Below are positions 1-45,055 of a DNA stretch of 45,055 nucleotides, piece after piece. The first letter of the stretch is position 1. Each line of letters begins with the position of its first letter. The notes under the pieces are model-generated. The model made no database searches. It saw nothing but the letters and a program-made list of their open reading frames with translations, and was not told where the DNA came from. The translations under genes were made by a program, and so were the position numbers. The stretch is taken from NCBI GenBank assembly GCA_003164335.1, contig PLTF01000045.1:5824-50878 (forward strand), given 5' to 3'. The stretch is from Fibrobacterota bacterium. Lineage in GTDB: Bacteria > Fibrobacterota > Chitinivibrionia > Chitinivibrionales > Chitinispirillaceae.

Positions 1-9
1 TTGCCTTCA

Positions 10-173
10 GGCAAACATCGCCTCATGGTTTGGACTTTTTATGCTTTTATAACACCTCTCCTTGTGGGAGAGGTCCGGCCGCTTTGGGCCGGGGTGAGGT
101 AAAGGGTGTGCCTGAAGACGCGTGCCTTTCGCGGCTTCAGGCCAGGGGGAACCGCTATGGCGGTTTCCCCACC
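10..173. repeat. REP-like hairpin repeat, copy 1
   Basis: This intergenic element shares blocks with 32103-32199. Both begin GGCAAACATCGCCTC, and both later carry AAAGGGTGTGCCTGAAGACG followed by GGCTTCAGGCCAGGGG and a final GGTTTCCCCACC. Two hairpins are visible: GCCTGAAG pairs with CTTCAGGC, and GGGGGAACCGC pairs with GCGGTTTCCCC around a TAT loop. The middle part (about 60-100), with GGCCG and TTTGGGCC, resembles 37168-37204. No gene is seen in positions 1-214. Confidence 0.7.
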
Positions 174-214
174 AGAGGCCTTTGACTTAAGATCGATCTT
201 CCCGGCTTACGGTG

Positions 215-1324
215 TCATTTGAAAACCAGGATCGTCGCCGTCTGGTTGATGTGGCCGATATACTCTTCTCCATAGGTACTGAAACCGACCGTGGGAATCG
301 GCGAAAAGATCTTTCCATAGGCTTCCGTCTGTTTCTTCTGTTCCAGTTCGAGCGTCCTGAGGATGCAGTTGAAGTTGATCATGCCGGCGACGGATCCGTT
401 CGAAGTTACGGCGTCGCTTACCACTTTCTGGGTATCCGCAATGATATCGGTCGATTCGAGAAGACTCAACTCCATTCCCTCCTTGATGGCACAGAAGAAA
501 GCAATGGCACTCCCTTTTACCTGCTGCGGGCTTCGTACGTAGGGCTCGCCGGCCCCGGTCATAAGACCCATCGGATGGTTCATGAATTTTGCGGCAGCCT
601 CGCCGGGCCCGATACCAAGCGCCGATGCATAGGCCTCGACCGCAGGCCTGCCGTCGAATTCGAGCACCGTCCGGGCCGCTTCGTCAACCTTCGTTGCCTT
701 CAGTGTTTTATTCATCAGGCGGAAACTCTGCGTCTTTATGATTTCAAAGCCTTTTTTCAGCTTGAGTACCGCAACCACCGCCGCATCGTTATAGGATTTA
801 CCGCCGGCATAGACAAAGGTCTTTTGAAAAGCGCAATTGTCCCCCGCAGACCCGCCTATAAACGGAATATCGGTCAGGTCGCCGATCTTCATCATCAATT
901 TTTCCTCAGCCGATTGCAAACCGTCTACCAGGATCATCCCGGCAAATTTTTGAAGATCCAGTTCGGCCATCGATGCCCCGAAATGCCGTTCCATGGCGGC
1001 GAACGCAGCGGCGATCCGGTTCTCGGACCTGATCGACGAAACGACCTCGACAGCAGTGTCTTCGATGATATCCGAGCCGATTCCCATGGCGACAACGTTC
1101 TGTTTCAGCATCTTCCCGCTGACGATCTCGCCGGCGGACGAGCACCCGATGGTCAAGCTGTCGCCGCAGAATTCCTGCATGGAGGCACTTATTGCAACAG
1201 GGTCATAGTGCGACGATGCAAAAAAAACCACCAGCTGCGGCGCGTACGGCTGCAACTGCAAGCCGATCTCCTGAGCGGCCTCCCGAGCACCAAATTTGGA
1301 TGAATAGGCAGTTAGAATCGACAT
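215..1324 (-). CDS. FIST domain sensory protein
   Basis: This 369-aa cytoplasmic protein has the FIST_N and FIST_C architecture. The N-terminal half has the hallmark GCSSAGE motif near residue 60 (after SLTI), and repeated beta-strand/Gly-rich segments follow (GGSAGDN near 155). FIST domains are ligand-sensing modules, proposed to bind amino acids or other small molecules, and are often found with signalling domains or as stand-alone proteins. Here no output domain is fused. The ATG at 1324 is preceded by a good AGAGGAG ribosome site 8 bases upstream. It lies 48 bases downstream of the small gene at 1373-1573 in the same direction, so the two may be co-transcribed. The family assignment is solid; the ligand and partner are unknown. 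Confidence 0.85.
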   Translation of the reverse strand: MSILTAYSSKFGAREAAQEIGLQLQPYAPQLVVFFASSHYDPVAISASMQEFCGDSLTIGCSSAGEIVSGKMLKQNVVAMGIGSDIIEDTAVEVVSSIRSENRIAAAFAAMERHFGASMAELDLQKFAGMILVDGLQSAEEKLMMKIGDLTDIPFIGGSAGDNCAFQKTFVYAGGKSYNDAAVVAVLKLKKGFEIIKTQSFRLMNKTLKATKVDEAARTVLEFDGRPAVEAYASALGIGPGEAAAKFMNHPMGLMTGAGEPYVRSPQQVKGSAIAFFCAIKEGMELSLLESTDIIADTQKVVSDAVTSNGSVAGMINFNCILRTLELEQKKQTEAYGKIFSPIPTVGFSTYGEEYIGHINQTATILVFK

Positions 1325-1372
1325 ATACAGGCTCCTCTGGAAGGTATCGGTTTTATTGGCAGGTGATAATGG

Positions 1373-1573
1373 TCAGATTCTGATTCCGAATTCGGCGGCC
1401 ATTTGGCTGAGCGCGGCAAGCGCCGATGGGTCGTCCGGCGAAAAAGCGTGCCACTTTTTGGGGTTTACTCCTTTAAGGATCATCTTCGTTTCGGTAGATA
1501 GAGCGATGATCGGATTTCCCTTTGACCGCTCCTGAATGATTCTTTCAGCGAGCGCCTTTATCTGGCCGGCCAT
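1373..1573 (-). CDS. Small conserved-looking 66-aa protein
   Basis: This is a short soluble protein starting MAGQIKALAERIIQERSKGN and ending EFGIRI. The ATG at 1573 has a clear AAGGAG site nine bases upstream, which favours it over a longer reading frame whose N-terminal extension is Pro/Arg-rich and unconvincing. The N-terminal half is an amphipathic helix followed by a short strand (PIIALSTETKMILKGV). It has no membrane segment, signal peptide or Cys cluster. The shape recalls small proteins found near FIST or signalling genes, but I do not recognise the family. It sits directly upstream of the FIST gene. Confidence 0.6.
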   Translation of the reverse strand: MAGQIKALAERIIQERSKGNPIIALSTETKMILKGVNPKKWHAFSPDDPSALAALSQMAAEFGIRI

Positions 1574-1759
1574 GGCTGAAGCTCCTTTTCTGTGAGGTAC
1601 GAATGACGGGAATGAATGGGGTATTGAAACGATGATACCATAATTCCGGCCTGGAGGCAAGAGGCCGCTCCACCCCGGTGGCCGAACCTGCCGCGGCGGA
1701 AAAAACACCGGTAGCCTGATAGTACTTTTTGGGGATTCGGGAGGCGGAAATCGATTGGA

Positions 1760-1787
1760 GCAGAGACGCACGACGGTGCGTCTCTGC
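1760..1787 (-). terminator. Perfect hairpin after clpP
   Basis: GCAGAGACGCAC and its exact reverse complement form a 12-bp stem around a 4-base loop (GACG on the plus strand). It begins 7 bases beyond the clpP stop on the minus strand. There is no strong T tract after it, so it may act as a transcript-end stabiliser or a weak terminator. Confidence 0.5.
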
Positions 1788-1794
1788 CTGACGC

Positions 1795-2385
1795 TTACTT
1801 CTTACTTATGACCCTGTCCACAATGCCGTAGGCTTTTGCCTCTTCGGCGGACATGAAATAGTCGCGGTCGGTATCTTCCGCGATCTTGGCCATGGTTTGA
1901 CCGGAATGCATCGCGAGGATTTCATTCAGGTTGTCGCGGATACGCAGCATCTCCTCGGCCTGAATCTGGAGATCGGAAGCGGGACCGAACATGTTCCCTG
2001 AAATAAGCGGCTGGTGAATAAGCACCCGCGCATGTTCCCATGCTTCTCGTTTTCCCCTGGTGCCTGCGCAGAGAATGACTGCCGCCATGCTGGCTGCCTG
2101 GCCCATGCAGACAACGCCGATATCGGATCTTGCCTTCTGCATGGCGTCGTAAATGGCTAGTCCCGAAGAGATGACGCCTCCCGGGCTATTGATAAAAATC
2201 GTAATATCTTCGGCAGACTGGCCATCGAAAAAAAGAATTCTCTTTACGATTGCCTCGGCGGAGTCGTCATCGATTTCGCCCCAGAGGAAAACCTCGCGGC
2301 GCTTCAAAAACTGCTCTTCCATTTCAGACCCTGCCATGAGTCGCTTCAAGTTCTTTTCCAACCCTTCCTTCTGATCCTTTCCCAT
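1795..2385 (-). CDS. clpP: ATP-dependent Clp protease proteolytic subunit ClpP
   Basis: This 196-aa serine peptidase forms the barrel of the Clp protease and degrades substrates fed by a ClpX/ClpA-type unfoldase. The catalytic triad is visible: Ser99 in GQAASM, His124 in LIHQP and Asp175 in DTDRDYF. The substrate-binding segment INSPGG is present at about 66-70. Length matches the family (about 195-205). The ATG at 2385 follows a strong GGGAGGT site. The gene is not beside tig or clpX, and no unfoldase gene is in the window, so it could be a second ClpP of the genome. The N-terminus (EEQFLKRREVFLWGEI) lacks the long propeptide of some ClpPs. It is monocistronic as far as can be seen, with a perfect hairpin after the stop. 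Confidence 0.93.
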   Translation of the reverse strand: MGKDQKEGLEKNLKRLMAGSEMEEQFLKRREVFLWGEIDDDSAEAIVKRILFFDGQSAEDITIFINSPGGVISSGLAIYDAMQKARSDIGVVCMGQAASMAAVILCAGTRGKREAWEHARVLIHQPLISGNMFGPASDLQIQAEEMLRIRDNLNEILAMHSGQTMAKIAEDTDRDYFMSAEEAKAYGIVDRVISKK

Positions 2386-2548
2386 CTGGTACCTCCCCTA
2401 TCGGAACCCGCGCTGGCGCGGTGGTAGTTTCAGGCAAATGCAGCAAAGAAGCACTTACAAAAATAATTAAACCGACGAGTGTACGTTCGCCCCGGGGCGA
2501 AATCCGGCATCCGGAAGTGGTGCAAGAGACCTCCAGCCGGGTGGACCG

Positions 2549-4024
2549 CTAAAAAGTCACCTCAGCGCTGCCGTCGGACAGATCCTTGACAATGGCGCCA
2601 AACTGCAGCAACTCCTGGCGCAGGGAATCGGCGGCTGCCCAGTTCTTATCGCCCCGTGCCCTCTGACGCTCTCCGACTTTAGTAACGATCTCCCTCTTTT
2701 GCAGGTCGGTCAGCATGCCTGCAGAATAAACTCGTATCGGACCGCTTATTCCTGCGAATTCCTCCAAAGACGGTTGCGGATTCCCTGCAAGGAGATCGAG
2801 CCCGAGAATTTCATCGGCCTTCCCTGCCGCTGCCCTTCGCAGTCCCGGCGGTATGGTTTCATCGTGAACGATCTCCCAGAGAGCTGCCATGGCTTTGGGC
2901 ATGTTGAGATCATCGTAGACCGCCTGATAGAAATCATCAAGAATTCGCGGGATTGCCTCGGGATAATAATTCGTGGCCGGATCGCCGGGGTCCGCGACAT
3001 CGGAAGTTCCGGCTAAGCTTCGGAGAAGGTTAAAATAACTCGCTTTGGCGCCCTTAATCCCTTCCGGGCTGTACGTCAGCGGGCTGGCGTAGTGGGCACT
3101 GAAGCAGAACAACCGATAGGCCAGGGGAGGAATATGTTCATTTTTGAGCGAATCGAGGGTAATGAAATTGCCGCCCGACTTGGCCATTTTGGCCCGGTCA
3201 ATGACGAGAAATTCACCGTGCAGCCAGAAGCGGACGAATTTCCTGCCGGTAGCCGCCTCGGACTGCGCAATCTCATTGGTGTGGTGAATCCGTACATGGT
3301 CGGATCCTCCGGCATGGATATCGATCGGTTGCGGCAGATAGGCAAGAGACATAGCGCTGCACTCGATATGCCATCCGGGAAAACCGACTCCCCAGGGGCT
3401 CTCCCACTCCATCTGTCGTTTTGAACTCTTCGGCGAGAATTTCCAGAGTGCGAAATCGGTTGGCGACCGCTTTGCACCCATCGCGACCCGTTCCCCCGGT
3501 CTTATGGAGTCCGGATCGAGCCGCGCAAACTCCCCATAGGCAGGGAACTTTGTGGTATCGAAATAAATACCATCATCCGTGCGATAGGTAAAACCCCGGG
3601 TTTCGAGCTCCCGAACCATGGCGATCATTTGAGGAATATGGTCGGTGGCCTTCGGGAAGAGATCCGCTTGCACTATATTGAGATCGTGAAGGTTTTCCAT
3701 GAACTTCTGCGTGTAAAAGGCCGCCAGCTCCCATACGCTTTTCCCCTCCTTCCGTGCGCTTTTCTCCATTTTATCTTCACCGGCATCGGCATCGGACACC
3801 AGGTGACCGACATCGGTGATATTGAGGATATGCCGCACCGGGTAGCCCAGGGAGAGTAAAGCGCGCTTAAGGATATCTTCAAAGATATAGGTTCGCAGGT
3901 TACCGATATGAGCGTAGTTATAAACCGTTGGACCGCAGCAATACAATCCTACCGTATCATGCTGGGGTGCAAAGAGCTCTTTTGCACGTGCGGCGGTATT
4001 GTAAAGGTAGAGGGGCCGGGGCAT
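2549..4024 (-). CDS. cysS: Cysteinyl-tRNA synthetase
   Basis: This 491-aa class I aminoacyl-tRNA synthetase charges tRNA-Cys. The HIGH signature appears as HIGN (AHIGNLRTYIFEDIL, about residue 38), and KMSKS appears as KMAKSGG near 280. Zinc-ligand positions are present in YCCGPTVYN and WHIECSAMS, with HHTNEIAQSE downstream. The C-terminal DALR-type helical domain and short tail follow. Length fits the family. The ATG lies 7 bases after the purM stop, with an AGGAT site inside that junction, so purM and cysS form one operon. Nothing unusual is seen. Confidence 0.96.
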   Translation of the reverse strand: MPRPLYLYNTAARAKELFAPQHDTVGLYCCGPTVYNYAHIGNLRTYIFEDILKRALLSLGYPVRHILNITDVGHLVSDADAGEDKMEKSARKEGKSVWELAAFYTQKFMENLHDLNIVQADLFPKATDHIPQMIAMVRELETRGFTYRTDDGIYFDTTKFPAYGEFARLDPDSIRPGERVAMGAKRSPTDFALWKFSPKSSKRQMEWESPWGVGFPGWHIECSAMSLAYLPQPIDIHAGGSDHVRIHHTNEIAQSEAATGRKFVRFWLHGEFLVIDRAKMAKSGGNFITLDSLKNEHIPPLAYRLFCFSAHYASPLTYSPEGIKGAKASYFNLLRSLAGTSDVADPGDPATNYYPEAIPRILDDFYQAVYDDLNMPKAMAALWEIVHDETIPPGLRRAAAGKADEILGLDLLAGNPQPSLEEFAGISGPIRVYSAGMLTDLQKREIVTKVGERQRARGDKNWAAADSLRQELLQFGAIVKDLSDGSAEVTF

Positions 4025-4031
4025 GGGGATC

Positions 4032-5066
4032 CTATTCCAGAACCACTTTCCCGGTTCCGCCGGCGATCCGTCCTATGACCCTCGGCTCAAAGCCCGCGAT
4101 TTCAGGAGCTTTGAGCACCGGTCCGACATTGCCGGAATCGACGACCAACACCATGCCGATGCCCATATTGAAGGTATGGTACATTTCTTCCGATTCCACA
4201 TTCCCGGCATCCTGCATAAATTTATAGATCGGGTCCGGCTTCCAGGTGCCGGTATCGATGACCGCGTCGCAATTTCCGGGCAGCACCCGGTCGATGTTGT
4301 CCTGAAACCCGCCGCCGGTAATGTGCGCACATCCTTTTATCAATCCGCGACTCATGAGTGAGAGTACCGGACTGTAAGCGCGATGCGGTGTCAGGAGCAC
4401 CTCGCCGAACGTCCTGCCCGCCGGCTCAAAGGGGTCCGAGTACTTCCTGCCTGCAACCTCCCGGACAATTTTCCGGGCCAGGCTGTAACCATTGGTATGG
4501 AGCCCGCTGGAACGAAGCCCTATAGCCGTATCGCCGGCGGTTATGGTACGGCCATCGACGATACCGCTCCTGTCGACAACACCGACGATACACCCCACCA
4601 GGTCATACTCTCCGACAGAATAAACGCCCGGCATTTCGGCGGTTTCGCCGCCGATAAGAACGCATCCGCCGGCCTTGCACGCGCGGGCGAGCCCTTGAAT
4701 TATCTGCTCTGCAACAGCCGGGATAAGCTTGTTGATGCCTATGTAGTCGAGGAAGAAGAGCGGGCGGGCGCCAAGTACCAGGATATCGTTGATGCAATGA
4801 TTGACTATATCCTCCCCGACCGTGGAATGGATGCCGGTTTCGAAGGCAACTTTTACCTTGGTGCCGACACTGTCGGTCGAGGAGATGAGCACCGGATCGG
4901 CCATGGTTTTCAGGGATGCAGCGCTGAACATTCCCCCGAACTGGCCGAACCCGCCGACAACAGCATCGGTAAATGTCGAGCTCACGAGTTCGCCGATTCG
5001 CTTCTTTGCGAGGTTCCATACACCCAGATCGACGCCTGCATCAGAGTATTTCAGTGATTTTGCCAT
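4032..5066 (-). CDS. purM: Phosphoribosylformylglycinamidine cyclo-ligase (AIR synthetase)
   Basis: This 344-aa enzyme of de novo purine synthesis closes FGAM to AIR using ATP. Family signatures include YSDAGVDL at the N-terminus, SSTDSVGTKVKVAFE (ATP/phosphate region), HCINDILVLGA, GGETAEMPGVY and the C-terminal HITGGGFQDNIDRVLP. Length matches PurM (about 345). It is the first gene of a two-gene operon with cysS, whose start follows after 7 bases. The ribosome site before ATG 5066 is weak. No other pur genes are nearby. Confidence 0.96.
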   Translation of the reverse strand: MAKSLKYSDAGVDLGVWNLAKKRIGELVSSTFTDAVVGGFGQFGGMFSAASLKTMADPVLISSTDSVGTKVKVAFETGIHSTVGEDIVNHCINDILVLGARPLFFLDYIGINKLIPAVAEQIIQGLARACKAGGCVLIGGETAEMPGVYSVGEYDLVGCIVGVVDRSGIVDGRTITAGDTAIGLRSSGLHTNGYSLARKIVREVAGRKYSDPFEPAGRTFGEVLLTPHRAYSPVLSLMSRGLIKGCAHITGGGFQDNIDRVLPGNCDAVIDTGTWKPDPIYKFMQDAGNVESEEMYHTFNMGIGMVLVVDSGNVGPVLKAPEIAGFEPRVIGRIAGGTGKVVLE

Positions 5067-5257
5067 TGGATTTTTCAGCCGGTTTGTTGTAAGAAGTTCG
5101 ATGTCGGGTAAGCCGTCAAAAATAGATCACGTATGAAGACGAATCAACCGGAGACGGTTGATGATGCTTCTTTTATGAAATATCAGAGTAACCTGATTGC
5201 GACGTTATCCCCGGGAACTTCCCATTTTTCCCCTCGCGCGCGCCCCGATGGTACCCC

Positions 5258-5286
5258 TTCCGGATCGATCAGGTATATTTTATACT
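5258..5286 (+). promoter_or_regulatory. Possible promoter of mgsA
   Basis: A TATACT -10 box (5281-5286) lies 17 bases after a poor -35 box TTCCGG (5258-5263), about 31 bases before the mgsA ATG. Only the -10 is convincing. Confidence 0.3.
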
Positions 5287-5316
5287 GAATTCTTCGATCA
5301 AAAGAAAGGAGATGCC

Positions 5317-5787
5317 ATGGGTTCTTCAAAACGTATTGCCCTCGTTGCTCACGATAATTGCAAGAAAGACCTCCTCGAATGGACGGAATGGAATTGGGAG
5401 GCCATTCTGAACCATAAGCTTGTCTGCACCGGTACCACGGGAACGCTCGTTGAAGAGGCCCTGATGAGAAAGATCGGCGAGGGAAATAAGCTCAAGCACC
5501 CGGTTGTAAAACTTAAATCCGGACCCTTTGGCGGCGATCAGCAGCTTGGGTCGCTCATCTCGCAAGGCAAAGTAGATGTGCTTATCTTCTTCTGGGACCC
5601 CATGCAGCCGCAGCCGCACGATGTCGATGTAAAAGCACTTCTGCGCATCACGGTACTGTATAATATTCCATCCGCCTGCAACCGGTCGACGGCGGATTTC
5701 ATCATCTCCTCACCGCTCATGAAAGAGTCGTATACGCCGATCGTTCGCGATTATTCGGCCTATATTCAGCGTTCACTTCCTCTCTGA
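5317..5787 (+). CDS. mgsA: Methylglyoxal synthase
   Basis: This 156-aa enzyme converts dihydroxyacetone phosphate to methylglyoxal and phosphate, a bypass of lower glycolysis that relieves phosphosugar stress. Family motifs run in order: ALVAHDNCKK (phosphate binding), CTGTTGTL, LKSGPFGGDQQLG containing the catalytic Asp, VLIFFWDPMQPQPHD and the C-terminal ACNRSTADFIISSP. Length is that of E. coli MgsA (about 152). The ATG at 5317 is chosen because an AAAGGAG site lies just upstream; a further 40-residue N-terminal extension is not conserved in kind. It is a single gene, convergent with the flavoprotein gene at 5842. Confidence 0.95.
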   Translation: MGSSKRIALVAHDNCKKDLLEWTEWNWEAILNHKLVCTGTTGTLVEEALMRKIGEGNKLKHPVVKLKSGPFGGDQQLGSLISQGKVDVLIFFWDPMQPQPHDVDVKALLRITVLYNIPSACNRSTADFIISSPLMKESYTPIVRDYSAYIQRSLPL

Positions 5788-5841
5788 GCTCCCGCCGGGT
5801 ATTGAACAGCTGAGCCGGGCGGCTCGCAGCGGACCGATTGG

Positions 5842-6963
5842 TCATGCGCCGGGGGAGAGCAGACTCTCCACATATTTTGCAATTGCCAACGACGCGGTGA
5901 GGCCCGGCGACTCGATTCCCACCAGGTTGATAAAGCCGGGAAGGCCGCGTTCGCGCTCATCCCGGATGACGAAATCCCTGAAACTCTCCCCGTTTCCTTG
6001 CAGCTTCGGCCTGATGCCGGCCATTCCCGGCGAAAGGTCACTCTCTTCGATAAACGGGAAAAGGGTTCGGCCCGCGCGGAAAAACTCCTTACCGTGCGCC
6101 GGATCGACGCCGTAATTTATCGAGTCAACGAAGAAGGCATTGGGTCCGAGCTTCAGGTTTCCGTCGAGGCCGATAACGCAATGGATACCCAGGCTGATCG
6201 CTGAGGGCGCAGGATAGACCAGGTGGGAGAGCTTCCCCCGATGACGCGGCGCAACCTCGAAGTACTCCCCCTTGCAGAATCGTATCCGGTATCCGGCGAG
6301 GTCCGGATCGATGCCTGCCAGGCTTGCGATGCGATCAGCACCGAGCCCGGCGGCATTGATCACGACGCCGCATGAGAGCGTGAGCGTCGAGCCGTCGGTG
6401 TCGGCGACCGCGATTTCATAGCGACCATTCATGCGATTGACGGCTATCGCTTCGCAGTTATAGGCAAAGATAACTCCCTGACCGGAAGCAATCTGCTCCA
6501 GCCGCTTCATGAATGCATGGGTATCGAGAATGCCGGTTGACGGGCTGAACATTCCGGTGCGTCCCGGGAGGCTCGGTTCCAGCCGGGCAACACCCTTCTC
6601 GTCAAGAATGGCAAGCCCTTCGACGCCGTTTGCGGCACCTTGCATGAACAAGGCGTTGACCGCCTTCTCATCCTCTTGCGAAAGTGCGACCAAGAGTTTT
6701 CCAAGGCGACGATGGGGAATCGCATGCTCCCGGCAGAAGTCGTACAGAAGCCGGTTTCCCTCGGTGCAAAGCTGGGCCTTGAGCGAACCGGATGGATAAT
6801 AGAACCCGGCATGGATGACCTCACTGTTGCGGGATGAGGTTTCGCGGCCGAAGGAATCGCAGCGTTCCACCACGACGACGCCGGTGCCGGTACGCGAGAG
6901 GCGCTGCGCCAGGGCAAGCCCGACAACGCCGGCACCGATGATGACTACTTCCGTTTTTTCCAT
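5842..6963 (-). CDS. lhgO: L-2-hydroxyglutarate oxidase/dehydrogenase-type FAD enzyme
   Basis: This 373-aa member of the DAO flavoprotein family has an N-terminal FAD Rossmann motif GAGVVGLALA and an Arg/Glu-rich second strand (VVVVERCDSFGRETSSRNSEV). It carries HAGFYY, typical of the LhgO/L2HGDH group, and the C-terminal GIRPKL and GIESPGLTASLAIA motifs. The family oxidises L-2-hydroxyglutarate to 2-oxoglutarate, passing electrons to the quinone pool or O2. It starts 3 bases beyond the malQ stop, so malQ and lhgO are co-transcribed, although no metabolic link is obvious. Other DAO-family 2-hydroxyacid or glycerol-3-phosphate-like substrates cannot be excluded. Confidence 0.82.
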   Translation of the reverse strand: MEKTEVVIIGAGVVGLALAQRLSRTGTGVVVVERCDSFGRETSSRNSEVIHAGFYYPSGSLKAQLCTEGNRLLYDFCREHAIPHRRLGKLLVALSQEDEKAVNALFMQGAANGVEGLAILDEKGVARLEPSLPGRTGMFSPSTGILDTHAFMKRLEQIASGQGVIFAYNCEAIAVNRMNGRYEIAVADTDGSTLTLSCGVVINAAGLGADRIASLAGIDPDLAGYRIRFCKGEYFEVAPRHRGKLSHLVYPAPSAISLGIHCVIGLDGNLKLGPNAFFVDSINYGVDPAHGKEFFRAGRTLFPFIEESDLSPGMAGIRPKLQGNGESFRDFVIRDERERGLPGFINLVGIESPGLTASLAIAKYVESLLSPGA

Positions 6964-6966
6964 GCT

Positions 6967-8457
6967 TCAGGCGCCCTTCGCGGTATCGGCGGCGCGGTCC
7001 GATCTTCCATAGACATCGGTAAAGTCTGCAGCCTGGGTAAAATATTTCTCATGCAGGTATTTCTCCGCCACGCGCCACCGCCAGTTGCCGCTCTCGCTTC
7101 CCGGTGTGTTCATGCGGTCTTTTCCGGGAAGCCCGAGAATATCCTGGAGGGGAATGATGCAGAAACGCGAAGGCGACTGGTAGGCCAGTCGGAGGAAACG
7201 TTCGATGAAGGTATGCCCGGTGCACCCGAGGTAACGGCTGACAAAGGTTCGCTCTTTGCTGCCCAGGGAGGCAAACCACCCCAGGGAGGTATCGTTATCG
7301 TGCGTGCCGGAATACATGATGCTGTCGGCATTGACGTTGCTCGGAAGGTAGATATTATCCGGATTACCGTCAAAGGCAAATTGCAGCACTTTCATGCCGG
7401 GCAGGCCGGTCCGGCGCCGAAGCATCTCGACCCGGGGGGTGATATCGCCCAGGTCCTCGGCAATGAGGGCAGCCTCACCGATAGCCTTCCTGACAGCGGT
7501 AAAAAATTCCTCTCCCGGACCATCCTCCCAGGTCCCGTTCACGGCATTCGCACTTCCGCCCGGCACTGCCCAATAGGAGTCGAACCCCCGGAAGTGGTCG
7601 AGTCTGAGGAAATCCACCAGCTCAAGCGCCTTTCCGATGCGTCGTATCCACCAGGCGAAGCCGTCCTGCCGCATGATATCCCAGCGGTAGAGAGGATTTC
7701 CCCAGAGCTGTCCGGTTTCACTGAAATAATCGGGCGGCACGCCGCCGAGACGCAACTGGTTCCCCTGGTCATCGAGTTCAAAGAGATGCGGCGAACTCCA
7801 GGTATCCGAGCTGTCGCCCGCGACATAATACGGCATATCGCCGATGATCCGCACGCCTTTACTCTTTGCGTATGCATGCAGTTCCGCCCACTGGCGGTAG
7901 AAGATAAACTGCAGGAACTTATGGAAGCGGATGGTGTCCTTCTCAGCCTCCTGAAATTTACCGAGGGCGTGAGGAAACCGAAGCCTGAGGGGAGCGTCCC
8001 ACCCTACCCAGGCCCTGCCCTCGTGCCGCGCCTTGATGACGGCGAAGAGCGCGAAATCGTCCAGCCATGGCCGCTGTTTCTCGCAAAAGGCCGTAAACTC
8101 AGGCGTATCCCTGAATCGAGAATAGGCCTTGAGGAAGAGCTTCTCCTTTTCCGGAATGACGCGACCGTAATCCACCGCATCATCGGGCAGGTGGGGAAAA
8201 TCCTGAATTTCATCTTTGGTCAGGAGATCCGGGAGAAGCGTCGGAGCTATCAGCAGCGTATTGCCCGCAAAGGAGCACAGGCACTGGTAGGGGGAATCGC
8301 CGTAGCCCGTCGGGCCAAGGGGGCACACCTGCCAGAGCTGCTGATGACTTGCAGCCAGCAGATCGATCCATCGCCGGGAGGACTCGCCGAAATCGCCGAT
8401 TCCAAACCGCGATGGCAACGATGTTGGATGGAGGAATATGCCTGCTGCTCTGTTCAT
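6967..8457 (-). CDS. malQ: 4-alpha-glucanotransferase (amylomaltase)
   Basis: This 496-aa GH77 enzyme disproportionates maltodextrins in glycogen/maltose metabolism. Signatures include LHPTSLPSRFGIGDFG at the N-terminus, GDSPYQ, ADMPYYVAGDSSDTW-like text (here GDMPYYVAGDSSD), the nucleophile region FLRLDHFRGF, the acid/base region LIAEDLGDITP and SGTHDNDTSLGW. Length is that of bacterial MalQ. The ATG at 8457 has a TAGGAG site six bases upstream. lhgO follows after 3 bases. No glycogen genes are adjacent. Confidence 0.95.
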   Translation of the reverse strand: MNRAAGIFLHPTSLPSRFGIGDFGESSRRWIDLLAASHQQLWQVCPLGPTGYGDSPYQCLCSFAGNTLLIAPTLLPDLLTKDEIQDFPHLPDDAVDYGRVIPEKEKLFLKAYSRFRDTPEFTAFCEKQRPWLDDFALFAVIKARHEGRAWVGWDAPLRLRFPHALGKFQEAEKDTIRFHKFLQFIFYRQWAELHAYAKSKGVRIIGDMPYYVAGDSSDTWSSPHLFELDDQGNQLRLGGVPPDYFSETGQLWGNPLYRWDIMRQDGFAWWIRRIGKALELVDFLRLDHFRGFDSYWAVPGGSANAVNGTWEDGPGEEFFTAVRKAIGEAALIAEDLGDITPRVEMLRRRTGLPGMKVLQFAFDGNPDNIYLPSNVNADSIMYSGTHDNDTSLGWFASLGSKERTFVSRYLGCTGHTFIERFLRLAYQSPSRFCIIPLQDILGLPGKDRMNTPGSESGNWRWRVAEKYLHEKYFTQAADFTDVYGRSDRAADTAKGA

Positions 8458-8496
8458 TGAACTCCTATCTTAAAAAAAATACCCTTCCCCCCGCAG

Positions 8497-9738
8497 CTAC
8501 TCCTCAAAAGCTTTTACGAGTGCACCCTGCCCGTTGAATGCCGACCGTGCAGCACCCAGGACCTCGACACGCTCACCCAGTTCCTGCAGAATTGATGACG
8601 AAACCTGGACCGTTTCCAGGCTCAGCGTATCGCGAATCCGCACCACCCGTTCGGCGCCGGCTTCGATTCTCCCGCAAGACTTGAGCGCCAGGCAAAACCC
8701 TTCGGCATCGGATTCGGCGATAAACGGCACCTTCACCCGCTCCAGAAAGAGACTTGCCCGCACATTGACATACATGGCTTCGAAATCGACCGAATCATAA
8801 AGCTTCCGGGTAATGACATCGGCAAGTCCCATGCCGATTGCATTTCCATACGAATGCGGGGAGAGTGCCGAAACCATGATCGCCTTTATGCGCGGGGAAA
8901 CCGGCTCCGGTTGCCCGCGAATCCCGAGGCGGCCGATGATGTTCGGATCCATGCCCACGCCGCTTATTTCCTTCCCCATCCGATCCAGGATCAGCACGTC
9001 GATGTCCTCTACCGGCAGCCGGGGCATGTTCCGGCGAGCCAAATCCAGAAGCTCGGGCTCCCGGTCCAGGATGCGCTCCGCAGGAATGGCCTCAATATGG
9101 GCAGGCCGATCGTAGGCATTTTCAACGACCGCCAGACCGAACAGGATTTTTCCGGATTGCAAGATTTGGTGGAACGATTGCGGAACCCGCTCAAGGAGAC
9201 CGGGAATCCCGAATGAGTGAATTTCCACTGCCGCGGCGTGTTTCCCAAGCCCGATAACCGCCATTTTTACAAGGCCGCTTTCATACCGGCCATGAAAATC
9301 CGTATGCGGTTTGATGCGATTTATAAGAATAACGCCATCGGATTCAAAGGCATTGCGATCCATAAATACCCGGTGGCCAAAATCTGAAACCGGTAATTCA
9401 ATGACTTCCATGGACGAGCGGATCGGTGCTCCCACGTTTTGTTCGGTTATCCCCGCCTCTGCGAGGATCCTGGACTGCCCTTCTGCGCTGCCGCTGCCGT
9501 GACTTCCCATCGCCGGCACGATGAACGGCCGGCAACCAGCCTCCCTCACCGCAGCAACAACCGACCTCACAATTTGATCCAACCCGGAAATACCGCGGCT
9601 CCCGGCGGCTATGGCGATCGCCGCCCCCGGGATCAGGCGGTTTTGCACCGCTGCCATTTCCCGCTTTACCGCCTCAGCTATATTTTCACTGCACGACCGG
9701 TTGAAGCGCTGCCGAATGGTATATAGTTCAAGATCCAT
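8497..9738 (-). CDS. LarA-like (DUF2088, lactate racemase-domain) protein
   Basis: This 413-aa protein has the LarA N-terminal (DUF2088) layout: an N-terminal Rossmann-like half with GSRGISGLDQIVRSVV and VPAMGSHGSGSAEGQ, a central RIKPHTDFHGRYESGLVKM segment with His/Lys residues at positions typical of the family's cofactor/substrate site, and a C-terminal half with VLILDRMGKEISGVGMDPN. LarA itself is a nickel-pincer lactate racemase; many homologues act on other 2-hydroxyacids or are uncharacterised. No larB, larC or larE is in the window, so racemase activity is not supported. The ATG at 9738 follows a GGAGG site 11 bases upstream. A longer frame runs into the divergent promoter region and is rejected. 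Confidence 0.8.
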   Translation of the reverse strand: MDLELYTIRQRFNRSCSENIAEAVKREMAAVQNRLIPGAAIAIAAGSRGISGLDQIVRSVVAAVREAGCRPFIVPAMGSHGSGSAEGQSRILAEAGITEQNVGAPIRSSMEVIELPVSDFGHRVFMDRNAFESDGVILINRIKPHTDFHGRYESGLVKMAVIGLGKHAAAVEIHSFGIPGLLERVPQSFHQILQSGKILFGLAVVENAYDRPAHIEAIPAERILDREPELLDLARRNMPRLPVEDIDVLILDRMGKEISGVGMDPNIIGRLGIRGQPEPVSPRIKAIMVSALSPHSYGNAIGMGLADVITRKLYDSVDFEAMYVNVRASLFLERVKVPFIAESDAEGFCLALKSCGRIEAGAERVVRIRDTLSLETVQVSSSILQELGERVEVLGAARSAFNGQGALVKAFEE

Positions 9739-9772
9739 TGCCAAAACGTCCTCCGGACCCGTTAAATCGTTC

Positions 9773-9801
9773 TTGCCGACAAAAATACATAGTGGTATTA
9801 T
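9773..9801 (+). promoter_or_regulatory. Sigma-70-like promoter for the receiver/kinase gene
   Basis: TTGCCG (9773-9778) and TATTAT (9796-9801) are separated by exactly 17 bases. They lie between divergent genes and about 40 bases before the chosen TTG start at 9842. The match is good but unproven. Confidence 0.4.
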
Positions 9802-9841
9802 TTGGCATATCTTGTCCGCTGTGTTCCTGAAGGGAGTCATT

Positions 9842-10948
9842 TTGCCTATTGCCTCGCCATCCGGCAGAAGCCGGGTGCTCATTATCGACGATGAGTATCT
9901 GATTGCCAAGGGCATTTCCGAGCTTCTCCAGTATCTCGGATTCAACGCGGAATTCGAACAGAATCCGCTTCGCGTTGAAAATTATCTGACGAAAAACCCC
10001 GATCTCGACATTATCCTGCTCGACATCAATCTCGGCCATGTGATGAACGGAATCGAGCTGCTATCCCTGATCAAGAAGAAGAACTCCTATGTACAGGTGA
10101 TCATGTTTACCTCCGAGGATAAGCTTGAGATCGGCCTCGAATGCATGCGCCGTGGTGCCTACGATTACATGACCAAGCCATTTGACGAGAAGATATTTAT
10201 TGCCAAGGCAACCGGCGCGGTCGAACGGAAAAAGAACCTGCAGCTCAACGATCTCTACCTCGGCATTCTTTTTCATGACCTGAAGAACCCTCTGCAGAGG
10301 ATCACCGGCGGCATAGAGCTGCTGCGCATGTCCCTGCCTCAGGATAGCCTGTCGGACCTGCAGAAAATCGGATTCAGCCAGGCGGAGCGGGCCTCCGATC
10401 AGATCGTTATGATGATTAATAATATTGTAAGCGTCTCAAAATTTGAAAACGGGGCGGTTGTCGCCCGGAATGAACCGTTTATTCTTCAGAAGATGGTCGA
10501 AGAAACGCTCGCTCTTTTTCTCGACCCGGTTTCCGCCGATGCGGATATTGCCGTCTCGATCGTTTATCGCTGCAGGAGCGATCTCACCATCACCGCCGAT
10601 AAGGATATGTTTGGAAGGGTGCTGGTCAATATTGTCAGCAATGCCTTGCGCTTTGCAGCGGATAACTCGACGGTTTCGGTGGAGTTTTCGGAAAAAGATG
10701 ACGGCTGCGTTGCCGTCAGCGTCTCGAATACCGGTTCTTTTATCGAAGAATCGGCGCGTGAAGCGATATTCAATAAGTTCTCCAGCGTACAAATTGCGGC
10801 CAGCCGGTCCGGATTTAAAAATTTCGGCCTGGGGCTTACCTTTGCAAAAATGGCGGTCGAAGCCATGAATGGCCGGATCTGGATCGCCTGCGATGAATCG
10901 GTCCCCTCAACGACCTTTCATTACACGGTCAAAAACTTTACATCCTGA
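9842..10948 (+). CDS. Receiver domain-histidine kinase fusion
   Basis: This 368-aa cytoplasmic signalling protein has an N-terminal receiver domain (about 10-125) with acidic residues Asp16/Asp17, phospho-acceptor Asp61 in LLDINLG and Lys112 in TKPF. A histidine kinase follows: H-box FHDLKNPL with His145, N-box NIVSNALRFA, a CusS-like NTGSFI G1 region and GLGLTFAKM. There is no membrane segment. The TTG start is chosen for its AGGGAG site 5 bases upstream; GTG 9821 is the in-frame alternative. Such receiver-kinase proteins relay phosphate from an upstream kinase. The large kinase at 17110 is a candidate partner, by position only. The next plus-strand gene starts 190 bases on. Confidence 0.85.
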   Translation: MPIASPSGRSRVLIIDDEYLIAKGISELLQYLGFNAEFEQNPLRVENYLTKNPDLDIILLDINLGHVMNGIELLSLIKKKNSYVQVIMFTSEDKLEIGLECMRRGAYDYMTKPFDEKIFIAKATGAVERKKNLQLNDLYLGILFHDLKNPLQRITGGIELLRMSLPQDSLSDLQKIGFSQAERASDQIVMMINNIVSVSKFENGAVVARNEPFILQKMVEETLALFLDPVSADADIAVSIVYRCRSDLTITADKDMFGRVLVNIVSNALRFAADNSTVSVEFSEKDDGCVAVSVSNTGSFIEESAREAIFNKFSSVQIAASRSGFKNFGLGLTFAKMAVEAMNGRIWIACDESVPSTTFHYTVKNFTS

Positions 10949-11138
10949 CGAACGCTCCTGCAGCGACCCCCCGGCGCCGGGCAAATCTTGCCGCCATGAT
11001 ATTTATGTTTGTTTTCCATGGTCAAATTAGTATATTGATCCTGTCGGCAATGGGACTCGCGGCGTTGCACCGATGCTGCCGCATAGGGGGAACCTGCCCC
11101 CGTTTTTTACGATCGAACCCCGGTAGTCCGGAGATGTC

Positions 11139-12164
11139 ATGGCTTTTGAAAAAGTTTCAACGGAAGTGGTCCTCGATGGATATTTTCGCAAGGAAAATGC
11201 CTGGAATATCATCAGCAATTATGAGCGATACCCGCAGATCATGGACAATGTCGACAAGGTAGAGGTCACCGGTCGCAACGGGGAAGACGGTACCTCGCAA
11301 TGGTTTATCTCAATAGAGGATGCCCCGCTCACCTGGGTTGAAAAGGATTATTTCAATCCGGCGAATTATGAAATTGTCTTCAAATCCATTGAAGGGGATT
11401 TCGACGCCATCAACGGCTGCTGGACTATCAGGGACAACATCGATTCCGGGATCAGTATCCGCTTCGAAATTCAGTATAACCTGGGGATTCCGGTTATTGA
11501 AGAGGTGCTCGGTCATATACTGTACGATAAAATGAAGAGCAACATGGATTCCATGATGGCCGCGGTAAAAAAGGAACTCTGCTCGACGGCCCGCAATGAA
11601 CGGGGGCACATCCGGCATGCAATAGGGAATCATCATGCATGCATGCTTAACGATTGGTCGCTGAATCTATGCATCCTTAATTTTTCCGCCGGGGGAATGA
11701 TGACGCATTTCGTTCCGGATATCCCGAAAAACGGCTCTCTCTCCCTTGCCGGCATCATGCTCGATGTTGCGGCAATCTATGCAAACGAATCGCAGAACCG
11801 TTGCCATTTCGTTTTTCGCAGTCCTGTCGAAGAGGAGCTCTTGAAAGTTCTGGTTTCCCGCCTCACCCTGGCGAGTGGAAGGCTGAAGTCGGCCGCCTCC
11901 GGGCCGCAGGAAGCCCTCGTCTTCGGTGATGCGCAGGAAGTTCCGATCCGGCTCCTGGACCTGACAAGGGACGGCCTGAGCTTTCTCGCGGAAGAAGCCG
12001 ATCTGCCGCCTATGGAAACGTTTACCGTCGGTAATACCGCTTTCCCGCTCAGGGAGGTCATTCGGGATGAAGGGCGCAATACCGTACGGATCCGCTTCTC
12101 GGACCATTTGAACGACGACCAGTTTCGCTGGATGCGCGAAAAAATCAGGATATCGCAGGAATAA
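11139..12164 (+). CDS. START (polyketide cyclase-like)-PilZ protein
   Basis: This is a 341-aa protein. Residues about 1-150 look like an SRPBCC/START (COQ10/polyketide cyclase-like) domain: the opening strand VSTEVVLDGYF, the helix WNIISNYERYPQIMDNVDKVEV and the later strand-helix end DKMKSNMDSMMAAVKKEL. Such domains bind lipids or hydrophobic intermediates, or cyclise polyketides. The C-terminal half looks like PilZ: RGHIR (155-159, RxxxR) and NFSAGG (181-186, the [DN]xSxxG motif), the two c-di-GMP contact motifs. A second, degenerate PilZ-like segment has LDLTRDGLSF but no RxxxR. The ATG at 11139 has GGAG 5 bases upstream. It precedes the AAR-ACP-ligase-ThDP operon by 192 bases in the same direction. 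The START call is by fold pattern; the first PilZ motif pair is clear. Confidence 0.7.
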   Translation: MAFEKVSTEVVLDGYFRKENAWNIISNYERYPQIMDNVDKVEVTGRNGEDGTSQWFISIEDAPLTWVEKDYFNPANYEIVFKSIEGDFDAINGCWTIRDNIDSGISIRFEIQYNLGIPVIEEVLGHILYDKMKSNMDSMMAAVKKELCSTARNERGHIRHAIGNHHACMLNDWSLNLCILNFSAGGMMTHFVPDIPKNGSLSLAGIMLDVAAIYANESQNRCHFVFRSPVEEELLKVLVSRLTLASGRLKSAASGPQEALVFGDAQEVPIRLLDLTRDGLSFLAEEADLPPMETFTVGNTAFPLREVIRDEGRNTVRIRFSDHLNDDQFRWMREKIRISQE

Positions 12165-12356
12165 GGTCAACGATGCGGGTCCCGGTCCGACATGCCGGGA
12201 AGACGGGACACGTGCCGCTGTCCCGCCGGTGCAACCGATAGCCATGATTGATTTTCAGCCTGCCGGGACTTACAAACAGGCAGCGGAGCAAGACGACCGG
12301 AACGCAGTTTACTAAACAGCAATGTGCGTCTTACCATTCCAGGCCCCCGCAATCAT

Positions 12357-13415
12357 ATGACCGACCGCAGACCCAAGTTTGCTCTCATCGGCCATCCGCT
12401 GGATATGCCGCTTTACCGGGCGTACATCAACTTTCTCAAACCGGGCAAATCCTTTCGTGACGAACTGATCCTGAAGCTGTTCGAGTGGACACCCTCTTAC
12501 AAGGCAAGTTCCTGGACCGATATTTCATTCGATGGGAAAAATGCCGTGGACGGCATACTGGTCATGGTTCCCTTTCTCCCGGAGATGCGGGACATCAGCC
12601 TCAAGACGGTCATCGAAAAAGTCGAGAAGGCCGTTGCCATTGCCGCCGACGAGGGATGTTCTGCCGCTGCACTCGGCGCCTTTACCTCCATCGTGCTTCA
12701 GGGAAAGGAGGAGGCGATAGCCCGCCGCTACGGCATCGCACTCACCTCCGGCAATACCACGACGGCGGCACTCATCGTCCGCTCCATCGAGGAGCTCATG
12801 GCGAGCCGCCATCGCAACCTTTCTGAGGCGGCAATTGCGGTTATCGGCGCATCGGGCGATATCGGCGGCGGTGTCTGCCTGTGGTTCGGCGATAAGGTCG
12901 GGAAAATGGTACTGAGCGCCCGGAACCGGGCGATTCTCGATCAGTTTGCCGCTGCGCACCGGAACGGGTTTTCCTGCGAACTGGAGATCACCACCGACAA
13001 CAATGCCGCAATCAAAAACGCCGACGTGGTGGTGTTCGTAACGAGCGCCTATCAACCGCTCTTCAGCCCGGAAGATTTCCTTCCCGGCACCATCGTGTGC
13101 GATGCGTCCGCACCGCTTAATGTCAAGATCGATGCCGGCCGCCGGTCCGATATCACCCTGTACCACGGCGGCATCGCAAAACTTCCCGCAGCGGTGGACC
13201 CGGGATTCGATATCGGCCTTGCCGCACCGGATCACCTTTACGGATGCATGACCGAAGGAATCCTGATGACCATGAACCCCGGTCTTCCGCCATCGCTTGG
13301 CAGAGGAAAGATTACGAAGGAAAAAATTCAATTATATTCAAAAGAGCTTGATCGTTACGATATCCCGCCGGCCTATTCGTGCGGGAAAGAAACACTTTTT
13401 CCGGGAGGTCTCTGA
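12357..13415 (+). CDS. Long-chain acyl-ACP reductase (AAR)-like enzyme
   Basis: This 352-aa protein resembles cyanobacterial acyl-ACP reductase, which reduces acyl-ACP to fatty aldehyde with NADPH. Shared segments occur in the same order: FALIGHP at the start, FLPEM near 74, ALGAFTSIV (106-114), SGNTTTAALIVR (131-142), the nucleotide-binding AVIGASGDIGGGVCLW (161-176), SARN (187-190) and YGCMTEG, whose Cys297 falls where the catalytic Cys of AAR is found. Length matches (about 340). The Rossmann part alone would also suit shikimate-dehydrogenase-like enzymes, but the flanking motifs are AAR-specific. The ATG at 12357 lacks a clear ribosome site; GTG 12324 is an alternative. The ACP gene follows after 4 bases, which fits an acyl-ACP substrate. 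No aldehyde-deformylating oxygenase is nearby. Confidence 0.8.
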   Translation: MTDRRPKFALIGHPLDMPLYRAYINFLKPGKSFRDELILKLFEWTPSYKASSWTDISFDGKNAVDGILVMVPFLPEMRDISLKTVIEKVEKAVAIAADEGCSAAALGAFTSIVLQGKEEAIARRYGIALTSGNTTTAALIVRSIEELMASRHRNLSEAAIAVIGASGDIGGGVCLWFGDKVGKMVLSARNRAILDQFAAAHRNGFSCELEITTDNNAAIKNADVVVFVTSAYQPLFSPEDFLPGTIVCDASAPLNVKIDAGRRSDITLYHGGIAKLPAAVDPGFDIGLAAPDHLYGCMTEGILMTMNPGLPPSLGRGKITKEKIQLYSKELDRYDIPPAYSCGKETLFPGGL

Positions 13416-13419
13416 TCCC

Positions 13420-13689
13420 ATGGCTGCATTGCCGGTGTACGAAAGGCTATCCGCGCTCCTCGACCGGGACTTCAATGTCGATCTCGCGGGAATCGATCCC
13501 GCACGGTCTATTTTCGAACAGGTTCCCATCGATTCGCTGGTTCTGGTCGGCATCGCTGCCGGGATTGAGCAGGAATTCGGCGTTGAACTTCCGCTGAGCT
13601 TCATGGAACAACCGACGATCGACAACCTGCTGAGGATGATTCCCGGAGACTCTTTTCCGGCCGGCCGGATCGCCGGCTTCACCGGTTGA
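13420..13689 (+). CDS. Dedicated acyl carrier protein
   Basis: This 89-aa carrier protein is acidic and helical. The 4'-phosphopantetheine attachment motif IDSL carries Ser39, followed by VLVGIAAGIEQEFGVELP, the usual helix II of ACPs, and PTIDNLLRMI at the end. It is distinct from the fatty-acid synthase AcpP consensus (GADSLD) and is not in a fab cluster, so it is probably a pathway-specific ACP. The ATG at 13420 has GGGAGG 11 bases upstream and lies 4 bases after the reductase stop. It would present the acyl chain to the reductase and receive it from the adjacent ligase or from the host's fatty acid synthase. Confidence 0.9.
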   Translation: MAALPVYERLSALLDRDFNVDLAGIDPARSIFEQVPIDSLVLVGIAAGIEQEFGVELPLSFMEQPTIDNLLRMIPGDSFPAGRIAGFTG

Positions 13690-13729
13690 GCAACCCGACT
13701 GCCCGTCAGGACGAATCGATCGATACCCT

Positions 13730-15091
13730 ATGCTTACCGACCATATCCGCTTCAACCGTATTGTTTTCCGCAATCGGGTTTTTACCGCCGGATATCTTGA
13801 CAATGCCGTCGATGCCGTCGCACGCTACCTCGACGATCATGCCCGGTCCAACTCCCCGATTGTTTACCTGCATGCTCCCAACCATATAAAAACCGTTATC
13901 GGTTTTCTGGGTATACTCAAGTCGGGCCGGACCTGTCTGCTCGTGGATCCGAAAACCGGAGCGCTTGAGTATGAGGAGATGCTCGCCGACACTCCGCCGG
14001 CGGCGATCATGCGCATCGACGAAGCGCCGATCGAGTTCGATTTCGCCGGGGAAATCGACCTTACCGACTACCGTATGGAACCGTCGCTGGTGTCGCAACT
14101 CGGCGACGTCTGCCTCATGCTCTATACGGCGGCTGAAGACGGGTATGCAAAGGCGGCAATGCTGACCCATGCCAATATTTTGTCGAACGCAAAGGCAATG
14201 TACGAAGATATCCGGGTCCGCGAAGACTCGACCACCTGTGCAATGCTCCCCTATCACCATCTGTTCGGAATCCAGAACGGTCTGATTTCGCCGGTCGTCG
14301 GCGGGGGATCGTTGGTCATAGCCGATATTTCCGATATTCAAAATCTCTCCACAATCGTCGATGACCTTCTCGTCCATAATGTTTCACATATTTACAGCGT
14401 CCCGCTCGTCTATTATTTGCTGAGCAAATCCTCCCGCATGCACGAAGTCTGCCGGCAGGCTTTCCAGCTCATCACCGGCGGGTATAAGCTGCCGGCGTCT
14501 CTTCGCGACAGGTTTGAAAGGAAATTTGCCGCACAACTGTATGAAGGGTACGGTCTTACCGAAGCCTCCCCTGTATGCACCTCGCAATCCCGCAGCAGAC
14601 CGTTCGCCGCCGACTCAATGGGTCCGGCCCTGCTCGATTACCAAGTCGGAATATTCGACGATGTCGGGAGGGAACTACCCTCAAATGAAAAGGGCGAAAT
14701 CTGCATTCGCGGCGGCAACGTCATGAAGGGGTATTTCAATCGTCCGGATGCAACCCAAAAGGTGCTGCGGGGCGGCTGGCTTCATTCGGGAGATTACGGC
14801 AAAAGAGACAATACGGGCAATATTTACTTTCTCGGCCTTATAAAAAAAATGTTCAATGTCGCCGGAAACAAGATCTACCCCGAAGAGGTGCGGCGGCTGA
14901 TGTTGCACCATGGGAACGTTTCCGGCGTGGAGCTCTGGAGCGATTATGACCCGTTGACCGGGGACCGGATGAAAGCAAAAATCAGATTGAAGAATAATTC
15001 GAACGGTGCCGGGGAAGAATTTTCACGGTGGTGTGCCGGAGCGATCGGGCCGCACAAGATTCCTCAAAACATTTCTTTCGAACAGGAATGA
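13730..15091 (+). CDS. Adenylate-forming (ANL) acyl ligase, degenerate, no A10 lysine
   Basis: This 453-aa member of the acyl-CoA/acyl-ACP synthetase superfamily keeps A5 (EGYGLTEAS, 272-280), A7 (HSGDYG, 352-357) and a recognisable A8 (about 369-390). Three key sites differ. A3, normally YTSGTTGxPKG, reads YTAAEDGYAKAAMLTH (132-147). A8, normally GRxKD, reads GLIKKM, losing the Arg and the hinge Asp. The protein stops at HKIPQNISFEQE, just before the LPKTxxGKxxR segment holding the adenylation lysine. No frameshifted remnant of that segment follows. It may load an acyl chain on the neighbouring ACP by an altered route, or be a catalytically reduced partner. It starts 40 bases after the ACP gene, with no clear ribosome site. 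The family is secure; the activity is open. Confidence 0.82.
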   Translation: MLTDHIRFNRIVFRNRVFTAGYLDNAVDAVARYLDDHARSNSPIVYLHAPNHIKTVIGFLGILKSGRTCLLVDPKTGALEYEEMLADTPPAAIMRIDEAPIEFDFAGEIDLTDYRMEPSLVSQLGDVCLMLYTAAEDGYAKAAMLTHANILSNAKAMYEDIRVREDSTTCAMLPYHHLFGIQNGLISPVVGGGSLVIADISDIQNLSTIVDDLLVHNVSHIYSVPLVYYLLSKSSRMHEVCRQAFQLITGGYKLPASLRDRFERKFAAQLYEGYGLTEASPVCTSQSRSRPFAADSMGPALLDYQVGIFDDVGRELPSNEKGEICIRGGNVMKGYFNRPDATQKVLRGGWLHSGDYGKRDNTGNIYFLGLIKKMFNVAGNKIYPEEVRRLMLHHGNVSGVELWSDYDPLTGDRMKAKIRLKNNSNGAGEEFSRWCAGAIGPHKIPQNISFEQE

Positions 15092-15095
15092 AATC

Positions 15096-16865
15096 ATGGA
15101 AATGAAAGTTGCCGACGTAATTGTCAAATGCCTGGAAGCGGAAGGCATTGAGTATGCATTCGGGATAACCGGGTCTCATTATCTCGCCTTCTTTAAAGCA
15201 TTGAAGCATTCATCGATAAAGTTTATTTCTGTTAAACATGAGAGCGCAGGTGCTTATATGGCGGGTCATTACGCAAAATTTGCGCAAAAACCTGCGCTGA
15301 TCATGGCCACCGCCGGCCCGGGAGCAATGAACCTCCTGGCCGGTATTGCAGAATTATACAAATCTAACCTTCCCTGCTTTATTCTGACGCCAATAGTTCC
15401 GATACAATTTCAAGGCAAAAATATGCTCCAGGAAGATAGCGGCCTGGGAAATTCCTATTCAATAGCCGATATTATGAAATGCATTACTAAGAAGACTATT
15501 ACCTGCCTCCATCCTGAAAATATTGCGGCTTATATTCAGGATCTTTTCAGGAACGGGTTAAACAAGGTAAATGGTCCGGTGCATTTACTTGTTCCAATTA
15601 ATTTCCTTGAAAAGAAGGTAGATTTTATGCCCCTGGCGGTTGAACAATATCGGAATATTAAGGATAGCTCCGCAGAGCATGATAAAATTATTTCTATTGC
15701 AAATAAATTATCCGCAAGCAAAAGACCGATCCTTTTTATCGGTCATCGAGCGGGGTACCCCAACATTTCTGCATCCATTAAAAAATTTAGTCGACTGTTC
15801 GGCATACCGGTGGTGCTATCAGCAAGTGCCAAAGGCCTTTTTGATGAATTTTCGCCCCTTTTTGCAGGCATATTGGATGTTTATGGGCACCGGTCGGCCG
15901 AATACTTTATTAAAAAGAGCGATATTATTCTATCCGTTGGCCAGGAGTTCAGTGAGTTTTCAACGGTTAAATATGACCCTGATTTATTTGGAGACAAACT
16001 GATTCAAATCGACATTGACGGGCTGGATATTGGAAGAAATTACCCGGTTCAATTGTCAGCTTGCGGCGACCTCGGCACGACTCTCGATTTATTAAGCGAT
16101 GAACTCGCGCACAGAATTCAAACACCATTTTTTGATGAGACCTTTCAAAGGGACTTTATTAAGGAAAATTCATTGCTCTGGGAAGATATGGCAGACAATC
16201 ACCTCCCTCTGCGACCGGCACGTATTTACAAGGAAATCTCCGAGCTGGCCAAAAACCGCGCTATCATCATCAGCGATATGGGCGCTAACAATTGTGCCTC
16301 CTACCGCCACCTACAAACAGGAGAATCCGGCTATTCCGCCTTATTTGGAAATTATACCATGGGCCAGGGTGTATCGGGCGCCATAGGAGCAAAAATTGCC
16401 TGCCCGGAGAAATTGGTCATTTCCATTTGCGGGGATGGTTCGTTTTTAATGAATGGAATGGAGATAGCAACTGCGCGGCAATATGATATTCCCATTATCT
16501 GGATGATATTTGTTGATAAATCGTATGGGATGGTAGAATGGTCCCAGAAGATCCTCTATAATGATCTTCAGTATTGCACAGAAATTTATGTACCTGACCT
16601 GGAAAAGCTGGCCGATTCTTTTTCAATAGGCTACTATAAGATTACGGACCTTGATTCTTTGCATACGAGCATTACTTCCTCATTCAAAAAATATGAAGAG
16701 GAGAAGAAAAGCTGCATAATTGAAATCGCTTTTGAAACCGAGGACATGTTGCCTTTCAAGCCTCGGATTGTCAAATTCATTCAGGATATGGGAAATACTG
16801 AAGAATCCGCCAAATCCCCTTTTCTCATGAAATCCTTTAAACGCATGCTTCGCGAAAAAGTCTGA
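15096..16865 (+). CDS. ThDP-dependent enzyme, acetolactate synthase-like
   Basis: This 589-aa protein has three-domain AHAS/pyruvate oxidase/benzaldehyde lyase architecture. The N-terminal PYR domain has the catalytic Glu49 in VKHESAGAYMAG and TAGPGAMNL; a central Rossmann domain follows (PILFIGHRAGYP). The C-terminal PP domain has GDGSFLMNG (from about 446), the ThDP-Mg motif. The usual second metal-site Asn is replaced by Asp474 in FVDKSYGMV. Family members decarboxylate 2-oxoacids or join aldehydes into 2-hydroxyketones. No regulatory AHAS subunit or other Ilv gene is present, so branched-chain synthesis is unlikely. The ATG at 15096 has AGGA 8 bases upstream and lies 4 bases after the ligase stop, so it is the last gene of that operon. 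It is visibly more AT-rich than its neighbours, suggesting separate origin. Confidence 0.85.
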   Translation: MEMKVADVIVKCLEAEGIEYAFGITGSHYLAFFKALKHSSIKFISVKHESAGAYMAGHYAKFAQKPALIMATAGPGAMNLLAGIAELYKSNLPCFILTPIVPIQFQGKNMLQEDSGLGNSYSIADIMKCITKKTITCLHPENIAAYIQDLFRNGLNKVNGPVHLLVPINFLEKKVDFMPLAVEQYRNIKDSSAEHDKIISIANKLSASKRPILFIGHRAGYPNISASIKKFSRLFGIPVVLSASAKGLFDEFSPLFAGILDVYGHRSAEYFIKKSDIILSVGQEFSEFSTVKYDPDLFGDKLIQIDIDGLDIGRNYPVQLSACGDLGTTLDLLSDELAHRIQTPFFDETFQRDFIKENSLLWEDMADNHLPLRPARIYKEISELAKNRAIIISDMGANNCASYRHLQTGESGYSALFGNYTMGQGVSGAIGAKIACPEKLVISICGDGSFLMNGMEIATARQYDIPIIWMIFVDKSYGMVEWSQKILYNDLQYCTEIYVPDLEKLADSFSIGYYKITDLDSLHTSITSSFKKYEEEKKSCIIEIAFETEDMLPFKPRIVKFIQDMGNTEESAKSPFLMKSFKRMLREKV

Positions 16866-16874
16866 CCTTGCCGC

Positions 16875-16900
16875 CGAATCGGTCGCTTGCGGCCGATTCG
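16875..16900 (+). terminator. Hairpin at the end of the AAR operon
   Basis: CGAATCGGTCG pairs with CGGCCGATTCG (one G-U) around CTTG, an 11-bp stem starting 9 bases after the ThDP-enzyme stop. It is followed by TATAATTTC, a weak T tract. It probably ends the operon. Confidence 0.5.
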
Positions 16901-17052
16901 TATAATTTCAATATATAGTATCTGCTTTTTTAATCCCCCCAACAGGTAGAGGTATGAATTTCTCAAAGCCCTCTATCGTCCCAACCGGCATTTTTTTCCC
17001 TTGCCGCCGTCCGGCATTAATGGGTACAATAACATAGTCTAACAATCTTATT

Positions 17053-17080
17053 TTGGGATAGTTACACCGGGTCATATAAA
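17053..17080 (+). promoter_or_regulatory. Promoter of the giant kinase gene
   Basis: TTGGGA (17053-17058) and TATAAA (17075-17080) are spaced 16 bases apart, about 30 bases before ATG 17110. The region from 16901 is AT-rich and otherwise empty. This suggests the large kinase has its own promoter, separate from the preceding operon. Confidence 0.42.
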
Positions 17081-17109
17081 GAAAAACTTAACATAAGCAG
17101 GAACGCTCA

Positions 17110-20100
17110 ATGACAACAAAAACCATGTCGGCCAGCTATGAATACCTCAATGCGCTCTCTTCCTCGGGCGACAGCGACGTCTCGGTCATCCGTCATCGGG
17201 AAAGCGGGGAGCAGTTCCTGCTTAAATGCCTCAGGGAGATGCCGGAGGCGAATACGGGCCTTCTGCGCCGTAAACTGCGGTTCAAGCATGAAATGGATAT
17301 CGTTTCCGCCCTGAATCACCGAAACATTGCAAAGCCGGTTTTTTCGCTGGGCGAGAACTCCGTCGATTCCATAGCCTATCCCTACCGTAAGGGAAAGACG
17401 CTTGCGGCGCTCCTTTCCGCATCGACCTTCATGCCGCTCGAAGCGCTGCATATCTGCCGGCAGCTTCTTGACGCGCTGGAATATATCCATTGCCGCGGCA
17501 TCGTTCATTGCAACATCAATACGGCAAACCTGTACATTGACGATGACAAGGGTCTTCAACTCCTCGAATTCGGGTTTTCCATGACGGAAGGCGAGGCGGC
17601 CCGGATACCGGAAGGCAGCGTAGTCGGCTCCTTTCCTTACCTGTCACCGGAACAGATGGGATTTACCGCCTTTAAAATCGATTCGCGAACCGATCTTTAT
17701 GGAGCCGCCCTGGTACTCTACCAGATGCTTTCCGGCAGCATGCCCTTTGAACTCACGGACAATACCGTAGAAGAGCTTCTCAATCAGGCGATACGCACCG
17801 AGGTTCAGCCCCTCCACCGGGTACCGCTCTCCATCAATGCAATCCTGCTCAAGGCGCTCAAGCCCACCCCCGCCGAACGGTATCAGACCGCCGCCGGGTT
17901 CAACCACGACCTCGCCGCTGCGATGGAGCACCTCAGGAGCGAATCCCATCACAACTTCGTTGCCGGAAGGCAGGATGCCATCATTGCCGTTAACCGCTCA
18001 CGGCTTTTCATCGCACGGAGCCGGGAAATAGACACCTGCAAGTACGCGCTCGAACAGTTTCTCCAGGGAAGCCCGGTCTCGATATGCATCCACGGAAAAT
18101 CCGGCATAGGGAAATCCGAAATCGTGCAGGAATTCCGGAGCATGGCTTCCCTGGACAAGGTCTTTTTCCTGTCGGTAAAATGTAACAGTTTTACGCCCCA
18201 GCAGCCCTATTCCATATTCCGGCACCTTGCACTTGATTTCATTTCAAACATAAATGCCGGCGGGAAAGAAACGATCGATGCTTTTTCCGTCACCGCCGAA
18301 AAACTCCTGATTGATTATTCAGGCGTCATCTGCCGCATGGTTCCGGAAATGAAGCCGTTCTTCCGCGAGGTACTGCCCATCGATATCGTTGAGTCCGAGA
18401 AAGAGGCCGACCGTACCGCGCATGTGCTGTTTACCCTTCTCGCAACCCTCTGCTCTTTCAAGCCGCTCATGTTTTTTATCGACGATCTCCAATGGATAGA
18501 CCGGGTTTCCTTCGAAATCATCCGGCGACTTTTGCGGGCGCAGACTCCCTGCATGATCCTGACTACGCTTCGGGCCGATCGGCTCGAAGGAGAACTCCAT
18601 GTATTTGAATTCGACCTGCGCAATATCGGGTTCAAGAAATTTCTCCCGATTATGGCTTTTAATCGTCTGGAAATCGGCGATCTTATCAGTTCACGGTTCG
18701 GCAAAGTGGATGAAATGGAACGGCTGGTGGATCTTCTGGCGACAAAAACCGATTGCTCGCCGTTCGCCCTTACCGAAGCATTCCGATTCCTGGTAAACCA
18801 CTTTATTGTACGCATGACCGAGAAGGGCTGGTCCCTCTCGGTAAGCGACCTTTCCCGATTACCGGATAAACTCGATCCGCTCTCACTGATTCTCCAGAAA
18901 CTCAGTGAGCTCGATCCCCGCGAACTTCAGTGGCTCGAAACCGCCTCGCTGGCCGAAGGCAATTTTCAAAAAAGCATTATCGAATCCGTGGGAGGATTTT
19001 CCGCGGTCGATTCGGATGCCATAGTCGACAAGCTCGACCGTGCCGGATTTTTTCGGACGCGGCTCGGGGCCGATTTCCGATTTTCGCATGATTACATTCA
19101 GGAATCGATACGCCGGCAAATACCCCAGGACAGGAAATTCCTTCTGTATGAAAAATTCGGGGAGACCTACGAAACCCTGGCGGCCCGGGATCGTGAATAT
19201 CTCTTTCATGCCGCTGAAGCGTATTTGAAAAGTAAAAACCTTTCCAGGTCCATATCGCTGAGCTACGAGGCTGCGCGTTATGCCGTTGAAAAGATTGCGC
19301 TCGATATTGCTTCGCGATATTTCACCAAAGCCCAGCTCATGATAGCACACTGTGAGGGGGTCGGTATTGCCGCTCCCATCGATGTTGCAAGGATGCATAT
19401 CGAATGCGGCGAAGTCCTGATGTTGACAGGAAGGAATGAACAGGCGCTGAAAATATTTCGCAGGCTCCTGGAAGAAGAAAAACTCGATAAGACAACCATT
19501 CTTAACCTCAAATTTAAAATCGGAACAATTCATCACAATACCGGTAACTTCGATGAATCAATCAGCTATTTCTTTGAAGGTCTTTCTCAATTGGGAATTC
19601 GATTTTATTCGAATAATTTTCTTATCATGGGAGTTTTGATACTAGAAATCATAAAACAAATAGGACTATCTCTGGGATTGAAATCATTCATAAAGAAAAG
19701 CGATAGCCCGGATAAGAAGCTGTCCGCAAAAATCCTGAACAGGCTTTCTTTCTCTTTATTTTATAAAAATATTCTGCTGGTGCAGTACGCTCATTTTAAG
19801 GCACTCAATATTGCCGATACGCTAAAAAGCTGTGCGGAACAAGCGGAAACATATGCCTATCACAATGTTTGCTCCTTCCTCCTGCTTATGAAGAAAAGGT
19901 CCCACAAATATTATTTAAAGGCGATTTCGATCGCCAAAAAAGCTAACCGCAGAGACGTTCTTGCATTCGCGCACTCCTTTGGAGGCGTAACATCCTATTA
20001 TAATGCCGAGTGGAAAAAAAGCGAAGGGGATTTGAATGAAAGCATCGACCAATACCGAAGCATTGGGGATCTGTGGGGTCAGATAGTTCCATTCGAAACA

Positions 20101-22233
20101 ATTGTGTGCGCAGAGTTAAAAAAAGGAAATTTTTTAAAAAGCGAATCCATGATTACTAATTTGCTGAATCTTGACGATGAATGCAATGATCACCGAGGCG
20201 TTGCTACTACACACATGTTTTTGACCTATATTAAGTTTTTAGGAGGTAAAGATGATCCTTCTGATTGGGCAACGGTCATTGAAGAAAGAGAAACAAATTT
20301 CTTCAGTATCCCGTTGAATAAAGCATTTTGCAATATTTTTATCACAAAAAAAATTCTTTTGAATGACCAAATTAAAGGTGCCTACGACCTTTCCGAATCA
20401 ATAATCGATAGTATTAAGCGGAATAATCTCATGCAGGAATATGTCGCAGAAGCATTCTCCGACCGCTGCGAAATCCTCATCAAAGAGTATTTTAACCGGC
20501 ATTTTTCTGGTGATTCCCGAACACAGCTCTACCATTCCGACCACGCCCTTCTCACCGAGTTGCGCAAATTTTGCCTTGCGGCGCTTGTGCGCGGCATCAT
20601 GTACCCCGCCCATCGCGGAGCGGCGTATCGGGCGATAGCCTGGTACAATGCTTTCAAAGGGCACAGGCGGACAGCCCGGCATTTCTTCCTGAAAGCAATA
20701 AACTGTCACCATGAACTGGACATGAAATTTGAGGAGGCAAAATCACTGGCCGGCTATGCAAGGTTTTTTGAAATTCATAACCAGCCGGGTCTCGGTCGCG
20801 ACTACTTCAATCGTGCCTATCAATTGTTCGAAAACTGCGGGGCCCTGGTGGAAAGCGACCGCATCAGGGACAACGTCGATCCCGGGCTGACGAAAAACCG
20901 CGAACGGATCGAACGAAGGGTCGATATCCCCATCGGAATCCCGGTAACTGCCGATCAGATCCGCATCGATACGCTCTACGAAGCCAGCCTGTCGCTGACC
21001 CAGGCGGAGGATGTGGATACGCTCCTGCAGCGGATCGTCGGGCTCCTTATCCGGGCGACGGGCGCCCAGTATGGACTCCTTCGTCTGGAGGGAAGTGCCG
21101 GCGAGCCGGAAATGAGTATTGCCCTGAACCATGACAATCGCGTCCTGCCGTGCGAAGGGATCGCGGTTTCGGAAAGCCTCCTGGCCCGGGCAAAATCCCT
21201 GAAAGCCATTGTGCTGTGGCCGGATCCCCGGGGAATCGACGATGGGGATGTCGCCGCTGATCCGGACAACGGCTCATCGATGTGCGTGCCGCTGGTACGC
21301 GGGGACAAATATCTCGGCTGCGTTTACCTTATCAACCGCCTCGTTGCCGGTCTTTTTTCCGACAATGCCGCCAAGGCCGCGAATATCATCTCGGTGCAGG
21401 CGGGTTTTCTGATCGAAAATGCCCGTCTCATGGAGGACTATAAGCGATTCAATGCGCGCCTGGAAGAGAAGGTCAAGGCACAGACGACCGATATCTCGGA
21501 AAAGGCGCGACAACTCGCATCGACGAACCTGAAACTTGTCGAGTCGGAACGCATGAAGGAGCTGCTCTCCGGCGCGGTCGTCCATGACATCAAGAATTTC
21601 GCCGCCGGCATATCCGGTCATATAAAACTGCTTGCTTATCGCCATGCGGAGGACCGGAAAACGGTTCGCAACATCGATCTGGCACAGGAATCGTGCATCG
21701 ACATCATCAATCTCGCTTCCAACCTTCTTGATATCAACAAAATGGAGGACGGGAAGCTTGCCCTCCAGCCCCGTGACCTCTTTTTTGAAGAGATAGCCGC
21801 AATCGCCCAGAAATTCAGCCGCAGCGTGCTTTTCGATGAAAAGCGCATTTCCGTGGCCATTACCGCTCCGGAAAACGATTTTGTCCTGAGGGCCGATCCC
21901 TACCTTGTCGAGCGCGTCATCCAGAATCTCTTTTCAAATGCGGCAAAATATTCCGAATCGGAGGGCAGCCTGAACCTGACCTTCCAAACCACGGAGAAAG
22001 AAAATATCCTTACCTTCTTCAGCTCCGGAAGCCCCATCCCCAGCGAACATCGGGAGGCTATCTTCGAGAAGTATTCGCGGGTCGACAACAAGGCTTCCCA
22101 TTTTTCCAAGGGACTGGGACTTTTTTTCTGCCGCATGGTCATGACGGCCCATCAGGGGAGAATCTGGCTGGAATCGGACGGGCGGGGCAACTATTTCAGG
22201 TTGGGGTTCAGGAAACAGGAACGGACCGCCTGA
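17110..22233 (+). CDS. Pseudokinase-AAA ATPase-TPR-GAF-histidine kinase (STHK type)
   Basis: This 1707-aa soluble multidomain signalling protein has, in order: a Ser/Thr kinase-like domain (about 10-275); a predicted ATPase with Walker A GKSGIGKS (329-336) and Walker B FFIDDLQWID (455-464); a long alpha-helical TPR-like region (about 690-1260); a GAF domain (about 1285-1440); a coiled coil; and a histidine kinase with His1492 in VVHDIKNF, N-box NLFSNAAKYSE and GLGLFFCRMV. The order is that of the trifunctional Ser/Thr kinase/ATP-binding/sensor histidine kinases. The kinase domain keeps Lys39 and SPE (179-181). However, HRD reads HCN (133-135) and DFG reads EFG (153-155), so phosphotransfer by this domain is doubtful. 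About 19480-20460 is AT-rich compared with the rest. ATG 17110 has AGGA upstream. Confidence 0.88.
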   Translation: MTTKTMSASYEYLNALSSSGDSDVSVIRHRESGEQFLLKCLREMPEANTGLLRRKLRFKHEMDIVSALNHRNIAKPVFSLGENSVDSIAYPYRKGKTLAALLSASTFMPLEALHICRQLLDALEYIHCRGIVHCNINTANLYIDDDKGLQLLEFGFSMTEGEAARIPEGSVVGSFPYLSPEQMGFTAFKIDSRTDLYGAALVLYQMLSGSMPFELTDNTVEELLNQAIRTEVQPLHRVPLSINAILLKALKPTPAERYQTAAGFNHDLAAAMEHLRSESHHNFVAGRQDAIIAVNRSRLFIARSREIDTCKYALEQFLQGSPVSICIHGKSGIGKSEIVQEFRSMASLDKVFFLSVKCNSFTPQQPYSIFRHLALDFISNINAGGKETIDAFSVTAEKLLIDYSGVICRMVPEMKPFFREVLPIDIVESEKEADRTAHVLFTLLATLCSFKPLMFFIDDLQWIDRVSFEIIRRLLRAQTPCMILTTLRADRLEGELHVFEFDLRNIGFKKFLPIMAFNRLEIGDLISSRFGKVDEMERLVDLLATKTDCSPFALTEAFRFLVNHFIVRMTEKGWSLSVSDLSRLPDKLDPLSLILQKLSELDPRELQWLETASLAEGNFQKSIIESVGGFSAVDSDAIVDKLDRAGFFRTRLGADFRFSHDYIQESIRRQIPQDRKFLLYEKFGETYETLAARDREYLFHAAEAYLKSKNLSRSISLSYEAARYAVEKIALDIASRYFTKAQLMIAHCEGVGIAAPIDVARMHIECGEVLMLTGRNEQALKIFRRLLEEEKLDKTTILNLKFKIGTIHHNTGNFDESISYFFEGLSQLGIRFYSNNFLIMGVLILEIIKQIGLSLGLKSFIKKSDSPDKKLSAKILNRLSFSLFYKNILLVQYAHFKALNIADTLKSCAEQAETYAYHNVCSFLLLMKKRSHKYYLKAISIAKKANRRDVLAFAHSFGGVTSYYNAEWKKSEGDLNESIDQYRSIGDLWGQIVPFETIVCAELKKGNFLKSESMITNLLNLDDECNDHRGVATTHMFLTYIKFLGGKDDPSDWATVIEERETNFFSIPLNKAFCNIFITKKILLNDQIKGAYDLSESIIDSIKRNNLMQEYVAEAFSDRCEILIKEYFNRHFSGDSRTQLYHSDHALLTELRKFCLAALVRGIMYPAHRGAAYRAIAWYNAFKGHRRTARHFFLKAINCHHELDMKFEEAKSLAGYARFFEIHNQPGLGRDYFNRAYQLFENCGALVESDRIRDNVDPGLTKNRERIERRVDIPIGIPVTADQIRIDTLYEASLSLTQAEDVDTLLQRIVGLLIRATGAQYGLLRLEGSAGEPEMSIALNHDNRVLPCEGIAVSESLLARAKSLKAIVLWPDPRGIDDGDVAADPDNGSSMCVPLVRGDKYLGCVYLINRLVAGLFSDNAAKAANIISVQAGFLIENARLMEDYKRFNARLEEKVKAQTTDISEKARQLASTNLKLVESERMKELLSGAVVHDIKNFAAGISGHIKLLAYRHAEDRKTVRNIDLAQESCIDIINLASNLLDINKMEDGKLALQPRDLFFEEIAAIAQKFSRSVLFDEKRISVAITAPENDFVLRADPYLVERVIQNLFSNAAKYSESEGSLNLTFQTTEKENILTFFSSGSPIPSEHREAIFEKYSRVDNKASHFSKGLGLFFCRMVMTAHQGRIWLESDGRGNYFRLGFRKQERTA

Positions 22234-22268
22234 CCATCCTGCCGTTCCCCTCGAGCATCACCGAATGA

Positions 22269-23168
22269 TCAGCTGTTGGTGGCCGGGTTATAGACATGAT
22301 GCGCGGGTTCAACCGACGCGATGATCCAGGTGTTGCCGCCGATCACTGCGCCGCGACCGATCACGGTGGCCCCGCCCAGAATAGTTGCGTTGGCATATAT
22401 AATGACGTCGTCTTCTATATCCGGGTGGCGTTTCTCTCCCCTTCGCGGATGCCCCTCGCTGTCGAACGGCGAAAGCGCACCGAGCGTCACGCCCTGATAA
22501 AGCTTTACATTCCGACCGATCCGCGTCGTTTCTCCGATGACAACCCCGGTCCCGTGATCGATGAAAAACCGTGAACCGATCTGCGCCCCTGGATGGATGT
22601 CGATCCCGGTCCGGGAGTGCGCGCGTTCAGTCATAATTCGCGGAATGATCGGCACGCCGAGTTCATGGAGCCGGTGGGCGATCCGGTAGGTTGCAATCGC
22701 ATCGACACAGGGGTAACTGAAGAGAATTTCATCCCTGCCCTGCGCGGCCGGGTCTCCTTCGAAAGCGGCATCGATATCCTCAATAAGCAGCGCGCGGATC
22801 GACGGCAGGGTTTCAATAAACCGGATGAGCGCTTCTTCAGCCCGCCTCTCGCAGGTACATCCTGCGGCGTCCGCTTTATCGCAGCGGTAATGGAGTACTT
22901 CGCGAATTTGCTTCAGCAGCCGGAAGGAGATGTGCCGGAGGGCGTCCGAGAGGTAAAAATTAAGCACATCCCGGGGAACGGGCTCTTTGCTGAAACTGCC
23001 GGGAAACAGGACGGCAAGTACATCGTCAAGCACTTCGCATATGGCATTGCGTCCCGAAAAATCCAGCCCTTCTTCTCCGGAAATCTCGTCGTTCGCCTGA
23101 ATGGCGACATCGAGTTCGTCCACCAGGCGGGGAAGCCGTCCATTCATCCAGTCTTTGAAATTTTCCAT
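22269..23168 (-). CDS. cysE: Serine O-acetyltransferase
   Basis: This 299-aa enzyme makes O-acetylserine from serine and acetyl-CoA, the carbon skeleton for cysteine. An N-terminal helical domain (about 1-160) precedes the left-handed beta-helix with hexapeptide repeats: [42 protein letters not shown] and [19 protein letters not shown]. The catalytic His/Asp pair is in FIDHGTG and neighbouring turns. The extended N-terminus and [14 protein letters not shown] segment match the longer EpsC/SrpH-type serine acetyltransferases. It lies 30 bases downstream of metA in the same direction, so the two form a sulfur amino-acid operon. The C-terminus ([14 protein letters not shown]) is short. Confidence 0.92.
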
Positions 23169-23198
23169 GCTCCCCCCGGGAAGTCCGCTGCGGTCGCT

Positions 23199-24125
23199 TT
23201 AGTAGGTGGTCGATTCGTGGACGAATTTTACCCATTGTGAAAAAAACTCGTTTCGGTGGGACCTCCAGGAATTGATCGGCTTGTCAATATTAAAGTTCAA
23301 CGGCATCCGGACGTCGGTACGCCCCTTGTCACGATCGCGGTTATACTCTTTGACAATTCTTTCCGGTTCGTATTCCGGGTGACCGAGATGAATGAGGAAG
23401 CGCTGGTCGGCGCTCTCAAAAATGGTGTACCCCGCACCTTTCGCATAGGCGAGAAGGCGCACGGTTCCTTTGGCCGCTTCCGCTTCGAGAACGTCATCCG
23501 GTATGCCCGCATGGCGGCTCTGGGCGCACCAGAACAGATCATCCATGTCGCCGGTGATCCGGTGGCTCCGGTCGAGATTTACCGTTTCATAGACCCCGAA
23601 CATCTTTTCCGGGTAGTGCACTTTATCAATACCGAGGAACCGGGCGAGCGCCAGGCCGCCCCAGCAGATCCCGAGCGTCGAGGAAATATTGGTATGGGCG
23701 TATTTGAGAATGCGGGTGAGCTCTCCCCAGTAGTGCACGTTTTCAAAGGGAAGCTCTTCGACGGGCGCCCCGGTCAGTACGAGGCCGTCAAGTTGCCGGG
23801 AGCTGATCGCCTCTTCAAAATGGATGTAAAAATCTTCAAGGTGCTTCGAGTTACTGGAGGAGTAGGCATGATTGTGCAGTTTGATCCAGATCGGCTCGAT
23901 CTGCAGCACCGATCTGCCGAGCGGATGCAGCAGGCTGAATTCATAGGTTTCGGCCACCGGCATGACATTGAGTATCCCGATGCGCAAAGCGCGGATATCT
24001 TCCTTTAACGCCAGCTCCTGCGAAACGCACTGGACCCGGTTTTTTTCAAGTTCTTCTATAATATGGTAATTTTTGGGCAGAACAATGGTCACGGTCGGTC
24101 GCCTTTTTTTAAAAAAATACGTCAT
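23199..24125 (-). CDS. metA: Homoserine O-succinyltransferase (MetA-type acyltransferase)
   Basis: This 308-aa protein acylates homoserine in the first committed step of methionine synthesis. MetA signatures: IGILNVMPV near 50, LVLTGAPVEELPFENV, the nucleophile Cys in GICWGGLAL, and HLGHPEYEPERI with the catalytic His/Glu. Succinyl versus acetyl specificity depends on one residue near the active site and cannot be settled by motif alone. The ATG at 24125 has only a weak ribosome site. A GTG at 24092 would give a start (VTIVLPKNYH) that aligns better with typical MetA N-termini, so the protein may be 11 residues shorter. It is co-directional with cysE. No SAM-riboswitch-like fold was recognised upstream. 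Confidence 0.93.
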   Translation of the reverse strand: MTYFFKKRRPTVTIVLPKNYHIIEELEKNRVQCVSQELALKEDIRALRIGILNVMPVAETYEFSLLHPLGRSVLQIEPIWIKLHNHAYSSSNSKHLEDFYIHFEEAISSRQLDGLVLTGAPVEELPFENVHYWGELTRILKYAHTNISSTLGICWGGLALARFLGIDKVHYPEKMFGVYETVNLDRSHRITGDMDDLFWCAQSRHAGIPDDVLEAEAAKGTVRLLAYAKGAGYTIFESADQRFLIHLGHPEYEPERIVKEYNRDRDKGRTDVRMPLNFNIDKPINSWRSHRNEFFSQWVKFVHESTTY

Positions 24126-24179
24126 TCCATATCCCGAGACCTATCGAAGCCTGAAAATGGCTCCCCGGTGGATCGACTG

Positions 24180-24207
24180 AAGCTCCCCGGAGCAAGGCGG
24201 GGAGCTT
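24180..24207 (-). terminator. Hairpin between the GT2 gene and metA
   Basis: AAGCTCCCCG pairs perfectly with CGGGGAGCTT around an 8-base loop. It lies downstream of the GT2 stop (24265) and upstream of the metA start. There is no T tract on either strand, so it may be a weak or Rho-assisted terminator, or a transcript stabiliser. Confidence 0.4.
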
Positions 24208-24264
24208 GCGAAGCAGTCTGCAACACGCCCGTCGTGCCTGTTCAGGATGCGGATTGCCGGCAGT

Positions 24265-25782
24265 TCAATTTTCCGAGGCGTCCTGCACCTTGAGCTTGAA
24301 ATCGATCAGCCCGGGCTTGCGGAAATGGACAATGGAGATAATACCCACGAAGAGGAAACCCGAAGCATAGAGCATGAGAAAGGGGCTTACCAGGAAATTG
24401 GTGTAGCCCAGGAATATTTGAAAACTGGCAAGGCAGTACAATCCGATGAAAATTTCGATGATACAGGTGACGTCCTTGACCGGGCGATACCCTTGTGTCC
24501 CGCGCGACTGGCCCTTCTTGGGAGTCCGGTAAAACGGCGAACTTCGCTTCATCAGGGCTTCGATAACCGCTCTGCCGTTGTTGACCGCCAGCCCGGTGCC
24601 GATGAGCATCATGGCGGGAATCAGGGTAAACTGCTTGCGCATCCGGTTGCCGATGAAGTGCTGCGCGACCATGTACATGGTTGCCGGACCGCTGGTGGCG
24701 AGAATCATGCAGCTTATTATGCCGACAAACCATGCTATCGGCAGGTTGACCTTAACGAAATAGAGCACCGGCATGGTCAGCAGGGCGAGAATCAGCATGA
24801 GCGGATGCACCATGTAGTGGGTAAGGTGCAGAACGGCCTGCATGAACTTGAATTTCGACATCTTCTTCCGGCGGAGCATAGGGATGATCTTTATCGCAGT
24901 CTGGATGGACCCCTTTGCCCAGCGGAACTGCTGGTTTTTAAAGGCATTGATGTCTTCGGGAATTTCGGCCGGTACCGTAAGATCCGGGACATATTCGGTT
25001 TCCCAGTCCGCGAGCTGCATGCGGTAGGAGAGATCCATGTCCTCGGTAAGGGTATCATGTTGCCATCCGCCGCTGGTCTCGATGGCCTTTCGGCGGAACA
25101 CGCCGGCGGTGCCGTTGAAATTCATGAACAACCCGTTCCAGCTTCGGGCGGCCTGTTCGATCATGAAATGGCCGTCGATGCCCATGGCCTGGCCGCGCGT
25201 GATAAGCGAGGAGTTTTTATTCAGGTGCGTCCAGCGTCCCTGGACGAGCCCGAGTTTAGGCCGGTCGACAAAAAATGCCATCGCCTTGCGCAGGAAATCG
25301 ACTGGGGGAACGAAGTCGGCATCGAAAATCGCTATGAACTCTGCATTGGTAAAATCGAGGCCGTTCTGCAGGGCTCCGGCCTTGAACCCGGTCCGGTCGG
25401 TTCTGCGGATTACCGATATGGTGTGGCCGGAACGGCGCAATTGCTCCACCATTTCGTCGACATACCCGATTGTTTCATCCGTGCTGTCATCAAGCACCTG
25501 GATTTCATGCCTGCTTCGGGGATAATCCATCGCCGCAGCCGCTTCGATTACCCGCTTCGCAACCTGGCGCTCATTGTACATGGGGAGCTGTGTTACCACC
25601 AGCGGATAGCGGCTTTCATCGGGGTTCTGATAATAATACTGCATCCTTGCGCGCTGGAATGCTACCCGCTCCTTGCGCTTGCGGAGAAACAGAATGGTAA
25701 GGATGTAACATTGCGCGCCGAATGCAAGGAGAACCGCCGAGCATACTATGTAAAGTGATATCACGATGACTAATGCAATCAT
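24265..25782 (-). CDS. Membrane family-2 glycosyltransferase (cellulose synthase-like)
   Basis: This 505-aa inner-membrane enzyme has an N-terminal membrane anchor (IALVIVISLYIVCSAVLLAF) and a cytoplasmic GT2 domain with LPMYNE, the DDSTD segment, the metal-binding FDADFVPP, the acidic TEDMDLSYRM and QQFRWAKGS (the QxxRW motif of processive GT2 enzymes). Several hydrophobic segments follow after about residue 290. It resembles CslA/mannan- or glucan-synthase-like proteins, which polymerise or transfer hexoses to make surface or exopolysaccharide. There is no PilZ domain and no bcs genes nearby, so bacterial cellulose is not indicated. The product and acceptor are unknown. It appears to be a single gene; a 133-base gap separates it from recG upstream. 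Confidence 0.85.
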   Translation of the reverse strand: MIALVIVISLYIVCSAVLLAFGAQCYILTILFLRKRKERVAFQRARMQYYYQNPDESRYPLVVTQLPMYNERQVAKRVIEAAAAMDYPRSRHEIQVLDDSTDETIGYVDEMVEQLRRSGHTISVIRRTDRTGFKAGALQNGLDFTNAEFIAIFDADFVPPVDFLRKAMAFFVDRPKLGLVQGRWTHLNKNSSLITRGQAMGIDGHFMIEQAARSWNGLFMNFNGTAGVFRRKAIETSGGWQHDTLTEDMDLSYRMQLADWETEYVPDLTVPAEIPEDINAFKNQQFRWAKGSIQTAIKIIPMLRRKKMSKFKFMQAVLHLTHYMVHPLMLILALLTMPVLYFVKVNLPIAWFVGIISCMILATSGPATMYMVAQHFIGNRMRKQFTLIPAMMLIGTGLAVNNGRAVIEALMKRSSPFYRTPKKGQSRGTQGYRPVKDVTCIIEIFIGLYCLASFQIFLGYTNFLVSPFLMLYASGFLFVGIISIVHFRKPGLIDFKLKVQDASEN

Positions 25783-25915
25783 ACGCCGTCCTGCCTGCCC
25801 TTAAGAAATAGGAAATCCTCCGAAACAAGCGCTTCGGAACCGCGAATGGAAGATTCAATTATGGGTACATTAATATAATTAATAGCAGGGTCCGGAGGGA
25901 AGAAAATGTCGGATT

Positions 25916-27937
25916 TCACGGGCGGGCCATTGAAGCGAGTTCCTGCTGGATACTCCTGAAGAGCTCTGCATCCCGGACGATGTCGGCAATCCGGAGGTCC
26001 TCCCAACCGGTTTGCCGGAGCCCTGCCACCTCGCCGGGTCCCCGCAGCGAGAGGTCCCGTTCGGCTATTTTAAACCCGTCGTGATGCCTGCAGAAAAATG
26101 ATATCCTCTCCAGGGCTTCGGCATCCGCCGTGGGAGACGCCAGGAGAAAGCAATACGATTTAGCCCCGCCCCTCCCAACCCTCCCGCGCAGCTGGTGCAA
26201 CTGGGCCATGCCGAACCGCTCGGCACCTTCGATAACCATGCAGGTGGCATGCGGTACGTCGACGCCCACTTCGACGACCGTGGTACTGACCAGCAGCCGG
26301 ACGGTACCTTCGGCAAAAGACCTGATCGCCTGCTCCTTCTCCCTGCTCGTAAGGCGGCCATGAAGGCATGCTGCCGCGATACCCCTGAAGGTGCCGCCGG
26401 ACAGCTTCTTAAAGGTCGTCGCAATATCGACCGAAAGCTCGTCATCTCCATCCTCCCCGATTCGGGGAACCACATAGTATGCTGCCGCCTGCCTTTCTTC
26501 TATCTCTTTCCGGATGAATCGCTCCATTTCGCTGCGCCGATCTTCGGGCACCAGATGCGTGCTCACGGGCAGCCTTCCTGCCGGAGCTTCCCGGATTTCA
26601 ACCAGATCCAGATCGCCATACAATGTTTTTGCCAGAGTCTGGGGGATCGGCGTTGCGGACATGAGAAGAAAATCCGATGCACCGTCCTTTTCCTGCAAAG
26701 CCAGTCGCTGCGCCGCACCGAATTTATGCTGCTCATCGATGACGATCATGCCGAGCGCCTTGAATTTTACCGCAGGCTGGATCAGGGCATGAGTGCCGAC
26801 AACAAACTTCAACCGGCCATGGGCGAGATCGTCCTGGATCCGCCGTTTCTCGGGTGCGGCAGTGCTTCCCAGGAGAAGCTCACTATGGAATCCAAGCGGC
26901 CCGAGCCATGATTCAAGGCGCGCCCGGGTCTGCATAGCCAGTACCTCGGTGGGCGCAAGCCAGGCCACCTGATACCCGCACTCAAGAGAAGCAAAGCAGG
27001 AAAAGAAGACAACCAGTGTCTTGCCGCAGCCGACATCGCCATGGAGCAGCCGGTGCATGCGCATAGGGGATGCCGCGTCGTCGTAGAGCACCGCAATGGC
27101 TCTCTCCTGCCCGGCGGTGAGCCGGAACGGAAGGCCTGCTTTGAAACGCGCGGGGAGATTGCCCGGTTTCATGGAACGCCCGGGAAGAGCAAACTTCCGT
27201 TTGCTCCAGCGCAGGGCAAGGGCGAGGTTGAACAGCTCTTCGTACCGCAGCCGGTCGCGATAACCTTCGAGCATGGCCGGATCGCCCGGCTGGTGCATCT
27301 CCCGAAGACACTTTTCCAGCGGGGGAAATCCGTGCTTCGCCGCAATCGGTTCGGGAAGAATTTCAGGGTATCGCGATACCGTATCGAGGGTCCACTGAAT
27401 CGCCCTGACCATGATCCGGTTGCTGATTCCTGCCTCCCGCATCGGTTCGCTTATTGAGTACAGGGGGAAAAATGCCGGTCCCCGTCCCGCTCCCTCTTCG
27501 TCGATCCTGTCGATCATGGGATGTACCATCTGCAGATGCCGGTATTCCCCAACCTTACCGGTGGCCATGACGCGAACGCCCGGCGTCAGCATGGTCCGAT
27601 AGGCCGGCATGGTGCCGAACCAGAGCAGCTCCACCTGGCCGGTGGCGTCCTTCACCAATGCGCGCAACCGGCCCCGGCCCCATCGTTCGACGCGAACCCG
27701 TTCGACGGTTCCGGTGATGGTACAGCTCATATTGATAAAATTCCCCAGTCCCCCAATCGGAACGACAGTGGAACGGTCGAGGTACCTGCGCGGAAAGTGG
27801 TAGAGGAGATCGCCGACCGTTTCTATGCCCGATTCGGCAAGCGCCGCGGCCCGCCTGGGCCCGAAGCCCCTGACCGCGGCAATCGGTGATAAAAAATCGA
27901 GGTGCCCCGCTGATGCGTGGCCCAGAGACTTGGTCAT
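25916..27937 (-). CDS. recG: ATP-dependent DNA helicase RecG
   Basis: This 673-aa SF2 helicase remodels stalled replication forks and Holliday junctions. An N-terminal helix-hairpin-like segment (VRGFGPRRAAALAESGI) precedes the wedge/OB domain. The motor follows, with Walker A LLHGDVGCGKT (the usual Ser is Cys), the DEQH box (VIDEQHKFG), SATPIPQT, VGVDVPHATCMVIEGAERFGMAQLHQLRGRVGRG and the C-terminal RDLSLRGPGE. It is slightly shorter than E. coli RecG (693). The start lies 6 bases after the rlmH stop, so rlmH-recG are co-transcribed. Confidence 0.96.
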   Translation of the reverse strand: MTKSLGHASAGHLDFLSPIAAVRGFGPRRAAALAESGIETVGDLLYHFPRRYLDRSTVVPIGGLGNFINMSCTITGTVERVRVERWGRGRLRALVKDATGQVELLWFGTMPAYRTMLTPGVRVMATGKVGEYRHLQMVHPMIDRIDEEGAGRGPAFFPLYSISEPMREAGISNRIMVRAIQWTLDTVSRYPEILPEPIAAKHGFPPLEKCLREMHQPGDPAMLEGYRDRLRYEELFNLALALRWSKRKFALPGRSMKPGNLPARFKAGLPFRLTAGQERAIAVLYDDAASPMRMHRLLHGDVGCGKTLVVFFSCFASLECGYQVAWLAPTEVLAMQTRARLESWLGPLGFHSELLLGSTAAPEKRRIQDDLAHGRLKFVVGTHALIQPAVKFKALGMIVIDEQHKFGAAQRLALQEKDGASDFLLMSATPIPQTLAKTLYGDLDLVEIREAPAGRLPVSTHLVPEDRRSEMERFIRKEIEERQAAAYYVVPRIGEDGDDELSVDIATTFKKLSGGTFRGIAAACLHGRLTSREKEQAIRSFAEGTVRLLVSTTVVEVGVDVPHATCMVIEGAERFGMAQLHQLRGRVGRGGAKSYCFLLASPTADAEALERISFFCRHHDGFKIAERDLSLRGPGEVAGLRQTGWEDLRIADIVRDAELFRSIQQELASMARP

Positions 27938-27943
27938 TGCTCC

Positions 27944-28378
27944 CTACTCCCGGTGGTACTGCCGGTTTTTCAGGATCGATACGGCGCGGTAGATCTGTTC
28001 AAGGAGGAGCAGCCGCGCTATCTCATGGGTAAAGGTGAGGCCGGATAGCGCCACACATTCGTGGGCAGCCTCCCTGACGCTCTTGTCGAGCCCGGAGGGT
28101 CCTCCGACAAAAAAGACGATCTTTCGGGGAATTTCGGCGAGATATTTCGCAAAAGCGACCGATGAAAACTGTTTTCCATGCTCATCGAGCGCAATGAGAT
28201 GGGCATCCGCCAGCTTTTTATGGCTCAGGAACTTCTCGCCCTCGCCTTTCGGGCCGCTGTCCTTTATTTCAATAAGTTCGAGCTTGATATCGTGCCGTAT
28301 CCTTCCGGCATATTCTTCAATTTTACACTGAAAGGATGGATCTTTGATTTTTCCAACGGCGAGAATGGCGATTTCCAT
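27944..28378 (-). CDS. rlmH: 23S rRNA (pseudouridine1915-N3)-methyltransferase
   Basis: This 144-aa SPOUT-fold methyltransferase modifies helix 69 of 23S rRNA on the assembled 70S ribosome, using SAM. Family motifs: the N-terminal AILAVGKIKDP, LIALDEHGKQFSS, the knot segment FFVGGPSGLDKSV, and LSGLTFTHEIARLLLLEQIYRA with the C-terminal YHRE. Length matches RlmH (about 155). ATG 28378 gives the canonical N-terminus; a 21-residue extension to 28441 is unlikely. recG follows directly. Confidence 0.94.
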   Translation of the reverse strand: MEIAILAVGKIKDPSFQCKIEEYAGRIRHDIKLELIEIKDSGPKGEGEKFLSHKKLADAHLIALDEHGKQFSSVAFAKYLAEIPRKIVFFVGGPSGLDKSVREAAHECVALSGLTFTHEIARLLLLEQIYRAVSILKNRQYHRE

Positions 28379-28450
28379 AGAGCGAAAAAATACTTGAGCG
28401 CGGGGGAGGGTCTTTAAGGCAAGGCACATGCGGAGAGGCACATAAAAAAA

Positions 28451-28622
28451 GCTCTGCCTGCAGTTGTAGTTTCTTGATCCCTCTCATAGAAAAGGGTGGG
28501 CATTCCCTCAAGCGGTTGGAAGTCCGTCGGCTATTGGAATAGGACGGCATGCTCGCGCCGCTTAAAGCGGAATTCCCTACTTGATAGTGTTAGTCAAGAA
28601 ATTACAGGACCACAAGCAGAGC
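28451..28622 (+). ncRNA. ssrS: 6S RNA-like structured RNA
   Basis: This 172-base segment folds as one long rod. The closing stem pairs GCTCTGC (28451-28457) with GCAGAGC (28616-28622). A 14-bp stem follows, 28464-28477 with 28594-28607 (two G-U). GGGCATTCC pairs with GGAATTCCC (28498/28569) with one mismatch, AAGCGG pairs with CCGCTT (28510/28558), and the apical CCGTC/GACGG and TATT/AATA pair. Size and layout match 6S RNA, which binds sigma-70 RNA polymerase. The plus strand shows a CCCTCAAGCGG 5' bubble side, a CTTAAAGCGG 3' side and a small CTTGA/TCAAG hairpin on the 3' side, as in E. coli 6S. A CATAAA -10-like box ends 4 bases before it. Against plus: seven T's follow the closing stem on the minus strand. 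The structure is certain; the 6S identity and strand are inferred. Confidence 0.55.
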
Positions 28623-28856
28623 AAATTTTCAAAGGACCTTTTGCGAGACGATATAGCTTCGCCTCCTGCAGTACTAAAAATACAATTAAATTAAGTAAAA
28701 TGCGGATATTTTTTTGCTTCTTGCGGGCGGATACCGCTGCGGACTTTTTTTCCGGCGATTTCTGTTTTATTTTCATCCCTGCCGGTCGGTCGCATCCTCT
28801 GCAAAGCCCGGCCACAGGAGAGTCCGATTGAAACCTATGAGAGCGAGGCCGACCCC
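28623..28856. other. AT-rich spacer between the structured RNA and murA
   Basis: No convincing gene is seen in these 234 bases. A small GGCGG-ATA-CCGCT hairpin followed by a T7 run near 28724-28750 could be a weak plus-strand terminator. The murA leader with a GAGG-type ribosome site lies at the right end. Confidence 0.4.
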
Positions 28857-30215
28857 ATGAGCGGATTTATCGTTGAAGGAAAATGCAGGCTTCAGGGAAC
28901 CATTCAGGTCACCGGCAATAAAAACGAGGCGCTGCCGCTTATTGCAGCGTCTCTCCTGTGCCGGGGTCCGCTCACCTTCTCCAATGTCCCGGATATCGGC
29001 GATGTGCGCGCCATGCTGGCGATTGCGACTTTTCTCGGCGCCAGGGTTTCGCCGCTCAGCGATGGGCAGGTAACCATCGATGCGTCTGAGCTTGTCGAGA
29101 CCGAATTGCCGGTCAAAGAGGCGAGCAGCATCAGGGCATCGATCCTGTTCGCCTCCGCCCTCCTTGTTCGCAAGGGCCATGCTGAAATCCGGCAGCCCGG
29201 TGGAGATTCCATAGGCCGGCGGCGGCTCGATACGCACTTCGCGGTGTTCAAGGAACTTGGAGCACATCTCAGAATCGAACGCGCCCTCCCGTCGGGAGAT
29301 GCGCGGCAGGAAACGAGCATTCTTCTCAGCGCACCCCGGGCAGGCTTGCAGGGCAGGGACATCCACCTCGATGAGGCCTCGGTGACCGCGACGGAGAACG
29401 CGCTCATAGCTGCCGCCGGCGCCCGGGGCACCACCACCATTGCCAATGCCGCCTCGGAGCCGCACGTCCAGGGGCTCTGCCGCTTCCTTGAAAAGTGCGG
29501 CGTAGCCATCGAAGGCATCGGTTCCAATCTCCTCGTAGTCCATGGGACAGAGGAACTGACCCCGGCAAATCATCGGGTCGGCGGCGACTACATCGAGGCC
29601 GGCTCATTCATCGGGCTTGCCGCGGCAACCGGTTCCGAATTGACGATCGTTGGGACTGAACCCGGGCACCTCCGCATGATCCGCTACCAGTTCGGTCGCT
29701 TCGGCGTCACCATGAAGGCCGATGAAGCCAGCGGCACCATTGTCGTTCCGGGTTTGCAGAAGCTTAAAATCCGCAAGGATATCGGCGGCCAGATTCCCCG
29801 CATCGAAGACAGCCCCTGGCCGGGTTTTCCCACCGACCTGCTCTCAATTCTTCTGGTTGTGGCCACGCAATCGGAAGGCACCTGCCTCATCCATGAAAAG
29901 ATGTTCGAATCGAGGCTATTCTTTGTCGACAAGCTCATTTCGATGGGAGCATCGATCGTGCTGTGCGACCCGCACCGCGCCGTCATTGCCGGACCCTCCC
30001 CGCTCTATGGCGCGACGATCACTTCGCCCGATATAAGAGCGGGAATGGCGCTCCTGATTGCCGCGCTTTCGGCCGAAGGGACCAGTACCATTTACAATAT
30101 CGAGCAGATCGACCGGGGCTACCAGGAGATCGATGCCCGCCTCGCCGCCCTCGGCGCATCGATCCGCCGGACGAACGACCGGCGGGGGCAGCCGCAGGAA
30201 AAGGATGAGGGATGA
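28857..30215 (+). CDS. murA: UDP-N-acetylglucosamine 1-carboxyvinyltransferase (Cys-to-Asp variant)
   Basis: This 452-aa EPSP-synthase-fold enzyme transfers enolpyruvate from PEP to UDP-GlcNAc, the first step of peptidoglycan precursor synthesis. Lys22/Asn23 (GNKNEAL), RASILFA, GFPTDLL (with the catalytic Asp) and DIRAGMALLIA (substrate Arg) are all present in order. The loop that is PGGCxIG in E. coli MurA reads PGGDSIG, putting Asp117 where Cys115 is alkylated by fosfomycin. Such Asp variants are active and intrinsically fosfomycin-resistant in Mycobacterium, Chlamydia and Borrelia. The protein is about 30 residues longer than E. coli MurA, including a polar C-terminal tail. It stands alone downstream of the structured RNA; no other mur genes are near, so a second MurA elsewhere is possible. 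Confidence 0.93.
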   Translation: MSGFIVEGKCRLQGTIQVTGNKNEALPLIAASLLCRGPLTFSNVPDIGDVRAMLAIATFLGARVSPLSDGQVTIDASELVETELPVKEASSIRASILFASALLVRKGHAEIRQPGGDSIGRRRLDTHFAVFKELGAHLRIERALPSGDARQETSILLSAPRAGLQGRDIHLDEASVTATENALIAAAGARGTTTIANAASEPHVQGLCRFLEKCGVAIEGIGSNLLVVHGTEELTPANHRVGGDYIEAGSFIGLAAATGSELTIVGTEPGHLRMIRYQFGRFGVTMKADEASGTIVVPGLQKLKIRKDIGGQIPRIEDSPWPGFPTDLLSILLVVATQSEGTCLIHEKMFESRLFFVDKLISMGASIVLCDPHRAVIAGPSPLYGATITSPDIRAGMALLIAALSAEGTSTIYNIEQIDRGYQEIDARLAALGASIRRTNDRRGQPQEKDEG

Positions 30216-30318
30216 AGGGTTGTGCAGAGCTTTGAACTGGTGCAATTAAGAACAGCCGCTCATCCTGTCATTAACTTGGTATTATTTTTCAACCATAACC
30301 TGATAAAGGACCTCGGCC

Positions 30319-30546
30319 ATGAAATCCTATAAACTCAATGCCATTATTGAAAAAGACGAACATGGCTATTATGCCTACTGCCCAGAGCTCGAAGGCTGCT
30401 GCACGCAAGGTAAAACTCTCGATAAGACCATGACAAACATACGCGAAGCTATAAGCCTCTATCTCGAAACCATGTCCCCGAAAGAGCGGGCGGCATTAAC
30501 CCATCGGGAACTCATCACCTCAAGTTTAGAGGTGCGTGTTGCCTAA
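30319..30546 (+). CDS. hicB: HicB-family antitoxin
   Basis: This 75-aa HicB partial-RNase-H-fold antitoxin has the opening YKLNAIIEKDEHGYYAYCPELEG, CTQGKTLDKTMTNIREAISLYLE and a short C-terminal tail. There is no C-terminal DNA-binding domain (HTH or RHH), so it is the short form. ATG 30319 has AAAGGA 9 bases upstream. A possible extended -10 (TGGTATTAT, ending 30285) sits in the leader. The gene overlaps the hicA start by 11 bases. The gene order, antitoxin first, is the reverse of E. coli hicAB but common. Confidence 0.9.
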   Translation: MKSYKLNAIIEKDEHGYYAYCPELEGCCTQGKTLDKTMTNIREAISLYLETMSPKERAALTHRELITSSLEVRVA

Positions 30547-30760
30547 GCAGCAGCGCATGACTGCCGCCGCGTCCGAGAAGCTGCTTCTTAAAGCGGGCTT
30601 CACCCTTATGCGCAGCAAAGGTAGCCATCGGATTTATTACAAAAATAGTGTGCGAATGGTACTTCCTTTCCACTATGGTCCAAATAATGAAACCTGTTAT
30701 AAAAAGTGCCATTATATTTCCTTTAGGGGCTACCTGGCAAGCACATATTTATCATGGTGA
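30536..30760 (+). CDS. hicA: HicA-family mRNA interferase toxin, C-terminus probably frameshifted
   Basis: This 74-aa dsRBD-fold toxin normally cleaves mRNA. Residues 1-48 are typical: KLLLKAGFTLMRSKGSHRIYY with the catalytic His in GSHRIYY, then VLPFHYG. After that the usual HPxxxKxxL helix is missing and the reading frame gives an unusual Cys/Asn/Tyr-rich end (NNETCYKKCHYISF). The +1 frame around 30684-30715 reads IMKPVIKSAI, which looks more like the lost helix, so a single-base indel near 30675-30690 is likely. If so the toxin is weakened or dead. The GTG start at 30536 overlaps hicB; TTG 30539 is also possible. Confidence 0.75.
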   Translation: MLPKQQRMTAAASEKLLLKAGFTLMRSKGSHRIYYKNSVRMVLPFHYGPNNETCYKKCHYISFRGYLASTYLSW

Positions 30761-30889
30761 TTAAAGTCCAACTTGCGGCACTACTTATTATTGATCCAAA
30801 AGATGTCCAATTAATAGCTGCAGTGTTTTCAACCATTAAATGCCCTTCTGCAACAGCGGTTGAGGACGCATGAAGACCATACGAACCAC

Positions 30890-31957
30890 TCATACCGGCT
30901 CCCCGCCATAGGTCGGCGACATCTCCCGTACCGACAAATCGAAAAATTCATGCAGTTTGGACTGTAAAAGCCGCTTGTCAGGCAGCCGGGTCGTGTAATC
31001 GGCAACCGCCGCAGGCGACAATGTGCGGTTCAAGGCGTACTCGACGACCTCGTCGTCTTTGCCTTTGCACAGAATGATACCGATGCTCGGGTTCTCATGC
31101 GTCTTTTTTACATCACGGTCGAGCGCTTCCAGGTAAAAGGATAGTTTGCCGAGATACTCGGGCTTGAACCCGTCGATCTTCAGTTCAAACGCAACCAGGC
31201 AGCGCAGTTCGCGGTGATAAAACAGCAGGTCGAGGAAAAAGTCCTTCATGCCGACCTGGATGCGATACTCTTCACCGATGAAGGCGAAGTCCCTGCCGAA
31301 TTCGGTAATAAAACCTTTGAGCGAGCGGACAATTGATTTTCGCAAGTCACTCTCCGAGTAACCATCGCGAAGGCCGAGAAAATCAAGCGAATAGAAATCG
31401 CGGAACATCTTTTCAGCCTCAGGATGAATTTCTCTCAACACTGTTGAGAGTTTTAACCGGGGAGAAACGGAACGCTCGAAAAGACCGCTGTCCAGCGCGT
31501 GCTCAAGTTCACGGACGGAATATCGCTCGCGTATAGCGGTCAGTAAATAAAATTCGCGTTCTTCCGGGGTTCGTGTTTTGGCCATAATATGCAAATGAGA
31601 TGACCATGCTATTTCTCTCAACACTGTTGAGAGTTTTTCGTAACCTGCATATAAATCAAAGAATTGCTTCATTCGCCATAGATTCTTATCGGAAAATCCG
31701 CGCACATCCGGAAATGTATTCTGAAGATGGTCGGCAAGTTTTTTTACCACTCCGGAACCCCATTCCGCCTTTTGCACCTTTTTGCTGATATACTCACCGA
31801 CACGCCAATAGGTAGTAATCATTTCGGCATTCACCGATGCAGTCGCCTTGCGCCTGCCGATTTGAATAAGCTTCGCAACTTCAGCGAATTGCGATTCGAG
31901 CGGCAAAGGTTTTTTCTTGCGGCTTAAGGATGTCTTTTTTTTCACCAATTTATTCAT
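30890..31957 (-). CDS. YhcG-type PDDEXK nuclease-domain protein (DUF1016)
   Basis: This 355-aa protein has an N-terminal helical DUF1016 region (ITTYWRVGEYISKKVQ, GFSDKNLWRMKQFFDLY, REFYLLTAIRERYSVRELEHALDSGLFERS) and a C-terminal PDDEXK-like nuclease fold with GMKDFFLDLLFYHRELRCLVAFELK, where Asp and ExK are the expected metal ligands. Family members occur in defence islands and next to restriction genes, but a specific role is not established. The gene contains two identical 27-bp DNA repeats, each encoding the KLSTVLREI stretch (31428-31454 and 31611-31637). It stands next to hicBA with a 129-base gap and may be part of a small accessory island. Confidence 0.88.
   Translation of the reverse strand: MNKLVKKKTSLSRKKKPLPLESQFAEVAKLIQIGRRKATASVNAEMITTYWRVGEYISKKVQKAEWGSGVVKKLADHLQNTFPDVRGFSDKNLWRMKQFFDLYAGYEKLSTVLREIAWSSHLHIMAKTRTPEEREFYLLTAIRERYSVRELEHALDSGLFERSVSPRLKLSTVLREIHPEAEKMFRDFYSLDFLGLRDGYSESDLRKSIVRSLKGFITEFGRDFAFIGEEYRIQVGMKDFFLDLLFYHRELRCLVAFELKIDGFKPEYLGKLSFYLEALDRDVKKTHENPSIGIILCKGKDDEVVEYALNRTLSPAAVADYTTRLPDKRLLQSKLHEFFDLSVREMSPTYGGEPV
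31428..31454. repeat. 27-bp palindromic repeat inside the nuclease gene, copy 1
   Basis: This is identical to 31611-31637. Its core CTCTCAACACTGTTGAGAG is a perfect 19-base palindrome centred on one C. In the gene's frame it encodes part of LKLSTVLREI before HPEAE. Confidence 0.9.
31611..31637. repeat. 27-bp palindromic repeat inside the nuclease gene, copy 2
   Basis: This is identical to 31428-31454, in the same orientation and the same codon phase. It encodes part of EKLSTVLREI before AWSSHL. Flanking bases differ, so the shared unit is this element and not a longer duplication. Confidence 0.9.
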
Positions 31958-32102
31958 GATCTCGTCCCTGGTTTACGTCCGGTTCACTACAACCTGTTCG
32001 GAAACAATTCCTGTTGTTAAATTGTGTGACTTGGTTTTCCTGCTTTTCCTGTGTTTTTCTACCTAATGTGAGCGTTGCGGGAGGGGGAGAGCGTTTGCCA
32101 AA

Positions 32103-32199
32103 GGCAAACATCGCCTCCCCCTCCCGCTGGAAAGGGTGTGCCTGAAGACGCGCTTTGGCGGCTTCAGGCCAGGGGAAACCATGTAATGGTTTCCCCACC
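32103..32199. repeat. REP-like hairpin repeat, copy 2
   Basis: It shares start, middle and end blocks with 10-173 but lacks about 70 bases of its centre. It keeps the GCCTGAAG/CTTCAGGC hairpin and a GGGGAAACCAT/ATGGTTTCCCC hairpin. The second stem has changed on both sides compared with copy 1 while keeping its pairing. The rest of the 31958-32219 gap is AT-rich and holds no gene. Confidence 0.75.
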
Positions 32200-32219
32200 T
32201 GAACAGCAACTCCGCCTAT

Positions 32220-33143
32220 TCATTTCACCGCTCCGCAGCACTGCTTGTATTTCCTCCCGCTGCCGCAGGGGCACGCGGAATTTCGGCCCGGCTTAGGCTC
32301 GGCTCGGCCGGGAACCTTGTGGGATAATATTTCGCCAAGGTTAAATCCCGCGATATCGTTGATGTCAAGCTTGTCGGAAAGGTCCCGCAGGCGCATGGCC
32401 GTCGACCAGCTTTCCAGGTCGGCGATCGCATCCGTTACCAGCGAATTCCCTTTTTTTCCGGGAAGCCTTTCGATCGACTCCGCAACACTCCGGGCCCTCT
32501 CTTCATTGATTTCACGCATAGCGATATACTCGGTTTTAAACAGCCGTTCTTCATCGGCCTTCACTATTTCGTTGTACAGATCGCCGGGGTTGAGATCGGT
32601 GGCAGCGGCAACCAGCTGGCACCAGACCTCCGAGGGCTCCCGGCGCAGGCTGCCCTTGAAAAGACCGGTGAAATAGCCGATCACCTCAGCCCGGCTTTTC
32701 AATCCGGCGGCAACCATGATGACCAGGGATTGCAGGGCGGCAGCGCGAACCCAGCCAAAGGCCGATTCATTTTCCACGAGGCCGCGGATGAACGAATCGT
32801 CACCGCAGGAAATAGAGGCAAGGATGCGGTCGAGCTGCTCGGTTACGAGGTCGCCAGTCAGGTCGTTGAGGGCTTGTTCCGAAAGGCTGCCGAAAAAATC
32901 CGCTATAGTCACGCAGGCGGCGTGTTCGCGGAACTGGGCGAGCAGGAACATTGCATAGAGATGCCCGATATATAATTTTGCACCCGGTTCCGCAGCGTCC
33001 TCCGCATGCTCCCGGGCGTAGCCGATGAAGCCGATGAGGCCGGGAATAACCGCCATGGGGTTCCCGATGGCGGCAGCAAGCGCTTCGCGGGGAAATTGCC
33101 TTTCATCGTATTCAAGCGCTTTCAGGATCTTTTCAGGTTTCAT
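32220..33143 (-). CDS. DUF1186-like protein with C-terminal SEC-C zinc motif
   Basis: This 307-aa mostly alpha-helical protein begins MKPEKILKALEYDERQFPREAL and ends in a SEC-C motif (RNSACPCGSGRKYKQCCG) with the CxC...CC zinc ligands found at the SecA C-terminus and in many unrelated proteins. The helical body, with repeated short helices, fits DUF1186. No enzymatic motif is seen. ATG 33143 has a GGAAGGA site 7 bases upstream; an N-terminal extension to 33242 is not supported. It is a single gene. The SEC-C tail suggests ribosome, SecB or nucleic-acid contact, by analogy only. Confidence 0.82.
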   Translation of the reverse strand: MKPEKILKALEYDERQFPREALAAAIGNPMAVIPGLIGFIGYAREHAEDAAEPGAKLYIGHLYAMFLLAQFREHAACVTIADFFGSLSEQALNDLTGDLVTEQLDRILASISCGDDSFIRGLVENESAFGWVRAAALQSLVIMVAAGLKSRAEVIGYFTGLFKGSLRREPSEVWCQLVAAATDLNPGDLYNEIVKADEERLFKTEYIAMREINEERARSVAESIERLPGKKGNSLVTDAIADLESWSTAMRLRDLSDKLDINDIAGFNLGEILSHKVPGRAEPKPGRNSACPCGSGRKYKQCCGAVK

Positions 33144-33306
33144 GGTACTTCCTTCCGGAAAAGCTGGATTGTGGTCACACCGTCGTATTATTGACTGAAC
33201 AGGAACCACCGGTACCTGCTGCAGGGGAGCGTCAGTCATCATTCCCCTTAAATTAAGCTGCGCGGTTCAAATATTCAACCGACAATCGCCGCCGGGCAGG
33301 AGGCGG

Positions 33307-33336
33307 TTCACAGGCAGGGCATCGCAATGGTATAAT
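33307..33336 (+). promoter_or_regulatory. Promoter of the TPR gene set
   Basis: TTCACA (33307-33312) and a perfect TATAAT (33331-33336) are 18 bases apart, with an extended -10 TG one base before the box. It lies between divergent genes, about 80 bases before ATG 33418. Confidence 0.55.
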
Positions 33337-33417
33337 ACGGAAAGCCGGCGCGGAATGGCCGGGAGATTCATCCCCGCTGCCCCAATCCCGGAAATTAAAC
33401 GATATAGCATTGCAACC

Positions 33418-34482
33418 ATGGAAAATCCTGCAAAAATTCTTGAAGGCCTGCGTGCATCCTATGAAGCGGATCGGTCGGATCCCCGGGCAGCCTCACGCCT
33501 TGCCGAACACTACGGGGACATCGGCTGGTTCAACGAAGCCGCGGAGACCTACCGGGATGCACTTGCCCGGAGCGGCAACGACTATTTCCTCCTTTTATCC
33601 TACGGCAATGCCTGCTATCGCCGGGCGGCCTGGGCCGAAGCTCTGGAAATATTCCTCAAATTAACCAGGCTCATGCCCGGGCGGATCGAAGGCTGGAACA
33701 ATGCGGGCCTGGCCTTTGTAAAAATGGGAAATCCGGGGGAAGCAGCCGGACTCTTCGGGACCATACTCGCGATCGAACCGGACAATGCCGGGGCACTCCT
33801 CAATCTCGGTAACTGTCATGCGGCCCAGGGTGAGCCGGATGAAGCCGCAAGGCTTTTCAAACGCGCCATTGCCGTTTCCCCGGATTGCGCCGATGCCTGG
33901 TACAACCTGGGAAACACCCACCTTTCCCTGAAAGAGTATCCTGAGGCACGGCACGCCTTCGAGCGGGCGCTCCGCTACCGGCCGGATTTTTCGAGCGCAC
34001 TCAAGAACCTCGGCGTCGTTTTCGAGCTCCTTGACGAGAACTACCGGGCCTTTGATTGCTTTCGAAAGGCGGCCGCACTCGGGAGGACCGATTCCGGCGC
34101 CTATGTCAATCTCGCCCGCGCCTGCTGCAGCCGCGACGAAATCGGCGAAGCGAAGGGGTACTTCCTGAAGGCGGTCAGACTCGAGCCGCGCAGCGTAGAC
34201 GCCTGGCTCGGGCTTTCGATGATTGCCCTCATGAAAGGGGATATGGCCGCCTCACTACGCTGCATGCTCGCCATCATGCCGAACTTAAGCGCCGATAGAG
34301 CTGGCCGGTGCGCCCGGCTTCTGCTCAAGCTTGGCCGTCCCCGCGAAGCGCTGCAGGTCCTGGAAGCAGCCGAAAAACATACCCTGCAAAGCGATGAGTT
34401 CGACGCAATCAGGATCGAGGCGATCAGGCAGCGCGACGAAAGCTGCGATCGGGTCGCTGCCTGCGCCGGGATAGGAGCTTGA
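33418..34482 (+). CDS. Tetratricopeptide repeat protein
   Basis: This 354-aa protein is built almost wholly of about nine TPR units (for example AWYNLGNTHLSLKEYPEARHAFERALRYRPD and the preceding ALLNLGNCHAAQGEPDEAARLFKRAI, with the typical W/L/G/Y/A/A/P spacing). It has no signal peptide, membrane segment or catalytic domain. TPR proteins scaffold protein complexes. ATG 33418 gives a compact N-terminus; ATG 33355, 63 bases upstream, is possible, and neither has a strong ribosome site. It is the first of three plus-strand genes that may work together (coiled-coil protein, transglutaminase-like protein). Confidence 0.88.
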   Translation: MENPAKILEGLRASYEADRSDPRAASRLAEHYGDIGWFNEAAETYRDALARSGNDYFLLLSYGNACYRRAAWAEALEIFLKLTRLMPGRIEGWNNAGLAFVKMGNPGEAAGLFGTILAIEPDNAGALLNLGNCHAAQGEPDEAARLFKRAIAVSPDCADAWYNLGNTHLSLKEYPEARHAFERALRYRPDFSSALKNLGVVFELLDENYRAFDCFRKAAALGRTDSGAYVNLARACCSRDEIGEAKGYFLKAVRLEPRSVDAWLGLSMIALMKGDMAASLRCMLAIMPNLSADRAGRCARLLLKLGRPREALQVLEAAEKHTLQSDEFDAIRIEAIRQRDESCDRVAACAGIGA

Positions 34483-34577
34483 TCGGGTGAATCTCGGGAA
34501 ACTATTTATGAGGGGGCGGGCCGGAGCCGGGCAGGGCCTGCCGGTGAACCCGTCACATCGTCTGCAAAGGACCGTTT

Positions 34578-35720
34578 ATGGCCGGAACGAATAACCCCGG
34601 AATTCCCCCCGGCATGGTTAATGCCGCCATCGATCCGAATCGGTTCTATTCAATTATTCTCGATGCACGCGCGGTCAAGGCATCGGCGACCATGGGCGAT
34701 ATCGCCGAAAAATTGTTGAACGGCGAAAAAGAAAATGCCAAAATCGCGCTTAACCACCTCGGAGAGCTCAAGAATGCGCTCGGGGACGAAAACAACGGTA
34801 CCGTCGACATCATGATCGGCTTCTATCAGGAGAAAATCAACGTGCTGCGGGGCAAGGAGGAACGCCTCAGGCAAATCGGTCGCGATTCGCGCGGACTCAT
34901 CGAGGAAAAAAGAATGCGCGACGAGGAGATCGCCTCCATCAGGCAGCAGATAGGCGATTGCAAACGCGATATCGCCTCGCTCTCGGCGACGCTCGAAAAA
35001 CTTTCTATCAAGGAACAGGAGCTGGCCCTCATCGACCTGCAGCTGGGCAAGGAGCTCCTTGTCAATTCGAGCGAAATTGTCAATGGCCTCTATGAAATCA
35101 TTCTGCCGTCCCTGGAGAGCGATAGCCCGGAGGCCGATGCCGGAGGCGCAACCCCGGCCCCAGCCGCTGCGGAAGCGGCACCGGCTATCCGGGAACCCGC
35201 TCCGGAGCCGGCGCAGGAAAATCCGGAGGTCTCCCCTCTCGGCGACGACGCGGGAGGCGAGCCGGTATCGCGAGTCTTCCTGGCCGAAACGCCTCCCTTC
35301 CCGAGGTCGGTAGTCAAGACCACCGGCGGCCAGGTTATCGGCGAATACTACTATGACGATCTGGTGGATAAGCGAAACCGCCACTACATATTCAACAGCC
35401 TCTTTTTCGCCCGCCTTCTCGACGAAAACCTCAGGCGACTGCGGGAACATTTCACGCAGGCCGCCTGCAATGAGCTGCTGCAGATGATTCAGGACGCCTT
35501 CAAGCGCGTCACCGGCACCGCCACGATTCATTTCGAGATCTCGACGAACGAAATTCTCAATGAAAATTCCCTCCGGCAGCTCTGGGTCGAGGCAAAGGCA
35601 CGACTCTACGACGACATGGAACGGTTTGCCGCACGGTTGCTTGCCAAAATCGAGGGCCTCGGCCGGAACTATCCAACCATGCTGAAGGAACAGATGGAGC
35701 GATGTCTCAAAAATTCCTGA
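34578..35720 (+). CDS. Coiled-coil protein of unknown function
   Basis: This 380-aa cytoplasmic protein is not recognised. Residues about 60-175 are a long heptad-type coiled coil (KINVLRGKEERLRQI, EIASIRQQIGDCKRDIASLSATLEKLSIKEQELALI). Residues about 185-235 are a Pro/Ala/Glu linker. The C-terminal part (about 255-380) is a helical domain with YYYDDLVDKRNRHYIFNSLFFARLLDE and an amphipathic end. ATG 34578 has AAAGGA 8 bases upstream. It overlaps the next gene by 19 bases, so the two are translationally linked. A structural or scaffold role is plausible but not shown. Confidence 0.75.
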   Translation: MAGTNNPGIPPGMVNAAIDPNRFYSIILDARAVKASATMGDIAEKLLNGEKENAKIALNHLGELKNALGDENNGTVDIMIGFYQEKINVLRGKEERLRQIGRDSRGLIEEKRMRDEEIASIRQQIGDCKRDIASLSATLEKLSIKEQELALIDLQLGKELLVNSSEIVNGLYEIILPSLESDSPEADAGGATPAPAAAEAAPAIREPAPEPAQENPEVSPLGDDAGGEPVSRVFLAETPPFPRSVVKTTGGQVIGEYYYDDLVDKRNRHYIFNSLFFARLLDENLRRLREHFTQAACNELLQMIQDAFKRVTGTATIHFEISTNEILNENSLRQLWVEAKARLYDDMERFAARLLAKIEGLGRNYPTMLKEQMERCLKNS

Positions 35721-37141
35721 CAGCCATTTTTGCCTGCACCCTGATCCTCGGATGCCTGCTGCCGGCCCGCCCGGAAGCAGCCGGTACCGGGGGAATTTCT
35801 CTTCAGGAGTGGAAGAGCATCCTCCGCGACGATACGCTCGATCTCTATTTGAAGGGGCGGTGCGTCGGGTTTTACCGTCAATCGTATGCAATAAGTGAAG
35901 CCGCCGGAACGATTGAAGCCGAAACCGACCTTGATGCCGGAGGCGCTTCGGAGAGGGAACGGCTCTTTGCCGCCGATCGCCGGGTATTTGGATTCGATGG
36001 CCGCCTCAGGAGCGCAGAACAGAAACTGAAGGCCGCCGAGGGCACTTCGGTGTGGCGCCTTGCGCGCGATACCGGGGAAACCTGGAGTCTTACCATAACG
36101 TCGGGAGGCATGGCGCGCACGGAACCGGTTCAAGGCGTTGCCGATAACCTGACCCCTACCCTGGAGATGTACCGGGGGATTAAAAACCGGTCGATAAAAA
36201 CAGGGGATTCCTTTTCCGATACGACCTTCGACCTGACTTCCGGAACCCCGATGACGGAGGTCACCCGGTGCATCGAAACGCCTTCGACTGAAAACGGCGC
36301 CTTATGGGTTTTTTCCGACCTGCAGAGCGCCGTCGGTCGGCTCGACACCCTCAAAATCGACACCGCGGGCGCCACGGTTTTCTCCGGTCAATTTCCCTTT
36401 GTTATGCGTAAAAGGAAGGGTGCGGGGGCTCCTCCTTCCCTGGTTTCGCTCCGGGACATCGCCGAGGCGCTCTCGGTTCCGGCCCCGCGGGCCGCGGCCG
36501 CCAACGAGACTATTGCGCTGATGCTCGACTCGGCCCTTGCACCGGACTCCTCGGTGCTGCCCTTCTACCGGCAGCAGGGGACTTCATGGGAACTCGGCGA
36601 CATGCCCTCTCAATGTCCCGCGTCTGCAGACATTCCCGATCATCTCCAATTGCCTGCAGGATTTACCGCACCGACCGTCACCATGCAGTCGGATAATCCA
36701 AAAATCAAAAGCCTTGCAGACTCCCTGGTGCAAGCCGCGCATACCCGGTGCGATTCAATTGACTGCTGCTTCCGCTATGTGTACCGGACCCTGGTGAAAA
36801 AACTGTCGCCGACATTCTCCAACGCGCTCGAAACCCTGGAAGCGGGCTACGGCGATTGCGGGGAGCATGCGGTCCTCCTCGGCGCCCTGCTCCGGGCCGT
36901 GGGAATTCCCGCCCGCGCGGTCCTCGGTCTGGTGTATCTGCCGGGTAAAGGGTACTACTATCACGCCTGGGTTCTTGCCGGGACCTCCGGCACATGGCTC
37001 TTCGTCGATCCTACGCTCGGGGTCTTCCCCGCCTTCCGGGACCGGGTACCGCTCCTTATAGACGACTCGGGGAGCGAATCGGTGAAACTGGCGAAGTTTA
37101 TCGGGAGAATTGAAATAGAATATGTAAAAAAGGCGAAATAG
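35702..37141 (+). CDS. Exported transglutaminase-like cysteine protease-fold protein
   Basis: This 479-aa protein has an N-terminal export signal (KFLTAIFACTLILGCLLPARPEA). The ILGC could be a lipobox or the signal may be cut near AEA. The last third is a transglutaminase-core domain with the Cys-His-Asp set: GYGDCGEHAVLLGALLRAVGIPAR, YYYHAWV and FVDPTLG. The first two thirds are beta-rich and unrecognised. Such enzymes act on proteins or peptides in the periplasm as proteases or amidases, seldom as true crosslinkers. It overlaps the upstream coiled-coil gene by 19 bases. The substrate is unknown. Confidence 0.85.
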   Translation: MSQKFLTAIFACTLILGCLLPARPEAAGTGGISLQEWKSILRDDTLDLYLKGRCVGFYRQSYAISEAAGTIEAETDLDAGGASERERLFAADRRVFGFDGRLRSAEQKLKAAEGTSVWRLARDTGETWSLTITSGGMARTEPVQGVADNLTPTLEMYRGIKNRSIKTGDSFSDTTFDLTSGTPMTEVTRCIETPSTENGALWVFSDLQSAVGRLDTLKIDTAGATVFSGQFPFVMRKRKGAGAPPSLVSLRDIAEALSVPAPRAAAANETIALMLDSALAPDSSVLPFYRQQGTSWELGDMPSQCPASADIPDHLQLPAGFTAPTVTMQSDNPKIKSLADSLVQAAHTRCDSIDCCFRYVYRTLVKKLSPTFSNALETLEAGYGDCGEHAVLLGALLRAVGIPARAVLGLVYLPGKGYYYHAWVLAGTSGTWLFVDPTLGVFPAFRDRVPLLIDDSGSESVKLAKFIGRIEIEYVKKAK

Positions 37142-37167
37142 ATAATAGCATTGAATTTAGTGCCTTT

Positions 37168-37204
37168 GGTGGGGGAGGGGTGGCCGTTTCGGCCGGGGAG
37201 AGGT
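37168..37204. repeat. Diverged GC-rich hairpin repeat
   Basis: GGTGGGGGAGG, then GGCCG-TTT-CGGCC and GGGGAGAGGT, resemble the central block of the repeat at 60-100. It lies in the 248-base gap after the transglutaminase-like gene. The remainder of that gap (37205-37389) is GC-rich with no gene. Confidence 0.5.
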
Positions 37205-37389
37205 CAAAACGCGGCAGGAGTGAGATCGAGAGTCCTCTGCAGGAGGCACTCCGGAACGACCGGCTCCGCCGACCGCCGCGCGGGTGGGTTGCCGGCGGAC
37301 AGGAATTTTCGTACCCTTTATCCGAGCAGTAATTAGATTATAGGAGAAGTTTCCGCCTCGCAGTCCTGTTCCGCGGGTGGAGGAGAGCA

Positions 37390-38298
37390 TTATCCCGCAA
37401 ATCCTCCCCCGCTTTTTTGTGCCCTCTTTTTTCCATAGGCGAATCCCACATAGAGTGCATTGGCACAGTGGTAGGGACTCATATACCGGCTCTTCTTCGC
37501 TTCGCTCCACTCCACCTGCACCCAGTCGTTCTCCTCGGTTGTCCGCTTCAGGCAGACATGGTCGTCGGGCCGGATCGCTCCCGCGTCAAGGTAATTGTCA
37601 AGCACTGCGTTGAACCCGATCGGCACCGTGAACATGAAGGTACCGTTTTCGGCGAGGAGGTTGTTGACGATATGGTCATATACCCGGACGGTTTTGGTTT
37701 CGTCGCGGCTGTGGTCCCGCCCTATGTGTTCGAGGGTCGAAATGCTGAGGATAGTATCGAAGGGCTCTCTCGCACGGTACCCGAGGATGTCGGCACTCAC
37801 GATGTCCGGCGCATTTTCGTATTTGTCGACTACCGTATGGTTGTGCGAAAAGTAATGGCCCGTCACGTTGCCGATTTCAAGCGTGCTGCCCGGATGCTCC
37901 CGGAGAAACCGTTCGGCTATCGGCACCTCCACGATCCGTTCGTTGCGCCAGGTATGATTGTATAGCGCGTAAAAATACCGGTACGCCTCGCCGTTGACGG
38001 TAAAGATGGTTTCGAGTTCGTCGCCCGAGCGCAGGACGGCGCCGGCAACTGCCGCACCGGCGGTCGGATCGCCGGAGAGAGCCTCGAGCGCCGCGACCGC
38101 GGGTCGCCGCGCGCCGAGAAGAAGGTAGAGCTGGGCCGCAAGGAGCCGCGGGTCGGATCCCCCTGCCGCCGCCCCGGCCTGCAGCGAATTGACATACCCG
38201 ACAAGGTCGGTCCGGCATTCCGACAGCACCTCGTCGCGGACGAAGAGCTGCGGGGGCGGCTTCGGTAAGCCGTCGAGGGCAAAGGCGGTTCCGTTCAC
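37390..38298 (-). CDS. SAM-dependent methyltransferase-like protein
   Basis: This 302-aa protein has an N-terminal helical region of about 100 residues and a class I methyltransferase core: TLEIGNVTGHYF (about 139-150, SAM motif I), the acidic strand PDIVSADIL and FDTILSISTLEHIG (180-193, motif IV region), then NGTFMFTVPIG. The C-terminal end is Lys/Gly-rich. It is the last gene of the minus-strand cluster, 27 bases after the flavoprotein-polyferredoxin. It lacks the conserved Cys set of ArsM arsenite methyltransferases, so it is not an obvious source of methylated arsenic. The substrate is unknown. Confidence 0.78.
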   Translation of the reverse strand: MNGTAFALDGLPKPPPQLFVRDEVLSECRTDLVGYVNSLQAGAAAGGSDPRLLAAQLYLLLGARRPAVAALEALSGDPTAGAAVAGAVLRSGDELETIFTVNGEAYRYFYALYNHTWRNERIVEVPIAERFLREHPGSTLEIGNVTGHYFSHNHTVVDKYENAPDIVSADILGYRAREPFDTILSISTLEHIGRDHSRDETKTVRVYDHIVNNLLAENGTFMFTVPIGFNAVLDNYLDAGAIRPDDHVCLKRTTEENDWVQVEWSEAKKSRYMSPYHCANALYVGFAYGKKRAQKSGGGFAG

Positions 38299-38325
38299 AA
38301 TGGTCTCCCCAGATGAGGTTCCCCC

Positions 38326-40749
38326 CTATTCTACAATTATCCTGTCGTCCTTTAAAGCCCCGGCCTCTTCGGACAGGAGCATGTCGATATCCTTTTGCGG
38401 AAGTCCGCTCCTCCAGCCCGGCGTCAGGGGAACCGCACCCCGAAGGTAGCTCGTGTTGCCGGGATCGATCGACCCGGCTTGGCCAAAGCTAAGCACCTGC
38501 AGGGGACAGCTGACGATGCAGGCGCTGCAGCGCACGCATTGGACGTCGTTCATGGGCACTCCCCTGCTTGCAAAATTCATGACATCGATCCCCATGTGGC
38601 AGACCCTGGTGCAGACGCCGCAGGAGATGCACCGCTTCTTGTTCGCCATGATGCGGTATCGGGAGAAGCGGGCATAGATATGCATGAGCGCTGCAAGCGG
38701 ACATAAATACCGGCACCATATCCTGCCGGAGAGGGAGAAATACACGCCGAGGCCGATGACCCCCGCGAAAATCGTATCCACGAGGAGCGCATAGCCGTCG
38801 AGCGCCGTTCGGGAAAGAGTGCTCCCGGTCCGCCCGGCAACCAGGCAGGCGATGGTGACCAGCACCGCATACCACAAAACGGCCTGGCCGATATTCTCCG
38901 CCTTCTTGGCGACCCTGCCGTGCGGCGCCCCGCTGCGGTACTCGTCCCCGAGCGTTTCCGCCAGCGCGCCGCAGGGACATACCCATCCGCAATAGGCTCC
39001 CTTGCCCCACTTGTAAACAATCGCCGGGATGATCACGAAGGTCTGCACGACCCCGAGCACCAGCCAGAAAAGCGCAGGCGTCCCGGTCGCCAGATTGTAA
39101 ATAAAGAGCGGCCAGGCCAGCACGAAGCCGTAGGCCCGCCAGTAAGAGTGATCCGGGAAGACGTTGGCCGCTATCCAGGATCCGAGCAGCCCGTGGCTGT
39201 CCGCAAAGGGAAGGACAAAGAGGGGAAGCAGGAAGAGCGGGCCAACCTGGAAGACGATGAGTGCCGTAGTCTGCCGCTTTATATACCCGGTAGGCCTTAC
39301 CCTCATCCGCCGAAGGCCGAACACGACGACCGTCAGCGAGTAAAAAACCGTATACCACTCTCCCATATCCGAAAAGAGAACGGTTTTTCCGAGAAGCTTG
39401 AATTCAACGTAGAGGTAACTGAAGAAAAGGGCCATTGCCGCATAGTAGGCGTATTTGAAGGCATTCCATGCCGGGGTTGAGTAGCGACCGGGGTTGAGCG
39501 CCGCATGCGCTGCCAGCCCGGCGCCGCAGATCGCCATACCGAGGAACCCCACCCAGCCGATAAGACAATCGACCATCTGCATCCACGGGAGATGCACCAT
39601 GGCTGCCGGCAGGCTGAAAAAATCCCCGACGCCGCCAACCTTGACATAAAGCGCTTTTTTCCCGAAATAGAGCATGACCGCGAACAGCAGGAGCGCGGCG
39701 GCGCCGACCCGGTCGATGATGTGCCGTTGCCCCTGGAGCCGAATGTTGCTGCGCCTGAAAAACTCCTGCGGCGGTTCGGAACCGATCAGGGCGTAAACCG
39801 CGTGGGCCGGTGCTGCCTCGTCGCCGCCGGGAGTTGCAAGGACCGCCTCCCCCTCCCGGATCTCCCTGACCGTTGACATAAGCACCGGTTTTATCGTACC
39901 CTTCTCCACTTCCTGCCCGAAGGCGGCGAGGGTATACTCCTTCGGACGCGTGAGCGCGGCTTTGCGATAGGAGAGGGTAACGCGGTTCCCGCTCCTTGCA
40001 ATGGCGACCGCGGCTTCGACCGCGCTGTCGCCGCCGCCAATCACCAGGATGTCCTTGTCGCGGTACGCGCCCGGATCGATGAGCCGGGTAAAAACCCGCG
40101 ACCGGTTTTCGCCCGGCACCCCGAGCGGGCGGGCATTGCCGGATTTTCCGATGGCAACCGCGACCGCAAGCGCACGGTACGTTGCCCGATCGGAATCCAC
40201 GGTAAACGCCCCCCCTTCCCGCAGGACCTTAAGGACCGTCTCCCCCTCGCGGACCGACAGCCGCTTTCCCGCGAGAGAGTCGTGCAACTGGTCAAGAAGC
40301 GTCTCCCGGGTGCCGTCGGTGAAGACCAGGCCGGATTGTGCCGGAGGACCTGCGGGGGTAACATGGATGGGTTTCCCGATGGGAAAATTGGCGATGGTCG
40401 TGAACAGGCGGGAGGATTCGAGGAGCAGGTACCGGTACCCGAGGCCCTGTGCGCGGAGCGCAGCCGACACCCCGGAGGGTCCTCCGCCGACGATGAGGAG
40501 ATCGAGGCATTCGGGGTCGTCGTTTTCGCGCCGTTTACGGTTGAACCGGTCATCGACGGCAAGGCGACCGATGAGTTCATGGCCCGAATCCGCGGCAAGC
40601 TTGATAAGGGGGATTCCGGTCAGGTCGCCGATGCAGTAAAGCCCCGGCACCGAGGTTTCGAAGCGGTTCGTGAGCTCGGGGTAGCGGTCGACGCTCCCGG
40701 CCGGAGCGTCCTGCTGGAGCCAGTCGAAATACAGGGCAGGTATTTTCAC
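38326..40749 (-). CDS. Flavoprotein-polyferredoxin membrane fusion
   Basis: This 807-aa protein has, in order: about 1-75 with VPGLYCIGDLTGIPLIKLAA, the FAD-binding C-terminal motif of thioredoxin-reductase-like enzymes placed at the N-terminus; a Rossmann domain with GGGPSG (88-93); a second with GGGDSA (238-243); about six to eight membrane segments (350-690); and NapH/NosR/CcoG-like iron-sulfur sites: CGWVCPCG, CRYLCPLAAL, CISCGVCTRVCHMG and CVRCSACIVSCPLQ. It probably moves electrons between NAD(P)H/FAD and a membrane partner. The flavin domain appears circularly permuted. Start and DUF2064 stop overlap (ATGA). The methyltransferase follows after 27 bases. The electron acceptor is unknown. 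Confidence 0.85.
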   Translation of the reverse strand: MKIPALYFDWLQQDAPAGSVDRYPELTNRFETSVPGLYCIGDLTGIPLIKLAADSGHELIGRLAVDDRFNRKRRENDDPECLDLLIVGGGPSGVSAALRAQGLGYRYLLLESSRLFTTIANFPIGKPIHVTPAGPPAQSGLVFTDGTRETLLDQLHDSLAGKRLSVREGETVLKVLREGGAFTVDSDRATYRALAVAVAIGKSGNARPLGVPGENRSRVFTRLIDPGAYRDKDILVIGGGDSAVEAAVAIARSGNRVTLSYRKAALTRPKEYTLAAFGQEVEKGTIKPVLMSTVREIREGEAVLATPGGDEAAPAHAVYALIGSEPPQEFFRRSNIRLQGQRHIIDRVGAAALLLFAVMLYFGKKALYVKVGGVGDFFSLPAAMVHLPWMQMVDCLIGWVGFLGMAICGAGLAAHAALNPGRYSTPAWNAFKYAYYAAMALFFSYLYVEFKLLGKTVLFSDMGEWYTVFYSLTVVVFGLRRMRVRPTGYIKRQTTALIVFQVGPLFLLPLFVLPFADSHGLLGSWIAANVFPDHSYWRAYGFVLAWPLFIYNLATGTPALFWLVLGVVQTFVIIPAIVYKWGKGAYCGWVCPCGALAETLGDEYRSGAPHGRVAKKAENIGQAVLWYAVLVTIACLVAGRTGSTLSRTALDGYALLVDTIFAGVIGLGVYFSLSGRIWCRYLCPLAALMHIYARFSRYRIMANKKRCISCGVCTRVCHMGIDVMNFASRGVPMNDVQCVRCSACIVSCPLQVLSFGQAGSIDPGNTSYLRGAVPLTPGWRSGLPQKDIDMLLSEEAGALKDDRIIVE

Positions 40750-41357
40750 GGAACGCTCTCTTTCCAGCAGCTATAGTCTTCTGCGGTATCGATATCGGAC
40801 AGCTCTCTTAGCAGCCGGCAGCAAAGACCGAGACGCTGCCCCTGTTCGAGGGTTTCCCGCAGCAGGGAGGAGGTACCCCAGCCGTTGACATCGAAAAGCC
40901 CGGCGGCGGCGACCGATCCCGCGATCAGGTAGTATCCGCCGTCACGGGCCGGACCGATGGCGGCGTCGCAGCCGCGCCCGAGCAGGTCAAACGCCGCAGC
41001 GATCTCCGTTGCGGTTCGCGTGGGGCAATCGCAGCCGATGATGCAGACGGCGGTATGGCCGAGTCCGAGGCAGCGCAGGAACGCCCCCTTCTGCCTCTCT
41101 CCCAGGGTGTTTCCCTGCTGGGGAAAAAACGAAAGCGCTCCCGGAAAAAAATCCCTCAGTTCACCGGCGAGGGTATCACCGGTAAAGGCGACATGGTGCG
41201 GCAGGGAGGCGACCGCCGACGCCGTCTGCTGCAGCAGCTCGCGGTAGGCCCTGAGCGCGAAGTCCTCTCCCCGAACCGCCGCAAGCCGGGTCTTGACGGT
41301 ACCCCGCAGCGGAACCTTTGCAAAGGCAACCGCTGCGCACCCGGAAAGGCCGGTCAC
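40746..41357 (-). CDS. DUF2064 / TIGR04282-type transferase, rSAM-selenodomain associated
   Basis: This 203-aa protein resembles the nucleotide-sugar-transferase-like family. It opens AAVAFAKVPLRGTVKTRLAAVRG (family form FAKxPxxGxVKTRL), then QQGNTLGERQ, IIGCDCPTRTATEI and the substrate strand IGPARDGGYYLIA, ending LSDIDTAEDY. The family is often found with GT2 and radical SAM/ArsS genes. GTG 41357 is chosen because it overlaps the upstream gene's TGA (GTGA) and has GGGGAG 7 bases upstream; a longer frame into the upstream gene is not supported. It overlaps the flavoprotein start by 4 bases. Confidence 0.85.
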   Translation of the reverse strand: MTGLSGCAAVAFAKVPLRGTVKTRLAAVRGEDFALRAYRELLQQTASAVASLPHHVAFTGDTLAGELRDFFPGALSFFPQQGNTLGERQKGAFLRCLGLGHTAVCIIGCDCPTRTATEIAAAFDLLGRGCDAAIGPARDGGYYLIAGSVAAAGLFDVNGWGTSSLLRETLEQGQRLGLCCRLLRELSDIDTAEDYSCWKESVP

Positions 41358-43318
41358 GGCCGAGCTCCCCGTACCTTCGGGCCATAGTAGGCCCGGTAAA
41401 ATTCCCCGCAATCCTCCGACACGACGCCGAGCCGCCGACCTGCCAGGTACGCAGCCGCAAGTACGGTTACGGTTATGAAGTTCCGCATATAGCCGTCTTG
41501 TTTCCATTTGCGCGTTGACGCTTCGATGGCTTGCGGAAGGCAGAGCACGGATCCGTGCTCTTTCATGAGGAGGGAGATCTCGATGTCTTCCATGAGTTTG
41601 TATCCGGGCAGATCTCCGGCAACCGCCTCCTTGCGGAAAAACTGCGCCTGGTCGCCGAAGGAGATGCCGGTCAACCGGGTCCGGAGGTTGTTGCAGAAGG
41701 CGGTGAAGCGGAACCGCCTCGAAGCGTCCGCGTACCGGACCTGGAACGAGCCGCCTGCCGCATGAGGATTGTTTACCAGTGCACGAATGAGGCCCGGTAC
41801 GACGGCAGGATCAGGACGGGTGTCGGCATGAAGGATGAGGATGGTATCGCCGTGCGACGCGGCGATACCTCTCTTTATCTGGATACCGCGGCCCCGCTCC
41901 GCGGCGATGCACCGGATATCCGGGCGTTGCCCTGCCGCCTCGGCAACCGCCTCCGGAGTCCCGTCATCCGAACCTCCGTCAACGACGATAATTTCGTGGC
42001 CGATAGCCGGATCGCCCCTTATGGCGCCGATGCAGAAACCTATGTTGTCGCGTTCGTTAAGTACCGGAATGATAATGGAAAGAAATGCGGGCGCCCTGAA
42101 TACTGCCGGCGCCCGCCCCGAACCGCGAAGCGCGCTCCAGAGCGCTGCGGCGGCAAACGGCAGGTATTCCGCCAGAAGGAGCGGCCGCGACTCCTTCCAT
42201 ACGCCGGTTTCGGCATAGCGGAGGGAAACGACGATGGCGGCTGCGACCGTCAGGTTAAGCACCAGCCACGCCCGCGACCGGTAAAAGGGCAGGAGTGCCG
42301 TTACCGGCAGTAAATACCAGGGATGGCTTGTCGTAGAGCAGAGGAAAAATGCACCTGAGGCGCACATGAACGCACGCATGATATCCGGAACGAAAAAAAA
42401 CATATACAGCCCGGCCATTGCGAACAGGAGCAGGCAGGCTGCGGGTACCCTTGAAAAAGGCATGAACCAGCCAAAAACCGTCGCCGCAAGGCCGTTGAAA
42501 TGAAACTGGGTTGCAAAGCGGAGGGGAACCGCCATGAACGAAACGCCGGGCGATGCAAAAAGCGCGTACAGCGCAGCCGGCGGCACGAGCGCCAGGGGCA
42601 GCAATACCGCATTTTTCCGCTGTATCAAAAACGGGAGAAGAAACAGCGGGAAGAGCGAGGAGGACAGTGCCAGCCCGAAAAAAAGATACGCCATGGCGAA
42701 ACGCTCTTTTCGCAGGAAGTAGCAGGCGCAAACGAACCAGAAGAGCATGATGCTCTCCATATGGCCCTCTGCGGCAATGCCGTAGAGCGCAAGCGGGTTG
42801 AAGGCATAGAGGATCAGGTGCCGCGGTTCCATTGACCAGGTGCGCATAAGGAGCATGAGCACGAGCACGACGCCGACATCGAAAAGTATGAACACCAGCT
42901 TGAAGAAGCGGGGGGATCGGCTCACCGCTGCGCAGCTGCGGAATGCCAGTTCGCTTAAGGGTCCATAGATCGCGGAAATATCCTTGTGATTGACGCCTTC
43001 CCATTGAAGCTCCCCGGGGCAGTGCTCCGGGGCATGCGCTCGCTGTGCCTGTTCACCGCTGCGCAGGGAAGCGAGAGCCGGGGAGGAGGGGGCAACGGCA
43101 TAGGGATTGAATCCGGCATTCTGGATCCGCCCCTCCCAGATATACCGGTTCATGTCGTCATTCGGGGGAAGCGGCAGGAGCACTGCGCGCAGGGCAAGTG
43201 CAATAATGACAATGGGAAGATACCCGGTGTTTTCGGGCCAGAAGCGCCAGGCGCCGATCATGCCGATAAATACCGCACTATACAGGATAATTACCAGCAT
43301 GCCGCTTGTCTGCAGCAT
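41354..43318 (-). CDS. Polytopic GT-C-like protein fused to GT2 transferase (TIGR04283-type)
   Basis: This is a 654-aa membrane protein. Residues about 1-400 form a hydrophobic region of roughly ten membrane segments with NDDMNRYIWEGRIQNAGFNPYA and YGPLSELAF, features of lipid-phosphate-sugar dependent GT-C enzymes (GT87/GT39-like). Residues from about 405 form a GT2 domain: LSIIIPVLNE, VVDGGSDDGT, LHADTRPDP, GGSFQVRY, GDQAQFFRKE and YKLMEDIEISLLMKEH, as in the rSAM/selenodomain-associated transferase 2 family. The two parts are usually separate genes. The C-terminal TGA overlaps the DUF2064 GTG. It probably glycosylates a lipid or small molecule at the membrane; sugar and acceptor are unknown. 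Confidence 0.83.
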   Translation of the reverse strand: MLQTSGMLVIILYSAVFIGMIGAWRFWPENTGYLPIVIIALALRAVLLPLPPNDDMNRYIWEGRIQNAGFNPYAVAPSSPALASLRSGEQAQRAHAPEHCPGELQWEGVNHKDISAIYGPLSELAFRSCAAVSRSPRFFKLVFILFDVGVVLVLMLLMRTWSMEPRHLILYAFNPLALYGIAAEGHMESIMLFWFVCACYFLRKERFAMAYLFFGLALSSSLFPLFLLPFLIQRKNAVLLPLALVPPAALYALFASPGVSFMAVPLRFATQFHFNGLAATVFGWFMPFSRVPAACLLLFAMAGLYMFFFVPDIMRAFMCASGAFFLCSTTSHPWYLLPVTALLPFYRSRAWLVLNLTVAAAIVVSLRYAETGVWKESRPLLLAEYLPFAAAALWSALRGSGRAPAVFRAPAFLSIIIPVLNERDNIGFCIGAIRGDPAIGHEIIVVDGGSDDGTPEAVAEAAGQRPDIRCIAAERGRGIQIKRGIAASHGDTILILHADTRPDPAVVPGLIRALVNNPHAAGGSFQVRYADASRRFRFTAFCNNLRTRLTGISFGDQAQFFRKEAVAGDLPGYKLMEDIEISLLMKEHGSVLCLPQAIEASTRKWKQDGYMRNFITVTVLAAAYLAGRRLGVVSEDCGEFYRAYYGPKVRGARP

Positions 43319-43370
43319 CGTTTCTCCGCATGAAATACTTTGAGGGGATCTTCTAATAATTGTTTTTTTG

Positions 43371-43590
43371 TCCTTCGACAGGCTCCGGACGAACGGAAAT
43401 TACTCAAATCTTTAGTTACTACTCAGGTGCTATCCCTTGCCTAATTAAATCCCCCCTTTATCCCCCCTTAATAAGGGGGGCGCCGAAGGCGGGGGATCCA
43501 AAGGCAAATTCAGCAATCTTTCCACCTACCTGAGTAGTAACAATCTTTAAAACAAGGCTGTTCGTGGTGAGCTTGTCGAACCATGAACGG
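43371..43590. repeat. Imperfect inverted repeat pair split by a MITE
   Basis: The left arm TTCGACAGGCTCCGGACGAA (from 43375) and the right arm GTTCGTGGTGAGCTTGTCGAA (43560-43580) are imperfect reverse complements, sharing GTTCGT, GAGC and TGTCGAA blocks. This resembles the widespread proteobacterial TTCGACAGGCTCAGGACGAAC-type intergenic repeat. The arms are now separated by the insertion at 43415-43541. With it, they fill the 294-base gap between the GT fusion and arsS. Confidence 0.6.
43415..43541. mobile_element. 127-bp MITE with 14-bp terminal inverted repeats
   Basis: GTTACTACTCAGGT (43415-43428) and ACCTGAGTAGTAAC (43528-43541) are perfect inverted ends. They are flanked directly by AATCTTTA on both sides (43407-43414 and 43542-43549), an 8-bp target-site duplication. 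The inside holds a CCCCCCTT-AAT-AAGGGGGG hairpin (43462-43480) and no gene, so it needs a transposase in trans. The intact duplication and perfect ends suggest a recent insertion. Confidence 0.85.
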
Positions 43591-43612
43591 CATTTTTAGA
43601 CATCCCTTCAGG

Positions 43613-44614
43613 TTAAACCGCCGCGCCGGTGCAGGACGAGCCCTGACCCGCGGTACAGGCATAACAATGGTCGCCGGTCACGATCTCCCTGCCCTGCAGC
43701 TTCGCCTCGTCAAAAAGTTCGATGCGGTCCGGCGCCCCGTGGTTTACCGGGAGGCGCAACCACTGGTTGAAATCGCAGTCGTAAAGTCTGCCGTCCCACC
43801 CCACCGACAGCGTGGTCCGGCACATCGCCCCCCGTGCTGCCGCAGGGTTGAACGCCAGCTCCAGGTTTTTCAGGTACTCATCGTAGTTATCGCTTGCCGT
43901 AAGGTAGTCGCGAAACCGGCCGGTCGGACAGTTCGTGAGGCAGTAAAGCCGGTTGAACCGGACCGCGTGATCGGCCATCAGCCGTTCCCGGTACCCGCGT
44001 TCGAGCGCCTTCTGCGGTCCGGGCAGGTAGGCACCGACCGGGTTATGCGCAATATCAATGACGAGGCCCGAGCCCGGCTCGCCCCAGCCCCTCCGGTTGA
44101 GCAGGCGGAGGCCTGCGATGATTTTATCGAAACTCCCCTCCCCCCGCTGCCGATCGCACTGCTCCTTTTTCCAGTGGGGCAGCGACACGACAAGCTCCAC
44201 CCTGTTGCGGCTGAAGACATCCATCAGGTGCCCGTACTCCTTTTCGAGAAGAATCACCAGGTTCGAACGGACCATGAGCCGTTTGCCGAGGAGCGCTGCC
44301 CGGTCAAGAAACCATTCGAGGTGTTCGTTCATCTCCGGCGCCCCGCCGGTAATATCGATGGTGGTGATGGACCCTGTCCCGGCGATGGCCAGGCAGCGGT
44401 CAAGCAGCGTGCGCGACATTGACTCGCGGAGCTTTGGACCGGCCCCGGTATGGCAGTGCCGGCAGCTCAGGTTGCAGCGCCTTCCCACATTGATCTGCAG
44501 CGTCTCGACACTCCCGCTCCGGAAGGGCACCATTCCCGATGCTAAAAGCTTTTCCCCGAAGGGTTTGACCGTACGGAGCTCCCCGGGTAACGGTGGGTTT
44601 TTGCCTGCTATCAA
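43613..44614 (-). CDS. arsS: ArsS-like radical SAM protein (DUF3641 C-terminus)
   Basis: This 333-aa protein has a radical SAM core with the cluster motif CNLSCRHC (Cys47, Cys51, Cys54) preceded by TLQINVG and followed by DITGGAPEMN. The DUF3641-type C-terminal part has CRTTLSVGWDGRLYDCDFNQW and ends HCYACTAGQGSSCTGAAV. This is the arsenosugar-biosynthesis radical SAM (seleno)protein family, which joins 5'-deoxyadenosyl to a methylated arsenical. Many members are selenoproteins; here the C-terminal motif is all Cys and no in-frame TGA was needed. The TTG start at 44614 overlaps the upstream gene's stop (TTGA). A longer reading frame into that gene is not supported. No arsM-like gene is in the window. 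Confidence 0.83.
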   Translation of the reverse strand: MIAGKNPPLPGELRTVKPFGEKLLASGMVPFRSGSVETLQINVGRRCNLSCRHCHTGAGPKLRESMSRTLLDRCLAIAGTGSITTIDITGGAPEMNEHLEWFLDRAALLGKRLMVRSNLVILLEKEYGHLMDVFSRNRVELVVSLPHWKKEQCDRQRGEGSFDKIIAGLRLLNRRGWGEPGSGLVIDIAHNPVGAYLPGPQKALERGYRERLMADHAVRFNRLYCLTNCPTGRFRDYLTASDNYDEYLKNLELAFNPAAARGAMCRTTLSVGWDGRLYDCDFNQWLRLPVNHGAPDRIELFDEAKLQGREIVTGDHCYACTAGQGSSCTGAAV

Positions 44615-44952
44615 GGCTGCATCTCGACTTTGCGGATTATCTTTCGCATCTGTGTGGAATGTGCCAGCACGGCCCCGGCAACGATCGAAGCCCCCACATG
44701 GACCGCCTCCATCATCTCGTCGCTCGTGATGCCGAGTGAGAGGCACCTGGTGGTATAGGCGTCGATGCAGTAGGGACAATGTTCCGTATGGGCTACCGTC
44801 AGCGCGATCAGGGATTTTTCGCGCTCGGAAAGGGTGCCGCCGGCGGTTGCGCTTCCGTAATAATCGAAGAATGCCTTGCCCTGATCCTGGGCGAACTCCC
44901 CGATATGAGGGAAATCCTTGAGGTCGTCGGAATTATAATAGTTGTGTGCCAT
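44611..44952 (-). CDS. Arsenosugar-associated peroxidase-like CMD protein
   Basis: This 113-aa carboxymuconolactone-decarboxylase/AhpD-fold protein has the redox pair CPYC in EHCPYCIDAYTTRCLSLG and the helix-rich rest of the fold (EMMEAVHVGASIVAGAVLAHS). This small form is regularly found next to ArsS-family genes and is presumed to be a peroxidase or thiol oxidoreductase supporting that pathway. ATG 44952 has AGAAAGGA upstream. The stop overlaps the arsS start, so translation is linked. It is the first gene of the minus-strand cluster seen here. Confidence 0.85.
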   Translation of the reverse strand: MAHNYYNSDDLKDFPHIGEFAQDQGKAFFDYYGSATAGGTLSEREKSLIALTVAHTEHCPYCIDAYTTRCLSLGITSDEMMEAVHVGASIVAGAVLAHSTQMRKIIRKVEMQP

Positions 44953-45000
44953 TGTAATTGGTCCTTTCTATTTGATTTTAGCCTTTGATTTGGATACCCT

Positions 45001-45055
45001 GGTGGGGAACCGGGGTTAAACCAAAAGCCCTTGGTGGGGGAACCGCCTACGGCGG
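45001..45055. repeat. REP-like hairpin repeat, truncated by the window edge
   Basis: GGTGGGGAACC (45001) and GGTGGGGGAACCGCC-TAC-GGCGG (45033-45055) resemble, in inverse orientation, the GGTTTCCCCACC hairpin ends of the repeats near 140-173 and 32170-32199. The second hairpin runs off the end. Confidence 0.5.

Follow-up and report, generated by a model that had tools for sequence, protein, structure and literature searches.

A conserved locus of Fibrobacterota and Myxococcota that joins an AAR-like reductase, an ACP, an atypical ANL protein and a ThDP enzyme to kinase genes

Organization of the locus

The window analysed here is a 45,055-nucleotide stretch of contig PLTF01000045.1 of an uncultured Fibrobacterota bacterium (assembly GCA_003164335.1; 3.8 Mb in 164 contigs, 98% complete with 5.5% contamination). 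Four genes on one strand encode an AAR-like reductase, an ACP, an ANL-superfamily protein and an acetolactate-synthase-like ThDP enzyme, separated by 4, 40 and 4 bases respectively, as in the preliminary description of this DNA (Table 1). That description took these four genes as the unit; all are present, but the conserved unit is wider, running from ~9611 to 22233, and also includes genes for two kinases (designated RRHK and KIN) and for a START-PilZ protein, to which most relatives add a B12-radical SAM protein. In RRHK the receiver domain begins near 9869 and the position of the start codon is uncertain. The reductase could alternatively begin at an in-frame GTG at 12324, 11 codons earlier, although the ATG adopted in Table 1 agrees with the start of the homologue at locus L002. 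Elsewhere the window encodes a FIST-domain protein (215-1324), a DUF1016 protein with a YhcG-type PDDEXK nuclease (30890-31957) and a radical SAM protein with DUF3641 (43613-44779).

Table 1. Genes of the conserved unit, in window coordinates
Feature	Coordinates	Strand	Supporting matches
Response regulator receiver + HisKA + HATPase protein (RRHK)	9611..10948	+	Response_reg 7e-22, HATPase_c 1e-17 (Pfam)
START/SRPBCC (Polyketide_cyc) protein with C-terminal PilZ-type region (START-PilZ)	11139..12164	+	PF03364 E=1.9e-15
AAR-like thioester reductase, Cys297, GASGDIGG (AAR)	12357..13415	+	TIGR04058 2e-27 (below cutoff), 6jzq 1.5e-23
ACP, DSL serine	13420..13689	+	PP-binding E=3.5e-10
ANL-superfamily protein without A10 lysine, altered P-loop YTAAEDGYAKAAM	13730..15091	+	AMP-binding 7e-52
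ThDP enzyme, acetolactate-synthase-like, without acceptor arginine	15096..16865	+	three TPP_enzyme domains (N/M/C) 1e-27 to 2e-29
Giant Ser/Thr kinase - AAA - TPR - GAF - histidine kinase (KIN)	17110..22233	+	Pfam

An AAR-like reductase and its carrier protein

The AVIGASGDIGG motif and Cys297, on which the assignment of the reductase as an AAR homologue was first based, are both present, and the assignment is borne out by sequence and by fold. The best PDB match is a solved AAR (6jzq); PigE is matched at 2.5e-20 and Pfam Shikimate_DH at only 6e-5. A structure model (pLDDT 84.7), for which five relatives were used along with the window protein, has the AAR fold; its Foldseek match to 6jzq reaches a TM of 0.78 (E 1e-19 to 1e-21), whereas shikimate dehydrogenases reach a TM of only about 0.3-0.4 on the query, so that a shikimate dehydrogenase identity is ruled out on both counts. 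Cys297 aligns with the cysteine of the FACFAEA motif of S. elongatus AAR, C294, which is the catalytic cysteine of that enzyme (PMC7089970), and both Cys297 and the glycines of the nucleotide loop (GxxGxxG) are invariant in the 12 homologues aligned. Since the fold and the cysteine are kept, yet the score against the long-chain acyl-ACP reductase model TIGR04058 is 96.4 bits where the equivalog cutoff is 449.7, the reductase is, as judged from alignment and model, AAR-like rather than an AAR equivalog.

The cyanobacterial AAR-ADO system thus shares with the window the AAR fold, the catalytic cysteine and GxxGxxG (PMC7089970), but differs in that its reductase belongs to the family whose cutoff the window protein falls far below, and in its ADO partner. 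The partner had been noted as missing from the neighbourhood; no match to ADO (PF11266) was found in the whole window genome by a search whose control recovers ADO in S. elongatus, and the AAR-ADO alkane pathway is thereby ruled out. Other AAR-like genes show some variety of arrangement: G035 and G036 have tandem copies with the ACP gene between them (L025 428-2849; L005 2749-4770), a second copy with an in-frame TAG adjoins the START-PilZ and RRHK genes in G037 (C110:2414-3196), and at three Myxococcota loci (L032-L034) AAR-like domains lie within long open frames of 659-765 residues that are possibly PigE/TamH-like fusions.

The ACP carries the serine ascribed to it, within a DSL motif, and homologues occur in 7 loci. 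Its ANL neighbour was first described as a ligase; membership of the ANL superfamily stands, but to call the protein a working ligase is unsafe. All seven members of the ANL alignment stop before the A10 lysine, the P-loop is altered (YTAAEDGYAKAAM in the window against the canonical TSGTTGxPKG), and the A8 motif also departs from canonical; because of the missing lysine and the altered P-loop, ordinary adenylation by this family appears doubtful. PtmA1 and PtmA2 are ANL proteins that appear to divide the adenylation and transfer half-reactions between them (PMC6594144), and the window protein may load the ACP from an already activated acyl group, or may be inactive. An apparent ACP-ANL fusion at L006 (590-aa ORF) is not real, the ACP match being in another frame.

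A ThDP enzyme clade that has lost the AHAS arginine

The acetolactate-synthase-like character of the ThDP enzyme is confirmed by its domains and by its HE and GDG motifs, and a separate ordinary AHAS is present in the window genome. With the family profile the best PDB match is BbmA (8x3x, 8e-135), and the closest solved relatives are BbmA, CsmA and the acetolactate synthases, all three-domain ThDP enzymes with the same two motifs. Five genomes score 809-1019 bits with the cluster profile (the window genome G000, G002, G031, G168 and G307), and each of them has AAR; elsewhere in the 18 genomes searched no score exceeds 386 bits. These five enzymes form one clade with 100/100 support, and their genes adjoin AAR cluster genes or the kinase.

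Features of the active site set this clade apart. The ThDP-activating Glu (HE) and the GDG motif are kept throughout. Unlike AHAS, in which Asn is the metal ligand, four of the five members have Asp or Glu at that position, the G002 copy retaining Asn. The Arg of the GxRFDDR motif is replaced by Glu, Asp, Asn or Ser in all five members, where seven ordinary homologues in the same alignment have Arg; BbmA and CsmA have Ser there. This arginine (R276 of E. coli AHAS II) we take to be the residue that recognises the 2-oxoacid acceptor. Its loss would suit an aldehyde acceptor and so makes the joining of an aldehyde to a 2-oxoacid-derived unit more plausible. Relative to the ordinary homologues, the loop that follows QE is also extended in the clade, and the C-terminus bears a tail peculiar to it.

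The window ThDP gene has a GC content of 42.6% and a GC3 of 0.45, as against GC3 values of 0.60-0.68 for its operon neighbours, and the G002 copy is likewise low (0.49). On the basis of this atypical composition the gene may be a later addition to the operon. A plasmid search did not find a close ThDP relative, and its AAR matches were at 27-29% identity only, two of them within genes annotated as aminotransferases.

Conservation of the neighbourhood

Gene content was compared by tblastn and ORF listing among fragmented metagenome genomes, in which contig edges end several of the loci; relatives possibly also occur outside the phyla sampled. Relatives of the reductase are found in 8 of the 168 genomes of the phylum and in one Polyangiaceae genome, with a more distant one in another Myxococcota genome. 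A further relative is on a contig labelled Latescibacterota that is possibly mis-binned, since it is short (4.9 kb) and carries a radical SAM gene with 84% identity to that of G021. Throughout these loci there are repeated combinations of RRHK, START-PilZ, AAR, ACP, ANL, ThDP and/or B12-radical SAM, and KIN (Table 2).

Table 2. Gene content of representative loci
Locus	Genes
Window	RRHK, START-PilZ, AAR, ACP, ANL, ThDP, KIN
G002, two contigs	RRHK, START-PilZ, AAR, ACP, ANL; second contig: partial radical SAM, ThDP, KIN
G031	full set, with radical SAM between ANL and ThDP on the other strand
G030	RRHK, ACP, ANL, START-PilZ, AAR, radical SAM, KIN; ThDP absent
G021	AAR, epimerase, ANL, radical SAM, KIN; no ACP match, ThDP absent
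G168	AAR, ACP, ANL, radical SAM; opposite strand: START, ThDP, a kinase
G307 (L041, distant Myxococcota)	AAR, ThDP and a distant kinase only; contig ends there

The conservation of the four genes together, on which the preliminary description depended, is found in that AAR and ThDP genes share a contig in G031, G168 and G307, while G002 has both but on two contigs that are broken; three of these four genomes also retain ACP-ANL. Because it recurs in other genomes, the gene arrangement is not due to chance. The radical SAM protein of these clusters (HpnJ/BchE-like at L006) is lacking in the window, unlike in G002, a member of the sister genus, and its gene was not found in the window genome, where only paralogues at ~39% identity or less occur. 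A highly reducing type I PKS gene lies between AAR and the kinase in G037 (L027 7263-13544, adjoining AAR) and another near the kinase in G035 (L059 8094-14444), an association that, from the gene content, fits an acyl-chain product.

The regulatory genes are also conserved. The START-PilZ gene is immediately preceded by an RRHK orthologue in G002, G031, G035, G036 and G037 (47-65% identity), and one of 43% identity belongs to the G030 cluster. The START-PilZ gene is conserved beside AAR in relatives; the PilZ model is above cutoff in family members at L005 (8.6e-8) and L024 (1.4e-5), and a search of the window START protein with it did not find the domain. KIN, a Ser/Thr-His kinase of ~1700 residues, has orthologues that adjoin cluster genes in G002, G031, G030 and G021, that lie downstream of AAR past the PKS gene in G037, and that are on a separate contig in G035. 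However, KIN is also present in five relatives that lack AAR, and in G021 the cluster is situated between KIN and a phosphoesterase gene, two genes that are adjacent in G022 (same genus) and in G019. KIN thus has a life of its own; it is ruled out as a cluster-specific marker, is not specific to the pathway, and provides a link to signalling that is suggestive only.

Relation to known systems and a proposed pathway

A described AAR-ThDP-acyloin cluster was not found in the open-access papers searched, and to that extent the original statement that no pathway with this gene set is described holds; two systems are nevertheless partial precedents. Prodigiosin MAP biosynthesis similarly pairs a pyruvate-using ThDP enzyme, PigD, with a thioester reductase of AAR-like type, PigE, and the acyl unit on which they act is of medium chain length (PMC8341465), but PigE is fused to a PLP aminotransferase, whereas the window reductase is stand-alone, has no aminotransferase in its operon, and is found beside its own ACP, ANL and kinases, with a radical SAM gene in relatives. 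In tambjamine synthesis the TamA/TamH cascade supplies an AAR-like reductase from ACP and ANL domains, and the fatty aldehyde formed in vitro is of C12 length (PMC9594044). However, both proteins of this cascade are fusions, acids are activated by the ANL domain of TamA whereas the window ANL has no A10, the aldehyde is transaminated, and the cascade lacks a ThDP enzyme. In its gene content the window combines the logic of both systems, without the aminotransferase.

From the gene identities, the conserved linkage, the conservation of the AAR and ThDP active sites and the loss of the AHAS arginine, all of which the computation supports, we infer the substrate, donor, product and signalling role of a pathway that we favour tentatively and with rather less than even confidence: a regulated locus that makes a small lipid with an acyl chain. 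The dedicated ACP would carry this chain, which the atypical ANL protein helps to load or which is drawn from fatty-acid synthesis, and the AAR-like enzyme, forming a thioester at Cys297, would reduce it to a fatty aldehyde. The ThDP enzyme would decarboxylate a 2-oxoacid, most simply pyruvate, and add the C2 unit to this aldehyde, yielding a long-chain acyloin (alpha-hydroxyketone), perhaps a signal. In favour of this last step, PigD given 2-octenal puts its acetyl unit straight onto the aldehyde carbon (PMC8341465). The START-PilZ protein and the two kinases would control production or respond to the product. The acyloin need not be the final product everywhere, since the AAR clusters of G030 and G021 have radical SAM genes instead of ThDP.

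The signalling role is favoured but is the weakest step. The product may be a signalling lipid because related clusters keep the same genes beside large sensor kinases, and no exporter or dedicated receptor was identified for the proposed pathway. Alternatively the locus may make a lipid for membranes, storage or protection, such as one with a modified alkyl chain, under kinase control and with no diffusible signal. The PKS, radical SAM and epimerase genes of relatives do resemble those for building and tailoring lipids, and the START domain is suited to lipid handling; on the other hand the repeated linkage of two kinase genes implies control beyond that usual for a bulk lipid, and the sparse distribution within the phylum also speaks against it, so that we consider this possible although unlikely.

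Somewhat less probable still is a prodigiosin-like order of reactions, in which the ThDP enzyme adds its C2 unit to an enoyl-ACP by Stetter 1,4-addition, after which the 3-acyl-acyl-ACP is converted by the AAR into a 4-oxoaldehyde for further processing. Its precedent is the thioester intermediate reduced by PigE, whose N-terminal part is AAR-like (PMC8341465). The AAR homologue of L041 is in fact slightly nearer PigE (153.8 bits) than TIGR04058 (143.5 bits). However, among the genes of the window operon no aminotransferase or other enzyme that would use a 4-oxoaldehyde was seen, and among solved structures the nearest relatives of the ThDP enzyme are BbmA, CsmA and acetolactate synthases. Least probable, and very unlikely, is that the AAR yields a free aldehyde or alcohol and that the ThDP enzyme lies beside it by chance and serves some other purpose in 2-oxoacid metabolism, as its deviant base composition and its absence from several AAR clusters might suggest, for among the 18 genomes searched the well-supported ThDP clade turned up solely where AAR is present, in five genomes that represent two phyla.

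Should the acyloin pathway be correct, its product would belong to the same chemical class as the alpha-hydroxyketone signals of Vibrio and Legionella, which also have linked histidine kinases, but those are made by the PLP enzymes CqsA and LqsA (PMC3376566) and not by an AAR with a ThDP enzyme, and the cluster genes encode no PLP enzyme (Pfam). It is conceivable, although improbable, that Fibrobacterota and Myxococcota have in common a lipid signalling type of its own, with long-chain alpha-hydroxyketones made by an AAR-like reductase and a ThDP carboligase and with the linked Ser/Thr-His kinases as receivers. Whichever reading holds, the ThDP clade without the AHAS arginine and the ANL family without A10 both merit characterization. 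If the favoured acyloin pathway is true, acyl-ACP reduction would be coupled to ThDP carboligation for the synthesis of lipid acyloins, and the locus would offer, in phyla that have received little study, a candidate open to testing for another enzymatic route to alpha-hydroxyketones, the second of its kind.
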